This document shows positions 1 through 64,000 of a stretch of DNA of 64,000 bases, piece by piece. Position 1 is the stretch's first letter, and every line of letters begins with the position of its first letter. A program made the position numbers and the translations under genes. This DNA is from Polytrichum commune (lineage: Eukaryota > Streptophyta > Polytrichopsida > Polytrichales > Polytrichaceae), in contig OX485805.1 in assembly GCA_950295325.1 (NCBI GenBank), forward strand, positions 42,000,758 through 42,064,757. The letters run 5' to 3'. Below the pieces are notes generated by a model. The model made no database searches and was not told where the DNA came from. It worked only from the letters and a program-made list of their open reading frames with translations.

Positions 1-861
1 AAAGTTAAAGAAGAGACATGGGGATGTTTTATCTCAACCACACCCACTCAAGCAAACAGGATCATCCAATACCTTGTGCCCTACAAGCAGGAACTCATGC
101 ATGTGATCACGCCGCAAGCAGCCAAAGCAGAACGTAGGAGTCGCGGCGAAGGACTCACTGAAGAAGAAATCAAGAAAAAGAATGCTACCATGCTATGCCT
201 TTATGGCCTTCACAAGATGAAGAAAGTTGAGGATACAAAGGAATCCATCAAAGCAGTCTTAGGTGGATTGAATGTTGCATCTTTTTACTTTCCAGGGCAA
301 GTAGGAGATCTCCACAAAGGCACGGCCAACGTACAATGCCTCAACGCCATTGTCTATAGACAATGGGTAGGCAAGACGGTAGAAATATTTGGTAAGCATG
401 TCAGTTTCACGCCCCACCCTAAAACCCTACAAGGTGCAATACCACCCACCAAGGAAGAACAAGAAAAGCTTGGGTTTTGTGATATATCCACAGCAATTGC
501 GGATACTCTCGAGGCTACTCGCAATGCACCTCCAAACAAAAGTAAAAATCCCGTATTCTCACGTGACGACCTAGATGCACTAGTTGAGACCGCCATAGAC
601 AAACGGAATGGGCAACTCATAATAGAGCTCAAAACCGAGCTTACGGCCGAAATACACAAAGAAATGGGCGAATTTCAAAAAGAGGTATCTTTGGAAGCCG
701 ATGTACGCGAAGAAAGAATCACACGGAATTTGACAACACATGTCAAAAATCAACTAGCGGAAATAAGAAAGCAACTAGCGCTAACATCCCAAGCGGTTGA
801 CATGACAACCAAAGCGCTAGACTCCATTCTAGCACCAACACAACCACAATTGGAAAACTAG
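1..861 (+). CDS. LINE ORF1p-like protein, 5' end outside window
   Basis: The reading frame is open from base 1 to the TAG at 859-861. It begins upstream of the window, and the first in-window GTG (76) is not a convincing start. The product has a middle segment with the look of a compact nucleic-acid-binding domain (VEIFGKHVSFTPHP, about codons 125-138). A charged C-terminal third, rich in Glu/Lys/Gln with hydrophobic spacing, reads as a coiled coil. This layout (globular domain plus coiled coil, no Cys-rich gag zinc knuckle seen) fits an ORF1p of a non-LTR retrotransposon. The A/C-rich sequence that follows and the LINE ORF2 downstream support that. Codon use is more balanced than in the A/C-rich DNA after it. 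No database match was possible, so a plant-specific transposon accessory protein remains an alternative. Confidence 0.5.
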   Translation, partial: KVKEETWGCFISTTPTQANRIIQYLVPYKQELMHVITPQAAKAERRSRGEGLTEEEIKKKNATMLCLYGLHKMKKVEDTKESIKAVLGGLNVASFYFPGQVGDLHKGTANVQCLNAIVYRQWVGKTVEIFGKHVSFTPHPKTLQGAIPPTKEEQEKLGFCDISTAIADTLEATRNAPPNKSKNPVFSRDDLDALVETAIDKRNGQLIIELKTELTAEIHKEMGEFQKEVSLEADVREERITRNLTTHVKNQLAEIRKQLALTSQAVDMTTKALDSILAPTQPQLEN

Positions 862-2924
862 ATTGGACAAACAATCACATAGCCCACCTACCAAAAATGT
901 GTACTCACACAAAAAAAGAAAAACGAAAAAAGAATAAAATAGCATTTGGAAATGCTAATAAAACAAATAAAACCAAAGCATTTATAAATGCTCTCACACA
1001 AGTTCAAAGCATATCAACCCAACAAAAAATAAAAAACCAAAAAACAACACAACCTCAAAAACACAAAATCAAAACAACAATTAAAAAGATACACACAAAA
1101 AGCTACAAAACAACAAATACCATACACCAAATTACACACCCAACATACATACTTAGAACAAACACAACTAACCCAATCAACAAAACAAAATACACAAATA
1201 AAATAGAAGACACATGCACCCCACCACCCCATAACACAAACCGAACCAATAAACAAAAAAACCTCCAAAACATAATCAAAATAACAAACACAAACCTAAA
1301 ACAAAACCGCTCTACCAATCTCATCCATAACTCAAACAAACCCATACACAAACCTAAACAACGTAAAAAATCAAATCACACCATACCCAATAACAAATGT
1401 AAACACACACAACAAAAGCACATAAAACACCTCCCCAAAACATCTACAACACACCCCCTACTCACATTATACAACAAACCAAAAGTACAACAAAAAAACA
1501 AAAAAGACATACAAAAAACATATCCAATAAACCTAAAACAAACAAAAAACAATAGCCCAAAACCCTATAAACAAGCACACAAAACCACAACACTTTCTTA
1601 TACCCCCACAACAACGAGAAACAAACCAACACACACACACATAAAATCAAACAAACACATACCCAAAGAAAAACAAAGTATAACCACAAACAACAAAGAC
1701 AAGACAAATCTCCAAAAAATAACCCTAAAACGGGCTCGGCCTACCGGTCTCGCACTAAAAAAATACAAACACCCCCAAAACAATACACCCAAAAACATTA
1801 AAGAAACAAAACACAAATAAAACAAAACACAAATAAAACAACATCCAAACCCATAAATAAAAACAAAATTACCTATTTGATACTAAGAAAGTATGTACCC
1901 AACACGCCAAAAACAAAAACAATACACACAACTAAACCCATAAAAACAAACACCACACCTCTCATCAACATACACCAAATTAAGAAGCAGAAACATCATA
2001 TGAATACAATAAATATATCAACAAAAAACCCAAATCTAAATCAAAGCCAACCTAATGAATTGCCCCACAACCAAAACCAACACAAACAAACAACTAACAT
2101 AAAAAACATTACCTTACCAAACCACACCAACAAACATACACAACCTAGCATCATTACACCCCCCCCCTCAGAATCCCCCTAACAACAAAAACACACAAAG
2201 ACTCAACAAAAATCAATCCAAAATACAAAACATAGTAAAAATCATAAGACAAAACAAAGAAAATACTAAACAACACAAAACAAACACACTAAGAAAAGAA
2301 AAAAGTAAAAAACACAAATCCCAAACCACACCCAACATCATAAAAAATACAAAACACCCAAACCCCATAAACAACACAAACTCCACAAAAAACCATATTA
2401 AACAACAACATCCGAAACGCGAAAATACCAAAGAAACCAACATAACTAAGATACCCCCCACACACCTACTACTACCACATCATAAAGAAATCAAAACCCC
2501 ACTAAAAGCAACACCAAGGCTCACCCACAAAAACAAGAATTTTTTTTACATAAATACATCCAAACCCCATAAAACTAAAAGCACTCACGAAAAACCACAA
2601 AAAACTCCAAATACATTAAGCAAACAAATAAACAAACAAAGCCACACCACCCTCCCCAAAAAAATAACCAAACAAGAGCCGAAAACCAAACTTAGAAAAA
2701 CACCAAAATTACCCAATACAAACATACACTCCGTATCACCACCTAATACTAAAACAAATAAACAACTAATAAACCAAAAAGATATGCCAAACGAAAACCC
2801 ATCCAAACCAAAAAAAACAAAAAATCAAAAACACAACACACAAATGAAACAAAACAAAACAAATGGCCACATAAGAGATACCAAAGACTTTAAAACAAAG
2901 CCTACACAAACACCCAGAAACACT
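862..2924 (+). mobile_element. A/C-rich LINE-derived tract with long open frame 897-1820
   Basis: The plus strand is almost devoid of G and poor in T for 2 kb. The frame 897-1820 (307 codons, ATG start) and 1877-2182 are open and encode Lys/Thr/Asn/Pro/His/Gln-rich low-complexity protein. Many TAA triplets are present but fall in the other frames of this stretch. The same skew marks the N-terminal part of the LINE ORF2 at 5707, so this is most simply retrotransposon sequence downstream of the ORF1-like gene. No domain is recognised. Whether the frame is translated is unknown. Confidence 0.45.
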
Positions 2925-3008
2925 GTGGTACTTTTGGGCCACCCCCTTTCGAGGGAGCCTAAAAGTATCACACAAGCCCTTCGGTGAAGGTGGCCTGCAT
3001 TTGCAGGC
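2925..3008 (+). other. Cluster of RNA-like stem-loops at end of A/C-rich tract
   Basis: Bases 2925-2939 (GTGGTACTTTTGGGC) pair with 2957-2971 through 15 positions including two G-U wobbles. The loop closes further as CCCT-TTCG-AGGG. Two more hairpins follow: CCTTC-GGT-GAAGG (2978-2990) and GCCTGC-ATTT-GCAGGC (2993-3008). An alternative pairing, GGCCACC (2937-2943) with GGTGGCC (2989-2995), is perfect over 7 bp and excludes the first hairpin. The cluster sits exactly where the A/C-rich composition stops. It may be a structured retrotransposon UTR or ribozyme-like end. No catalytic core was proven. Confidence 0.5.
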
Positions 3009-4229
3009 GCCCAAGCCGAACCCGGATGATAGGTGTATAACGTGAGTAGTTAGATTTTTAAGGGAGATTAAATATGCGTCGTAGTACCTCCGGAGGTTAG
3101 GCCTTAGTTTTTTACTAGTGTGGCTTTAAACTCCACTAACCAATTTCATATCTAGTTCTAACCTTAACCTACAACCTATTCTACGCGCAGACGCACCAGC
3201 CTTGAAACCAAGGCAATCCTAATTTGTGAATTGGGATGGTTCTGATACACCCAACCGGGTGTGACTCATACCACCCTAACTCAACGAACGGAATAACGAC
3301 AATTTGATGGACCATTCAATTCTTCCTATTTCTTTATTTAGTTCTATTTAGTTTTCTAAGCGGGGGAACTTGGCCTAAGTCCCACCCTTCACACAAATTC
3401 CTTCTTAATTACTTACTTTTGTTTGCACGTCCTAACTTACTACATTAACATATTAGGCATCACCCCTTACCTCGGGTCTCTTGCCAACAAGGGTTTACGA
3501 TTTATTTGGTATGTTTTGATTGTTAAATGTGTTTACACTGGATAGACCACGAAATGCAACTCAATGGGACCAGGGTGACGGGCGACCTGTAGGTTCAACT
3601 TGTTGCGCAATCTTCATAAATTGGGGCCATTACTCCCAATCTATGGGGCCAACAACATAATAGTGGATTCGCGGGTCATTAACCCCACCTTTCCACCAAC
3701 AACATTTAGAGTGGTCGTGTCGGTGATTAATCCGACTTACCACACACGAAACTTGCTAATAAATGAAGCTACTACCACAAAACATACCAAGGGCCCCGAA
3801 AACAATGGAATTGGGTACTCCCTTGGCGGTCAAGTGGTCAAGCCACTTGACCTTACGAGATAGGTGAGTGGGTTTAGAGATGCGTACCTTAGCCGTGCTC
3901 CCTCCAATCCTAAATGGAAGGCTTAAGGTTAGTTAATTTACCTCAATTTTCCTCGGTTGATTTGGGCTTGATGTAGGCCGAGCCGCTACCTCCTTCCTTG
4001 CTCCACTTTCCGAGCGTCGACCTTGCCTCCTTCTTTGTAACTAGTTTGGTAGTAAGCGTACCTTAGTTAACAATTAAAATATAAAGTGTTATTTTGCCCT
4101 GTAATTTAATCCTAAGCATAATATTTATACTTAGTGCACTAAATTATCTTTCCAATGATCTAAAAATCACTCTAATCGGATAAGAAATGCAAAAGTTATG
4201 AGGGTTGGAAGTGTGAGGTCGATTCAACC
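3009..4229. other. Non-coding, repetitive intergenic DNA
   Basis: Composition is balanced. Short open frames (for example 3600-3863) show no recognisable domain. There is a small perfect palindrome ACCTCCGGAGGT near 3086. No RNA gene or intact transposon is seen. The stretch may be untranslated or linker sequence of the surrounding retroelements. Confidence 0.35.
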
Positions 4230-4860
4230 GACCCTTCCAACCCACCTATCTACCTTCTAACTTCAAAAATTCATAGCACATTCCTTACTACTTGGATCTA
4301 GGCTTTCCTTATACCATTGGAAAGCTATGAACAAGCTCTAACTAGAAAAATTATGACATCAGCAGGTTGAGCTAATAGAAATTCAGCGGACTCCTTGTAA
4401 CACAGCAGTCAATCAAGAAGGCTTAAACTATGTATCTCGCCTTCAACAATTCATATCTAATTCAAATCTTAGTCAAATCAAACGTTCTATATGACCCTGG
4501 AGAGATATTAAAAATATGTGATTAGAAAGGTAAGCCGAAGTGAACCCAGCAGGTCCTCTGTAATGCAGCAGTCAACCAAAAGTTCTCAAACTATGTGTCC
4601 CATCTTGCACAATTCATATCTAATTCAAATCATCCTCAAATCAAATGTTCTAAGCCATTTTGGAAAGCTACACAAAAGTTCTACTTGGGAAAAATATAAT
4701 TTCTTGGAATTAAAATTCCTATTGGGCTCGCAGGTCTGATCCAGCAGCCGCTACCCACAAGACCACCCAGTTTTTCTACTCCATCTTTGAAAATCCATAA
4801 CTAATTGTCATCTCAACCAAATCACAAATGGGAAACGGCTATGGATAGCTATATGAAATC
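4230..4860. repeat. Four diverged tandem units, about 165-180 bp
   Basis: The phrase AATTCATATCTAATTCAAATC occurs in near-identical form at about 4448 and 4611. More diverged versions lie at about 4268 and 4790. Each unit also carries a CAGCAG(G/T)-containing stretch (4400, 4547-4570, 4740) and a 'GGAAAGCTA' word. Spacing is 163-180 bp. Satellite-like or internal retrotransposon repeats are both possible. Confidence 0.6.
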
Positions 4861-5706
4861 TCTCTAAGAGAAAAATGATAAGTATCTTGTTCTAGCTTTT
4901 GAACTAAGCCTTCAGGGCATTGGCAGATGAGGTCTATAATGCCTCTACTCAAAACTCTACCATCCAACCTACCTCTACAAAAGAAGGAATAATTTTGTTG
5001 GTGTGTTAATAAACACACAACCTAACTAGGAGAGAGAGAGTAGAGGAGGTTCTCAAGCCTTTCTTTTAGACCATTGAGAATACATGCTAAAGGATTTTTT
5101 CCTAACTACATTGAAGCAGGGCTTCGCCCAAAAACTAGAGAAAGAGAGAGAGCTACAAGGTGGAAGGAGGGGTTTTTAAACCCTCTCACAAAAGGGTTGG
5201 ACCCCTCCTCCACCGGATCCATTTTTCAAACCCTTTCCCGAAATTTTGGCTCGGGGGTTTTCCCGGTTGAGGTTGCCATCCTCTCGCCGAGGTGGCTCCG
5301 ACAGAAAACCTTTAGAAATCTTTCTAATTTTTCCGCCATCGAGTTGGCAAGGGGGCAAGTGGGCAAGTAACCCCCTTGCTCTCTTTCTTTTTTGTCTTCA
5401 AAATTCTTCACGCCGATTTTATCTTCTTACGTAAAACACCTCCAATAGTCTTGTGTGCCTCACACTAACTAATAAACTAACACTTACTTAGCTAGCATCT
5501 ACTAACATTTGCTTAATAACTAGCATCTACTAATATTTGCTTAGCTAGTTGTTTTTACTAGCTAGCACATTTTTTCTACTTTGCTATCTTCTAGCACTAC
5601 TTAGTTTCATTTTGACCTTCCTTCTTCTAGGCTAAATGCTAAATGAACTAATTTTTCCTAAATTCCCTATCAATTCTAACTTTTAATGCTAACATTCTAA
5701 CTAAAG
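4861..5706. other. Non-coding stretch before the LINE ORF2
   Basis: It contains GA-rich patches (5028-5050, 5140-5160) and several near-identical 'CTAGCATCTACTAA' words at 5490-5570. No coding or RNA gene is visible. Stops are dense in all frames just before 5701, so any 5' portion of the LINE ORF2 is not preserved here. Confidence 0.4.
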
Positions 5707-7728
5707 GTGATCCCGCAGAGTGGTGGACCACTCAAAGGGTTCACAAACACCAATAACACTAATACAAAAAATCATAATCATAATAATAATAAAAACAACA
5801 ACACAAACAAAATAATTCCTAACACTTTGGACCAAACAAAACAATACACAACAAACAAAAAACAAACACATCAAACACCACCAAAAACAAACTTAAACCT
5901 CACCAACAAATACACGGAAATAATAAAAATAATCAAAGAATACCCCTGGAGAAATAAAAATGCATACAAAACACCGCAATCATACAAAACACTAAAAAGA
6001 CTAACAAAACAAACAAACATGCCCTACACCACACAAACACAAAATAACAACACCAAACACCAGAGACACACCACAATCTTAGACTATGTAATAATAAATA
6101 AAAACAACAATAAAAAACATTGGTACATAATCTATAACAAACAAAAAATTCTTACCATAATACATACCTTCTCCCTACACTTACTCTTAATAATTAGCGG
6201 AGACATCAAAACTAATCCAGGTCCTATGCCCAACATCCTACAACTACACCCATCCACACATAAAAATAGATGCAAAAGATATTTTATAGAATGCACAATC
6301 AAATTACAACCCGAATACCAACACTTAGCAAAACAATTCTCCCCAATCATAAACATAACACACCCAAAACACCAAGACGCAACCACAATCCATCCACACC
6401 TATCAAGATATATTCACCGAAATCAACACCACCCGCCTCCATGCATACTATATGCGCTTATCACCACAATTAGCCCAGTACTAGAGACATGCAACCATAT
6501 ACTAATACAAACCCCAGAACCAGACTGGACAACGAAAATCTTAGAAAAGATGGCCTTACTCCGTAATCCACCAGAAAGACACATCACAACCCCACACCCA
6601 TACACACAATTCCTGAAAACAAACCAAGACATCATAAACCCGCCCAACACCATCCACAAAGAACTATATGAATTCATCAAACAAAATAACGAACCACTAA
6701 CCGTACAACTAATGAAAAACAAATTCCCTTTTTTACCGGAAAATCTACTTACAGAATCATTAAAATGCAAGGAACCACTACTAGAATACTCCCACCCCCC
6801 ACCACTACCCGACACACCAACACAACACCCCCAAACGAACCAGACAACATACCACAATACACACATAATCACATGGAATGCCTCATCGCTAAATACAGCC
6901 CTGCCAAACCTACAACAACTTATAATCAATACACCAACAAATCCGGCAATCATTACTATACAAGAAACCAAACTAACCGCAACAAAATTTACAAAATATA
7001 TACAAAATTTATTCCCCCAATATAAACTAATATTCAACAACACACATGCATTAACAAGATGTATACAACAAAGAATACCATATATTCCTGCAAGAGGTGG
7101 ACTCCTTATGCTCATAAATAAATCCTACGCATACCCAACTAATATTACAAAAATCCCCACCCCAGCTTCAATATCACCATACCTACAAATTATAGAAATA
7201 AACAACCAACCCCTACAACCATGGCTAATAATACACATATACATGCCATCACACGAAGAAGATATAAGACTTATACCAACATTACAACAAAACATAACAC
7301 AACAAATCACCAATCACCCAAACCACATACACATACTATGTGGAGACTTCAACAGAGACATAGCACTAATTGGACGACAAAATGAATACATTATAACACC
7401 ACCACAAGCACAGGACCTTGAATGGCACACATTTGTACACAGCCTTCAACTTACATATGTCCCCACTAATAGTTCATACACTAGACAGGGTGGCCAATAC
7501 TATAACCAAACTAGTCTAATAGACGGATACTATATAAAAACGCCCAACAATACCTTATACACATCAACCACAAACAATGACCACAACCTTAACTCAGACC
7601 ACTCCCCAGTAACACTACATATACCGAAAAACACACTGATAGCCCGATGTATGCCAACAATAACAGATAAACCCCCAAGGATATTAAATCCTATCCCACA
7701 AGCAAATATTGAAAACTTTAAAACATAA
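5707..7728 (+). pseudogene. LINE ORF2 N-terminal part with 2A-like motif and APE endonuclease
   Basis: The frame is open from 5701. The first codon usable near the 5' end is GTG (5707) and the first in-frame ATG is at 6019, so the true start is unclear or lost. Residues 1-150 are Asn/Thr/Lys-rich. A hydrophobic run then leads into SGDIKTNPGP (6196-6225). About 200 unrecognised residues follow, then an exonuclease-endonuclease-phosphatase domain (roughly residues 385-645). Its hallmarks are HIITWNASS (N near 6874), TIQETK (catalytic Glu, about 6955-6972), CGDFNRD (about 7337-7357) and NSDHSP (7591-7608). These are the metal- and phosphate-handling residues expected of a LINE APE nuclease that nicks target DNA. 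The frame ends at TAA 7726-7728, but homologous coding continues in frame (FFEENALQI...), so this is a nonsense mutation, not a natural end. Confidence 0.85.
6178..6225 (+). other. 2A-like ribosome-skipping motif in LINE ORF2
   Basis: The frame reads LLLIISGDIKTNPGP with the Gly-Pro junction between GGT 6220-6222 and CCT 6223-6225 (ORF codon 173 is the final Pro). The pattern D-x-x-x-NPGP preceded by a hydrophobic stretch is the class of oligopeptide that makes ribosomes skip the Gly-Pro bond. It is known in several animal and trypanosomatid non-LTR retrotransposons. The canonical Glu (DxExNPGP) is Lys-Thr here, so activity needs testing. It would separate a roughly 172-residue hydrophobic-tailed leader from the nuclease/RT protein. 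Confidence 0.75.
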
Positions 7729-8219
7729 TTTTTTGAAGAAAATGCACTCCAAATAAACGAACTCACAAACATACTAAACACAAACCAACTAACAACTGAG
7801 CAATGGCAAACATCCTGCACAAAACTAGATTACCTAATACAGAAGATCTCTGACAAAATCCAAGATACATGCAGTGCCCCAACCCTCCCAAATCTCCCAA
7901 ATCGTACATCCCAACAAGGAGGTTTTTTACCAAGAAAACTACAAAAAAATGGAAACATCATCTCTCCACTTACCACCTAATCCGAAAAGAAATATACACT
8001 ATAAAAAAATCACCAAATTGGCCAACACACCCAATAATAGAAGAACTAAGAAACCACACCCAAGTTAATATCCCACCTCCCCCAAATCAAGAACCTAACC
8101 AACAAAATTGGATAAAAACATTAGCTCAAATAGCCAAAACCTCACATATACACGCTAAAAAAATAACAACAAAATACACCCAAGAGTGTATAAAAAAAGC
8201 TATATCCAAATATAGATAA
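7729..8219 (+). pseudogene. LINE ORF2 linker, frameshifted and stop-interrupted
   Basis: Coding continues in the endonuclease frame after the 7726 stop (residues FFEENALQINELTNIL) until about 7870-7950. It then passes to the RT frame, in which residues from 7869 to 8216 read coherently (NWPTHPIIEELRNHTQ and on). A TAA at 8217-8219 interrupts that frame. One indel and one nonsense change therefore separate the nuclease from the RT. No domain is recognised in this part. Confidence 0.7.
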
Positions 8220-9995
8220 ATATATGAAAAAAACCCTAAGAAAATCAATAAACGAGTCTTTAAAAATCTAGAAACACCCCCATTAGATTGCATTATAGAC
8301 AACCAAAACAACATACTCACAAATCCAGGGGACATAGCCAATGAAATCCATAAACAACAATCAATCAGTAACAGACCCACAGTTCCAACATGCTACCACC
8401 AACCTGAACACACACCATATTGTACTTGTGGTGTAAGACAATACCCATGGCATGACATTGACGGATTTGTCATAGACAAAAGAGGAAACCCACAAACCCC
8501 GTCACATGAATACTTCAACAGAGAAACATATGACATCAGTCTAAAAAACTTAGCAAACCACAAAACACCAGGCCCAGATAAAATTCCCAACATCATTCTA
8601 AAAAACATACCCGAAAGCTTCCACAAACTACTCTTCCTATTCTTCTCTCACTGCTACAAACAAAAACAAATCCCAACATCATGGAAAATAAGCCTAACCA
8701 TACTCTTATACAAAAAAGGAGACCCCTCCAAATTAACCAACCACCGACCAATTGCCCTAGCAAACACAATATACAAATTCTTTACGAGTACCCTAACATC
8801 TATATTGTCAGCATACGGAGAAGAACACCAAATTCTACACGACAGTCAAGAAGGGTTCAGAGCAGAAAGAAGCACGTCCAGACAACTCCAACTCCTTATA
8901 GCAGCACTAGAAGACGCAAGATTTACAAACCAAGACATATATCTATTATATATAGACTTCAAGAACGCTTTTGGCTCTCTTGACCACGCAAGATTATTAG
9001 CCATCACCAAAGATCTAGGCTATCCCGAAGACGTTGTCACCCTTATAGGAAACATTTATTCAAACTCCAATACCATATTCACTGGCGAACACTTTGGAAA
9101 AACAAAACCCATACCTATCCAAAGAGGCACAATACAAGGTGATACATTAAGTCCATATCTCTTTCTGATTTTCCTAGAACCTTTACTAAGATGGCTACAT
9201 AGAAGAAAAAACGGATACACGTTTGGTACATCCAAACTCACAATAAGCTCAGCGGCATATGCAGACGATCTACCAGCCATCACAAGCAACCTCCAATCAA
9301 TACAAATCCAACTCAACAAATTAGAGAGATATTATGATTGGGCCGGAATGGACTTAGGAGTACCAAAATGTGCCATTACAGGATGCCCAAACAAATCAAA
9401 AACAAAGCCTGAAACGTTCAAAGCCAAAATTCAAGCCCAAAACATCAACTACAAAAATCAACCCTTACCTATTCTACACCAAAACAAACCCTATGTATAC
9501 TTAGGCATACACCTAGTACCCTCACTTAAATGGAAACTCCAAACACACATCACCTTGACCAAAATAATAAACCAATGCAAACAACTAACAAATTGCCCAG
9601 CTACAATTAAACAAAAAATAAGCATGGTAGACACCGTCATTAGAGCCGGTATAGCCTACAGCTTCTACGCAGTTCCATACTCATTACCTACAATTAAAAA
9701 ATTAGACAAGAAAATAATCAGAATCCAAAAAACAATATGCGGCTTACCCAAATGCACAACAAACATAATAACTCAACTACCACACGACCTATTTGGATTA
9801 GAAGCTTTCTCACTAAAAAACGCCTACCTAAGATGTATTGGCGAACAACTTAGAAACGCATTAAACGATCCCGGGAGGCTAGGAACGATCTACAAAGGAT
9901 TCATACAACATTTACTAGCCAAACATGGAGGGGCAGAAGACATACAAAAAATAAAATACCAAGACTGTATCAGATCACCAACGACAAGAACACTG
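8220..9995 (+). pseudogene. LINE reverse transcriptase domain and thumb
   Basis: The frame is open from 8220 to 10019 without a stop. Recognisable RT blocks in order: NHKTPGPDKIPN (about 8553-8588), YKKGDPSKLTNHRPIAL, the GFRAERSTSRQLQLL fingers block, motif A LYIDFKNAFGS with Asp codon 8955-8957, motif B RGTIQGDTLSPYLF, motif C YADD at 9258-9269, motif D GVPKCAI and motif E YLGIHL. The product would copy LINE RNA into DNA at the nick made by its endonuclease. Upstream of the fingers is a Cys/His group (TCYHQPEHTPYCTCG, about 8388-8432) not usual for this position. All catalytic Asp residues are retained, so decay elsewhere is recent or modest. The last residues up to 10019 are read-out into foreign sequence. 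Confidence 0.92.
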
Positions 9996-10296
9996 TGTAT
10001 ATGCATTGTTATGGTTTGAATTTGAGGGGGTGGATATCGTATAACTCTATTGGGAAGTGGTGTGTTGGGTAGTTGATTTTTGGGTGGTTGTAGTGTGGGG
10101 CTTGTTGCCATGCCTTAGAGTATTTGGATTTTTTTGTGGGTGGTGTTTTGGGTTGGGTTATTGGTGGTTTTAATATTATATAGTCCAAGTATGTTGGATG
10201 TGACTGCGTTGTGCATTTGGGGGTTATTTAGGGGAGGACCATATTTATGAATTCCTATTATGGTGGTGTATTGGTTTTCTAATTGATGTAGGTATT
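9996..10296 (-). other. G/T-rich block abutting the truncated LINE
   Basis: Composition switches abruptly from A/C-rich to G/T-rich at about 9996. This is what an A/C-rich retroelement inserted on the opposite strand would look like. No protein homology is visible on either strand. Confidence 0.4.
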
Positions 10297-10400
10297 TGGG
10301 CCCTAAACCCCCACCCTTATGCGTCTGTATCCGGGTGAGAGCTAGGGGCTCACATGTATCTACTTGACTCCTTGTTGGCTAATGGAACCAAATCTTCAAT
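10297..10400 (-). repeat. LTR-like end, inverted copy of 15060-15130
   Basis: The reverse complement of 10297-10345 reads CACCCGGATACAGACGCATA then AGGGTGGGGGTTT. It aligns with CACCTGGATTACGATGCATA then AGGGTGGAGGTTT at about 15096-15128. Similarity extends about 35 bp further upstream. Two copies of one sequence therefore face each other across about 4.7 kb. The sequence from here to about 13.1 kb could be the reversed LTR body, but I cannot align it all by eye. Confidence 0.45.
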
Positions 10401-12160
10401 TCTTCAACCATAAACTTATTGCAATCACACCTTTTTATTTCATCGGCAAGAGGTGTCAAGTATTTAAAAATACATTTACCCCTTGCCGTTAGAACACAAC
10501 CCCATCACTCTTTACTCTGTCACACCTCGCCTAACAATCCAACATTACTAACTTAAACTAACCTTGGGTTGAATCTAACCTACCCAAGTAATGTAATGGC
10601 CCCAACCCCTTCTCCTTCTACTCTAACTCTTGGTTTCTAGCTAATGCACCCTCTACACTTCCTAGTTATTACCCTCATAGCTACATTAAATTGCTACCTC
10701 CCTAATCCCCCTAGCTAATCAATCCCAGCTGCCTAATGGTATTATCAATTCCTCAGTTAAAATTCGGAACCTCAGTCTCCACCGGTTGGCCAAAGTATAA
10801 CGTTGTTCGGTAGCACCACAGGCCGTCAGGGCCCGTCATGAGCCGTCATCGCCCGTCAACGGCGATCTAGCCTCGGTGCGTGTCAGTACCCTGTTCTCCT
10901 GCAAGCATGGTCCCCTGACCTCGCTCTGTGCTCAAGCCAGTGGTCTCATTCGTGTTTGCTTCGGAGAGGCCTAAGGTTGAGTCACACTCCCTTCTGGCCA
11001 CCGCATTGCCTTAACGCATATCGCCTCAATTCACCTTGTGAGGTTCCTCCTCCCTCGCACCTGAATGCCAGTAACTCGGTGGCTCTCCCTCAGTATGCAA
11101 CTGTCTGCATTGTGTTTCCCACTCCCAGATGTATAATCCCCCTGCCTAGGTGATTACCTCCTGATTGCTGACCAAATTCCCCTTTAAGGCAGTCGCCTCC
11201 ACCCCCTAATCAGCTCTCCCCCTGGGTCCCAGCTCCCTCTACTAAGGAATCAGGCGTGTCCATCTGCTCATATTGCAGCTCGAACTTCAACCGCACGCTC
11301 CCTTTCGGCCTCCCAAGCTCCCAACTTTGCACATATCCCTCAGCTCGTTTCAGCCCCAACAATTTGTGGCTGTCTTCCTACATCAGCAGGCTAGCCCCCT
11401 GCCCTCGATGTCAAAAGAAAATGGAATTCGGCAGAGGGTCAGCCTCCTACCTCCGCCGCTGTGAGTGTCGAGAGAGAGAGTTTGTCTAGACTAACCGTCG
11501 TTACAGTGGCAGATACCGTTCCCCGGGAAAAACTAGGGGTACAGGGGCCCCTGGTCTTAATCGAACAACTCACCATCCTAATGGAATTAATAAAACCATG
11601 TTACCTAGGTCTAAAGCCTAACCCTCACGACAATATCAACCCAGCTTTACTAAAAACAACTAACCTTTTATGCTATAAATCCAATTACAATCTAAACTCT
11701 ACTTCCACTCTTTTTATGTTTTTGTTGTTTCAATCTCAATTCCAAATCCTAGTTTTACTGATTTCAAATCATAACACACAGGTGAGCACCCATTTTGGGC
11801 TCACATCCGACTATAATCATGTCTCGGTAATCCCTCCAAACCTCTTGTCTTTCCTAGCAATAATCACTATAAACTACCTCATCATTTAAGTTCAGGTGGT
11901 TACTTAAGACGTCTCCCTCTCTTGTTCCTTTTGGCAGTTTCTACTTCGCCTTCATCAACTTCCTCTCTCACAGGCAATAGCCTATTAGGTTACTCTCGAC
12001 CCTCGGCCATGGTCGCACCAAACTCTCGGCATTCGGCTCTCTATTTCTGTCTCTCGACTCTCTGTAGAATTTCTCTCTCTGTTGTGCATTAGTGTGACTT
12101 AGTCGTCTCTGAGGATCACTCATCCTTGTATTGATTCTCCTATCTTTACAATATTGGCCA
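10401..12160. other. Pyrimidine-rich non-coding DNA
   Basis: C/T-rich sequence with short open frames (10956-11153, 11256-11489, 11461-11889) that show no domain. At 10823-10865 a (G/C)CCGTCA word recurs four times at about 11-bp spacing. It is probably retroelement-derived (see the inverted LTR-like pair). No gene is supported. Confidence 0.35.
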
Positions 12161-13030
12161 CCTTATGACACTCTTGGCTATGGCCCTTATCTTACTTCGC
12201 TATCAGGCAATAGTTCACTTCTCTTGAAAACTCTTCTTCAATTTCTAACAACAATGCTCACGGCATCAGACACGTGCTACAGACTATGGCCCTTGCAATT
12301 CTATCCACTTAGGCTATAGTCACTCTCCTTCACCGTAAGCTTTTCTTCTCATTTTGACTTAGGTTACTCTTCAAGTTCTTGCGGTTATCTCTCTCTCTCT
12401 CTTTTTCTTCGGCCAATCGCTCTGAGTTTCTATGAACCCTGGCTATAGCCTATGCCTTCTCTGCAACAATTTGCTCTTTGTGAATCGACCTAGGGTGGCT
12501 TCTTAACTTCGACTCACCCTGTTTCTCTCACAATACAAACTATAGTTTTTTTCTCAGGTTTGATCTATCTCACTCTTCCGGTGCCACTACTCTAATTCGC
12601 TAAACATATTCTCTCATCTTCAATCAACAGTTCTTCACATTTTACTCACTTGCTTTACTCACATTGGTTTCTCCTCACTCCATTCTCCAATACAACACTA
12701 TCATGCACGGATTCAACTTACAAATACCATGCACAAAATATTGCCATACTTGCATAACTCAAATGACCCTCTTTACTTAATTGATTCAAACTCAAATTTG
12801 TTCAGCCGCATCCCCCGATGGTGGTGATGCTCCTATGCTGATATAACTTCAAAGATGTTATCTTCAACTAGCTCTATGGTCTATAGCCTGACTCTCTGCG
12901 GCTATGGCCTTAGCATATTTAACAAGAGGTATCTTCTCCTTGGCGATGGCTCGCTTATCAAGCTCGGAGCTCCCGGCGGTTGCAACTCCCAAAACTACTT
13001 TCCTCGGCTATAGCCTTTTGATTTCATCCT
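12161..13030. repeat. Recurrent GGCTATAGCC-type palindromes
   Basis: The 10-bp palindrome GGCTATAGCC or one-base variants occur at about 12173, 12283, 12308, 12440, 12879, 12900 and 13007. Related ACTATAGT words lie at 12540 and 17270. Spacing is irregular, so this is a dispersed motif inside one element and not a tandem satellite. Confidence 0.5.
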
Positions 13031-13130
13031 AAACTAACTTTCATCTATCATTTTAGTTACTTTATCATAAAAAAAAAGTTTTTTCTTTCTTACTACTAGT
13101 CCATGGCCAGAAAAATGGTATTACAATAGT

Positions 13131-15138
13131 GTTGGGGGGGATGGTTACTATTATGTGCATTTCTGTGTGGGTGGCTGGGAGGGTTTTTTTTTTCTCTTTA
13201 TGATTGATTATGATGATGGTTGTGGCGTTATGGTTTGTTTGGGTTGCCATGCGGTCCCAGTGGATTGTGAACCCAATATGGTGCCCACATGTGTCCTTAA
13301 TCTTAAAAGTTCATTAAAACTTAGACTTTATGATTGCATCAATTATTCAAAAACATAAAAAGAATTATATTTTAAGTTTGAATTAGAGTTGAATTTAAGG
13401 CTAGTTGTTAGCGCTTAGTGCTTGTAGGGTGGAATGATTAATTTATGAATTAGTTAGTGGGTTTATTATGTTTTAAAGCTTAGGCTAAGTAGAGTTGGGT
13501 TTGATTTTGATTGGAATGGGATCGATCATTGTCCACTTTGGGGGGGGGACACACTATTTGCCCTAGCAATTTCCGGATCACTGGACTGGAGGCAATTGAG
13601 GGTTGCCTTCGAAGGTTGGCTCTCTCTCTCTGGTCGAGGAGCGGCTGAGGCTGTCGGAGGTTGAGAGCTTGGCTGGGAGAAGCTCGGTAGCAGGGAGAAT
13701 GCGATGTTGGAGAAAAAAAAATTGACCTTGGGTGCTGAGGGTTAATGCTGGGCTAGCTACAGAATTGCACTGCAGCTACAACTCGGCGATTGAGGCCAAC
13801 AGGGTTGGTGAAGACTTAAGGCTACATCAAGGAGAAGGTGTGTGCTGCTGGGCTTGCCGTGCGGATTTCTTCTGTGAGAGAAAGGGTGTGGGATGAGCTG
13901 CCCTCGAGGCGGCTAAACAACGTTGTGATGGTTGTTGCTGTAGGCGAAGTGAGGTTAAGGGCAATGCAGGTAGGAGAGAGACTACAGAGGGAGCAGAAAA
14001 CATAGGATTCGGTCAAGCAAGGAGGAACCAGCCAACGAACTCAGTAACGCAACTGAGGTGGGGCTGCTGGTAGTAGGGAGTCGGATTCACTTGAGTTTCC
14101 GCCGAACAGACTAGGTGGGAAATGGTAGGCAGAGCGTGGTTCTCGGCAGACAGTGATCAGAGTGCAGTAGTGTTTGAAAAATGCATAATTGGGACCAGAG
14201 AATTTTCTTCAAAGGGGAGAACTCAGCTACTGGCACAGAAGCGGGATGGTTGGAACCTGGATTGGTTCGAGGAGCTGCATAGTTGAGGAAGGGAGTCGGA
14301 AGGCTAAATTTATGTTGGATTGAAAAGAAGCAATCACGAACACACAATGCACCTAGCGGATGGCTGCTGCCTCGAGAGTGTTGATAGGGATTGCATCTGC
14401 CATTGGCAAGAGTGATTTGGCTACTTGAACAAGGGAATGGGCTGGAGGTCTGCTCATGAATTGAGAATTCATCTGTAAAGCCACTGGCCGCATTCACTTA
14501 GTTGTGGCCTTGGAATGCCTGAAACCCAAGGGCGCAGGTTGGGATAAATTCCAGCAGCATAGAGGTTGTTCTTGCCAGACCTTGTAATTCGCCTCGTGCG
14601 GATGGTGTGAGCTACTGGGTCGTTGGTGAGGGGCAGGTATAGGAAAAAGGCGGAGTGAGCTGCCGATCGGGTGGAGAGGTTGCGGCAAGCACAACCGGCA
14701 GTTTGTTGGTTCTAGGGGCCAGGAGGTGGGTCAAGCCGAACAAGATAGTGGGAAATCTGAACGGGCAGAGGGGGAACACATGTATGGGCAACTGCAGTTG
14801 GACTTAATGAGTTATTGGGTGGTGATTAATTAGTGTAGGCAAGGACTGTGTGGATAGGCAGCTGAGCCAAGCATGAAGTGACATTAGTGGATAATTATTA
14901 GTAATAGGTGTGTGGTAGTTAGGAGATTTGTTGGTGTGGCATTATTCATAAGTAAAGAGGTTATAAGTGTTTTTCAACACCTGTGACCTTGTTCCCCATA
15001 AGTAAAATTGTGAGACTAGTCACATTGGTTGTGCTCGGTGGTTGAAGTTCATTGCTTAGAGGTGTTACTGAGATACGTTTGAGCTACATGCCTTCACCTG
15101 GATTACGATGCATAAGGGTGGAGGTTTGTGGCTGACAT
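13131..15138 (+). mobile_element. Probable LTR-type sequence (limits approximate)
   Basis: A TGTTGGGGGGG start (13131) and a ...GGCTGACA end (about 15138) would frame a roughly 2-kb G-rich LTR followed directly by a PBS-like sequence. The terminal ~65 bp recur inverted at 10297-10400. No coding domain lies inside. No matching 3' LTR was found in the window, and the 5' boundary is a guess from TG. Confidence 0.35.
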
Positions 15139-15142
15139 AAAT

Positions 15143-15163
15143 GGTGCGTCCGCCGGGAGTGAA
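15143..15163 (+). other. Possible tRNA primer-binding site
   Basis: ATGGTGCGTCCGCCGGGAG lies 3-5 bp after the putative LTR end. It resembles TGGYGCCGTnnCCGGG-type PBS sequences of plant LTR retrotransposons, complementary to the 3' end of a tRNA. One internal base looks deleted. No gag/pol is recognised downstream (15.2-17.4 kb). Confidence 0.35.
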
Positions 15164-17585
15164 GCAAGATTAGGAGGATTGGAGTTTGGAGTCACAAACT
15201 TGAGGGTTAGGAAGGAGCACGTGGTGTGAGGTAAGTACTTCACCTTGGTTTTGATTTTTGTTGTTGGTTAGGTTAGTTGAATTTCATTTCCTTTGATTGA
15301 ATTGTATTTTCATTTATGCATTTTTGTTTTGAGGAGGGAGCGCAGCTTAAAGTAAGCTCCACAACCTTCTTGGGATGGCATAACAACATCACATTAATAG
15401 GACGGCCATTAGTTCACTAAATCTTAGAGGAATAATTAACACTTAGGAAGAGTCAACTTTGACACTCACCTTAGGGTGAGTTTCCAAGTTGTGATTTTGG
15501 GAAGTCAATGTGGTTCGAGTTGGAAGTTGTTTAGCTAGACATTTGCTAAGTGGTTTGAATTGAGTTGAGTTATGATCGAGGGAGAGTGCTAACCTGCATG
15601 GGAAGATCGAATTGCTTGAGGTATGCTTTATTACAAAGTGAATGATTAATTAATTAAAGAATGTATTTAGTAATTGTTTTTGTCGTTATCCGCTGTACAG
15701 GGTAATTCCCTAGTCATAGTGTCGTGTGGGAGACAAGAGGGTGATGCCTCAGTCTTCAACGTGGTGCATGGCGAAGGTCAGCCCCTCACTCTCGGTATTG
15801 TGGTGAGTGTCAGCTTGAGGAAGAATACGGAGGTGATTCTCCGGCTCAACTAAGAGTTGGCATAAGCATGCCAATCCCCTGTTTGGGATTTTTCATTTAA
15901 GTTGGCCTGCATATTCTCTCCCATCACCTCCTTAATTTTTAATCCACACCCATACAAGTAAAAATACTAAAGGAGTGAAGGTGGCAAGGGGTATGTGTGG
16001 TCAAGTGAGGGTTGATTGATTTTTCATGGAATACAAGATAATACTCGATCTCACAAGCCGGATTTGGAGTTAGGACTAGGGAAAATTACACGTAGAAAAA
16101 TGTCAGCAAAGATTAGTGAAGTGGTAGAAGAGGTGGAAGTTAGAATAGAGAGTTGTTTGAATGTGGAGACCATTGTTAGTCTTTTGTTAGGAAATTTAGA
16201 AGTAGAGACTCAACTTGAGGAGGAGGCAACTCCCTCCAAGTAAATTGGCGAGACATTACTAGAGATTGAAGTAGGTAGAGGGAAGATTCTCATAGAGGTT
16301 GGTAGTGAAATAGGAGTGGACACACCAGTCACCATGGCTCATGATGGATAGAAAGGAGGTCCCCGAGAAGATGAGTTGGTGGCACTGTAAGGAACGGAAC
16401 AGTTGAACATTCCATCACCACACTGATTAATTTTATCTAATTCTTCTGTAAACACAAGGCCATCTGAGGGTGTTCATAACTTTATTCTCTCCAAGATGAA
16501 TGTTTAAACACTCCTTCTCTCAATTCAGACATCTTTCACTTGAGAATTTCACCCTGACTTCCTTATTTGCTTTGAGATCCTCTTGGTGGATTCATAAAAA
16601 AGAAACATACATTTATCCACATTCGGGTTTTCACATTCCACGAACCAATAGCGACTAGGAATTAGGATGTGATAACTGAGACACTTCGATTGCTCTACCT
16701 ATTTTCCCTTATAAGACAAACTTATTTTAATCAAGGGACGGGTAAAAGATTAAAACTTCATTGGATCATAACACGGTATGTTTCCAGATAAGATCCTCGA
16801 ATCAACTAAGGGTTTCACACCCAATCTCTAAAACTTACCTCCTCACGAGTGTAAGAGTCCAACATTAGAAGATTTACTCTCTTCACAAGAGTAAGATGTG
16901 TCGTGATTCTCCCTAGACTCTTTATGGACCAAGGAAAATCTATCTTTGACTTAGTTTACTCACATAAACATTGAACCTAGAAGTGTAATCCATGCACTTA
17001 TATAAGATGAAATAGCTTCACAATATGATATTATGGAAAGTCAGGTACATCAAAAGGGCTTCACACCCAGAAAATCTAACAGACTATAGACTCGCTGTTC
17101 AACAAGAGGACCCAGAGCTACCCTCTTCACGAGTGGTAGTAATAATGATGCTCTCCTCTCCCTCAACTATGGTCATGGCCGGTTTTTCCAGTCACAAAAA
17201 GTAACCGTCTCCCCAGCCATTGTATCTGTTCAAAGCTAGATTCCTAAATTATGTCTTTTCAATCCTGAGACTATAGTCTTAGCCAACTGACTCTTCAGCT
17301 GTAGTCTATGGTCAAGTCAACTGCAAATAGTCATTTCCATTACATCCTTACTAATCATCTTGTTTTTCACTAGTGGAAAGGTCTAACCTTACTTTCGACC
17401 TCAAAACATGCTAAGTTTCAAAAATAAGTCCTAGTTATCCAAAAAAAATGGCTAACAAGTTGCATCCATCTCTTCCTTGTCGTTGTATTCGGTGATGAGA
17501 ACCCGCATTCGTCCTCCGCTCCTAGTCTTGGTCCTAGTCCCTTCCTTCTGTTGTTCCGCTCCTTCGCCACCTCCCAAGCTCGTTG
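15164..17585. other. Non-coding, possible retroelement interior without recognisable genes
   Basis: The frame 16016-16243 is short and shows no known domain. Between 16500 and 17200 phrases such as CTCACGAGTGTAAGAG and CTTCACAAGAGTAAGA recur loosely. If an LTR element is present, its interior is too decayed or too non-autonomous to identify. Confidence 0.3.
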
Positions 17586-17589
17586 CCAT

Positions 17590-19296
17590 TCCCCCCCCCC
17601 CCCCCCCAAGGCTTGTTGCCGTCCCCCCCGGCCTTGCTCTCCCTCATTGTTGTGTTACCATTCCTGCCCATGCATGGGGCTAGTGTGATTTCTCCTATGC
17701 TCTTGTTGCCCTTTGTCTTTGATTTGTAGTATGGTTCTGCTCCTAGGTTGGATGGTAGTTGGTGAGTGGTTGTGAGAGGATCTACATTGTTACGTGCCAT
17801 GTTGGTGCTTGGAGAGAAGTTGAGGAGTTGAGTGAAAGAAAGTGTGGAGTGTGAGAGTACTTGAAGGGTTGGTTGTGTATGTGAGTTGTTTTGTGGTTCC
17901 AGGGTGGTCCAGGATGTGTGATCGGTGTTAGGCTGGGACGTCGGGTTTGATGCATGGCGGTTTTTCTTTGTTAGGGTGTTGTGTTGTTTGCTATAGCATT
18001 CGGATTCTTGGATCCGATGTTTTGCAGTGGTTGAATGTCGGATCTTGGGGTGGGTGGGTGGGTGACAGATTGGTGTTTGGGTTGGGGGGTCAGTGTGTGG
18101 CGGCGACTGGAGATTAGGCTTGTGCTTGTACATTTTCTTTGGTGGTGACATCATTTTGTGGTGTACTTTGTAGGTGCCAAGTTTGGGGTCTGCTGGTTTG
18201 CAAATGAGTCTTTGGGGGTTGCTTCGTTTAATGCGGCCAAGTGGTTTGTTGTGCGGAGCATGTGGATCGATGGGAGGCAGTTTTTTGCTTTTGGGTGTAC
18301 ACATTGTTTGTGGTTCGGGTGTTGTCATTTTGTGAGGTTTCGTTGTGTGGTCTTTAGCATGAGCTGCATTTTTTTGCGGTTTCTAGGGCACTTCTCGTAA
18401 GTTTCAGTAGGGTTTTGATTTGGGTGCGGCTGGTTTTTGGCCGTGTGGAGGGGCAAGGGGCGGCGTTTTTTTTGGGGGGGAAGGTAAGCTTACAAACATT
18501 TTATTGGATTGTTGGCTCTTTTTGGCTTGGATGTTTGCTTGTTGGTAGGTGCAATTATTTTTTCTTACCTTTGTGTGTGTGCCTTTGTGTTTTGTGGGTG
18601 GTGATGGCGGTGCTACAACGCGGGGGGTGTATTTCGATTGTGGAGGTGGTTCGTGGTGGTAGCTTATTGAGTGAGATGTAGGGGTTGGTATTGATGGGTG
18701 ATAGTTTGTAGTTGGGTTCAGGGAGTGGTAGCTTAGTATTGATGGGTATGTTGTGGGATTTGGCGTTGGTGGGTGATAATTTGGTGGGGAGATTGTGGGG
18801 GTTGGCATTGATGAGTGAGTATTGTGGTGTGTGTGTGCACACAATGTGTTGGTGCTTATGAGCACCCATTATATGAATAGATACAAAGTCATGATGTTGA
18901 GGGTGCATGTTGGTGTTGGCACTCCTTTATTTCTCTCCTTCTTCATCTCTGGATATGCCCTTCTGCTCCAAGACTTGTGTTTATTTGTTGTTTTGTTGAG
19001 ATTAGTTGTTGTAGATCTGAAGTTATTTTTGCGTTTGCTCTCCAACTCTTCCTCCCTGTTGGCGTTGGTTGTTGGCTTGGTGTGGTGAGCCCTAGTGTGC
19101 CATGTGTAATCCATGTGCTCCTCAATGCCTTGATATGCTTGCCGAAGTGGTGGGCAATCGGGTTGGGTCTAGTTTTGTGTGGCTTCTGTGTTTGTTGTGC
19201 AGGTCTTCGCCCCGAGCTCCTACATTGTGTGTCTTCTCTCGTATTCACGAAGCTCCACTGAGTCTCGGACCATCCGTGGTCGATCTATGATGTAAG
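17590..19296 (-). mobile_element. G/T-rich block, A/C-rich on the minus strand, after a poly-C tract
   Basis: After a poly-C run (about 17590-17608) the plus strand is strongly G/T-rich for 1.7 kb. The minus strand carries long open frames (18328 to 17534, 264 codons; 18865 to 18404) of Pro/Thr/His/Lys/Asn-rich composition. These resemble in style, but do not visibly match, the A/C-rich LINE tracts at 0.9-2.9 and 5.7-8 kb. I read it as a minus-strand retroelement piece that abuts the plus-strand LINE fragment at 19297. No domain is recognised. Confidence 0.35.
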
Positions 19297-20232
19297 CTAC
19301 CAAACTAACCAAGAAAGAGAACATTCTCAAGCAATTGGATAAAACATAAACAAAAACGAAACATTTTAAACACAATCATTAAACCCCGCATGATATATGC
19401 TTATTACGCAGTCCCATTCTCCAAACATGACATCAAAAAACTAGACAAAATAATTAATAAACTCGCCAAAGAAATATGCAACATACTCAAAAGCACGGCG
19501 AACATCCTCACACACCTCCCTCATGAAGAGTTTGGTATAAACATGACATCACTCCTCCCACACTACATAAACTGCATAAAACAACAACAAATACAAGCTC
19601 TCAACGACCAAGGACAACTAGGCACCATCTACCAAGGTCTAGCCAATATTATATCTTCCAAATATGAAGGCTCACTACACCTCCCCAAACTTAGACAACA
19701 AGCTTGCACAAGGTCACCCATAGCCAGAACACTCTTCCTACTAGAAAAAAAGTATGAAATACATGCCACCACCACCAACCGTGCATTCCCCATAAAAAAA
19801 CACCCCACTAGAGCAACACATGGAGATCCAACCCGTCCTACACCAACCTCACAAACAATGCAAAGACAAAATCCCAAAAATACTTGGACAAACTATATAC
19901 ATATGGTATCATAACACTAGCACAAATCCAATACTAACCCCGGAGGAATTTTGAACCCTAAACCCAAACCTATAATACCTTCCCCTACACTCACAACCCA
20001 ACTCATTGAATTCACATATTGTCACGACAGAAACCATATTCAAGCCCTCACACACAAACACACTAAATACAACCCCTTCATCCACACTATGCAAACCAAT
20101 GGATGGCAAACCAACCCACTAATCACCATCACAACCGGAGTAAGAGGGGCCGTACACGAACACTCCATTCAAAAATTTACTCACCTAAAAATCCCAAAAG
20201 TAACCATAAAAAATCTCATGAAACGCCATTGA
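19297..20232 (+). pseudogene. LINE ORF2 3' fragment: RT thumb and C-terminal domain
   Basis: From about 19297 the frame reads ILNTIIKPRMIYAYYAVPF and aligns with DTVIRAGIAYSFYAVPY of the element at 5.7-10 kb. Co-linear matches follow (KKLDKIINK, ANILTHLPHEEFG, LNDQGQLGTIYQG, SPIARTL). The frame is broken by TAA 19912-19914 and TAG 19918-19920 but then stays open to TGA 20230-20232. That last part contains LIEFTYCHDRN (about 20002-20034), NGWQTNPLITITTGVRGAVHE and KIPKVTIKNLMKRH. This C-terminal block resembles the E-x-K nuclease-like tail of algal and basal-plant LINEs, with Thr where Lys would be expected. It belongs to a different copy from the upstream LINE and is much diverged. The tract to about 20450 may be its 3' UTR, including a poly-C run at 20291-20306. 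Confidence 0.8.
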
Positions 20233-20459
20233 ATACCTCACATACTTGGTTCTAAACAAAAGAAAACTTGAAAACAAAGAAACACCCATCCCCCCCCCCC
20301 CCCCCCAAATAAAATGGGAAACATTTGTACTACTATAGAGCCCACCTCCTAGGAGGCATAACACCTTATGTTGCATCATGGATTACCGTGATCAACATTA
20401 AGCCAACGGGAATTGGCTACAGACGTTACTTTTTCTTTTCTTTTCTTTTATGTAATGCA

Positions 20460-20714
20460 ACTTAAGAATGTTATGGATGTGACTCTCAACCTTACCTTCA
20501 ATAACATATCTTAGTCATATGGTTGAGTTCCATTTCAGTATATAGCATATGACAAGGGCCTCCCATGTCTTACCTTCATGGGAAGAAATTTAGATAATAG
20601 GACAGATGTGACACTAGTATGAATAGTGAATGTTGTCGGTATGGATAGTACGAATAATGAATATTGTCTATATGAATAGTATGATCATTACATGGGTGGG
20701 ACATTCTATAGGAG
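20460..20714. other. Intergenic, nothing recognised
   Basis: AT-rich sequence with several GTATGAATAGTATGAAT-like words between 20610 and 20690. No gene seen. Confidence 0.3.
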
Positions 20715-20905
20715 TTTTGTGCACCACGTGCGGCAGAGGGGTATTTTTCTAGAGGCTATTTACTTTCAAGGCATTAATTAAAGGTTCCCTATAATTACTT
20801 AATTTTCTAGAACGACCCAATTGTTGCACCCTGATCATTACTTATATTTTCCATGCCAATCCAATTTATTATAGTCCAAATTATTTTTAAGTAATAAAAG
20901 TAATC
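20715..20905. repeat. Direct repeat copy 1 (partner 22303-22510)
   Basis: Both copies start with TTTGTGCACCACGTGCGGC. They share CTATTTAC(T/C)TTCAAGG and CCCTATAATTACTTAA and end in TTTTAAGTAATAAAAG. They lie about 1.6 kb apart in the same orientation and flank the TIR element, so they may be terminal repeats of a small non-autonomous element or an older duplication. Confidence 0.65.
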
Positions 20906-21137
20906 CATGTCAATACATACAAAAATTATGTTTGTACATACTATTGCAAACACAATTCTATAGAAGCTATTGCATATTTTTTTGTTGCTTGAGGATCATA
21001 TTACAAGGACAACAACACCACATAATACAATCCCAGAACAAAACCAACGACTCCCATGTCAATAGAATATAACATGTCCATTACGCCCATCCACTGCGAC
21101 TTTGGCCATTGCACCTCATGGTGGGAAAATGCATAAT

Positions 21138-21946
21138 TTAAGGGGGCATTCACGGTTGGGGTACTACTTTTGGGTGTCTAACGGAAAAAATACTTTTTTA
21201 GATAACTTCACATGCTTGGTATGCTTAGATTTGTATTGTGAAGCATATTTTGGATCATACCTACAATTCATACTCCATATTGAGTACACCGACAAAGTTA
21301 ATTTAGAGGAATAGGGTCATCCAAGATATCATTTTGATTCCTTAAAGGACATTTAGGAGTGTTGTCGTAATTGTTCACCTTAGGATCAAGGAATGAAAAG
21401 GACAACAATAATTAATCGAAACGATCCCAATTTTTTTCCTCACAATCATCATTGAAGTGTGTACCAACAGAACCAAAAATGCATTGAATGCCAATTGCCC
21501 AACTTTACATGTGGCACCAAACATGGCCAAAAATACATATAATCACGGCCACACCTAAAAGGAACGTCTAGTATTAGAATTGGACAAAAAAAATTATATG
21601 AATGGACACATGACACTTATACCAAGGTACCAAGATGCAAAACAAAAAATAATTGACCACCAATGCACACCTAAATAACAAAAAATGCCATTGATGTGGC
21701 CCAAACAAGTCATTTGACCCCTTTTCAAGTTTTATGACTTATCTACTTATTTCATAGGGAATTTCTCTATTATTGGTGATTATTTAATAAGAAATAATAT
21801 CTTTCTTGATATAGCCTATGAACTATCTACTTATTTATTTAAAATTTACTGATCAAATAATAGTAAATCATGATAAACACCGAAATCCACTAGTCCTTAA
21901 GTCCTTTGTCCCAAAAGTAGTACCTCAACCGTGAATGCCCCCTTAA
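21138..21946. mobile_element. Non-autonomous TIR DNA transposon (801 bp) bounded by TTAA
   Basis: The left end 21142-21174 begins GGGGGCATTCACGGTT and ends at TTTTGGG. The right end 21910-21942 is its reverse complement with one mismatch over 33 bp. Both ends are bounded by TTAA (21138-21141 and 21943-21946). The interior has no transposase frame. TTAA bounding suggests piggyBac-like or PIF/Harbinger-type (TWA) targeting. Because TTAA is itself palindromic, the exact target duplication cannot be fixed here. Confidence 0.75.
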
Positions 21947-22302
21947 TCGGTACAATTGTATATAGATGGTTTTTTTGTTGCAATCTTGGACAATTGTCAA
22001 CCAAAACCCTTTGGTTGACAACCAAAATGATGTATTTATACATTTTCTTGCCACAAGTCGCAATGGCCAACTTGCAATGGATATTTGTAATGGACAAGTT
22101 TTCTTCTATTGTGTGTTTACACATCATATCTAATAACTTCTTTTAACCATGTAGATTGAAAAGTTAATACTTTGCAATGGGTTAAAATTGAAGCACAAGG
22201 AAGACATACATTTGCAAGTATATCATTCTAATAGATCAAACAACACATGGTCATATCACACTTGCATTTCATACACAATCCACGGGTAGATCACTCTAAG
22301 GC

Positions 22303-22510
22303 ATTTTTGTGCACCACGTGCGGCTGGGGTTTTTTTTTGTTTTGGGGCTATTTACCTTCAAGGGCTGAATTAAAGCCTCCCTATAATTACTTAAATTTCA
22401 AAAATGGCCCATTTGTTTGCACCCTTCCATTATTTTGTCCATTATTATTACTTATATTGTCCAAGTCACTGCATTTTTTTGTACTCTATATTCCTTTTAA
22501 GTAATAAAAG
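22303..22510. repeat. Direct repeat copy 2 (partner 20715-20905)
   Basis: Same motif order as copy 1, with small insertions (a T-rich run at 22330). It ends CTTTTAAGTAATAAAAGC. Divergence is about 25-30 percent by eye. Confidence 0.65.
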
Positions 22511-22924
22511 CTAACCTACTTCCTAACGCAATTGACGAGTGTTGAGGGAAAGCATGGAAACAAAGAAGGGTGCAAACAGTAGTACCATTGCAAACATAGT
22601 TATGGAGAAAACACATAGGAGACCATAGCAAAGTAATACCATTGCAAACATTGTTATGATGAAAACACATAGGAGATGCCAACACAAATACCATAGCGGT
22701 CATTGCAATGCAAGTGACCAAAAACACAGAGCATAGTAAAGCGGGTTTAAAATTTACAATTTAGGGTGGAGTCCACAATGTTACAGCGCGTACAAAATAA
22801 CCCCAAGTACACCACAAATAGGGTAAGGATGAAAACAGAGGAAAAATGTCCGTGTGTTCACAAACACAACATGCGGTTTACAAAATGCTGACCCATTTAC
22901 ATACCATACTAAACATACATTCTA

Positions 22925-23425
22925 GGATCCTTATCTTCGGCCCCTATATTAATTTTACAAAAAAATAGTGGCCCGCATTTTATGTTCATCTAACTTACTT
23001 ATAATGGGATTGTCTACATTTAATGGCCCCTTCATTATTTGGAATTCCTTTATAATTTTTATTTCAAATGATTTTAATCCTCTCTATATTATGCCGCACG
23101 TCGTTTTTAAAATGCACTAAGTGATCTACCCGTGATACAATCATGTTAACAACTAAAATACAATGCATCATATACATTACGAAAGTGCAGGTGTATTCAC
23201 ACAAAAAATGATTGTGTGTTAGAAATCCCTAGGATCCTAAAATTCAACCCATGTATTATTTCTAGTAGAAAGTAACAACCCACATTTTATACCTATCTAC
23301 TTTACTTGTAACGAGATTGTCTATTTTTTAATGAACCCTTCATTATTTGGAAGTCCTTCATAAATTTCATTTCAAATGAATTTGATCCTCCCTATATTAT
23401 GTCACACGTCGTTTGTAACATGCAC
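22925..23425. repeat. Tandem pair of about 190-bp units
   Basis: Unit 1 (22925-23115) and unit 2 (23240-23425) share GAGATTGTCTA/GGGATTGTCTA, CCCTTCATTATTTGGAA, ATTTCAAATGA and CTATATTATG(C/T)C(G/A)CACGTCGTTT. Both are followed by GCACTAAGT. They lie about 310 bp apart in the same orientation. Confidence 0.65.
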
Positions 23426-23639
23426 TAAGTACTCGACCCGAGGTTTACACTAAGGACCAATGACCTCCAAACGACTTTGACTATAGTTCATGGACTACTC
23501 TACATTCTCATCCAAAAAACAGGGTGCCATGGTCATTTAAGAGCCATGGTCTAAGTGTAATGCCTTGATTATAAACATGCCCTTAGGCCCCAAACATCGT
23601 ATAAATGAAATGGCAACTTTTAATAATACAACATTTATG

Positions 23640-24990
23640 TTGATTCTTAAGCTTGTTATATTATCAAGGTGGGATCGGAAACGTATGACCTTTGGGACGC
23701 CATAGGGGCAATGGGGTTTTTCATCGCCATCATGATCACCATCACCCATCCACATGCTATGTATGTATGTCATCTATGAGGGCAAGGAGAGGAGGAAAGC
23801 CGAATGTTGGTAATATATAAGAGCAAGGTGGGAGCATTGCCATGGGCTATGGCAAGGGCACCAAATAATGAGTTGTTTGTTGGGATAAAGCAACACAAAA
23901 CGAGACCTCGATGGATTTGCGACTTTCAATATTATATCATTTTTCCCGTTTCCCAAATATGTTGCTTTATCAAGGTAAGACTGGAGACACATGGTTGTTA
24001 AGATGCCACAATGCCAACGGGAGTCTCATCATCATCATCATGACCACCTATGCACATGATGCTTATGTAGTCTAGAAGAGTAAGGAGAGGAGGAAAGTGG
24101 AATGTTGATATTAAAGGCAAGGTGGAGGCATTGCCATGGCCATGGCGAGGGCATCGAATGATGAGTTGTCGTTAAGATACAACAACACAAAAAGTCGATC
24201 AAAGTATCACCTTATGTTGGTCTAGTATTGGTTTATTTTAAATTAAATTTGTTTCCACCTCTTAAATATTGTTCATGTATTCATAACGAGGATTTCATAC
24301 TTTTTGATACCAATAAGTTATGAGTATTTGACGGTATTAAGTCTTCGATACCACTTGGGTCTATATTCCATTCAAGAACCTTCATGCCTAGGCAAAACTG
24401 TCTTAATGTCAACATGGTTTGCAACGCAATTGACTCAAATAATAACTACTAGGACATACAAACTTTCATTCTCTCACCTTGATGTACCCACCAAACATCA
24501 ATATTTGACTGGTATCATAGTTTTGATGTCCACAGAGAGGTTCTTTGATACCATTGTTGATGTTGATTGTTGATTGTTGATACCATACATTACCTACACA
24601 CCGAAAACATCAATGGTAACAACACACGACTTATTTTCTTATTGTTGAGATTGCAACTCCAATGACATATAACATTTCTACCGATTCTTAAATGCCCATG
24701 TTATGTTATGTTATGTTATACAGTAGGACATGAAACATGTGGCCTTTAGGATGCCATAAGGGCAATGGGTCTCATCAGCATCATCCCCATCCTCATCCTC
24801 ATCCTCATCAATGCACATGCTATGTATGTAGTCCAGGAGGGTTAAGGAAAGTGGAATTTTGGTGGTAAGGTAGAGAGAGTGCGGTGGAGGCATTGCCATG
24901 TGCATCTAAGTTGTGGGGAGGGCAGTAGCGATGGCGATGGCGCCGAGTGATGATGAGTCATCATTGGGATAGAGCGGCACGGAAGCAGAC
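23640..24990 (+). repeat. Three copies of the CLPX-upstream segment
   Basis: Units at about 23640-23900, 23950-24190 and 24700-24990 share the same succession. First comes ATGCCAT(A)AGGGCAATGGG or a variant, then a CATCATCATC tract, CACATGCTATGTATGTAGTC, AAGGAGAGGAGGAAAG, GAGGCATTGCCATG, GATGATGAGT and TTGGGATA. The third copy runs into the presumed CLPX leader, so promoter-proximal DNA has been duplicated twice upstream. Confidence 0.7.
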
Positions 24991-25425
24991 TGCGCCAGAT
25001 TCCTCCTCGTTTCGCTCCCATTTGTCAAACAGGAAACAAACTAAACTGAGCATTACTCGAAAGCAAAAGTAAAGCAAAGCAAAGCAAACCCAAGAGGGGG
25101 CGGGAGGGGGGGGGGGCTCAGGGGCGAAGCTTTGAAGCATCAAACCCTGGCGGTGCGCCTCTCGCAGTTGCTGCCGGAAATCAAGAGGTCACGTGATTCG
25201 GCGCGAGTTTTGACGAGCGGGGGGCTTGTTGTGCCATGGTGTAGATGCAGGCTTGCAGGGCAAGCTGCGTCGATCGGTGGAGGCAATTGTGGATGGAGGG
25301 GCGCTAGGGTTTGGTGTCGATGAACTTGGAGGGAGGGACTTAGGTGGATTGTTGAACTTGTGGTGTAGGAATTTGACTTTGAATTCGATTGCGATTGGGG
25401 ATTGGAGTGAGGAATTTGCGGCAAC
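24991..25425 (+). promoter_or_regulatory. Presumed CLPX promoter/5' leader
   Basis: G/C content rises and a poly-G run occurs at 25097-25117. No convincing TATA box is seen. An upstream ATG (25319) precedes the chosen CLPX start and is out of frame with it. The transcription start cannot be placed from sequence alone. Confidence 0.4.
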
Positions 25426-28400
25426 ATGTCTGCGATGGTGAGGTGGAGGAGGTTTAGCGATCTGGCCGTGGGCGTGGCGAGTCATCACCGACGACGGGGT
25501 TTGGGACGGAGAATTTTGGCTCCTTCCACTTCGCCGTGCTCTTGCGGGAGCTCAGCGATTTCGCCTGCGGCAACACTGCCGAGCCATGTACATCATAATA
25601 GCGTGTGTTCATATAGCGTGTCATCCCCAGTGGCCACACCTTTCCGTAATAGCACAGACCTGAATTTCGGGATGGAGAATACGTCAATTGGGAAGAAGAC
25701 GCATGGGGCGAGTTTCCATGACGGAGGGTTAGGGAAAGAGAGGCGTGGAAATAACAACAAGGGCATACAAGCCCATGCAATTTGTGCGACTTGTAGCACA
25801 CCTTTAACAGCCTCAGTAGCGTCAATTTATCCTCTATCGGATTCCGTGCTTACTTGTTCCAATTGCGGAGGAGCTGATTCCATATTGATTCTTGAACCGG
25901 TATCGTCATCATCATCCTCGCCATCAGCGAGACATACAACTTACAACAAGACATCAGAACACAATGGCTCCTCCTCCTCCACCAAAGGAAATAGTGATTC
26001 AGGGGGTTCTGATGCTTTATCGGTCGTGGAAAGTGCGCAATTGCGCGAGACTGTTTTACGCGTTTCCAGATGGCAAGCATCACGTAGGCAAGGACATGGT
26101 GATGTTCCGCAACACTGGCAGCAAGGTGCAGGGATGACACCACCTCCACCGGTAGCTGTACAAGCACCTTCGGGTCCTCCGTTTCCACCTAGCACTAATT
26201 TAGTGCGAGCACATCCTGGAACCGGTGGCTCTGGTGGCTCCGGAGGAGCGTTTGGCTCCAGAGAGTCTTGGGGTGGCTCTGCGCTTGGAAAGGACCTCCC
26301 AACTCCTAGGGAAATTTGCCAAGCTTTGGACAAGTTTGTTGTCGGACAGGAGCGAGCCAAAAAGGTACTTGGAGTCTTGTTATAAACTTTTCTATGTGGG
26401 TTCTTACAGTTCTGCAGAGATTCAGTATTGTTGTAGCGTTTAGGAATATTCGACTTATGAAACCTAGATTGTGGAATCGAATATGTGTGGAGCTGCTGTG
26501 ACGTCTCGTCAAATTCTGCTCCTTGAGCCCCTTTCCCTTTCCTTTTCGGGGCTTTGAATGTCGTTTGGTTCAATTACCTAAATATTATTTGGTAGAATGG
26601 CTCGTAATTATTGTATTCCTCCTTCGATAGATGTTGTGGAATCAATTTCGGCTTTTGGAAGTGCTCTTTAAATGAAGCAAGCAAACAACACTTCATCTGC
26701 ACTCTGCAAATGCTCTGCAACTTGAAGCTACTCTTGTTGGTACTACGATTGATATTGGCAAGTTGAGCTTTTTCATTCAACGAGACTGGATTATTCATAT
26801 TTTCTCTGCTTGCAATTTTGTTTGCTGGACACTCTGCATTGGAATATGTGTCCTGTTATCATGTGTCAAATTGTTAATATTGTTTGATGTACAAAGTGCA
26901 TTGGCATTTGTGTTCATTCAACACAAGTCATTTGGGTTCTTTAACATCAAGAGTTTTGTGTGGAGCATGTTGGATTTCTAAATTCACAGCTCTCACAAGG
27001 TTGCTCAGATTACTTTATATTGATCAGGGTAGAATGCATGAATGTTCAGAGATGTTTAAGTTCAATCACAAACCTTTTAGATTTGGTAGGCTTGACCATC
27101 TGAGAAATGTTTGTCTTCAGATATTATCGGTGGCAGTCTACAACCACTACAAACGCATCTATTATGAATCTGTGCAAAAGGGCAACGTGAAGCCCACCAA
27201 TGAAGGGTATATGGTCTACAAACCAGACATGTTTGGTGACCTTCTAGAGCACGTTGAAGAATTTATTGCTGTTCTGTATCCATTCTCATATTGAAATTGA
27301 GACATTTCTGTGGAAACCATATTTGAGATTGATTTACTTAATTTATTAATTTATTAAAGTTTTCTGTCAACTCCTTTTCATAATGTAAAGTAATTTTATT
27401 ACAGCCTTGAGACTGTGAAGGGGTCTGAAGCATGTCTTTGGAGTCAATGGCATCTCAGCAGTACTTTTGGATAATTGCACGTGCTGGGAGTATCCTTGCA
27501 CTTATTGATGGGTCACTAATAAATGCTGGCAGTGTCCTGATTTCTGATTTTCTCAAAGAGATACTTGTCAGCTGTATTGAGAAATTACATTTGGTGTGGG
27601 GAATTGCAGGCTGGGTGGCTTGAACACAGTTCTTTCAGATGTAGAAGGGGAAGAGAATGATGTTGTTGAATTGGAGAAGAGCAATGTGCTTCTCATGGGC
27701 CCAACTGGATCTGGTTAGTTCAAAGCCCCAGTGTCCTTGCAGATCATCTGTCAAAAGAATTGATTTAGACATGAGAAAGGCCACTGCTGTGAGCGAACGA
27801 ACTGTTTGTAGGTTTTGGATCACTTAATTATGATAGGTAGTAGTACTCTCAACTTGGTCATGATCCTAAGATTATTCTACTTGCAAAACCATTACTGATG
27901 GGTGTTTGGTTATCAGGGAAAACATTGCTGGCCAAGACTTTGGCCAGATTTGTAAATGTGCCATTTGTTATCGCTGATGCTACCACTCTCACTCAGGTGA
28001 TACTCTTGAATTATGTAGTTGAGGTTCTGCACAGGTGTTCAGGTTGTAAGGCAGAGTAGCTGATAATTCTACATAAATTTTGAGTCTTCTAGGTTACAAG
28101 AAAGGGCAAACCTGAGGTTTTTCCTCCTCCTCCCCATTCATCAGGTCCTATATATGGCCGCATTAAAAATAATGTAATATTTTCTTTTTGCTCAAATGCA
28201 GTGCAATGCAAATATGTGCACTCATGCAAATGCAAATATATGTACTCTGACCTGTGCAGGCTGGATATGTAGGAGAGGATGTTGAGTCTATTTTGTACAA
28301 ACTCTTGATGGTAATTTCAATCCTTTCTTGATTTGGATGTTTCCTTAACATTCTGTTTGAAATATGCCCAAAATACTGTTTTGATTTGTGCAGGAATTTT

Positions 28401-31400
28401 TTGGAGTTGTAGGTCTATGTATATAGATACAGATACGAATTTCATCATTGTAGATTTAAGTCTGGTGTTGTTTTTGCACCATATATTTAGGATGGTTTCA
28501 CTTGTAGTTTTTAAAATTATCTATTAGACCATAAAGCCACAGTTCTAACAATTGGTGAATCTCGCATGTGTGTTGATTTGTTTTTTGGCATCATCACAGG
28601 CTGCAGAGTTCAATGTTCCAGCTGCTCAACAGGGTATTGTTTATATTGATGAAGTTGACAAGATAACAAAGAAGGTACTCTTCAGTAGCTCATTCAGTGA
28701 AAGAAAGTTGCAGTTGACGTTCATTGTTGGGAAATAAAATATGCTGAAAGAGAGTGCATGTGTCTTTCAATCTAGTGATATCCCTTCAATGCTTTTGAGT
28801 AGGTGTCATGTACTTGGATGGGCACATCATGTTTTTTTGAGGTTGTGCTTGTAAGTGATGTTGTGTTCTGGATGGTGCAGGCAGAGAGCTTGAATATAAG
28901 TAGAGATGTGTCTGGTGAAGGAGTACAGCAGGCACTTTTGAAGATGTTGGAGGGAACTGTAAGCTTCTCTCCTTGCTTAAAAATTACGTTTATGAATCAA
29001 GTTGTTTGAGAATGTAAAGGTACTGTCTAGCATCATTTTGCTAACAATTGCATTTCTTATCCACATTCTTAGCATCCTGTGTGGAACAATGGTGTAAGAA
29101 ATCTGGTAATTGAATTTTTTTTGGTACAGGTTGTGAATGTGCCAGAGAAAGGGGCTCGAAAACATCCACGAGGGGACCATATTCAGGTGCCTTTTGCATG
29201 GACCTGTGCAGAAAAAGGAGTCGATCAATTACGTCTCATTTGTGGAGCTTTAGCTTATTTCAAATAATAAAGCTAGTTTGGAGTTTTTGTATCTATTTGC
29301 GTCTTGAACGATGTAGTTCTACAGATATCTGATGACAGATAACTAGTTGGCTAGTCTAGATTGTCATATATGTGATAATGCAAATAAAGACATAGGGGTC
29401 TTTTTCCTAAGGAAGGTTAGCTTAGTTGCTTTTTGATTATATCTGCAGCAATCTAGACTCTGGACCTTTGACATAGTAATGAGAGGTGCAGGTTGACACC
29501 AAGGATATTCTGTTCATTTGTGGAGGTGCCTTTGTCGAACTTGAGAAAACGATCGCAGAGAGGTGAGAGTTCATTTCATATTTACAATTGTGAAGTTTGG
29601 TGATTTGTACCCTTCATGGAGGACCGTCTTTTACATTATCGAGTGACATCTTACATGAAACCGCATATAGATGAAATGATGTCTCGTCCGCTAAGAGGCA
29701 GATTTGTGTCATTTCAGGAGGCAAGACTCATCCATTGGGTTTGGAGCATCTGTTCGAGCCAATATGAGGGGAAATAGATTGATTGATGCTGCCCTCACCT
29801 CTTCATTGCTTGAGACGGTAATATATGTCTCAATTTCTTAGCTCCTTGATATACCCTGGAGAGCTGTATTGAAGATTTTTGACTTGATTGAGCTTGATCT
29901 AAATTCTTTGCTTTGTGTTTCAAAGCCTTGGTGGACTTTGTTGACATACTGTGCCAATTTGTAAAATGATTGTTCTTTCACGATTTTGAAAGAAACAGAT
30001 TTTATAGTCAGGTTGTGAATGCTGGCTCAAAGTGTAAATTGTTACCATGGGCTGTGCAGGTGGAGAGTAGCGATTTGATTGCTTATGGACTGATACCTGA
30101 GTTTATTGGCCGATTTCCTGTTCTTGTCAGCCTTGCTGCACTTAACGAAGACCAACTTGTTCAGGTGTTAGTTCGATTTACATCTGTGAAACCATTCTTT
30201 GCTTTCTTAACTTTGTTTAGAATGTGTAAATGCATTGTGAATCTTTTGACTCATTGCACTTGGGAAAGGTGTACTTGGGAAAGATTTACATTATCTCATC
30301 AATGAAGTGAAATCTGCTCATCCTAACTTATCTCAATCACTAACGTAGATGAATCTATATTGTTGCTGTGGGTGCACTTTCTCTGCTTTATCCTGAAACG
30401 GCTACAATCATGATGCTGCAGACATGTGTTGGTTGGTTTCTTCATTTATGTTCTTGGTGCATTGCATGAGCGCTAAAGTGGGTTAATGTCATTCTAAATG
30501 CAGGTCCTCACAGAGCCACGCAATGCCCTTGGCAAGCAGTACAAGAAGATGTTTGCAATGAATAATGTAAGTAAGCAACTTTCGTTTTTGGATATGTGAG
30601 GCATGTTCAGGTTCTGCACATGAACACTTGAAATGAAATTCCACTTGGGATGCTAGGCCAATGCTTTTCGGGTTGGGTTTGGCAGGTTAAGCTACACTAC
30701 ACAGACGGAGCATTGCGAAGAATTGCACAAAAGGCCATGGTGAAAAATACTGGTGCTCGTGGGTTACGATCGATTATGGAGACTCTCCTCACAGACGCCA
30801 TGTACCAGGTTTGTCCACCATGTTGTTTCTGTCATTTGTCTGAGTCTGTTCTCTCTTTTAGCCCTTTACCAACAGTCCAAATTATACAGAAATTCTGTCA
30901 CAAGAGTTTAATTTCCTTGGTATGGTTTCGGTGAGTGCTGTCAGGTGCCAGATGTGCTTCCAAGTGGAGAGGAGAAGATAGATGCAGTAGTGCTCGATGA
31001 TGATGCAGTGGGCTCACCTGATGGAAATGGAGATGGTGCAAAAATTCTACGAGGCGATGGTGCTTTAGATGTCTATCTAGGGAATTCAAAGAGACCAAGC
31101 AAGGTAAGGGCTGTTGCAGGCTTTGATGGCCGGCGCGCTGCCATGATAGTAAGCCTCAAACTCCATGATCACAAGTTGGGGGTCTTCCGGCCTCTGATTT
31201 GTAGGAGACAGTTGAAGCTGCTGTCTACCTTTGTGATCATACATGAGAGGCAATCCCAGTAAAACTTGGTAATCAATTAAAAATCACTTGGGCATTGCCA
31301 GCCTTGAAAAAGAGAACTTTTTGAAGGATATCCTTCAGAGGCTGAACAGCCAAGGCAGGAAAGATATGAACCCAATATGTCTAAAGCCCGAAGGTCTTCA

Positions 31401-31707
31401 AAAATCCATTTCTATTGAATGCTTGGCATGCCTATTACTAGCCCAGTGTACAAGGTTTCAACTATGATAAAGATGTTTAGGTCATCATTTCTTTGGGAAA
31501 TTACCAATTAACAAATTTATCAAATTGGGTCACATCTTGCCTTGTAGTAGTGAAAACGGCTAGTTTTTATAATATGTGCTGTTTCCACTGGGGGAATTCA
31601 AGCTGACACCACTGATTTTTCATTTGCAGAGTGGTGTGCAAAGAACAACGGAAGAGGAGGAGGTTGAAACTGACCCAGAAGTGCCTGCAAGGGCAGCAAA
31701 TTTGTAA
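25426..31707 (+). CDS. CLPX: ATP-dependent Clp protease ATP-binding subunit CLPX, organellar (15 exons)
   Basis: AAA+ unfoldase that feeds proteins to ClpP. The exons are 25426-26364, 27121-27206, 27610-27713, 27917-27996, 28260-28310, 28600-28674, 28881-28958, 29130-29186, 29492-29562, 29718-29817, 30060-30164, 30504-30566, 30686-30808, 30945-31103 and 31630-31707. All introns are GT-AG, phases agree, and the product is 722 aa. An Arg-rich N-terminus ([10 protein letters not shown]) fits a mitochondrial presequence. A four-Cys zinc module follows (C120, C123, C144, C147), then a Ser/Gly/Pro-rich linker and [11 protein letters not shown]. The AAA+ core has Walker A GPTGSGKT (372-379, split by intron 3), pore loop GYVG (405-408), Walker B YIDEVDK (D437, E438), a KGARKHPRG pore-2 region, ClpP-docking IGF (520-522), IGRFP Arg finger (R565) and sensor-2 GARGLR (R628). 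The start has A at -3. The gene looks intact. Confidence 0.96.
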
Positions 31708-33983
31708 AGTAGTGAATTCAATTGTACAGCTTTGATTGAAATCTCCACCATTTATGACGGTTCTTTGTTACTTGCCGATCCTTGAGGTCTGGCTATGTGT
31801 GGAGGTGATTCTGCTTGGGATAGTGCTGGTTTGTCCCAGACTTTGAAGTTCTTACACATCCCACTAGTTTACAGCTCTTCCAATTAGAGCATGGACATAA
31901 ATAGGGAACAGGATCCTCCTCTGCAGCATTCTTGCTTCTTGATGTACACCATCGAGCTTCCTAAGCAAGGTGTAGGTTCTCCAGGTGGCCCTTTGTAAAG
32001 ATTGTGTATTGCCCAAAGGTAAGTACTCTGATAATGACGAAATTTAGCTTGACTACAAGTGCAACAGCTTCATAACTTCTCTTGGTAGCAGAAATCCTTG
32101 TGGATTTAGGTAATTGCTTTAGTGCCAGCCCGGTTGCATGTGAAATGTTGTCTCTGCAATGCAATTGGTGCTATGGAATGACTGATAGTACATGCAGGGG
32201 ATAAATAGTTTGCAGAGCCCAATCAAATTGCTCTTTGGCATTTTTATGGGAGGTGTGTTGTCAACACAGACAACAGAATTCTCCACCATCTAAACTCTGG
32301 TTCCCTTACTGTCTTGGTCACTTCTATTTGGGATGTCAAATATCTCCTCTGTGCACATGTACCCTGCTTGATAGCGGGGCCTGCACAACAATTATTCAAT
32401 CATCTCATGTGATGATGAGCTTTTGGCCCTCAATATCATGTTTGGAAGTTGTCATTGTATTAGGCATGTCGGCTTGTTTGGAACAAGACCCGTATTAGCA
32501 TTTTTATGTGAATTTACATTGCTACACCCAACACAGAAATAATTCAAGTATAACAGTGAGAGAAAAACACATGAAACTTAGGAATGTAAGGAACGAAAAA
32601 TATCAGTGTCTAAAGAGCAATTCTTTCAAAACACACCTACTTAAGTCGAGCTACTCTCAGCCCAATCTTAATGGCAAGAGGTATATGGGCAAAAAAAAAA
32701 TCTAAAACTTTCAATGACAGTATACTATACACAAGACTGCTACACAATATGGATTCTCTCTTAATGTCTTATGCTTGATTTGTCAAGAATAACAAACTGA
32801 GGGTACTCAATGCCATGATTTCTCCAATCTCAAGCCTCAGATGAACATCAGACGAACATCAGAAAGACAAACTAAGATCGTGCTTGGCTTAAGAAGCTAA
32901 GAGGCTGACAACTCAACCGATGGCAGGACTAAATGCATCATATAATGCCACTTGATGACACCAATACCAGGAGAATGATTTCCACAAGCTTCCACAATGA
33001 TTCATTGAGACCCTTCAAGCAACCCCAATATGTCCAGTGGAAATCCCAACATGCCTGGTGGAACCAGATTCCCCAAAATCTTGAGTAACCTATATGAGTA
33101 TCAAATGGACAATGATTGTAGAGTCGTGAATTTGTTTCTAAAAATGTAGCACATCCCTTTATTTTGGAATGCATACTTTACCTAGGAGTTCCATACATTT
33201 GTAATTGCTAAGAAAAGTTTCCTAACTTCAATGGAAAGCCTTGCAACTTCCATAATAACAAGAAGTTTCATTGTCCACCTCGTTGATCTGCATTTTGGAG
33301 ATTACCAACTCCAGCAGACTTGAATATTTTCCTACAAAGAAATCTGTAAGGTAGACAAACCTGATTCCGTGGGGGTTACCTAATACTGAGCTCTAGGGAA
33401 CAAATTAGAAAAGTAAGTTCATAGTCCACACTTACAGTACAATTGAATTCTGGACTGAGATAGAATTCTGGTTGCATTGCAGGATACTTTTGTTTTTTTA
33501 AGTCATGATAACGATTCCTTCAAAGAGTCAAAATACACTACAAAGGAATATACCAAACTGACTACATATCTATGGCTTTATGAATCGGAGCCATAGAGCA
33601 ATAGAGCACATGTTGTCAGTCATCATTGCTTTAATCTACATGTTGCATCAAAAGGAAGTAATATTGAGGTCTTTCATTAAATCCATATGAGCAAATGATG
33701 CATACTTGGAATAATAGCACACGATCAACCAATTATATGCCGCATCAATCACATTGATACATGTCTTCCTGAAATCTGTACAGGCATTGTCCTTTACAGC
33801 AGTTAGATCACACTCAGAATCTGAGGATTAACCAAAGTAACCTACACTAAATAGATGTGCTGCACATATGTTCTCAAACAGTCTTTCTTCCCAAGTGAAA
33901 CATCCCAGGATACAATCGCAATCCTGGATATGTATTCCGGCTGCTTGGACTACTAAATGGTATTGGTTAATTCTATACTTGCA
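31708..33983. other. Convergent intergenic region (3' flanks)
   Basis: It lies between the stop of CLPX and the stop of the minus-strand Rab3GAP gene and must hold both 3' UTRs. No additional gene or RNA was recognised. The short frames 32235-32498 and 32508-32705 show no domain. Confidence 0.5.
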
Positions 33984-36900
33984 CTAACTATCCAAGGCCA
34001 TTTCGGCATATGCTATTTGCAAATCATTTAGAGTTCCATTTACATACATTCTATGGGAAGTAATTAAGTCGACACAATGTTGTGTTTCCCTCTTTGATAT
34101 CTGTGAGCTACCGTTTGTCTGTAGCGAGCCTGGAAACCTACTTTCATATGAAAAAATAACTTCCCGAGCTAGAGGCTCATGACCATAAAACAGATGGCCC
34201 ATTGAAGGACTTGATTTCCATGTTGCAAGAGGTGTCGCTGAAGAGAATAGTTTTGCTACCATGTCTCTTTCGTCTACAGATTCCTTCTCCTGCCAGCAAC
34301 AATGAAACTATCTGATTTAGTACTAAGAAACTACAATTTTAGTCAGATGAGGAGAACACCAATAGAATTATCTCATTTTGAACTGGTTGATTAAAGTGGA
34401 GAAAAAAATGTCTCGTTCACAAATGTACTATATTCCACATACAACTCATAATTCTCAAAAGGATCTGGTTTTTGGCTGCCAACCTTCCATCGATTTGAAG
34501 TCGATGTCTTCTCCACCAGGACCTTTGCAACAGGCACCTTGTGTGGCTCCAGATGATGGTTTACCAAAGCTGTAAGCAACCTGGGGGCATTTCCGACCTT
34601 CTTTTGTAAAGAAACTGCAAGAATGATGTTGCTCTCAACTCTCTCAAAAAGCGCACACAACTGTAACAATTTTCTTTGCCACTCCTCCGTGACATCTGCC
34701 TTTGAATCTGAGCATGTACCCACCAACATCAATGAGAATCTGAGATACATAGCTTCGGATTTAATAATTACTTGCAGATAATGGTAATGAACTGGGATGC
34801 AATAGTATTTACTGTGATAGAAAATGAACCTTCCCAAGTTATTGTTACATAGAGCTTAATTAGACCTATACGAGCTTATTAATACTTTAACATATAGATG
34901 ATTGCTACCTATTCCACACCAACATGTCCGTACTCCAACATCAACATGCCCAGTCATAAATACCTTAAAAAGCACAGGAACTCCCAGCTAATCACCCATT
35001 ATGGTGAAGAATAAATGAAATTGTATATGCATCCAGCAGTTACATGATACTTACTATTTACACAGGTCCGGTTCAATCACCATAGTGTATTTTTTCTACA
35101 ACCCAACAGCAGTGAACTCCAAAAGTGAGAAGTGCAAAGTTGAAGTATTATATTCAAGACAAAGCTTACCACTCCTTAGGTATTGCTCATAAGACGTAAA
35201 TATGGATTCCATTGCAGTTGATAACTCTTCCAGCTCCCACATTAAGGTTGGCACTATGAAGTCGATGACACTGCGTTCTAAGATATGGGCTGCCACTGCA
35301 CAAGAACACACAAGCATCTGTGCTAGAAGTTGCTGTGGTCGGATAGTTTCAAAGTAATGCATGATCTGCATCCAATTCCACCATCTCAGTAGAGGTTGGA
35401 CTCCATAAACTAGCAGAAAAAAAAATGAGAAATCTTTTGCTAGAATCTCAATCCAGCAATGTGCCTAAAGGTGAAGCTTGTAGACGAGCATCCTGAGTGC
35501 AACCTTACCAGAATTAAATACCAAATGCCTATTTATGTTGGTGAAATTCAGAGTCAGTTTCATTGCTTATGTAGAATTCTGTAATTGTAGGCATGCCTTG
35601 TGTAAGACTCAGTTTCTACCTTTTCAGCTTCACGTGTGTAGTCAAAGAGGGGCTTTTGTTTACATGCAGCACAAGCATCAACTTGTTCCCATATTTTGAC
35701 CTTCTCCGGTTCCATTTCGTCAACACCACTTGAGTCTAGTTGGTTTCCAAGCGAATACCAGCGCCTGAAATCTTCAAATGCAGCACCTGGATTTGCTGCC
35801 TTAAATGCAGCCATATCTATCTTGAGAGGTTGCCCATCTCATTAGTTAGGACCATTAGGAGGCAACATAACCTTCAAAACTTGAACTTCAATCTTACTAC
35901 TTATCCAACTCTATTGAGCATAACACCCATTATCTTACAAAAAATGGTGAAGTATAAGCTTAAAAATGTTTCGACACATTCATAGATGCACATCTTCTGA
36001 TTTTCAGAGTCATGTTATGAAAACCAACCTGAAGTAAGCTTGTTATGACGATGACTGGCCAGATTACCCTGTCATGTAAAGATTAAACATAAGATATCTG
36101 GTAATGTTCATCTTCTCTCGAGAAAAAAAATTATATACTTCAGAAGTTACATTGTTTCTACCTCTAGAGAAAAGTCTGTCAAAGTCTTCAAAAAGAGGCA
36201 TTCAGGAGTACCCAAGATGACTTTTGCAATGTGGCCAATGTCTGCTCCCACTCCTCCAACATGTCCTCGGTCATTGGTGGATTCTGTAACCACCCAATTA
36301 TAGAGTAGGAGATCAAGACCAGTTGTCAAACTGATCTGATGGACAATGGCACTTTACACACATGCAAATACACAAATGCAAAGTCATGTTCTACTGCCAA
36401 CAATGACAACATGAGAAAGAAAATGAGCACATCACTCAGAGATTCATGACATCTTTCTCTTCAGATAAAAATGTCCTATTCATATATATACATACATAAA
36501 CATATATATACTTCTTAAAAACAAAGCATAGACAAAAAATACACTGAACCCAACTTTCACCACTTTATATCAATAAATAAGAGAAGCCATACACAATAGG
36601 GTTTTTACCTGAGTAACAGGTGCATGCAAACTATGATTTGAGTTGATAAGCTTCAGGTTGTCCACCGGTCCAATAGAGCCTTCCCGCTCTTCATCAAGAT
36701 GTCCTACATAGCCATTTTCATGTGTTGGTAATGCCTGCAAACACAAGCCACTCCTCAGATTGTACCAAGTCTCTTGAATACTATGAGATGGATGGACAGT
36801 ATGCATTCATAGAATATTCACCTGAGAATCATCTCCTTCTGTGCCTCCTTGATGTAATACTTTCTTCTCGATACAGAGTGCAAGCTGGTAAAACAACACC

Positions 36901-39900
36901 AGTCAAATTAGCATGTTGGAACAATTCTGTAAAGTCTTTGTAAACCATGTATTAAATTGATATTAGTTCAAGTTTGTGTGAACCTCTAATCTGATGGACT
37001 AAATTGAAAAATATACATACATAAGCTAATATTCCTGTACAAGAAAGAAGTTGTCTAACAAGATAATTGCACAACCCAACTATACAGTAAAACGAGGTCA
37101 GCAGAACCCAATTCACTTGAAATATTGTATTGCTGCAATCATATGTAATTGGACATTACCAGTTGCAACTTTTGGTGCAATAGACAAGTCTCTAAGTCAG
37201 GTGAGCCATTCACATAGACCCGGGGCAACCGAAGGCCTTCATCCCAGCACCAGCGCACTTCTCGGACAAATTCAATCCACAACACTGCAATTGCTGTACA
37301 ATAATAGAAATGTCAGGATGGCCTTCGCATAACATGGGTGTAACACACACTTGGATATCAACAATGCTAGAAAGTTGTGATGATATTTCTTTGTACCTCG
37401 AATATTGCAAGTGCCAAATTGAAGAGCATGGAGACAAAACCGAGAAAACAGAGAATCTGGAGGCGCTCCTTTTAGTCCTTGTGCATGCTCAGAGTACATT
37501 TGTGCTCCAAATTCTGAAGGTGCTGTAGCAAGCAAACACATTGATGTCCATTCATGGTCTTGTTCAGTGCTAATGAATAGTGTTGGCCCAGATTGATAAA
37601 CAAACTCCAGACAGCAATAACATGTTCCTCATGTACCCACCATCTGAGATGTCACATGTTGCTATCAACAAAACAAAACAAAGTATGATGGGTGAAGAGG
37701 TGGCTGATACTGTGGAGAATCAAAAGCTTTTGCAATTTGGATGCGAAATGCCTGGAACAATGCAATGGAATGTGGAAGCCATTAAAATAAAAAGTGCAAC
37801 CTCACCTTCTTCAAATAGGTCTTTGAGAACACGATCTAAAACAGTTGGTGGAGGTACTGTTAGATGTTGAGTAACATGCTTCACAGATTCCTTACCTGCA
37901 AACCAGGGGAGAAATGAAATTACTTCAGTAATGCCAGAAGATTTTAGTCAAGAAAGCACCCTGAAATTACCACTATGAAGATGCTCATCAGAAGGCCTAC
38001 AACAGAGTAGCTAGGAATATCTGGAATGGGTACCAAGTGCAAAGTCCTCAACAAACTTTGCTTGAGAGGCCACATGGCAGGCTTGAACTAGAGCTCGCAG
38101 ACGTCCCCCAAACCCAGGAATTGAGTTTCCTTGAAATGGAGCCCTGCGCAACAATGAAATATAATGAGTTATTCTTCAGCATACAAAATAACCCCTGAAC
38201 TTATCCTGTTGTAATAAATTCATAATTTGACTACCATGGTATATGTTCATGATGTAAAGCCAGTTTATCCCTTCCATTTCATTCAGTATAAGCTTCTGTT
38301 TACTTTGAGCTGATATGAACCTGGAACAAAATCAACAAAAAATTATTTCCACCAGAATAAGCTATGCTTCCAGCAATGTGATGAAATATGTAAACCTCCT
38401 GTCTTATTTAGAGTATTACATTACTAATTGTTTGTCAGTAGATGTCCAGGTTTGTATCACTGAATTACTAGTAAGTAATTCAATCTCACCAATATCACAA
38501 ACTTGACATACCTAAAAATTCACTTGCAAAGTGCTTTAGTTACAAGGCCATGTAGATGACAAAAAATTATCAGTAATGAGTTTTTATACACCACCAAGCT
38601 TTAGTAGTACTAAATAACCCATATCGGTGATACCAAAAATGCCAACATTGTCCTGCATTGGGCCTTTGATCTACTTACTGATCCTTGATTTTAATTAATG
38701 TGAGAAACCATTTGTCAGCATCCGCGGATGACTTGTTTTCATATCCTGCTGCCTCCATTGCACTCTTCACATTTTGTTTGCTCCAGGAACAAATCAGCTC
38801 AAACCCTGCTAACCCAAAAACTTTACGCTTCATGTTTCTGATTGAGCTTCACAGATACAAAAAATCAAAGAAATCATGTTGTATACATTAACCTATTCAT
38901 AGAAATTGATGAAAAAGATATATAGTAAGATATAAACTAGAAAAGAACATAGTATTTCACTGCAGCATGTTCACATTGAAAACGGATACTACATGACACT
39001 GCCCACTTTCAAAATACAATAATACAACATATATGTTGAGTATATTTCTCTGAAAATGTCACGGATAAGAGTGCCATACACACCTTTGATGGGATCATCT
39101 ACTGAATGCCACTCAGCCCAGGCACAATCCTCATCCCAGGCCATCTCCTCCAAGAGGTCACCATCGTAATTAGAGATGGGCTCCACATTTGCATCATGAT
39201 ATTCAAAGCCTGGCATAGGTGTCCTATATGTTAGTTGCATTGTAAACTGCACCTCGGTATCGTGAACTTTTCCCGTTTTGTATACCTTCACACCCAACAA
39301 ACAGTACAATTTTATGATGTAAAACTCCCGTCAGATCTCCAAGTACATTTCCATACAAATTCATCTGCCAAGGATCCTTCGAAGAATATATACCTAAGGC
39401 TGTAGCATGACTAAATATTAAAGCACATGATGAGACAACTTACCAATTTGGAGATGAACATATTATACAGGCCCTCTAAATGCAGCAATGCAACTGGAAC
39501 CCCACTTCCCATTCGATCTGTCTCATAATGTACACCAAAGCTTTTGGAGCATTTAATGCCAAGGTATGCTTTGCGAGTTGGGTCATGGACAGGGACAAAT
39601 GCTGGTAAGTCACTGCCAATATACATGAAATGTTAGTGAAGAATCCAAATACTTGATGTCAATAGATGAGCTTGTACTTATTGCAGGTTCAACTGCCTAT
39701 ACAAAGAAAATGAGGTCTAAGGCATTTTACAACTGATGTAACTTATCAAAATAAAACATAACTTGGAGGCTCTGCATGCTCATCTTCTCTCATTGACAAT
39801 CTCACAAGGCCCATCACTTTACTAGCAACTGCGATACAGCTGCACAAGTTTACAGGAAAATCCTCCCTAGCATATCATAGACCTAAAAAATTATGACATT

Positions 39901-42900
39901 GAAATGGTCATTTAACATGAGCAACCACCTCCCACAGTTGGAAAGCGCAACAGCCATGGTGCTTAGGAGAAGGGTGGCCTCTGGGGCATCAAGCACCACA
40001 CCGCTCATGCTCATAGGAGAGATAACCTGCATTCAATTAGAAATTTAAGAGTGGCAGTAAACTATCTGTGGTTTTCATCTGTAACTGTGATTGAGTACAG
40101 AAACATTTTCCTTGCATTGAATATCTAATTTACAGTTTATCATATTATATGCACATTTGCTTGCCAATTGGAAGATTGAAGTCTTTGGCCATCTCTGCAG
40201 CAAAAATTGGATAGGTTGTAGAGAATGTGCCTAATTCAGACAATAAACCCTTAGCTAATTCCTCTTTAGGTTTCTCCTCAATGATATATAAATCTTGCTG
40301 ATATGTCTTCCTTATAAGTACACAATTGTGTTTCCAGTTGTTTGGGATTAAAAACGCATAGCCTGTCTTCATTGCTAAAAACACAGCAGACCATGCAGAT
40401 TGGATGTACATCTACCATCAGAAGCCCAAAGATGATGACAAAGCCTTAATAGACATACCACAAAATCTTTAACACCAAACCAAAGCTGAAGAGGGTGCAA
40501 ACCATCTGTCCACTCTTCTCTGTTGTCTGCACACACCAGAATAGATAATCAGATTTCTTACAGATTCTTGTCAAAGCCAGTGTGTGTCAATTTGCTTTCG
40601 AAGATAGCCTGCCTCATAGACATGGGGCCTTCCTTAGAATCCCATTATCAACTCAAGGAGTCCAGCTTCAAAGAGATTGCTGGAGACCTTTTAGAAGGTT
40701 TAGTCAGCAGAAGTTACGAAGTTATTGTGAGTGAGCAAGTACCATTTTCGTTGACAACCTCGAAGTAGATGTCAATGCCGTAATTTTTGGGGCCATAAGC
40801 CAGCTCATTGTGCACTTTATGAAGAGTCCGCGCATCCTCGACCCTGGAGCCTGAAGCCTAATATACCCATGCATCATATGTCGCGCACTTAAATGTCTAC
40901 TGAGGTCCCCACATACTACTGTTGAAGGTTTACCACTACAGAATTGGCTTCAGAAGCTGAGAGTGCCTTATAACAATGCAGAAGTGCTCATGATTGCAAC
41001 AACGCTCCATGACTTAGCCAATTCTTGCATACTCTAATAATCAGGTGAAGAGTCTCCTTAGCAACTCTAGTTGCACAATTACACCTCATTCGTGAATCAC
41101 TTTGGAGACTAGCCTCCAGTCTCCTGGATGGACATTTGTGACACTACGTGCCTTTACACAATAAAAATTAAAATCAGGTGAAAGAAGAAACAGGCCTAAG
41201 AGATTTATAATTTGTAAGAAATCTTTACACACCAGCCGATCAGAGGCAACTTCTTTTTTCCACTCCCGCAGAATCTCCTCTGTTTTCGCAATAAACCTGT
41301 ACAGAGAACCCCAGGCTGATAGTAAGACCACCATAATATCCCACAACCACCCATCCTATCCTGGATTTTAATTGCAAAAACAAATTCATAAATCAGAAAA
41401 TCTCAAAAGCCCTATCAAATTTGAGTTCCAATGGATTTGATCGAATACCTTTCCCAGGCGGACGCAATTGTGAAGTCATCGAACCCCTCCAACTGCCACC
41501 AGGAAAATCACCAGGAAAAAAATCAGGCAATCGCACCAATCTCCAATCAGCAACCCTGAGCATGATCAATTGAGCTACACAAAACCCTATATCAAAAACT
41601 GCCGAATATGTGGCACACACCATCAACCATTTCTTCTCGTATTCCAAATTCCCAATCAGAAGCACACAATCGCACTGCTTTCAATTATGCACCTGAGGTT
41701 GATCAGGTGTGCGCTACAATAAACCCTCAGACAATCATACTGATCTCCAATCAGAAACCCTGACCATAATCAGGTGAGCTACAGAAAACCCTATATGAGT
41801 CTACTTCCGTCCACAATTGCCGAAAATGTGATACGCATGCGCAACCAATTCTTCTCGCATGCCGCAACTAGCAATCAGAAGCACACAATCATGCAACCCT
41901 ACATGAGCATAGTTCTATCAACAACTCTCAAAATTAAGGCATGCGTACGCAATCATTTATCTCGTATACTGCAATTACCAATGACAAGCACACAATCATG
42001 CGGCTTTCGATACTGTACCCGAGAATGATCAGAAATGAGCTACAATAAACCCCTCAGACAATCATACTGCCCATCAATCAGCAACACTGAGCATGATCAA
42101 TTGAACTAAAGAAAAGCCTATATAAGCCTAATTCCGTCCATAGCTGCCGAAAATGCGACACACAAACGCAACCAATTCGTCTCGCTTATCGCATTTACCA
42201 ATCAGAATTCACATATTCATGCTGCTTTCGATTCTGTACCCGAGGATGATTGGATGAGCTACAGAAACCATATATGAGTCTAATTCCGTCAGCAACTGCC
42301 GAACATGTGGCACGCATACGAGCCAATTCTTCTCGCATACCACAATTGCCAATCAGAAGCACACTACTTTGGATTCTGTGGCCGAGGATGATCCGATGAG
42401 CATGATCGGGTGAGCTACAACAAACCCTGTGCGGGTCTAACTCCATTGATGACTGCCGAAATCCTGGCACGCATACGCAACCATTTCTCGCATACAAAAA
42501 TTAGCAATCAGAAGCACAAAATCATGCTGCATTCGATTCTGCACCCGAGGATGACCCAACGAGCTACAAAACACCGTACATGAGTCTAATTCCGTCAACA
42601 ATTGCAGAAACTATGGCACAAATACGCAACCATTTCTCTCATACCGCAATTACCAGTCAGCACAACACAAACCATGGTGCTTTCGATTCTGCACCCGAGG
42701 ATGATCCGATGAGCTACAGAAAACCATAATATAAGTCGAATTCCATCAACAATTGCAAAAACTGTGGCACGCATACGCAACACCATTTCATACGAACCGC
42801 AATTACCGATCAGAGGCACACGATCGCAGTGCTTTCAATTCTATAGCCGAGGATGATGAGATACGAGCTACAGGAAACCCTAAACGAGTGAAGGGACTGC

Positions 42901-43063
42901 AAATGTGACATACGCAACCGTTATAATATTTTTTACGATCGGTTTGTAAGGATCGGTGAGAGAAAGAAGAGAAGATTTTAGAACATCATACATCGTCGGC
43001 GGTGTCGAAGGAGTCCCTGTGATCGAGAGAGGCCATCGGAGGCAGAGTGAAGACAACATTCAT
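33984..43063 (-). CDS. RAB3GAP1: Rab3 GTPase-activating protein catalytic subunit homologue (21 exons)
   Basis: In animals this subunit, with RAB3GAP2, stimulates GTP hydrolysis by Rab3 and acts on Rab18 in membrane traffic and autophagy. The exons, 5' to 3' on the minus strand, are 43063-42992, 41492-41449, 41296-41233, 40857-40743, 40526-40459, 40026-39929, 39612-39444, 39285-39084, 38808-38679, 38143-38034, 37895-37806, 37522-37397, 37293-37160, 36884-36822, 36734-36609, 36283-36222, 36068-36029, 35820-35620, 35365-35170, 34695-34439 and 34289-33984. Together they total 2673 nt (890 aa). Family landmarks are GFDDFTIASAWERF near the N-terminus, DDPIKG, LLHQKLQL, PPMTEDM, and the hallmark DMAAFKAANPG (573-583) with EDFRRWYS. 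KQKPLFDYTREAEK and MHYFETIRPQQLLAQM follow it. The catalytic Arg of the family lies in this C-terminal part. The exon 36283-36222 donor (GTCATC) is weak and that junction is the least certain. ATG 43036 is an alternative in-frame start. Confidence 0.92.
41500..42900. repeat. About 150-bp tandem array filling intron 1 of the Rab3GAP gene
   Basis: Units contain CAATCAGAAGCACACAATC, GATTCTG(T/C)ACCCGAGGATGA, GAGCTACAGAAAACC, TCTAATTCCGTC and CGCATACGCAACC in fixed order. The CAATCAGA-type word lies at about 42202, 42352, 42506, 42657 and 42808 (period 149-154 bp). More diverged or shortened units extend down to 41540. The array occupies nearly all of the 1.5-kb intron (42991-41493). Confidence 0.85.
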
Positions 43064-45080
43064 ATCACGTGAAGCAGAAGAAGCCCAGGAAAGAAACAGT
43101 GGAAGAAGTCGGAGAATTCGGATTTGAACGGCAATCTCGATTTTTACAGCTCAAAATTGTTTTTTACGATTTACTCATAGCTAAGCGGCACTTTGATCTG
43201 TGGTAACTACACCTGTAACTTTCGTCGTCTTATTAAGCATCATTCATGCCCCTTTCCCACCTAACTTTACCAAATAACCAAAGTCTTTCCTAAAACCCAG
43301 GTAAAGCTCTCTCGGTTATAGCGGACATATCCAGCTATCCCAATGCACTTACAAGAACTTGCTCTGGAGATTTTCGATTAGGTTTTAGTTAAGTAGTTTT
43401 CACACATGTTCATTGTTGTTTGATCTACCAAGCAATGACAAGTTGGATAGTTTTTGTCCCATCCCCAAATGCCTTACTACTCGTCTATCTTACCATCATG
43501 TGTTTTTGTTAATGAAGCTCCTCGTGCCCCCATAGCTAAGACTAAAAAGCAACCAATCACAAGGGCAGGAGGCGACACTTTTAAAGGTCCTACATTCTTG
43601 CCTCATGTCTAGGTACTGATGGGAGGGTCAGTGCTTGAGGCTTAAAACCTCCACTTTTAAACCATGCCACATCATTTGCCAACTAGGCTTGGGACTAGAT
43701 AGCGTCGATGGTGTGAAGGTCGTGTTTTTAGAACCAACTTTGAGGCTTAGCTAAAGTCCAAGTGGGAAGGGGGCATAAGCTGGCACATGTATTATGAAAA
43801 GTGAATCTTAAATTGTGTTAGGTCTTGGTGGGAATTGAGAGACAATTTCACCATGGCTCATTAGCATGTCGTACACTAAATAGTCCCTATTAGTGTGGGT
43901 GGGAAATTAGTGTGGAACTATTAATGTGAGCCAATCCAATTGTCTAGTCAAGGTGGAAATCATGTGGGTCCAAGATCTTGGGTCTTCCTCTTGGTTTTCC
44001 TTGAGACATAATAACGTGCAACGTGAGTGAAAGAAGGGGCATCGTTTGAGGCATTGGCATACAAAATATACATAAGTGAGAGGTATTGTCATTCTTTAGT
44101 GTGTACATTTACAAAGGCTTTTTTTTTCTTTTGTATAAGCATTAACGGCCTATCTATTGCAAGATTTATATTTTCTTGTATGTAGTGGAGGCATTTATCA
44201 CATTACACTATAAAGATTGGTATAAGTACATGACTTAATTTTCTAGCCTATCATTAATACGTATGCATTTGTTTTCTCCATATAAATTTTTTTGTATAAG
44301 GGTTTTGTTTCATAGTCACCCACGCATGTCATTTAGGTTTTCACTAAAGAGTCCACCTCCTAGGCTTCTAATTGACATTGTTGGTTAAAAATTTCATTCT
44401 CAATTTATCAAGAATTGGTTACCATGATTTACATGTTTTATGGACACATAATTAGCACCTCTTGTATAAAGGAAGGGAGTAGACCGACTGATGTGTATGT
44501 AATATAACATACATGCAAATACCATGTAATTTGATCTTGAAGACACAAAGAAAGAAAGAAAGAAAGAAAGAAAATACTTAAGCTTATATGGTTATGAATT
44601 AGTATGATTTTAATCACACTATAAGTGGACTACATGGAGAAGATATTATAATTGCTGCATTCAAAGTGATAATGTCCAATCTTATGTCCACAATTTTCAT
44701 TATGTTCCTAATATAGAAACATGTTCGTATACAATAGGTTGAATAACTCCACAAACTTGGGCAAAGATTGACAAATTCCAACACAATGGTGAGAAAGAAT
44801 AATTGCATATGAGAATACCTCTCATCCATCCATGTTAAAAACACGCCCCTTATAAGTATGTGATCAATATATCCCAAAGTTACTTCACTAGACTTGCTGA
44901 TTTGAGATCTTTGAAACTAATTTCAAAATCAAAATCAACTAAAAAATTAACCTCCTTATTACATACCATTCCAACTTGGATTTGTTGGATGAATGAGAGG
45001 TACGTTTATATGCAATAATTTCCTCTTGTCATGCATCACGAGCACATTGACTTATCCAATCACCTATTTGTTTTGTTGAG
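43064..45080. other. Intergenic; Rab3GAP promoter side, then repeats
   Basis: The first 250 bp hold the presumed Rab3GAP 5' leader on the minus strand. Beyond about 43300 no gene is seen. A (GAAA)n microsatellite lies at 44546-44573. The dispersed repeat at 43880-43990 is listed separately. Confidence 0.4.
43875..43990. repeat. Dispersed repeat, inverted copy at 56763-56892
   Basis: TATTAGTGTGGGTGGGAAATTAG ... TAGTCAAGGTGGAAATCATG ... TGGGTCCAAGAT is matched by the reverse complement of 56763-56892 in the same order. Short A/T-rich MITE-like family. Confidence 0.65.
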
Positions 45081-45084
45081 ACTC

Positions 45085-45440
45085 ATGTGCATGCCACACA
45101 CATTTGGGAAAACCGGTTTAAAAACATACTTTAGTAACTCAAGGTCGAAAACATGCAGTCTTGGCATGTGCCTACCTTTGAGGAGCTTGGTTTCAATGTT
45201 GGTCCGTCTTTCATAAGGTATAAACATATGTTTTCAACTTCAATCCTAGACGTTTGTTTTAGAAGGATTATAACATCCAGTTTTGATTAGAGGTGGAAAC
45301 CGACGGTGTTAACCCCCCAAAAAAAGAGGGTCCAATCTTGAAACTAAACTTCTCAAGATTAGGCACATGTCAAGACCGAAACCATTTTGCCATGGCTTAC
45401 CACACTTTGTTTTGAAACTGGCATTCTCAAATGTGTGAGG
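45085..45440. repeat. Inverted repeat with about 115-bp arms
   Basis: The left arm 45085-45200 contains GGTTTAAAAACATACTTTAG and CTTGGCATGTGCCTA. The reverse complement of 45325-45440 gives the same succession (CAGTTTCAAAACAAAGTGTG, CTTGACATGTGCCTA, TTGAGAAGTTTAGTTTCAAG). The spacer is about 125 bp. It is probably a foldback element. Confidence 0.6.
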
Positions 45441-47735
45441 CCCACCTCTCCTTTTGCAAACCACAAGATGTATAAAGGAGGATGATATTCTACGTTGTTT
45501 GTGATACAAACACATCTACATGGCCCAACAATGATGAAAGGGATGGGAATATAACATAATGCCCCAATATTCATCACCAATTTGGCAAGACCTAGTCCAA
45601 TACATAAGAAGCCTAGACGAATTGACACCTCCCAATATTTTTGGAATGAAAAGTGCACTCTACGGAACACTCATTTTGCTTCCAATTGGAGAGGGCCACT
45701 TGGTCATTCATCTTATGAGGCCCGTGACCTAAAAGCCCCATAAAAAATGCTCAAAGATCATGTCAAGGAGATTCCATGTTCATTTGAGTACGGTATGGGT
45801 GGATGTTCTTGGGTTGTGTATATGTAAAGTAGCTTAAGGTTAATACATGATTGGCCCTCTATTTTGTTGGCATCTTATAAGCGGGCCCTTCCACACACAC
45901 ACACAAAATAATAATAATAATAAACAAGGGGTTGTGAGCTTCTCGTGTGTCGGTCTCTTGCAATTTGCTCCACTACCCCACAGTGAAAGGTGGAGGTGGA
46001 GTAAAATTCGGGGGAACCATGAAACTTTATCCATCGGTGTCTTAATATGCCATAAATGGCAGCCATATTTTTGTGGATCTAAGGACATATAACAAAACAA
46101 CACATGTTTTAAAGAGATTGAACTATGTGGTCAATTTTTTTAAACCATTCTAGGCTCAATAGTGAACATAATTGGAGGGACTTATATAAACATTCAATGA
46201 GAGAGAGAATCTTCCAATATGATAATAAATAAGACATTTATATGAGTTTAGAACATCATGAAGAAAATGACTACATGTAGTATTTGGATTTGCTAATCAT
46301 CTTGCACTGAGTGCATATTCACACGTTGTACACCAACTGCAAACACAAAGGGGGTGCTTGATTGGGTAACATTTTTTTTAGAGGGGAGTAGAGTTATTAT
46401 ATGTCCCACAAGTTCACTCTTTATGAGCTTCATAAATCATGGGTCCCATGATCAAAACTAATAATCTTACAATACACGGGGCTTTACATAGGAATGAAGC
46501 TAAGATTCTATTTGGTCAAAGAATGTGAGGCATTGAAGGTTGATTCTCTTATAAAGGAGTTGAAAGTTGTGCCACAATATATGCAAGCTATTCCAATCCA
46601 GAAGGGCTTTCCAAGCCCTATTGATGGAATTACAGTGGTTGGGTATGATGCATGGGTCTAGATCCCAAGCCAAACCCAACGCTCTTTCATTTTAGGGCCT
46701 TGTATGGAGAACCAATGAACATGCTCTAAGGTAGTTGAGCCTAAAAGCAACACTCTCATGAACCTTTTTATTTAATTCAAGTATATTCACTAGCTTTATA
46801 ATAAATAAATAAATAAATAAAACCCAAAGCTATGCAAAACTATGAAGAGTCTACAAAAAATTTAAGTAAATGCAACCTACATAAAATCACAAGGTTGTTT
46901 TAAGAAACATACCTTTTACTATCCACTGAAGGGGGGGGGGTCCATTAATGTTGGATTATTAGGTGAGAATCATCACAAAAATAGCCTTATTTGTTAATGA
47001 GAATCTTTTATTAAATAAAGGTGTTGTTCCCCTCTTGTGGAACACTTCTTATACTACCTCAAGCATATAGATCCTAGATTAGCCTTTGTGATTGGCCATA
47101 GTTGGTGCTCTTCTTAAAGCATTTAGGCATCCTTCTTACAATACCACTATGATAGGTCAAAGTGGTGGTATTTTATACTTAGTGCCACATATGATTAGTT
47201 ATTGTTAACATTGACTTGCTTAGTGACACAGTTGCACTCACTTGTTGACAGTTTAGAGTTGAAAAATTGGTGTTGCCAAACGACGAGTGTTACTTCTAGG
47301 CTCATCTACCTCAATTACATTGTTTGTGGTCTACGAGAAGTGGATGCAGAGCAACAAGTGCCCATTTAATGCCCACTTATCAAGGTTTAACAGCCTTGTA
47401 ACTTTGAACTGGCTCTTGTGACAATCTGCTGGTCAGGGGCCCACTAAATTCTACTGTAAAGAGACCCTTGGTTGTTATTGCTTGTTCCTCATTCCTACCT
47501 ATCCAAAAACAGATCCTAGCCTGGGAAGGTGATGATAAGTTATTCAATCCCTGCCTGCAAAAAAATTATATATATATATATATAAAAAAATTTCTTTTCT
47601 TTGTATCGTCATACTAATGATAAGGTACGTGGTCCTATTCCGGGCACTTCTAACTCCAAAGACAATTTCGACTGTTGGATTAGAATAGAATAATTTTTCA
47701 ATTTTCTCATCTGGTTAACAAATCATGCTAACTGT
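45441..47735. other. Intergenic; simple repeats only
   Basis: Contains (CA)n/(AAT)n at 45895-45925, (AAAT)n at 46800-46821, a poly-G run at 46932-46940 and (TA)n at 47569-47583. No gene is recognised. The strings 46130-46170 and 49240-49270 (ACTCTAAGCTCAATAGTCAAC type) belong to a small dispersed family. Confidence 0.4.
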
Positions 47736-47739
47736 GGCA

Positions 47740-47900
47740 TTCCAAGTTTTTGAGAATTGGAGTTTAAGATGCAAAAGTTACAAGTGGTGAGAGTGAAGAT
47801 TCACATAGGCCCTCCCAACACAATTGATGGGTCATATACTTTGAACATAGTCCAGTCTCATTGTAACACATGTCTCTTTGGGGATGCAAAACTAGCAAAT
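47740..47900. repeat. Dispersed repeat (copies at 61815-61975 and, inverted, 51410-51520)
   Basis: GAATTGGAGT..AGATGCAAAAGTTA, AGAGTGAAGATT, CCCTCCCAA and a TTGAACATAGTCCA-like word recur in the same order at 61826-61955. A shorter version occurs on the opposite strand near 51480-51520 (TTTTGCATTTCAACTCCAAT). Confidence 0.55.
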
Positions 47901-48304
47901 ATTTTGCAAGCCTGTCAGTTGACAGATTCACTACAAGCTCAGATGTGTAGTAACAGAATCGCTGGTACACAATGCTCAGAAAGCTGAAAACAATAGCTTT
48001 AAATTACAAAAGAAACTGAAGCTCGTTACGATACACTGAAACTTACGATACAACTATGAAAAAAAGAAGAAAAAAAGTTCTTGAGATGTGCTACTCCTCT
48101 AGATGCACACGCCCAGGTATTGCACACCATTGACTCACAAAAGCAGCAAAAAAATCTTTTGCAAGCCTGTCAGTGGCAGTATCACTAAGGCAGTAGTCGA
48201 AGCACACCAGCTACAGCAGCACCTCTCCTTTGAATCATGTTCCACAAAGTGTATTGAATACGGAAAGATGGAATGTAATTTTGCTGAAACACAGTAATTG
48301 TGTG

Positions 48305-51300
48305 CTAGATATAGTACAAAGAATTTGGAAGCTTGAACGTGCGTTTGCCGGTGGCTTTGCCTGTGAGGTCACTCCACTGATCACCAATTACAGCCCACAG
48401 GCGGTAGCCTTGCGATTCAAACTTCACCCTCTCATTGGACTTAAACTCTGGCCCTTCATTTTCTCCTGACCTGTAGCCCGTGGATGAGTTAGTACCTATG
48501 CATCAATTACAAGGGGCATTTCAATTTACGAAGCATGTCACTTTATGCAAAGTAGGGAGAAGAGTTTTAGTTATCTCAAGGTCTTGCTATGGATTGACCT
48601 AAATTGCTTAGAGAGCTGTGCTGCTAAATAATACTACATTAGAAAAAAGACAGAAATTTGCAGGGAGAACAGTTCTATATGTGCCTTGGTCTACTCCTGA
48701 CCATGAGCAAGTTAGTAAGCATCATTCACAGGAGTAGTAAGCTGTCTTGGGCCAAAATAGTGCTTGGTTGGGAGACCTTCCTTGCACTTGAAATCCAGTG
48801 CACCCTACCACCTATGGTCCATTCAATCATGATGGGAATATTTGGGTGAACCATATATTTTCAATGTTTGTGTGTACGTTCGAGGTGTAATTAGGCAATA
48901 GTCTTCAAGGGGCCTCTAATTCTCAGGATGCCTGTTGCAGGATTGCATTTAGAATTAGACGAACTTGAATATGAAGCAACACCATAATTCACGCCAGTGG
49001 CAACACTGGAGCCTCCCTTTGGAGCTCTTGCCATGAATTGGCCTAAATTCTGGGTCATAGGGATCTATCCTACTCAAGATTACTGCATTAGAAAAGAGAC
49101 AGAAATTTGCTGAGAGTATGGTGGTTCTCCTAAGGTAAGTGGGCCTATCTGTTGCTTATCTTAATCAAACACATATATTTGACACCAGAAAGACATGTGT
49201 TCAAAAGAGATTGAACTTCGTGCTTATAATTTGTTAACCACTCTAAGCTCAATAGTCAACATAATTGGGGGGGGGGGGGGGGGTGGACTTTGATGACTTT
49301 TAACAATTCAAGATTGATACTGGCTTCTTCAGATACATTTACAGATGCACAAAACTACTAACCTCGCAAATCCGAGTTGTGTAAGGCAGCAAACAACAAA
49401 ATGTAACCAAACAAGGCCCATCTACTTACATATAGTGGGCTTACCTCAAAACCAGAATGAAGTCTTCATAGCCTGCATCACTGAGGTTCTTCATAGTCAT
49501 ATTGCGCTGCTCCTCTGCCCTCTCGCTGATGACGGCAAACTTCCAATTGAGAGCCTTGAGTTCATCATAGAGCGACAGTGTTTGTTCCAATGGGGGCATG
49601 CTTGCGAGGTCAAGGAAAGAATCCCATGACTGCTTGGTGAAAGCCTCCGCACTGCACCGACAACACAGAGAATGAAGATCTATCTCACCTGAGAAAAATC
49701 AAACCTCCTCATATACCATCTTGGACAGAAACCAAGATATCACTCGACACTTGCTGTAAAATGCAACACACTCTTTGACTTCTCGGTGACAAACTTTGGA
49801 CATCCAGGTTCCCTTTACACTAGAGTTTGAAAATTTCGGGAGTTTGATGCCTGGATCTAACAAGTTTGCATCCACAGCTCAATTCTTGTGAGCTCGACCA
49901 AAATTTGTATGAGTAGTTTGAGATCCTTGAGATCTCTATAATTTGAGCAAGTAAGCCGACAGTGACCAAGCTCAAAGAGCACGAGATAAAGGGGGAAATG
50001 GTACTACAAAAAGGAGAATTTCTGACAAGCACAAGCATGCTTGAAAGCATATTGGCTCATGACCTACCAAATGAGAGCTCAAACTCTAGATGTTCCTAAG
50101 CGACAACCCCAATAAAGTCTCCAATGCGATTTTGAATTAGAGCTTGTTGTAGCCCTTCCAGAGGGAATCCATCGAAGCGGGCATCTAAGCATTGGAACTC
50201 AGCAAATAGTTCGAGCTCTCAAGTTCAAAGCTCAAATGTAAAGTGGAGGTGAGTGAACAAGCACAACAAAGAGTCTCCACACCAATGAGAAGTCTCCTTT
50301 CTTCAAGCTTTCAATTTTCCAGATCTCAACCTTTCTAGTGAAATGGCTTATAAGGACGTTTACACATAACTACTGAAGTGGTGGTAATTTGGGTCCACCT
50401 TCAACCACAACTATAATTTGTTTTTTGTTTACACTCAAGGTGTGCTTGTACTTGGAAAGGGGATTTTACCTCAATTATCATCCCTCCTATTGGTGCAAAC
50501 CATAAAGGGGTTTCTAGTGGAAGCATAGATTTCTCAGAGTGATTGCCTCCTACAAATCATCTCCCAGTGCCCCATAATACCAACAAAAAGAGAGAAATTA
50601 CAACCATCCCAACCACCCTCAACTGCTACGCCTTGTATCACAGGCAATGAAGCAACAGTAGTTGTGGTTGGAGTTGTCATAATGCACCTTATTCCTTTAC
50701 AACAGAGCCAAAGGAAGTAAGCTACATTGTTGTAAGAAAGTAACCATTGTGGTTATGGTTGTGGTCTACTTTCTTTGGTTTTATTTCCATGACCAAAGGC
50801 ATATTAAATGCTGACCATAACCACAACCACCCTCTATCCCTTGCACCCCCAGTCAACCACCCCTACAGTGGTTGTTCATACTCATGTGGCACCACTATAG
50901 AGCTTCAAGACGAAGGTCCCAGGAGAAAATTGAAAAGGCAACAACTTCAACACTACAAGGACAATTATCACTTTACTTTCTTCTCAAGTCCAGAACCTAA
51001 ACCATGATAAATTGCATTTTGGAAGACCAACCCCAAACAATAACAACAATCACAAGCATTCACACACTACAAGTGTGAACAAAAAAGAAATGTAGTTGTG
51101 GTTGCTTGTGGTAATTAACCTTGAGCACAACAAAAACTACAACCACCTTTGTAGTGTCAACGACCATTCAGATTTCTATGGATCTATGAAGTAAAGGCAC
51201 ACTGATGGGAGGTGCTGTAGGCGCACAGATTCTAATGCAAATGATGCTAAGGTATGCACAAGCATTGATCAAACACTAGTCTTATGCAGATGCAAATATT

Positions 51301-54300
51301 AGAGTGTTATATGGCAAGGCTTATAGTTAAGAACAGACACAACAAAAACAAAAAACAAAAGACAAGTGTTACAATGGCGATAAACTATGTGTTCAAAATG
51401 AGGTCAATATTCTAGGTTCTGTAGTTCAGACAATTGGGAGGGTCTATGTGATCACTTAAAGAGAAAGAATCCTCACTTTGACCTCTTATAAGTTTTGCAT
51501 TTCAACTCCAATTTTGAAACTTGAAACGACAATCTTCATTATTCAAAATTGTGAACCAGATTTGCAATCCCATCCAACAGTCAAAAGTGTGTGGAGTTGG
51601 AAGTGTCCATTATAGGGCTGCACACCTGAGTTTCCAAGCCATTGAGAAGCTTTGCAAATGAAATGAAATGAAGTGGAAGAAGGAAAGCGTAGTATAGTAC
51701 CCAAAATGGTAGTCTCTCAGGAATGGAATGCTGGACAACATTGTGTCATCCAAATCAAGTACCACCATGTCGAAGCCATCGGACTCGACAACCACTGACC
51801 TCAGATACGTCCTGGCAGCATCAATTGCAAGTGCAAAGTCAACGTAATACTGGCCTGAATCCACATAATTTGCCGCATGGTCGACACACTCCTGTGGGAG
51901 CATCCAGTTCTGGAGATTGTTGAGCTCGCCATTGAGGGCAAAGCTCTCACAGCGGTTGGGTTTGTTCACCACCACGGGCTTGTCTTGGCATTGTCCAAGC
52001 ATGATGGCAAGGGTGACAACGAGGGTGAAGAGAAGGATCCCTATGGTGGCCAATGCAGATAAAATGATGGTCACTGCGAGCGACGATAAGTAGATACCTG
52101 TGTCGTCCACTTGCACATACGTGTTTCCAAACCCATACCTGCTTCCGTATGCTGCAACACATGAAGAACAACAACAATGACACTGTGAACTTAGGGTAGG
52201 TTTACACACAAGGGTTTGAGGCCAAAGAAACTTCAAAACCGAGCATTCTATTGATCGAGAGGAAAATTCTGAACCCTAGGAGTTTACACAGGGGTCCAGA
52301 TCCAAGGTTATGGAGAATTGAAGTGGCACTAATCTGTCATCACTTTCCCACCAAATTTCGTCGATTTGCACTCAAGAAAATACTCCTCCTAGAATGAGGA
52401 ACCAATCTGTAAGCTTGGGTCCAATCCTGAGTCCAAAAGTAAGGTCCATGAAGTGTGTCTTGGACCTGGACCCTAACCCCTTCAACAGGAATTCGCATTT
52501 GGAAGGATAAATCCTACATTTGAAGCATAACCCAATCTGGTTGCCCTACATTAGAAATCCATCAAATTCTGGCAAACCACCATTGCCTGAGACAAGTTGA
52601 GTGTGTGCTACAATTGCAGCTTATGGCGCAAAGGACAAACCCATCTACGAAGCCTAACCCTATATTAAAAACGTAAAACTCTAAAAGCTCAGATTATAAC
52701 TCCAAAAACGTGGCTACAAAAACAGCTTCGTGTTTCCAAGACAAGATATCTGCAGACCAATTTTCTTTGACATCAAAAACTCAGCTATGGTGGGGTGCTG
52801 TTGCTAGTTCAGCATCAACTGCCACCACTTTTTCACCACCATCGCCTCAGATGTGGAGTAAAGTGAATGCTACAATTGCAGCTTGAGTGCCTGAGACAAG
52901 AAACCTTAACATCAAATACTCAGCTATGGTGGGCTGGGGTGCCGTTGCAAGCCCTGCATCGATTGCCACCACTATTTAGCTTCAACCCACATTTGAAGCA
53001 TAACCCATTCTCCTAACCTCGACTCTAAAAGTTCCAACAACCATCAACCTCTAGCGAACCCCTCTCGTCTAAAATGTGGAGTTAAGTATACGCTACAAAT
53101 TACAGCTTGCATTCCCGTGTCAAGAAATCTACGGACTGATTACTTTAACACCAAACCTTGGTCATGGCTGGGTGCTGTTGCTAGTCTACCAACGCTTGCC
53201 ACCACTTTTCAACTTCAATCCACATTTGAAGCATAAGAAAATATCTCATAACCTAGACTCTTAAAACGAAGATTTCAATTCCGAGGTCATCCATCAAACT
53301 CAGGGAACCACCACCGCCTCAAATATGCAGAGTGAGTTCCCTAGACTAGAAATCTACAGGACCGATTTCTTTTTTACATCAAAAACTCGGCTATGGAGGG
53401 GTGGGGTGCTGTTGCAAGCCTAACATCGATTGCCACCACTTTTAACCCTCAATTTTCATCATGCGGTGGAAGGAGAGCAGTTCAAGCTGGAAGGCCGATC
53501 CAAAGTACTAAAATTGCACCAAGGAGGGGCAGATGGAGGAGTTCCAGTTCATATTCCTATTCCTACCTCAGTTGCGCCTGCTTCCGAAGAAAGAGCGAGC
53601 AGAATTGCCTTTCGGATAACGAATCCGCATTTGAATCAGAACTCAATATATCATAACCTAGATAAATAAATCCCAACAATTGACGCCATCCACCAAACAT
53701 CACCGCCGCAGATGTGGTTAACTGCATACTACAATTGCAGCCTGCGTTCCTGGGACAGATACAGAAACCTACGGTTCGGCTTCCTTGACAACAACAAAAA
53801 CTCGGCTTTGGCGGGGGCACTGTTGCTAGTCTTCCGCATTTTAGACTCAATATTCACTTTGCGAGGTGGAAGGCGAGCAGTTCAAGCTGGAAACCGACCC
53901 AAAGTAGCAAAAAAATGCACCAATGAGGTGCACATGGGGAGAGCTCCAGTTCCTATTATTATCTGAGCAACGCCTGCTTCCGAAGAGAGAGTATTCAGGA
54001 TTCCCTTTGAGAGGGACGAATCCGCATCTAAAGCTTAACATCCCAATCTCTCATAACCTAAACTCTAAAACACCATCGTCTCAGATGTGGAGTTTAAGTA
54101 TACGCTACAATTACAGGTTGTTGTTACTGAGACTAGAACTCTGCGGGCCGGTTTTCTTAACGTCAAAAACTGGCTATGGCGGGGCGCTGTTGCGATCCTA
54201 GAATCGATTGCGAACACTTTTTCACTCCAATCCAAATTTGATGCATCACCCGGCCTCTCATAACCTAGGCTCTAAAAGCTCAGATTAGAACGCCAACAGT

Positions 54301-55374
54301 GTGGCCGCCCATCAAACTCTACCAAGCCCCCATCGCCTCAGATGTGGAGTTACGTGTATACTACAATTGCAGTTTGAGTTCCTGAGACAAGAATTCTATT
54401 TCCCCTGACATCAAAAACTCGGCTATGGCGGGGTGCTGTGCTGTTGCGAGACTAGCATCGATTGCCACCACTTTCTAGCTTCAACCCACATTTGAAGCAT
54501 AATCCAATCTCGAATCCCAGACTCTAGAGAACCCCTCTCGTCTCGGATGTGGAGTTTAAGAATATGCTACAAATTGCAGGTTGCGTTGTTCTGAGATAAG
54601 ACAAGAACTCTACAGACCGGTTTCCTTGACATCAACATAAACTCGACTATGGCGGGGCGGAATGGGATGCTGTTGATAGTGCAGCAGCATCGATTGCCAC
54701 CACATTCTAGCTTCTATCTTCACCATGCGAGGTGGAAGGAGGAGCAGTTCAAGCTAGGAACCGATCCAAAGTAGCCAAAAGGAAAACCGAGTGCCAGATT
54801 CCTATTCCTGCGTGAGTTACGCCTGCTTCCGAAGAGGGAAAACGCAGAATTCCTCTCGAAAGGACAAGTGCACATTTGAAGCATAACCCAGTATCTCATA
54901 ACCTAGACTCGAAAACACTATCGCCTCAGATGTGGAGTTTAAGTGTATCCTACAATTGCAGCTTGCGTTGTTCCTTAAACAAGAAGTCTGCAGACCGGTT
55001 TCTTCTTGACATCAATAACTCGGCTATGGAAGGGAACTGTTGCTAGTCCACCACTTTTTAGCTTCAATATTCACTCTGAAAGGTGGAAAGAGAGCAGTTC
55101 AAGCTGGAAAGCCGATCCAAAGTAACAAAAACAGCAACGGGGAGTTACTATTCCTATTTCTGTTCCAACCTGAGCTACGCCTGCTTCCGAAGAGGGAGTC
55201 CATGGATTGTCGACGGCTGCCAAGCAGAGAGCTGGAGCTCGACCTCCGGCTCCCCAACAGATCGGGCCCCGTGTCCAGCCGGTAACTGAACGACCTCGGT
55301 ACACTCGTCGGAGATTCCTCCGATGATATGCCATCCTCCGCAACAGCAGCAGCAGCACGTGAAGAATCTGCCAT
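48305..55374 (-). CDS. Membrane-anchored HAD class IIIB acid phosphatase-like protein (4 exons)
   Basis: Exons on the minus strand are 55374-55170, 52151-51701, 49651-49445 and 48470-48305. All have GT-AG borders with matching phases and give 342 aa. Residues 1-68 are Ser/Arg-rich with three (L/F)GSRR repeats, a probable cytosolic phosphorylatable tail. One strongly hydrophobic helix (about 89-121, LAVTIILSALATIGILLFTL) should anchor the protein, probably as a signal anchor. The HAD phosphatase fold follows: motif I DLDDT (D201 nucleophile, D203, T205), motif II VISER (S261) and acidic motif GDQWSD (317-322). It ends KLPNSLYYI, typical of the plant vegetative-storage-protein/acid phosphatase family. 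Most family members have a cleavable signal peptide, so the long N-terminus and anchor are distinctive. The substrate is unknown. Intron 1 is a repeat array and intron 3 holds a 5S-like fragment. Confidence 0.93.
48736..48815 (+). repeat. 5S rRNA-like fragment (3' half), in intron 3 of the phosphatase gene
   Basis: AGTAAGCTGTCTTGGGCC, TAGTGCTTGG, TTGGGAGACCT and GTGCACCC follow the order and spacing of box A, the intermediate element, box C and the 3' end of plant 5S rRNA. I estimate about 75 percent identity over the central 45 bp. The 5' half is not convincingly present. It is a decayed 5S copy, a 5S-derived SINE or a piece of a Cassandra-type TRIM. It is antisense to the host gene. Confidence 0.6.
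49190..49440. repeat. Repeat shared with 62920-63310
   Basis: AACATAATTGG(G)GGG, TCAGATACATTTACAGATG, AACCTCGCAA and AAGGCCCATCTACTTA match 62935-63300 (AACATAATTGGAGGG, TCAGATACATTTGCAGATG, AACCTCACAA, AAGGCCCATCTACCTTA). A run of more than 15 G lies at 49267-49282. Confidence 0.6.
50640..51150. repeat. Clustered GTGGTTGTGGTT-type words on both strands in intron 2
   Basis: GTAGTTGTGGTTGG (about 50658), GTGGTTATGGTTGTGG (50750), its reverse form CCATAACCACAACCACC (50814), GTAGTTGTGGTTGC (51091) and ACTACAACCACC (51133) cluster within 500 bp of phosphatase intron 2. The plus-strand frame 50747-51007 across them is not credible as a gene. Confidence 0.45.
52560..55200 (-). repeat. Tandem array in phosphatase intron 1, including copies of the exon 1 3' end
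   Basis: At least nine units carry GCTATGG(T/C)GGGG-TGCTGTTGC, ATCGATTGCCACCAC, TTTGAAGCATAA and CAGATGTGGAGTT. Four units (53455-53600, 53862-53995, 54728-54845 and the true exon border 55080-55200) also carry AGCAGTTCAAGCTGGAA then GCCTGCTTCCGAAG, the antisense of exon 1's coding end. Unit lengths are about 225-250 bp without the exon piece and 360-420 bp with it. The array makes up nearly all of intron 1 (55169-52152). Confidence 0.85.
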
Positions 55375-56762
55375 CTCTCTCTCTCTTCTCCGTCTCTCTC
55401 CCTCCCAATACTTTCCACACCGCTCCCAATCTCCTCTCCTTCTGCTGCTGCAAACTCCTTCTTACAATCCCATTATCTCCCACAAACCACCTCCTCCGCT
55501 GCACACACACATATACCCTCAAACCTCAAAACTCACAAAACTAGAAACGGGAAACTCAAACTCAAACTCCAGTCAGCTTGCCCCAGCCACAAAACACCAA
55601 AACAACACATCCGCGTTATTCAAGGTCTGCTCCCAACTTATGGCAAAACCGGTTGCCCAACTCCTGTGAGAGAGCTTGGATTTCAAGTGAGTTAAGTATT
55701 CCGAAACAGCATGGGACAAAACGAACACCATAGCATCCATGATCCATCCCGCTAGCTTGCTTACTCACTCGCTTACCTCCGACGGAGGCTCGTCAATCTG
55801 GACGCACACATGCGTCTATGCTTAATAAGCATGTAAGCCCTGAGTGGGTGGGATTCGCGCTGATCACTTGGAGTTGGAGTCGCAAGAGCAAGACTGCGGA
55901 CTCCCAAGCTCCGTCACCGGAGGAAGGGGCAAAAAGCGACAAGCGCAATCTGTAGGCTGTGATCGATGAGTCCTGCTCGGACACAGCAACAGACACTTTT
56001 ATTAACTTAATAAGGCAACAAACAAGCGAGCAACGATGCTTACTTACCCGCAAAAGTGAAAAAGGTGCGGATCCTTGAGAATGCGCACCGAAACTTCCTT
56101 CTCCGAAAACAGAGGCAAATATGTTCTCAGGGGAAAGGAAAAACATTTCCCAAAACCTCGCGGGGTGGTAACAATGATCGGCGAGAACCGGCCGCTACAC
56201 TAAATAGAGTAGAGGCGCCCATAACCGATCACTTAAGAGATTCTGCGTCAGATGTGGAGAAGTATAAGGCGGTGCAAATTATTCATGTGTAGCAAGATAG
56301 AAATCAGGAGAAATGCAAATGTTTTGGTAATTTTATTCCTTAGATTGAAATTATTATGAGTTTTTAAAGTCAAAAGTTGGTCTGAATATATTGCCAATGC
56401 TTAGGGTCTACTATAACCGTTTATTTCTCCTCATTTTAGCACTCAAAACCAGGACATGTGTCACCGCATTATTGGTTCCGGCTTAATCAAAATTCAGTCC
56501 TAGATTGATTGAAATTCAGTCCTAACACGATCAAAATTTTGGTACACTGTAGATTGATGATGGGGTCTTGATCAAGAATAGATGCCTCTACTATAGTCCT
56601 AATATTATGGGCCACGGTAATTTTCTAGAGCCCATGCTAATTTTCATAATGAGAATTAATGTTGGTCACACTAATTGTTTTTCTGAGAATTAATGTGGTT
56701 GATTTTTATCTTATTTTGTGCTACTTTTGTCCTATACCTAAGTAGTCAATGTGTTGGTCAAA
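55375..56762. other. Upstream of the phosphatase gene; presumed 5' leader then intergenic
   Basis: On the minus strand the first 130 bp upstream of the ATG are GA/CT-rich (GAGAGAGAGA), typical of a plant 5' leader. CAGATGTGGAG at 56239 is an outlying piece of the intron array. No other gene is supported. Confidence 0.4.
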
Positions 56763-56892
56763 ACTCGTCATAAAGACTTAGGGGAAGATTGTGGATCTTG
56801 GACCCACATTGATTCCACCTTGACTAATAAATTAGTGTGGCCCATGCTAATTGATTTCATGCTAATTTTCCACCCACACTAATAGGACTAAT
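56763..56892. repeat. Inverted copy of the repeat at 43875-43990
   Basis: Contains AAACTCGTCATAAAGACTTA, GGACCCACATTGATTCCACC, TTGACTAATAAATTAGTGTG and CCCACACTAATAGGACTAAT. This is the reverse order and complement of the 43.9-kb copy. Confidence 0.65.
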
Positions 56893-59800
56893 TAGTGTTG
56901 TTATAGATGAACCGGTTGAGTTTGAGAAATAATTGGTTGAAGTTCAAGACTTTAGGAAAATCACCGATCGTTTTAGAAGAATTTGGAGAATATACCTCAA
57001 ATTAATGAGGATAACTCACAAGATGTCAACATGTAACTAGTTAGTCTTGGAAACACTAGGATCTCAACTGGTGATGCCCAAAAATCTCCCCGGACACTGG
57101 GTGGTAATAAGTTGCTTTGCTTAAGGTAGGGGCACCTTAAACCAAGACAACACCAAAACCAACATCCCTCGAAAACTTGCACAATAAGTACATGTTGATT
57201 TTGAAGATGTTCACATGGCCCCCTAACGGTTTTGGTTGCCACAACAGTTTTCATTTCAAAATCTTGTATTTATTTCAAGATTGGGGGAAAGGGAAACACA
57301 CACACACACACTTGGTCTTTTTTTCTTTATGGAAATATTTTCTTTTGGTTCCTACGACTGCCACATTATTGTTAGAGACCTTAACTTCTTGGTTTAACCC
57401 CTCATGATATTTGAGACCACATTGCGGTCTTGAGCTCAGGGGTCCTACCTTCTAAAGCACATTTTTTTGGAGGAGCTTCCAAGGTAGATTACATGATGAT
57501 GTTTTGAAAAATTGATTTGGGTATACTATAAGGTACGTGGGTGTTCTATAATTTGTTTTTCATGTTCTCTTACTTCTACGAATAAAATTTACACAACAAA
57601 GTTGGTGTTGCACTAGCAACTCTATGACGAGGCATCAACAAAATTCAAATTGAAAACCATACTCCCCCTTAATTATTTATGGTTATCATAAGCCTATATT
57701 TTATTTCTTTATATAAATACATATATAGGTCCTCCCAATTGTTGTCACTATTGGGTGTGGAGTAGTTAATAGAATTTGAAGATGTTATCCAATATCTTCT
57801 AAACATTGTGTGTCTTTATGATGTTTGTTCTTTGATCCTCATTAGCCACACACCACTCAAATACAAAGTCCAATTAAAAAAAGCAACAATATAACACCCA
57901 CGTACCTTACTATCTTTGGTTTTCTAAAGAGCTCATGACCAACCTCCCAACCGGTGAACAATTTTCCTAACATAATAGCTACATTCATTAAAACTATTGA
58001 CTTTTAATCCTCAAATTGTGTGTATCTCCCAAGAAGAGTTGTTGGGAATACCTTCCTCTATCACAAATGAATGAGCAACAACTCTTCTTTGCAAATAATA
58101 AAATATAATGAAAAGCTAAAATGATCTAAATATGAATTTCAAAGAATTATACTTAACAAATTCATAAGGAATGAAAATTTTATCATTTTAATTCTAAATT
58201 TGGTATATGTACTAGCAAGACAACCATGTATACATTATAATTGAATAAGAAACAAAACAATATCTTCATGAACTGAATGACGAGTTTTCGATTTCATTAG
58301 CAAATGTTTTTTGCACTCTATACATAAGATCATATTATAATATGCATTTAAAAATGTGTCATAACATCTACAAAGTATCCATGCAAAATAATGTCACCTT
58401 CAATTTCTAGAGTTTTCCTTTATTTTTTGCTTTGAAAATGTTTACACAAATCTCGTGACCTTCTAGAACAGGCTCAACCATCCTAATGTGTTATGTTGTG
58501 TAAGAAGTGATTCACAAAAAAGGGACACACAATTGCACTTAATAAAAGATTTTCACCCGCAATAAAATTGATTTTGTGATGATTCTCATCTAGAAATCCA
58601 ACATCAATGGGCCCCCTAGTGGATAGTAAAAGGCTCGTCTTTTTAAATGATTTTTGTAAATTGCACATGCAATTAGTATATTATGAAGAAGAAGAAATTT
58701 GTAGACTCTTTGTAGATTTGCAAATCTATGGAATTTTTTGAAAACTTTCCAATCTATTTGAACTTGCCTAGGGGGAAAGAAAAAGAGATAATAATAATAA
58801 TAATGTTTCTTTTAGGCTAAACTACCTTGACTATGATCTAGCTTGGTCTATGTGTCGTCATTGGCCGATCATCAAATATAATGATTGCTACTTAAAGGTT
58901 GAACTCTATGAAGGAGAGAGTGTGATTGTAGTGTAATTGGAATCTTAGACCTATAGAGCTTGCAAACATGATAACTAGCTTAATTTTTTTGATATGATCA
59001 TATTTGTAAAGTGGATTGAAGAGTAGACTCTAGGAAGTTTATTTCATTAGTTGAGCTCAAAACAATGAAAACCATCTTCAAGGTGGAAAGTGAGATTGAC
59101 CGATGGAAAATCCCAAGTGGACTCCACATGCAATTGAGGCTAGGGCCACTTCCAACGTACTTAAGCTTCAATGTCTTTTGGAGCAACTTGGGCCATGGCA
59201 AAAGTTATACAAGGATGTCTTTGAAAGCTTTGATCTCCAAGCTTGAAACTCTAAATACATAGGTAATAGCTTGGTGTAATTAAAACAAGATGGAATTGTT
59301 GGATGTTTAATTCAAGGTACGTCCATCTAAAAACAAAAAGTTTTCTTACACAAATATTGATGGATGACAATCCTAGATTTGTATTGTAAACGAAGAGGAT
59401 TGTTGCATTTGAGAAAATTATGACCCTTTACAATCGGCACCCTTTATGATTAGCTCACATACCCTGAGATTGTCATCACCATCTTCCATTTTGTTGTTCC
59501 CAACAATTCATGCTAGCTTGGATTGAACATAACGTTAGTCAACTTTGGTCGGGAGTTTAGTTGACCCAAGAATATATCAAAGTGTGCTCCAAAACAATTC
59601 CAAATTTATGTTGCAAGAAACATATTCATCAGCTTGAAACCCTCTTACATTCTCGGGGGGGGGGGGTAGTCATTGGTTGGAGTAGCAATATACGTGCGAA
59701 CAAATGATAGGGTATTTTAAAAACATGGGGGCTAAAAATTATAAATGGAGTTAAGAGTAATATAGGGTATTAAAAATGGCATTGGACATCTTTAAAGTAC

Positions 59801-61363
59801 TATAGGGTATGGGATAATAGGTAATTTGGAATTATAAGTAATGCAAGCCATTTTTCTATTAACCCAAAGTAGAAATTTACATAATGATAGCATGTGAAAA
59901 AAAAAAAAAAAATTGAAAGTAATACCCCCCTATAAAATAGTGGTTGTTCGCACCTATATCCTTAACTTTTTAACACACTGCCCCCCCCGAGCTTACATTA
60001 GTAACCGTTTAGGTAATGGGGGATGAGTACATTGTCATGTTTGAATCCATGTATCCACCCCATTATCATCAACCAACAACTTTGCATGGAGGTGGCATGA
60101 ACACCACCCATGGTTGGTTCCTGCATCTAAGGGCAACCTAAATTGGGTCAGCATCATGGTCATTTTCTTGGAATCAATGGCTTGGCTCAGGGGCCCCACT
60201 CACCTATGATGGTAGGAAGTCATCTTGGGTCATGTTTTGTGCATGGCACCCTAATTGTAGGTTGCTTCCACCACGTATAATTAGAAATACAACACTCAAC
60301 ACTCGTGGATTATTGTTATTTAGTGTAGCCTCAACAATGTAAGGCCCCTTTCTCATCGATGTGGAGTCTCTTATTCATGTTTGTTCAGTCAAATCCACTT
60401 CACACTAGAGAGATTCAGCTTTTAACAAGGCTCTATACATTTCAATGGCATCTTGATGGGTCCTATATGCACCAACTCTAATGTGCTCTTAGTCAAAATC
60501 ATAAACTACCTCATGCATGTCTTAAGAGTTCGAGGCGTCTTTTTGTGGGCCCAAGCCGATCAACTTTCAAGCATTGTGACTTTCCATGGATTCTTCTCTT
60601 TAGTGCCATTTCCCTCTTAATTTAAAGCTTGAGCACTTTACACTTGCTCAAATTTCAACAACACAAAGATTGGTGAAGCTCTCGATAGTTTAAACTTTGG
60701 GATCCAATATATCCAAGTTTCAAACATTTTTGTGCTCTCATCCATTTGAAAGATGAAAGCACAATGAACTATTCTACAACCTCAACATTAATGTTTCTAG
60801 TTGTTTTGACTTTGAAAATGACATCAAAAGACCCCAAACTTAACTAGTGGACCCAATTGAAACGAATTGATTGTCAACTTAATGGCATGGTTTTTTTAAT
60901 AAGTACTGTCGATTGCCTTCTCAATGATGAAGTTGCCTCTTCACCAAGAAGGTCTATCCAAATACTACACTAAATATGATATGATATTTAGTGTCACCAA
61001 TTCTAATTGTCTTGCTTGATACTAATTGTAAACCGCAACATAGTGTCACCAACACTAAATGTTAACCCAACATTATTTGTCATTCCTTGTAATTTTTGGG
61101 GATTATAGATGTACAATGTTGCAGTTACTGTAACTTACCAAGTGAATTTTCATCCAAATTACAATCATCCGTGACAACATTTCATCAGGAGTTGCTGACA
61201 AGAGAAGGTAGAGTTTCGGCCAATGGATGAACTCATCCATCATCCATGACAATATTCTATTCGCTTATTCATAAGAAATGTCATCCAAAAAGTTACCATA
61301 GTGACATTATATGCCACATGACCCTAAATATTCATATTGAGTGTACTTTCGTGCATGTACTCT
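56893..61363. other. Intergenic, AT-rich, no gene recognised
   Basis: Simple repeats only: (CA)n at 57297-57310, (AAT)n at 58790-58803, a poly-G run at 59656-59665 and a poly-A run at 59897-59910. The short frames (for example 59065-59262) show no family signature. Confidence 0.4.
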
Positions 61364-61541
61364 CATAACATTCTTAAGTAGCGTGCGTTTGTTCATGTAG
61401 GCTCTGAGAATATAACCATGGGATGTCCCAACCTAGTGCAAATTCATACTTAATGTGAGTCTCCTTGCCTGGGTTGGGGCATCCCATGGTTATATTCTCA
61501 GGGCCCACATGAATGAACGCACACTACTTAATAATGTTATG
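61364..61541. repeat. Long near-perfect hairpin, 70-bp arms, 37-bp loop
   Basis: Arm 1 (61364-61433, CATAACATTCTTAAGTAG ... GGGATGTCCCAACC) is the reverse complement of arm 2 (61472-61541) with 7 differences in 70. Four of these become G-U pairs in plus-strand RNA. The loop is about 37 nt. No clear target-site duplication was seen. It could be a foldback MITE or a small-RNA precursor. Confidence 0.8.
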
Positions 61542-61814
61542 CTACATGAAGATACTTGTTTGGAATTAATACGCATTGATGTACAGTTTTGAGTATGGGT
61601 TAGAACACTTTGTCACTGCAACCATGTAAAGGATATGTGGAGGAGTGTAGTAAGTTCATGGTAATATATGTGGGCATTAGTTGTCACTTGTCTTAAATGG
61701 ACACCAAAGGAATGTGGTGTTATTGTGGGCACTTATGTATATGCATAAATTATGATTGTTGAGTTAAATCGGGCATGGTTGTATTCGGTTAACAATTGCA
61801 TATCACCAAGATTT

Positions 61815-63310
61815 TAATTTCAAGTTCCAGAATTGGAGTTGTCATGCAAAAGTTGGAAGAGGTCAAAGTGAAGATTGTCTTTTTCTCTACATACACCCTC
61901 CCAATTGTATTAAGTATTGATAACTAGAATGGTGTCCATAAATTTGAGCACATGGTCCAATGACTCTCCAATCACATGGCATCACGTGTGTTTTTAGGGT
62001 TTGCACTTAACAACAAGCCTTGCCATATACCGATGAAGTATGGTGTCCAATTAGGAGGAGTGGTCACATAATGCTCACAAACCCTTTTATTTACATGTTA
62101 TAAGGGAAGCCTTGCATACAAAAACATACATCAAAACATCACATGTTAATGTCACATGTTGTTCATATTTTTCATGTAACAACTTCAAATCACAAAATTA
62201 TTGTTGGAGGTGGTACTATGCTTGATTCTCTATATTTTCTTTGTAGCACAACAATCAACCTCTGAACATATGTCCACAACTACCACATTTTCTCTTCAAA
62301 CCTTCCTTATTTTGTAGCTCGTTGAAATTTGTTCATAACTTGTGCATGGTAACCTCAAATCACAATTTTTTGTTGTTGAAGGCACTACGTGTGATTTTGC
62401 AAGTTTTCTTAGTTGAAAACAATTTAAAAAAGAATGTTATACTTTGCACAATCAAGCTCGAAAAACTCGTACATAACACATTTCATATTCAAACCTCGTC
62501 ACTTGTTGTAAGTGCTTGCTAAAATTTGTTCGTAGCTTTTGAAAAAAAAAGGTTCAAATCACTAAGTTTGTTTAGAAGTTGTACTTTGTTTAATTTACCA
62601 ACTTTGTTCAATAATGTACGTTGTGTCTTAGTTGGACATGATGCCAAATACATGCATCTTCTATGTGAAATTGAGGTATATTGAGGACATGAACCGAGTT
62701 CTTAGTACATAGTCTTGCAATTTCATGTTAACCTAAATTATTTACAATAACCAAGGATGACATGGAATATACTATGAACCCGTCCTATACCTGCTATCCT
62801 ACAATGAACTATGTTCACTACATTAGCTTGTATAGAGTGAGAATTTAGCGTGTTCCGACAATTTTATGGGGTAAACATGGCATCTATTTTGAGAAACGTT
62901 TTGTATTGGACGAACTTTTTGGCTACAATATTCAACATAATTGGAGGGACTATGTGGCCTTCTTGTGGCTCACTCTCAAATGGACATTGATACCATAGGG
63001 TGTTGTCTTGTTCTACAATTCATGAGCTGAAAGCTATTATGAGGATTGAGCATGGTCTTGACCAATGTGGATACAACACATGGCAGTTCTCTTTCAAAGG
63101 ATAATTATTTTGTATCAAAGCAAACAACAAACAACACTCTACAATAATACAGAGAAATTCAAAATTAGCTACAAACTATCTGAGATTATCCTCCCTTCCT
63201 CAGATACATTTGCAGATGTTGGTAAATTTCAACCTCACAACTTCAAGTAGTCTAACATAGCAAACATAAAAAAGCAACCAAGTAAGGCCCATCTACCTTA
63301 TGATGAATCT
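61815..63310. repeat. Diverged duplicate of segments from 47.7-49.4 kb
   Basis: 61826-61960 matches 47752-47900 and 62920-63300 matches 49190-49435, in the same order and orientation. The middle is not visibly alignable and no phosphatase exon is found at the expected place. It is either an old segmental duplication or two copies of a common repeat pair. Confidence 0.45.
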
Positions 63311-63594
63311 GGACTCAGTTTTGCCTAAACTTGTTACTGAGTGGGTACCTAAATGCATGTCTGAATATCCATTTCAGAAGGAATCCTTCTGAAGAAAGGT
63401 ATTGATATTTTCTGTGAACTCTGGACAAAAAAATCTTTCCCTACGACATTCGAAGACCCCTACCAGTTGAATGTACCGGATTGAAAATATTAGGAATCTA
63501 TGGGATAGTTGGTTGAGAGTAAGGCAAACTTTCTAAAGTACAAACAGGTACTTGTAGGCAGCAAGCATGTCACAGTTTTGTAGACTGTCATCAC

Positions 63595-63773
63595 CTAGTG
63601 ATAGTTCCAACACGCAACCGTACATTCCATGCCTGGATGTAACTCTGAGATTCCATATGCATGAGGAACTTGATAAAATCATGAGGCACTTTGAAATTAT
63701 CTGAAATAAGTTCGAGAGTCAACATTGAGCTGAGAGCAGAGTACTCTGCAATCTGGTGCCATGGGGAGAAACC
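63595..63773 (-). CDS. Possible orphan exon of an unrecognised gene
   Basis: On the minus strand, after an acceptor-like TTTTATTGTAG, one frame is open for about 60 codons and reads GFSPWHQIAEYSALSSML, then LELISDNFKVPHDFIKFLMH and MESQSYIQAW. It ends at a GT (G|GTGATGAC at 63595, or an earlier AAT|GTACGG). Composition is protein-like, unlike the random frames around it. I do not recognise the family. Flanking exons were not identified in the remaining 230 bp or on the downstream side. It may be the edge of a gene extending beyond the window, or a pseudogene piece. Confidence 0.35.
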
Positions 63774-64000
63774 CTACAATAAAAGAAAGATTACACAACA
63801 ACAAGAACTTTCAGCTTTATTTCTATTTTTCAATGAGCAATCTCATTTTCATTCCTACCACTCATTGTTCCTGAACAAATTTGATAGTCACGGGAGTCTG
63901 TTTGTTAGATAAGTTGGTTTCAGCAGTTTTTTCGTGTACTCAATTTACTTTCAGTAACCCTAACATGAGTAAAAATATGGCCACAAGGTTCCTACGTAAG

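Follow-up and report, generated by a model that had tools for sequence, protein, structure and literature searches.

The window analysed here, a stretch of 64,000 nucleotides (C3:42000758-42064757 in a searched genome of 407.8 Mb and 64 contigs), raises the question of whether a retrotransposon of a land plant uses a 2A, or StopGo, peptide to separate its enzymatic protein from what is translated ahead of it. A sequence-only reading had reported a hydrophobic stretch followed by NPGP in the ORF2 frame of an element that it called a plant LINE, and both are present, as the plus-strand frame 5701-7725 (675 residues) reads FSLHLLLIISGDIKTNPGPMPN, also given as HLLLIISGDIKTNPGPMPN, with the NPGP codons at 6214-6225. 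In the searched genome, contig C8 (146,561 bp) carries rbcL, which matches Rubisco large chains in the PDB, and an ORF taken to be accD, and these plastid genes point to a land plant, perhaps a seed-free one, as host. Based on the homologues of this frame in the same genome, we propose, with a probability of about 0.85, that the motif is a functional StopGo peptide of a Dualen-like non-LTR retrotransposon family and that it would release ORF2p from a long translated leader. The proposal builds on what the sequence displays directly, namely the motif and its conservation, the codon constraint, the open leader, the start/stop overlap and the domains. That the Gly-Pro bond itself is skipped would follow from these features together with precedent in other systems.

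The features of the window copy are collected in Table 1. It is a broken, atypical and decayed member of its family with a minority K state at the Glu position of the core (p14). Residues 231-516 of ORF1 of a long-frame relative (L068) match window positions 1-858 with 88% identity (tblastn), and ORF1 ends in PQLEN and a stop. The decayed leader that follows contains 40, 31 and 9 stops in its three frames, and the stops and the frame change between 7726 and 8219, upstream of the reverse transcriptase (RT), make the window copy a pseudogene. Similarity to relatives is lost at 9992 (blastn, L068) or 9995 (tblastn, ORF2 of L067), so that the PCIF1-like, RNase H and restriction-like endonuclease (RLE) regions are missing. 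When the whole window copy was compared with L068 by blastn, matches were obtained only at 1-1076, 1476-1554 and 6177-9992, and because this similarity is patchy across the leader, the borders of the latter were set by composition. The unrelated-looking DNA inside the leader gave no blastn match to L068. The earlier reading had given a figure of 172 codons; the Asn of the motif is residue 172 of the stop-to-stop frame, but the count runs from a stop inside this unrelated-looking DNA and 5701 is not a natural ORF start. No Pfam domain above cut-off lies before residue 390 of the window frame, and Rfam gave no elements in window 1-14000 at E values up to 5. A possible structured stretch, GGCCACC...GGTGGCC, was seen at about 2930-3000, in the unrelated-looking DNA of about 2.8 kb.

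Table 1. Features of the window copy (window coordinates).
Feature	Position	Strand	Basis or remark
ORF1, 3' part	1..861	+	stop 859-861; begins before the window; tblastn with L068 ORF1 residues 231-516
A/C-rich leader, ORF1 to 2A, decayed	862..2930	+	composition; 3' border approximate
23-nt GC-rich element GGGCTCGGCCTACCGGCCTCGCC	1732..1754	+	2 mismatches in the window copy
Unrelated-looking DNA inside the leader	2931..5735		base composition, A/C-rich flanks on both sides; borders approximate
Leader remainder ahead of the 2A	5736..6171	+	open frame, composition; lineage A dN/dS 0.71 at -45..-17
Putative 2A/StopGo peptide	6172..6225	+	hydrophobic LHLLLIIS, then GDIKTNPG/P
Predicted skip site	between Gly 6220-6222 and Pro 6223-6225	+	
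ORF2p N-terminal domain after the 2A, MPNIL...	6226..6867	+	conserved in homologue alignment
APE-type endonuclease domain	6868..7611	+	PF03372 4.4e-07, PF14529 6.5e-07
Reverse transcriptase	8715..9512	+	PF00078 7.6e-26
3' end of the window copy	9513..9992	+	similarity to relatives ends here

The motif is real and far beyond chance. Searching the genome at the protein level with the 675-residue frame as query (66 of 1643 candidates scored, 69 rows) allowed the motif region to be fetched for 64 copies, which carry DIExNPGP in 48 cases, DIKxNPGP in nine and a damaged core in seven (DIETNLGP twice, and DIKTNLGP, DIETNPRP, DIETNPGS, DI*TNPGP and DIEPHPAP once each). The check proposed in the earlier reading, whether sister copies lack NPGP, shows that it is kept in 58 of the 64, and only the DIEPHPAP copy has lost the core altogether. 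The same reading had taken the missing Glu as the mark of a variant class, and as a family feature this is ruled out, since 48 of the 64 copies have the canonical E and K is a recurrent minority (nine copies with NPGP intact). Exact DNA matches to DI[E/Q/H/K]xNPGP, with Ile only at p13, number 438 genome-wide (E 267, Q/H 153, K 18), and the reversed controls for the E, Q/H and K patterns gave 0 each; the homologues and these empty controls rule out a chance motif. All of 16 further E-pattern loci sampled outside the first set have a related protein context (weakest, with frame damage, in L079, L082 and L087), and none of these 16 showed the motif outside this superfamily. The strict StopGo core (D/G/C/N)(V/I)ExNPGP is found in the family (48 of 64 copies; 267 sites), and the window copy departs from it by its K for E. 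Ahead of the core lies a hydrophobic run, in which all 78 rows have Leu/Ile at -9 and Leu/Ile/Met/Val at -8. Homologues and genome-wide counts thus agree with the suggestion that a plant non-LTR element carries what appears to be a 2A-like recoding motif.

The distribution of codon-level constraint points in the same direction. The dN/dS values come from pairwise codon comparison within lineages, among copies with few or no stops, and because the pairs are not independent they are indications and not tests. At the 2A (-14..+3) dN/dS is 0.17 in lineage A, 0.29 in C, 0.06 in B and 0.15 in the sister lineage D (last 2A), and in the downstream protein it is 0.14 (A), 0.15 (C), 0.10 (B) and 0.28 (D). 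Immediately upstream, at -45..-17, the values are 0.71 (A), 0.88 (C), 0.44 (B) and 0.45 (D, last 2A), and farther upstream they are 0.82 (A), 0.51 (C) and 0.66 (B) at -100..-46 and 1.01 at -58..-46 in D. The 2A stretch thus appears to be under strong amino-acid constraint and the sequence before it under much less. Activity of a StopGo peptide also calls for a suitable upstream context of about 25-30 residues; an L-rich stretch precedes the core here, and in lineage D -45..-17 is constrained. That constraint begins at the 2A and its immediate context is what is expected if the preceding part is discarded, and the position of the motif fits the split of a leader from the enzymatic protein that had been suggested from the window.

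The leader itself is open in the ORF2 frame in six long-frame copies. The leaders of L065-L068 (818-2537 nt) are free of stops in this frame, against 19-51 in each of the other two; the number expected from dinucleotide shuffles is 16-39, and not one of 300 shuffles per copy lacked stops. L124 and L125, for which no shuffles were made, also have 0 stops in the ORF2 frame, with 31/17 and 14/17 in the other frames. These six zero-stop copies were picked for long open frames. That A/C-rich composition would by itself keep the leader open is ruled out by the other two frames and by the shuffles. Of 22 sequences examined, 11 yielded an ORF1 stop and nine did not; in the other two, L123 and L126, the motif search put it in the wrong place. 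The 11 copies comprise the six without ORF2-frame stops in the leader, L117 with one (37/29 in the other frames) and decayed copies with 18 (L111), 6 (L120), 14 (L121) and 96 (the window copy).

We now put forward a mechanism in which ORF1 would be translated first and, in part of the family, ribosomes would resume translation at an AUG overlapping the stop of ORF1 (AUGN2UAG). The A/C-rich leader, of about 270-850 residues, would then be translated in the ORF2 frame until, at hydrophobic-GD(I/V)(E/H/Q)xNPG/P, the Gly-Pro bond would not be made, the leader would be released, and ORF2p (APE-RT-PCIF1-like-RNase H-RLE) would start with the 2A proline. Two other accounts of the motif have to be weighed against this mechanism. 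Hydrophobic-GDIExNPGP could be an ordinary part of ORF2p, such as a membrane anchor, a signal peptide or a pause site, with no skipping, and the hydrophobic residues at -9 and -8 in every row, together with the hydrophobic start of some leaders, would suit such a role. However, the near-invariant D, I/V, N, P, G and P are the StopGo positions, p14 and p15 vary much as they do in StopGo, and the constraint ahead of the motif is weaker than an ordinary domain would show, so that we consider this account improbable. In the other account ORF2 starts at the Met after NPGP, and the 2A is either a relic or part of the 5' UTR; in its favour, 74 of 78 motif rows have Met directly behind NPGP. This account is hard to reconcile with the sister lineage, where Met follows the core in only 1 of 19 cases, that one (L109) with an A/B-type ORF2 start, with the dN/dS of 0.06-0.29 at the 2A, and with a leader frame that stays open over 818-2537 nt in six copies, and we regard it as very improbable.

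As for the entry step, the start/stop overlap suggests reinitiation at the ORF2 AUG in part of the family. In six loci the AUG of ORF2 and the stop of ORF1 overlap as ATGN2TAG (L067 and L117, which belong to one subfamily, and L123-L126), with the overlap sequences ATGACTAG, ATGGATAG and ATGAATAG. L065, L066 and L068 lack this overlap, and none was seen in the decayed copies (L111, L120, L121 and the window copy). The first in-frame ATG after the ORF1 stop lies at 35 nt in L068, 104 nt in L065, where an out-of-frame ATG precedes it, and 122 nt in L066, and in lineages A and C no conserved in-frame AUG is found near the 2A. Programmed frameshifting in the ORF1-ORF2 overlap could replace coupled reinitiation at this step alone, and it would account for an ORF2 frame that overlaps the end of ORF1 by 25-202 nt in all four copies measured, three of which have no overlapping AUG. 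Yet the relation between the two frames is not fixed, being +1 in L067, L117, L124 and L125 and +2 in L065, L066 and L068, which disfavours a fixed frameshift from ORF1 to ORF2, and the AUG lies exactly at AUGN2UAG in six loci; we consider entry by frameshifting unlikely. L123 joined with L107 has ORF1-like sequence and leader in a single 801-codon open frame, for which a frame change within ORF1 is the probable cause.

The membrane-targeted or signal-like leader of the sequence-only reading may apply to part of the family. In the window lineage (L068) the leader is mostly basic and of low complexity, but the leaders of lineages B and D (L067 from 3983; the starts of L124-L126) begin with hydrophobic segments. 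Membrane targeting by the leader is thus possible, and in B and D a failure of skipping could leave ORF2p membrane-tethered, a state that we liken to the sea urchin NLR 2A proteins, as far as the literature cited here describes them.

The leaders also contain a 23-nt element, GGGCTCGGCCTACCGGCCTCGCC, which occurs one to four times (≤5 mismatches) in 16 of the 17 scanned from lineages A, B and C (L065-L068, L110-L121 and the window), the exception being L118. In six B copies it lies 289 nt before the 2A, and among lineage D loci only the mixed L109 showed it; exact 19-nt matches number 63 genome-wide, with 0 in the reversed control. KRARPTGLA as a repeated leader protein motif is ruled out because the same DNA reads SAYRPRH in lineage B (RARPTGLA elsewhere), and the element appears to be conserved as nucleic acid.

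Downstream of the 2A, three long-frame copies encode 2333-2340 residues after NPGP. The order in relatives is ORF1, the translated A/C-rich leader, the 2A and an ORF2p composed of an N-terminal domain, APE, RT, a PCIF1-like region, RNase H and RLE, where the APE domain was read in the window copy and RNase H and RLE in relatives. RNase H (PF00075) is found in L069 and L071 at 8e-13 and 1.1e-15. The C-terminal domain has invariant CCHC, PD, E and K columns in nine copies, and its AF2 model (pLDDT 72, pTM 0.73) gave six PDB matches with E<0.001, all of them R2 proteins, at a TM of about 0.47. Searched against the PDB by sequence, the RLE region gave none as a single sequence and, as a profile, two R2 chains at E 1.2. 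The fold model and the conserved columns together match an R2-like restriction-like endonuclease (PD-(D/E)xK with a zinc knuckle). When the window RT is compared by sequence with proteins of solved structure, three R2 proteins rank first, L1 ORF2p next and Bombyx R2 further down, and one tblastn scan of viral contigs found no relatives of the window RT. The fold model of ORF1 (pLDDT 50) is too poor for use. The label plant LINE would bring L1 or RTE to mind, yet the relatives have APE together with an R2-like RLE and RNase H. Membership of Dualen, judged from domain architecture alone, is probable. Dualen elements carry a cysteine protease, and the ORF2 pieces scanned, which are parts of the protein, gave no match to a cysteine protease family. 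Between RT and RNase H, PF12237 (PCIF1_WW) scores above cut-off at residues 142-237 of L069 and 115-244 of L071, where HPHN/HPPN appears in place of NPPF, the motif of the PCIF1 methyltransferase; a literature search found no paper that brings PCIF1 together with a retrotransposon.

Variation at p14 is one of the properties that set this family apart. The last 2A of sister lineage D, which is about 38% identical over the query, has H in 8, E in 7, Q in 3 and K in 1 of the 19 readable among 20 loci; the 2A core is found at 19 of the 20 fetched sites, one of them ending NPGS. When 81 distinct rows (out of 93) are placed on a tree, p14 requires 13 changes by parsimony, against a shuffled mean of 17.6 and minimum of 15, and K falls on six separate branches, although these sequences are short and resolution is low. 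In the sections of a survey that cover StopGo variants, p14=H is given as >95% active and E14Q as 26-56% active in mutants (Li et al., in PMC12846837), and K at p14 goes unmentioned in those sections. Across the family p15 is T, P, S, L, I, Q, F or A, which largely matches the p15 bias of viral StopGo in the same sections, where I and F are absent from the list (PMC12846837). The K form of the window copy may have reduced activity. The GGDIKP subfamily nevertheless comprises six near-identical K copies with long open frames, and since it has spread, either K works or skipping is dispensable.

Several loci carry more than one 2A. Seven of the 20 loci fetched by lineage D homology have two or three in-frame 2As (L091, L093, L095, L097, L099, L106, L109), with three in one open frame in L109 and L099; L092 has two in different frames, and in L083, a locus selected by its motif, two 2As lie 801 nt from each other within a frame of 2131 residues. 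Among 218 listed sites (100 of 267 E, 18 of 18 K, 100 of 153 Q/H) at least 36 neighbouring pairs lie within 1.5 kb, same strand within each, and 29 have a spacing divisible by 3, with a nominal p of 8e-9 that is weakened because several pairs share their spacing and hence an ancestor. The in-frame pairs listed are 44-267 residues apart. At 10 upstream 2A sites of lineage D, dN/dS is 0.12 at the 2A, 0.27 at -45..-17 and 0.54 in the sequence after it. Units of the D type and of the A/B type occur together in L109 and L099, a mixture suggesting that leaders were captured through recombination or template switching. From the in-frame pairs, the mixed three-2A frames and the constrained upstream 2As (0.12 against 0.54 after them) we derive a tentative and somewhat doubtful extension, in which the 2A frees ORF2p from whatever precedes it, so that elements may capture and stack foreign leaders, with p14 (E, H, Q, K) tuning the share of fused ORF2p. 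If true, these would be natural multi-2A polyproteins in a plant retrotransposon, each leader ending in its own 2A and ORF2p left undamaged.

The plant L1 and RTE elements are likewise non-LTR elements with APE and RT, but to our knowledge they lack an RLE, whereas the C-terminal domain here is predicted to fold like the R2 RLE. Dualen combines APE, RLE and RNase H (PMC4640811, in the part on this arrangement), and a table in PMC3747384 has RandI in green algae, whereas for flowering plants it lists L1 and RTE only. The present family resembles Dualen/RandI, as far as those sources describe them, in having APE, RT, RNase H and RLE together in a green-lineage host, and differs in its land plant host, its 2A, its leader and its PCIF1-like region. 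2As are known in APE-type non-LTR elements, in the literature covered here from L1Tc of Trypanosoma and from sea urchin and other animal elements, which share a DxExNPGP-type core in frame with the enzymatic protein; here the host is a land plant, the relatives have an R2-like RLE, the leader is long and apparently translated, up to three 2As lie in frame, and H, Q and K are frequent at p14. Several 2As per frame are also described for Paavivirinae picornaviruses with multiple 2A(NPGP), about 50-150 residues apart in the account consulted, but the replicon is unrelated and the upstream units here look like captured leaders of related elements. The ATGN2TAG overlap fits the AUGnxUGA formula given for coupled termination-reinitiation in SART1, caliciviruses and influenza B, with x=2 among the values listed in the relevant part of PMC5972666; in our case the stop is UAG and only part of the family has the overlap.

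Three features seem to be new: the plant host, the Dualen-like architecture and the 2A arrays. Among the papers listed in a literature search no title dealt with a 2A in a plant LINE, and as several key 2A papers lay outside that search we do not claim absence from print; a 2026 survey detected no natural use of StopGo by plant viruses, though StopGo works in plants (PMC12846837). In this family a plant genome would have a use of the motif that is natural, conserved and amplified, in elements that retain the two kinds of endonuclease. The hundreds of natural variants that the family provides (H, Q and K where E was thought needed; single versus tandem) could serve to test how StopGo works and how ORF2 of a LINE is expressed when another ORF precedes it. 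The same window holds a further remnant of the element family at 19348-19806 and 19990-20281, which is more diverged and 36-48% identical to ORF2.
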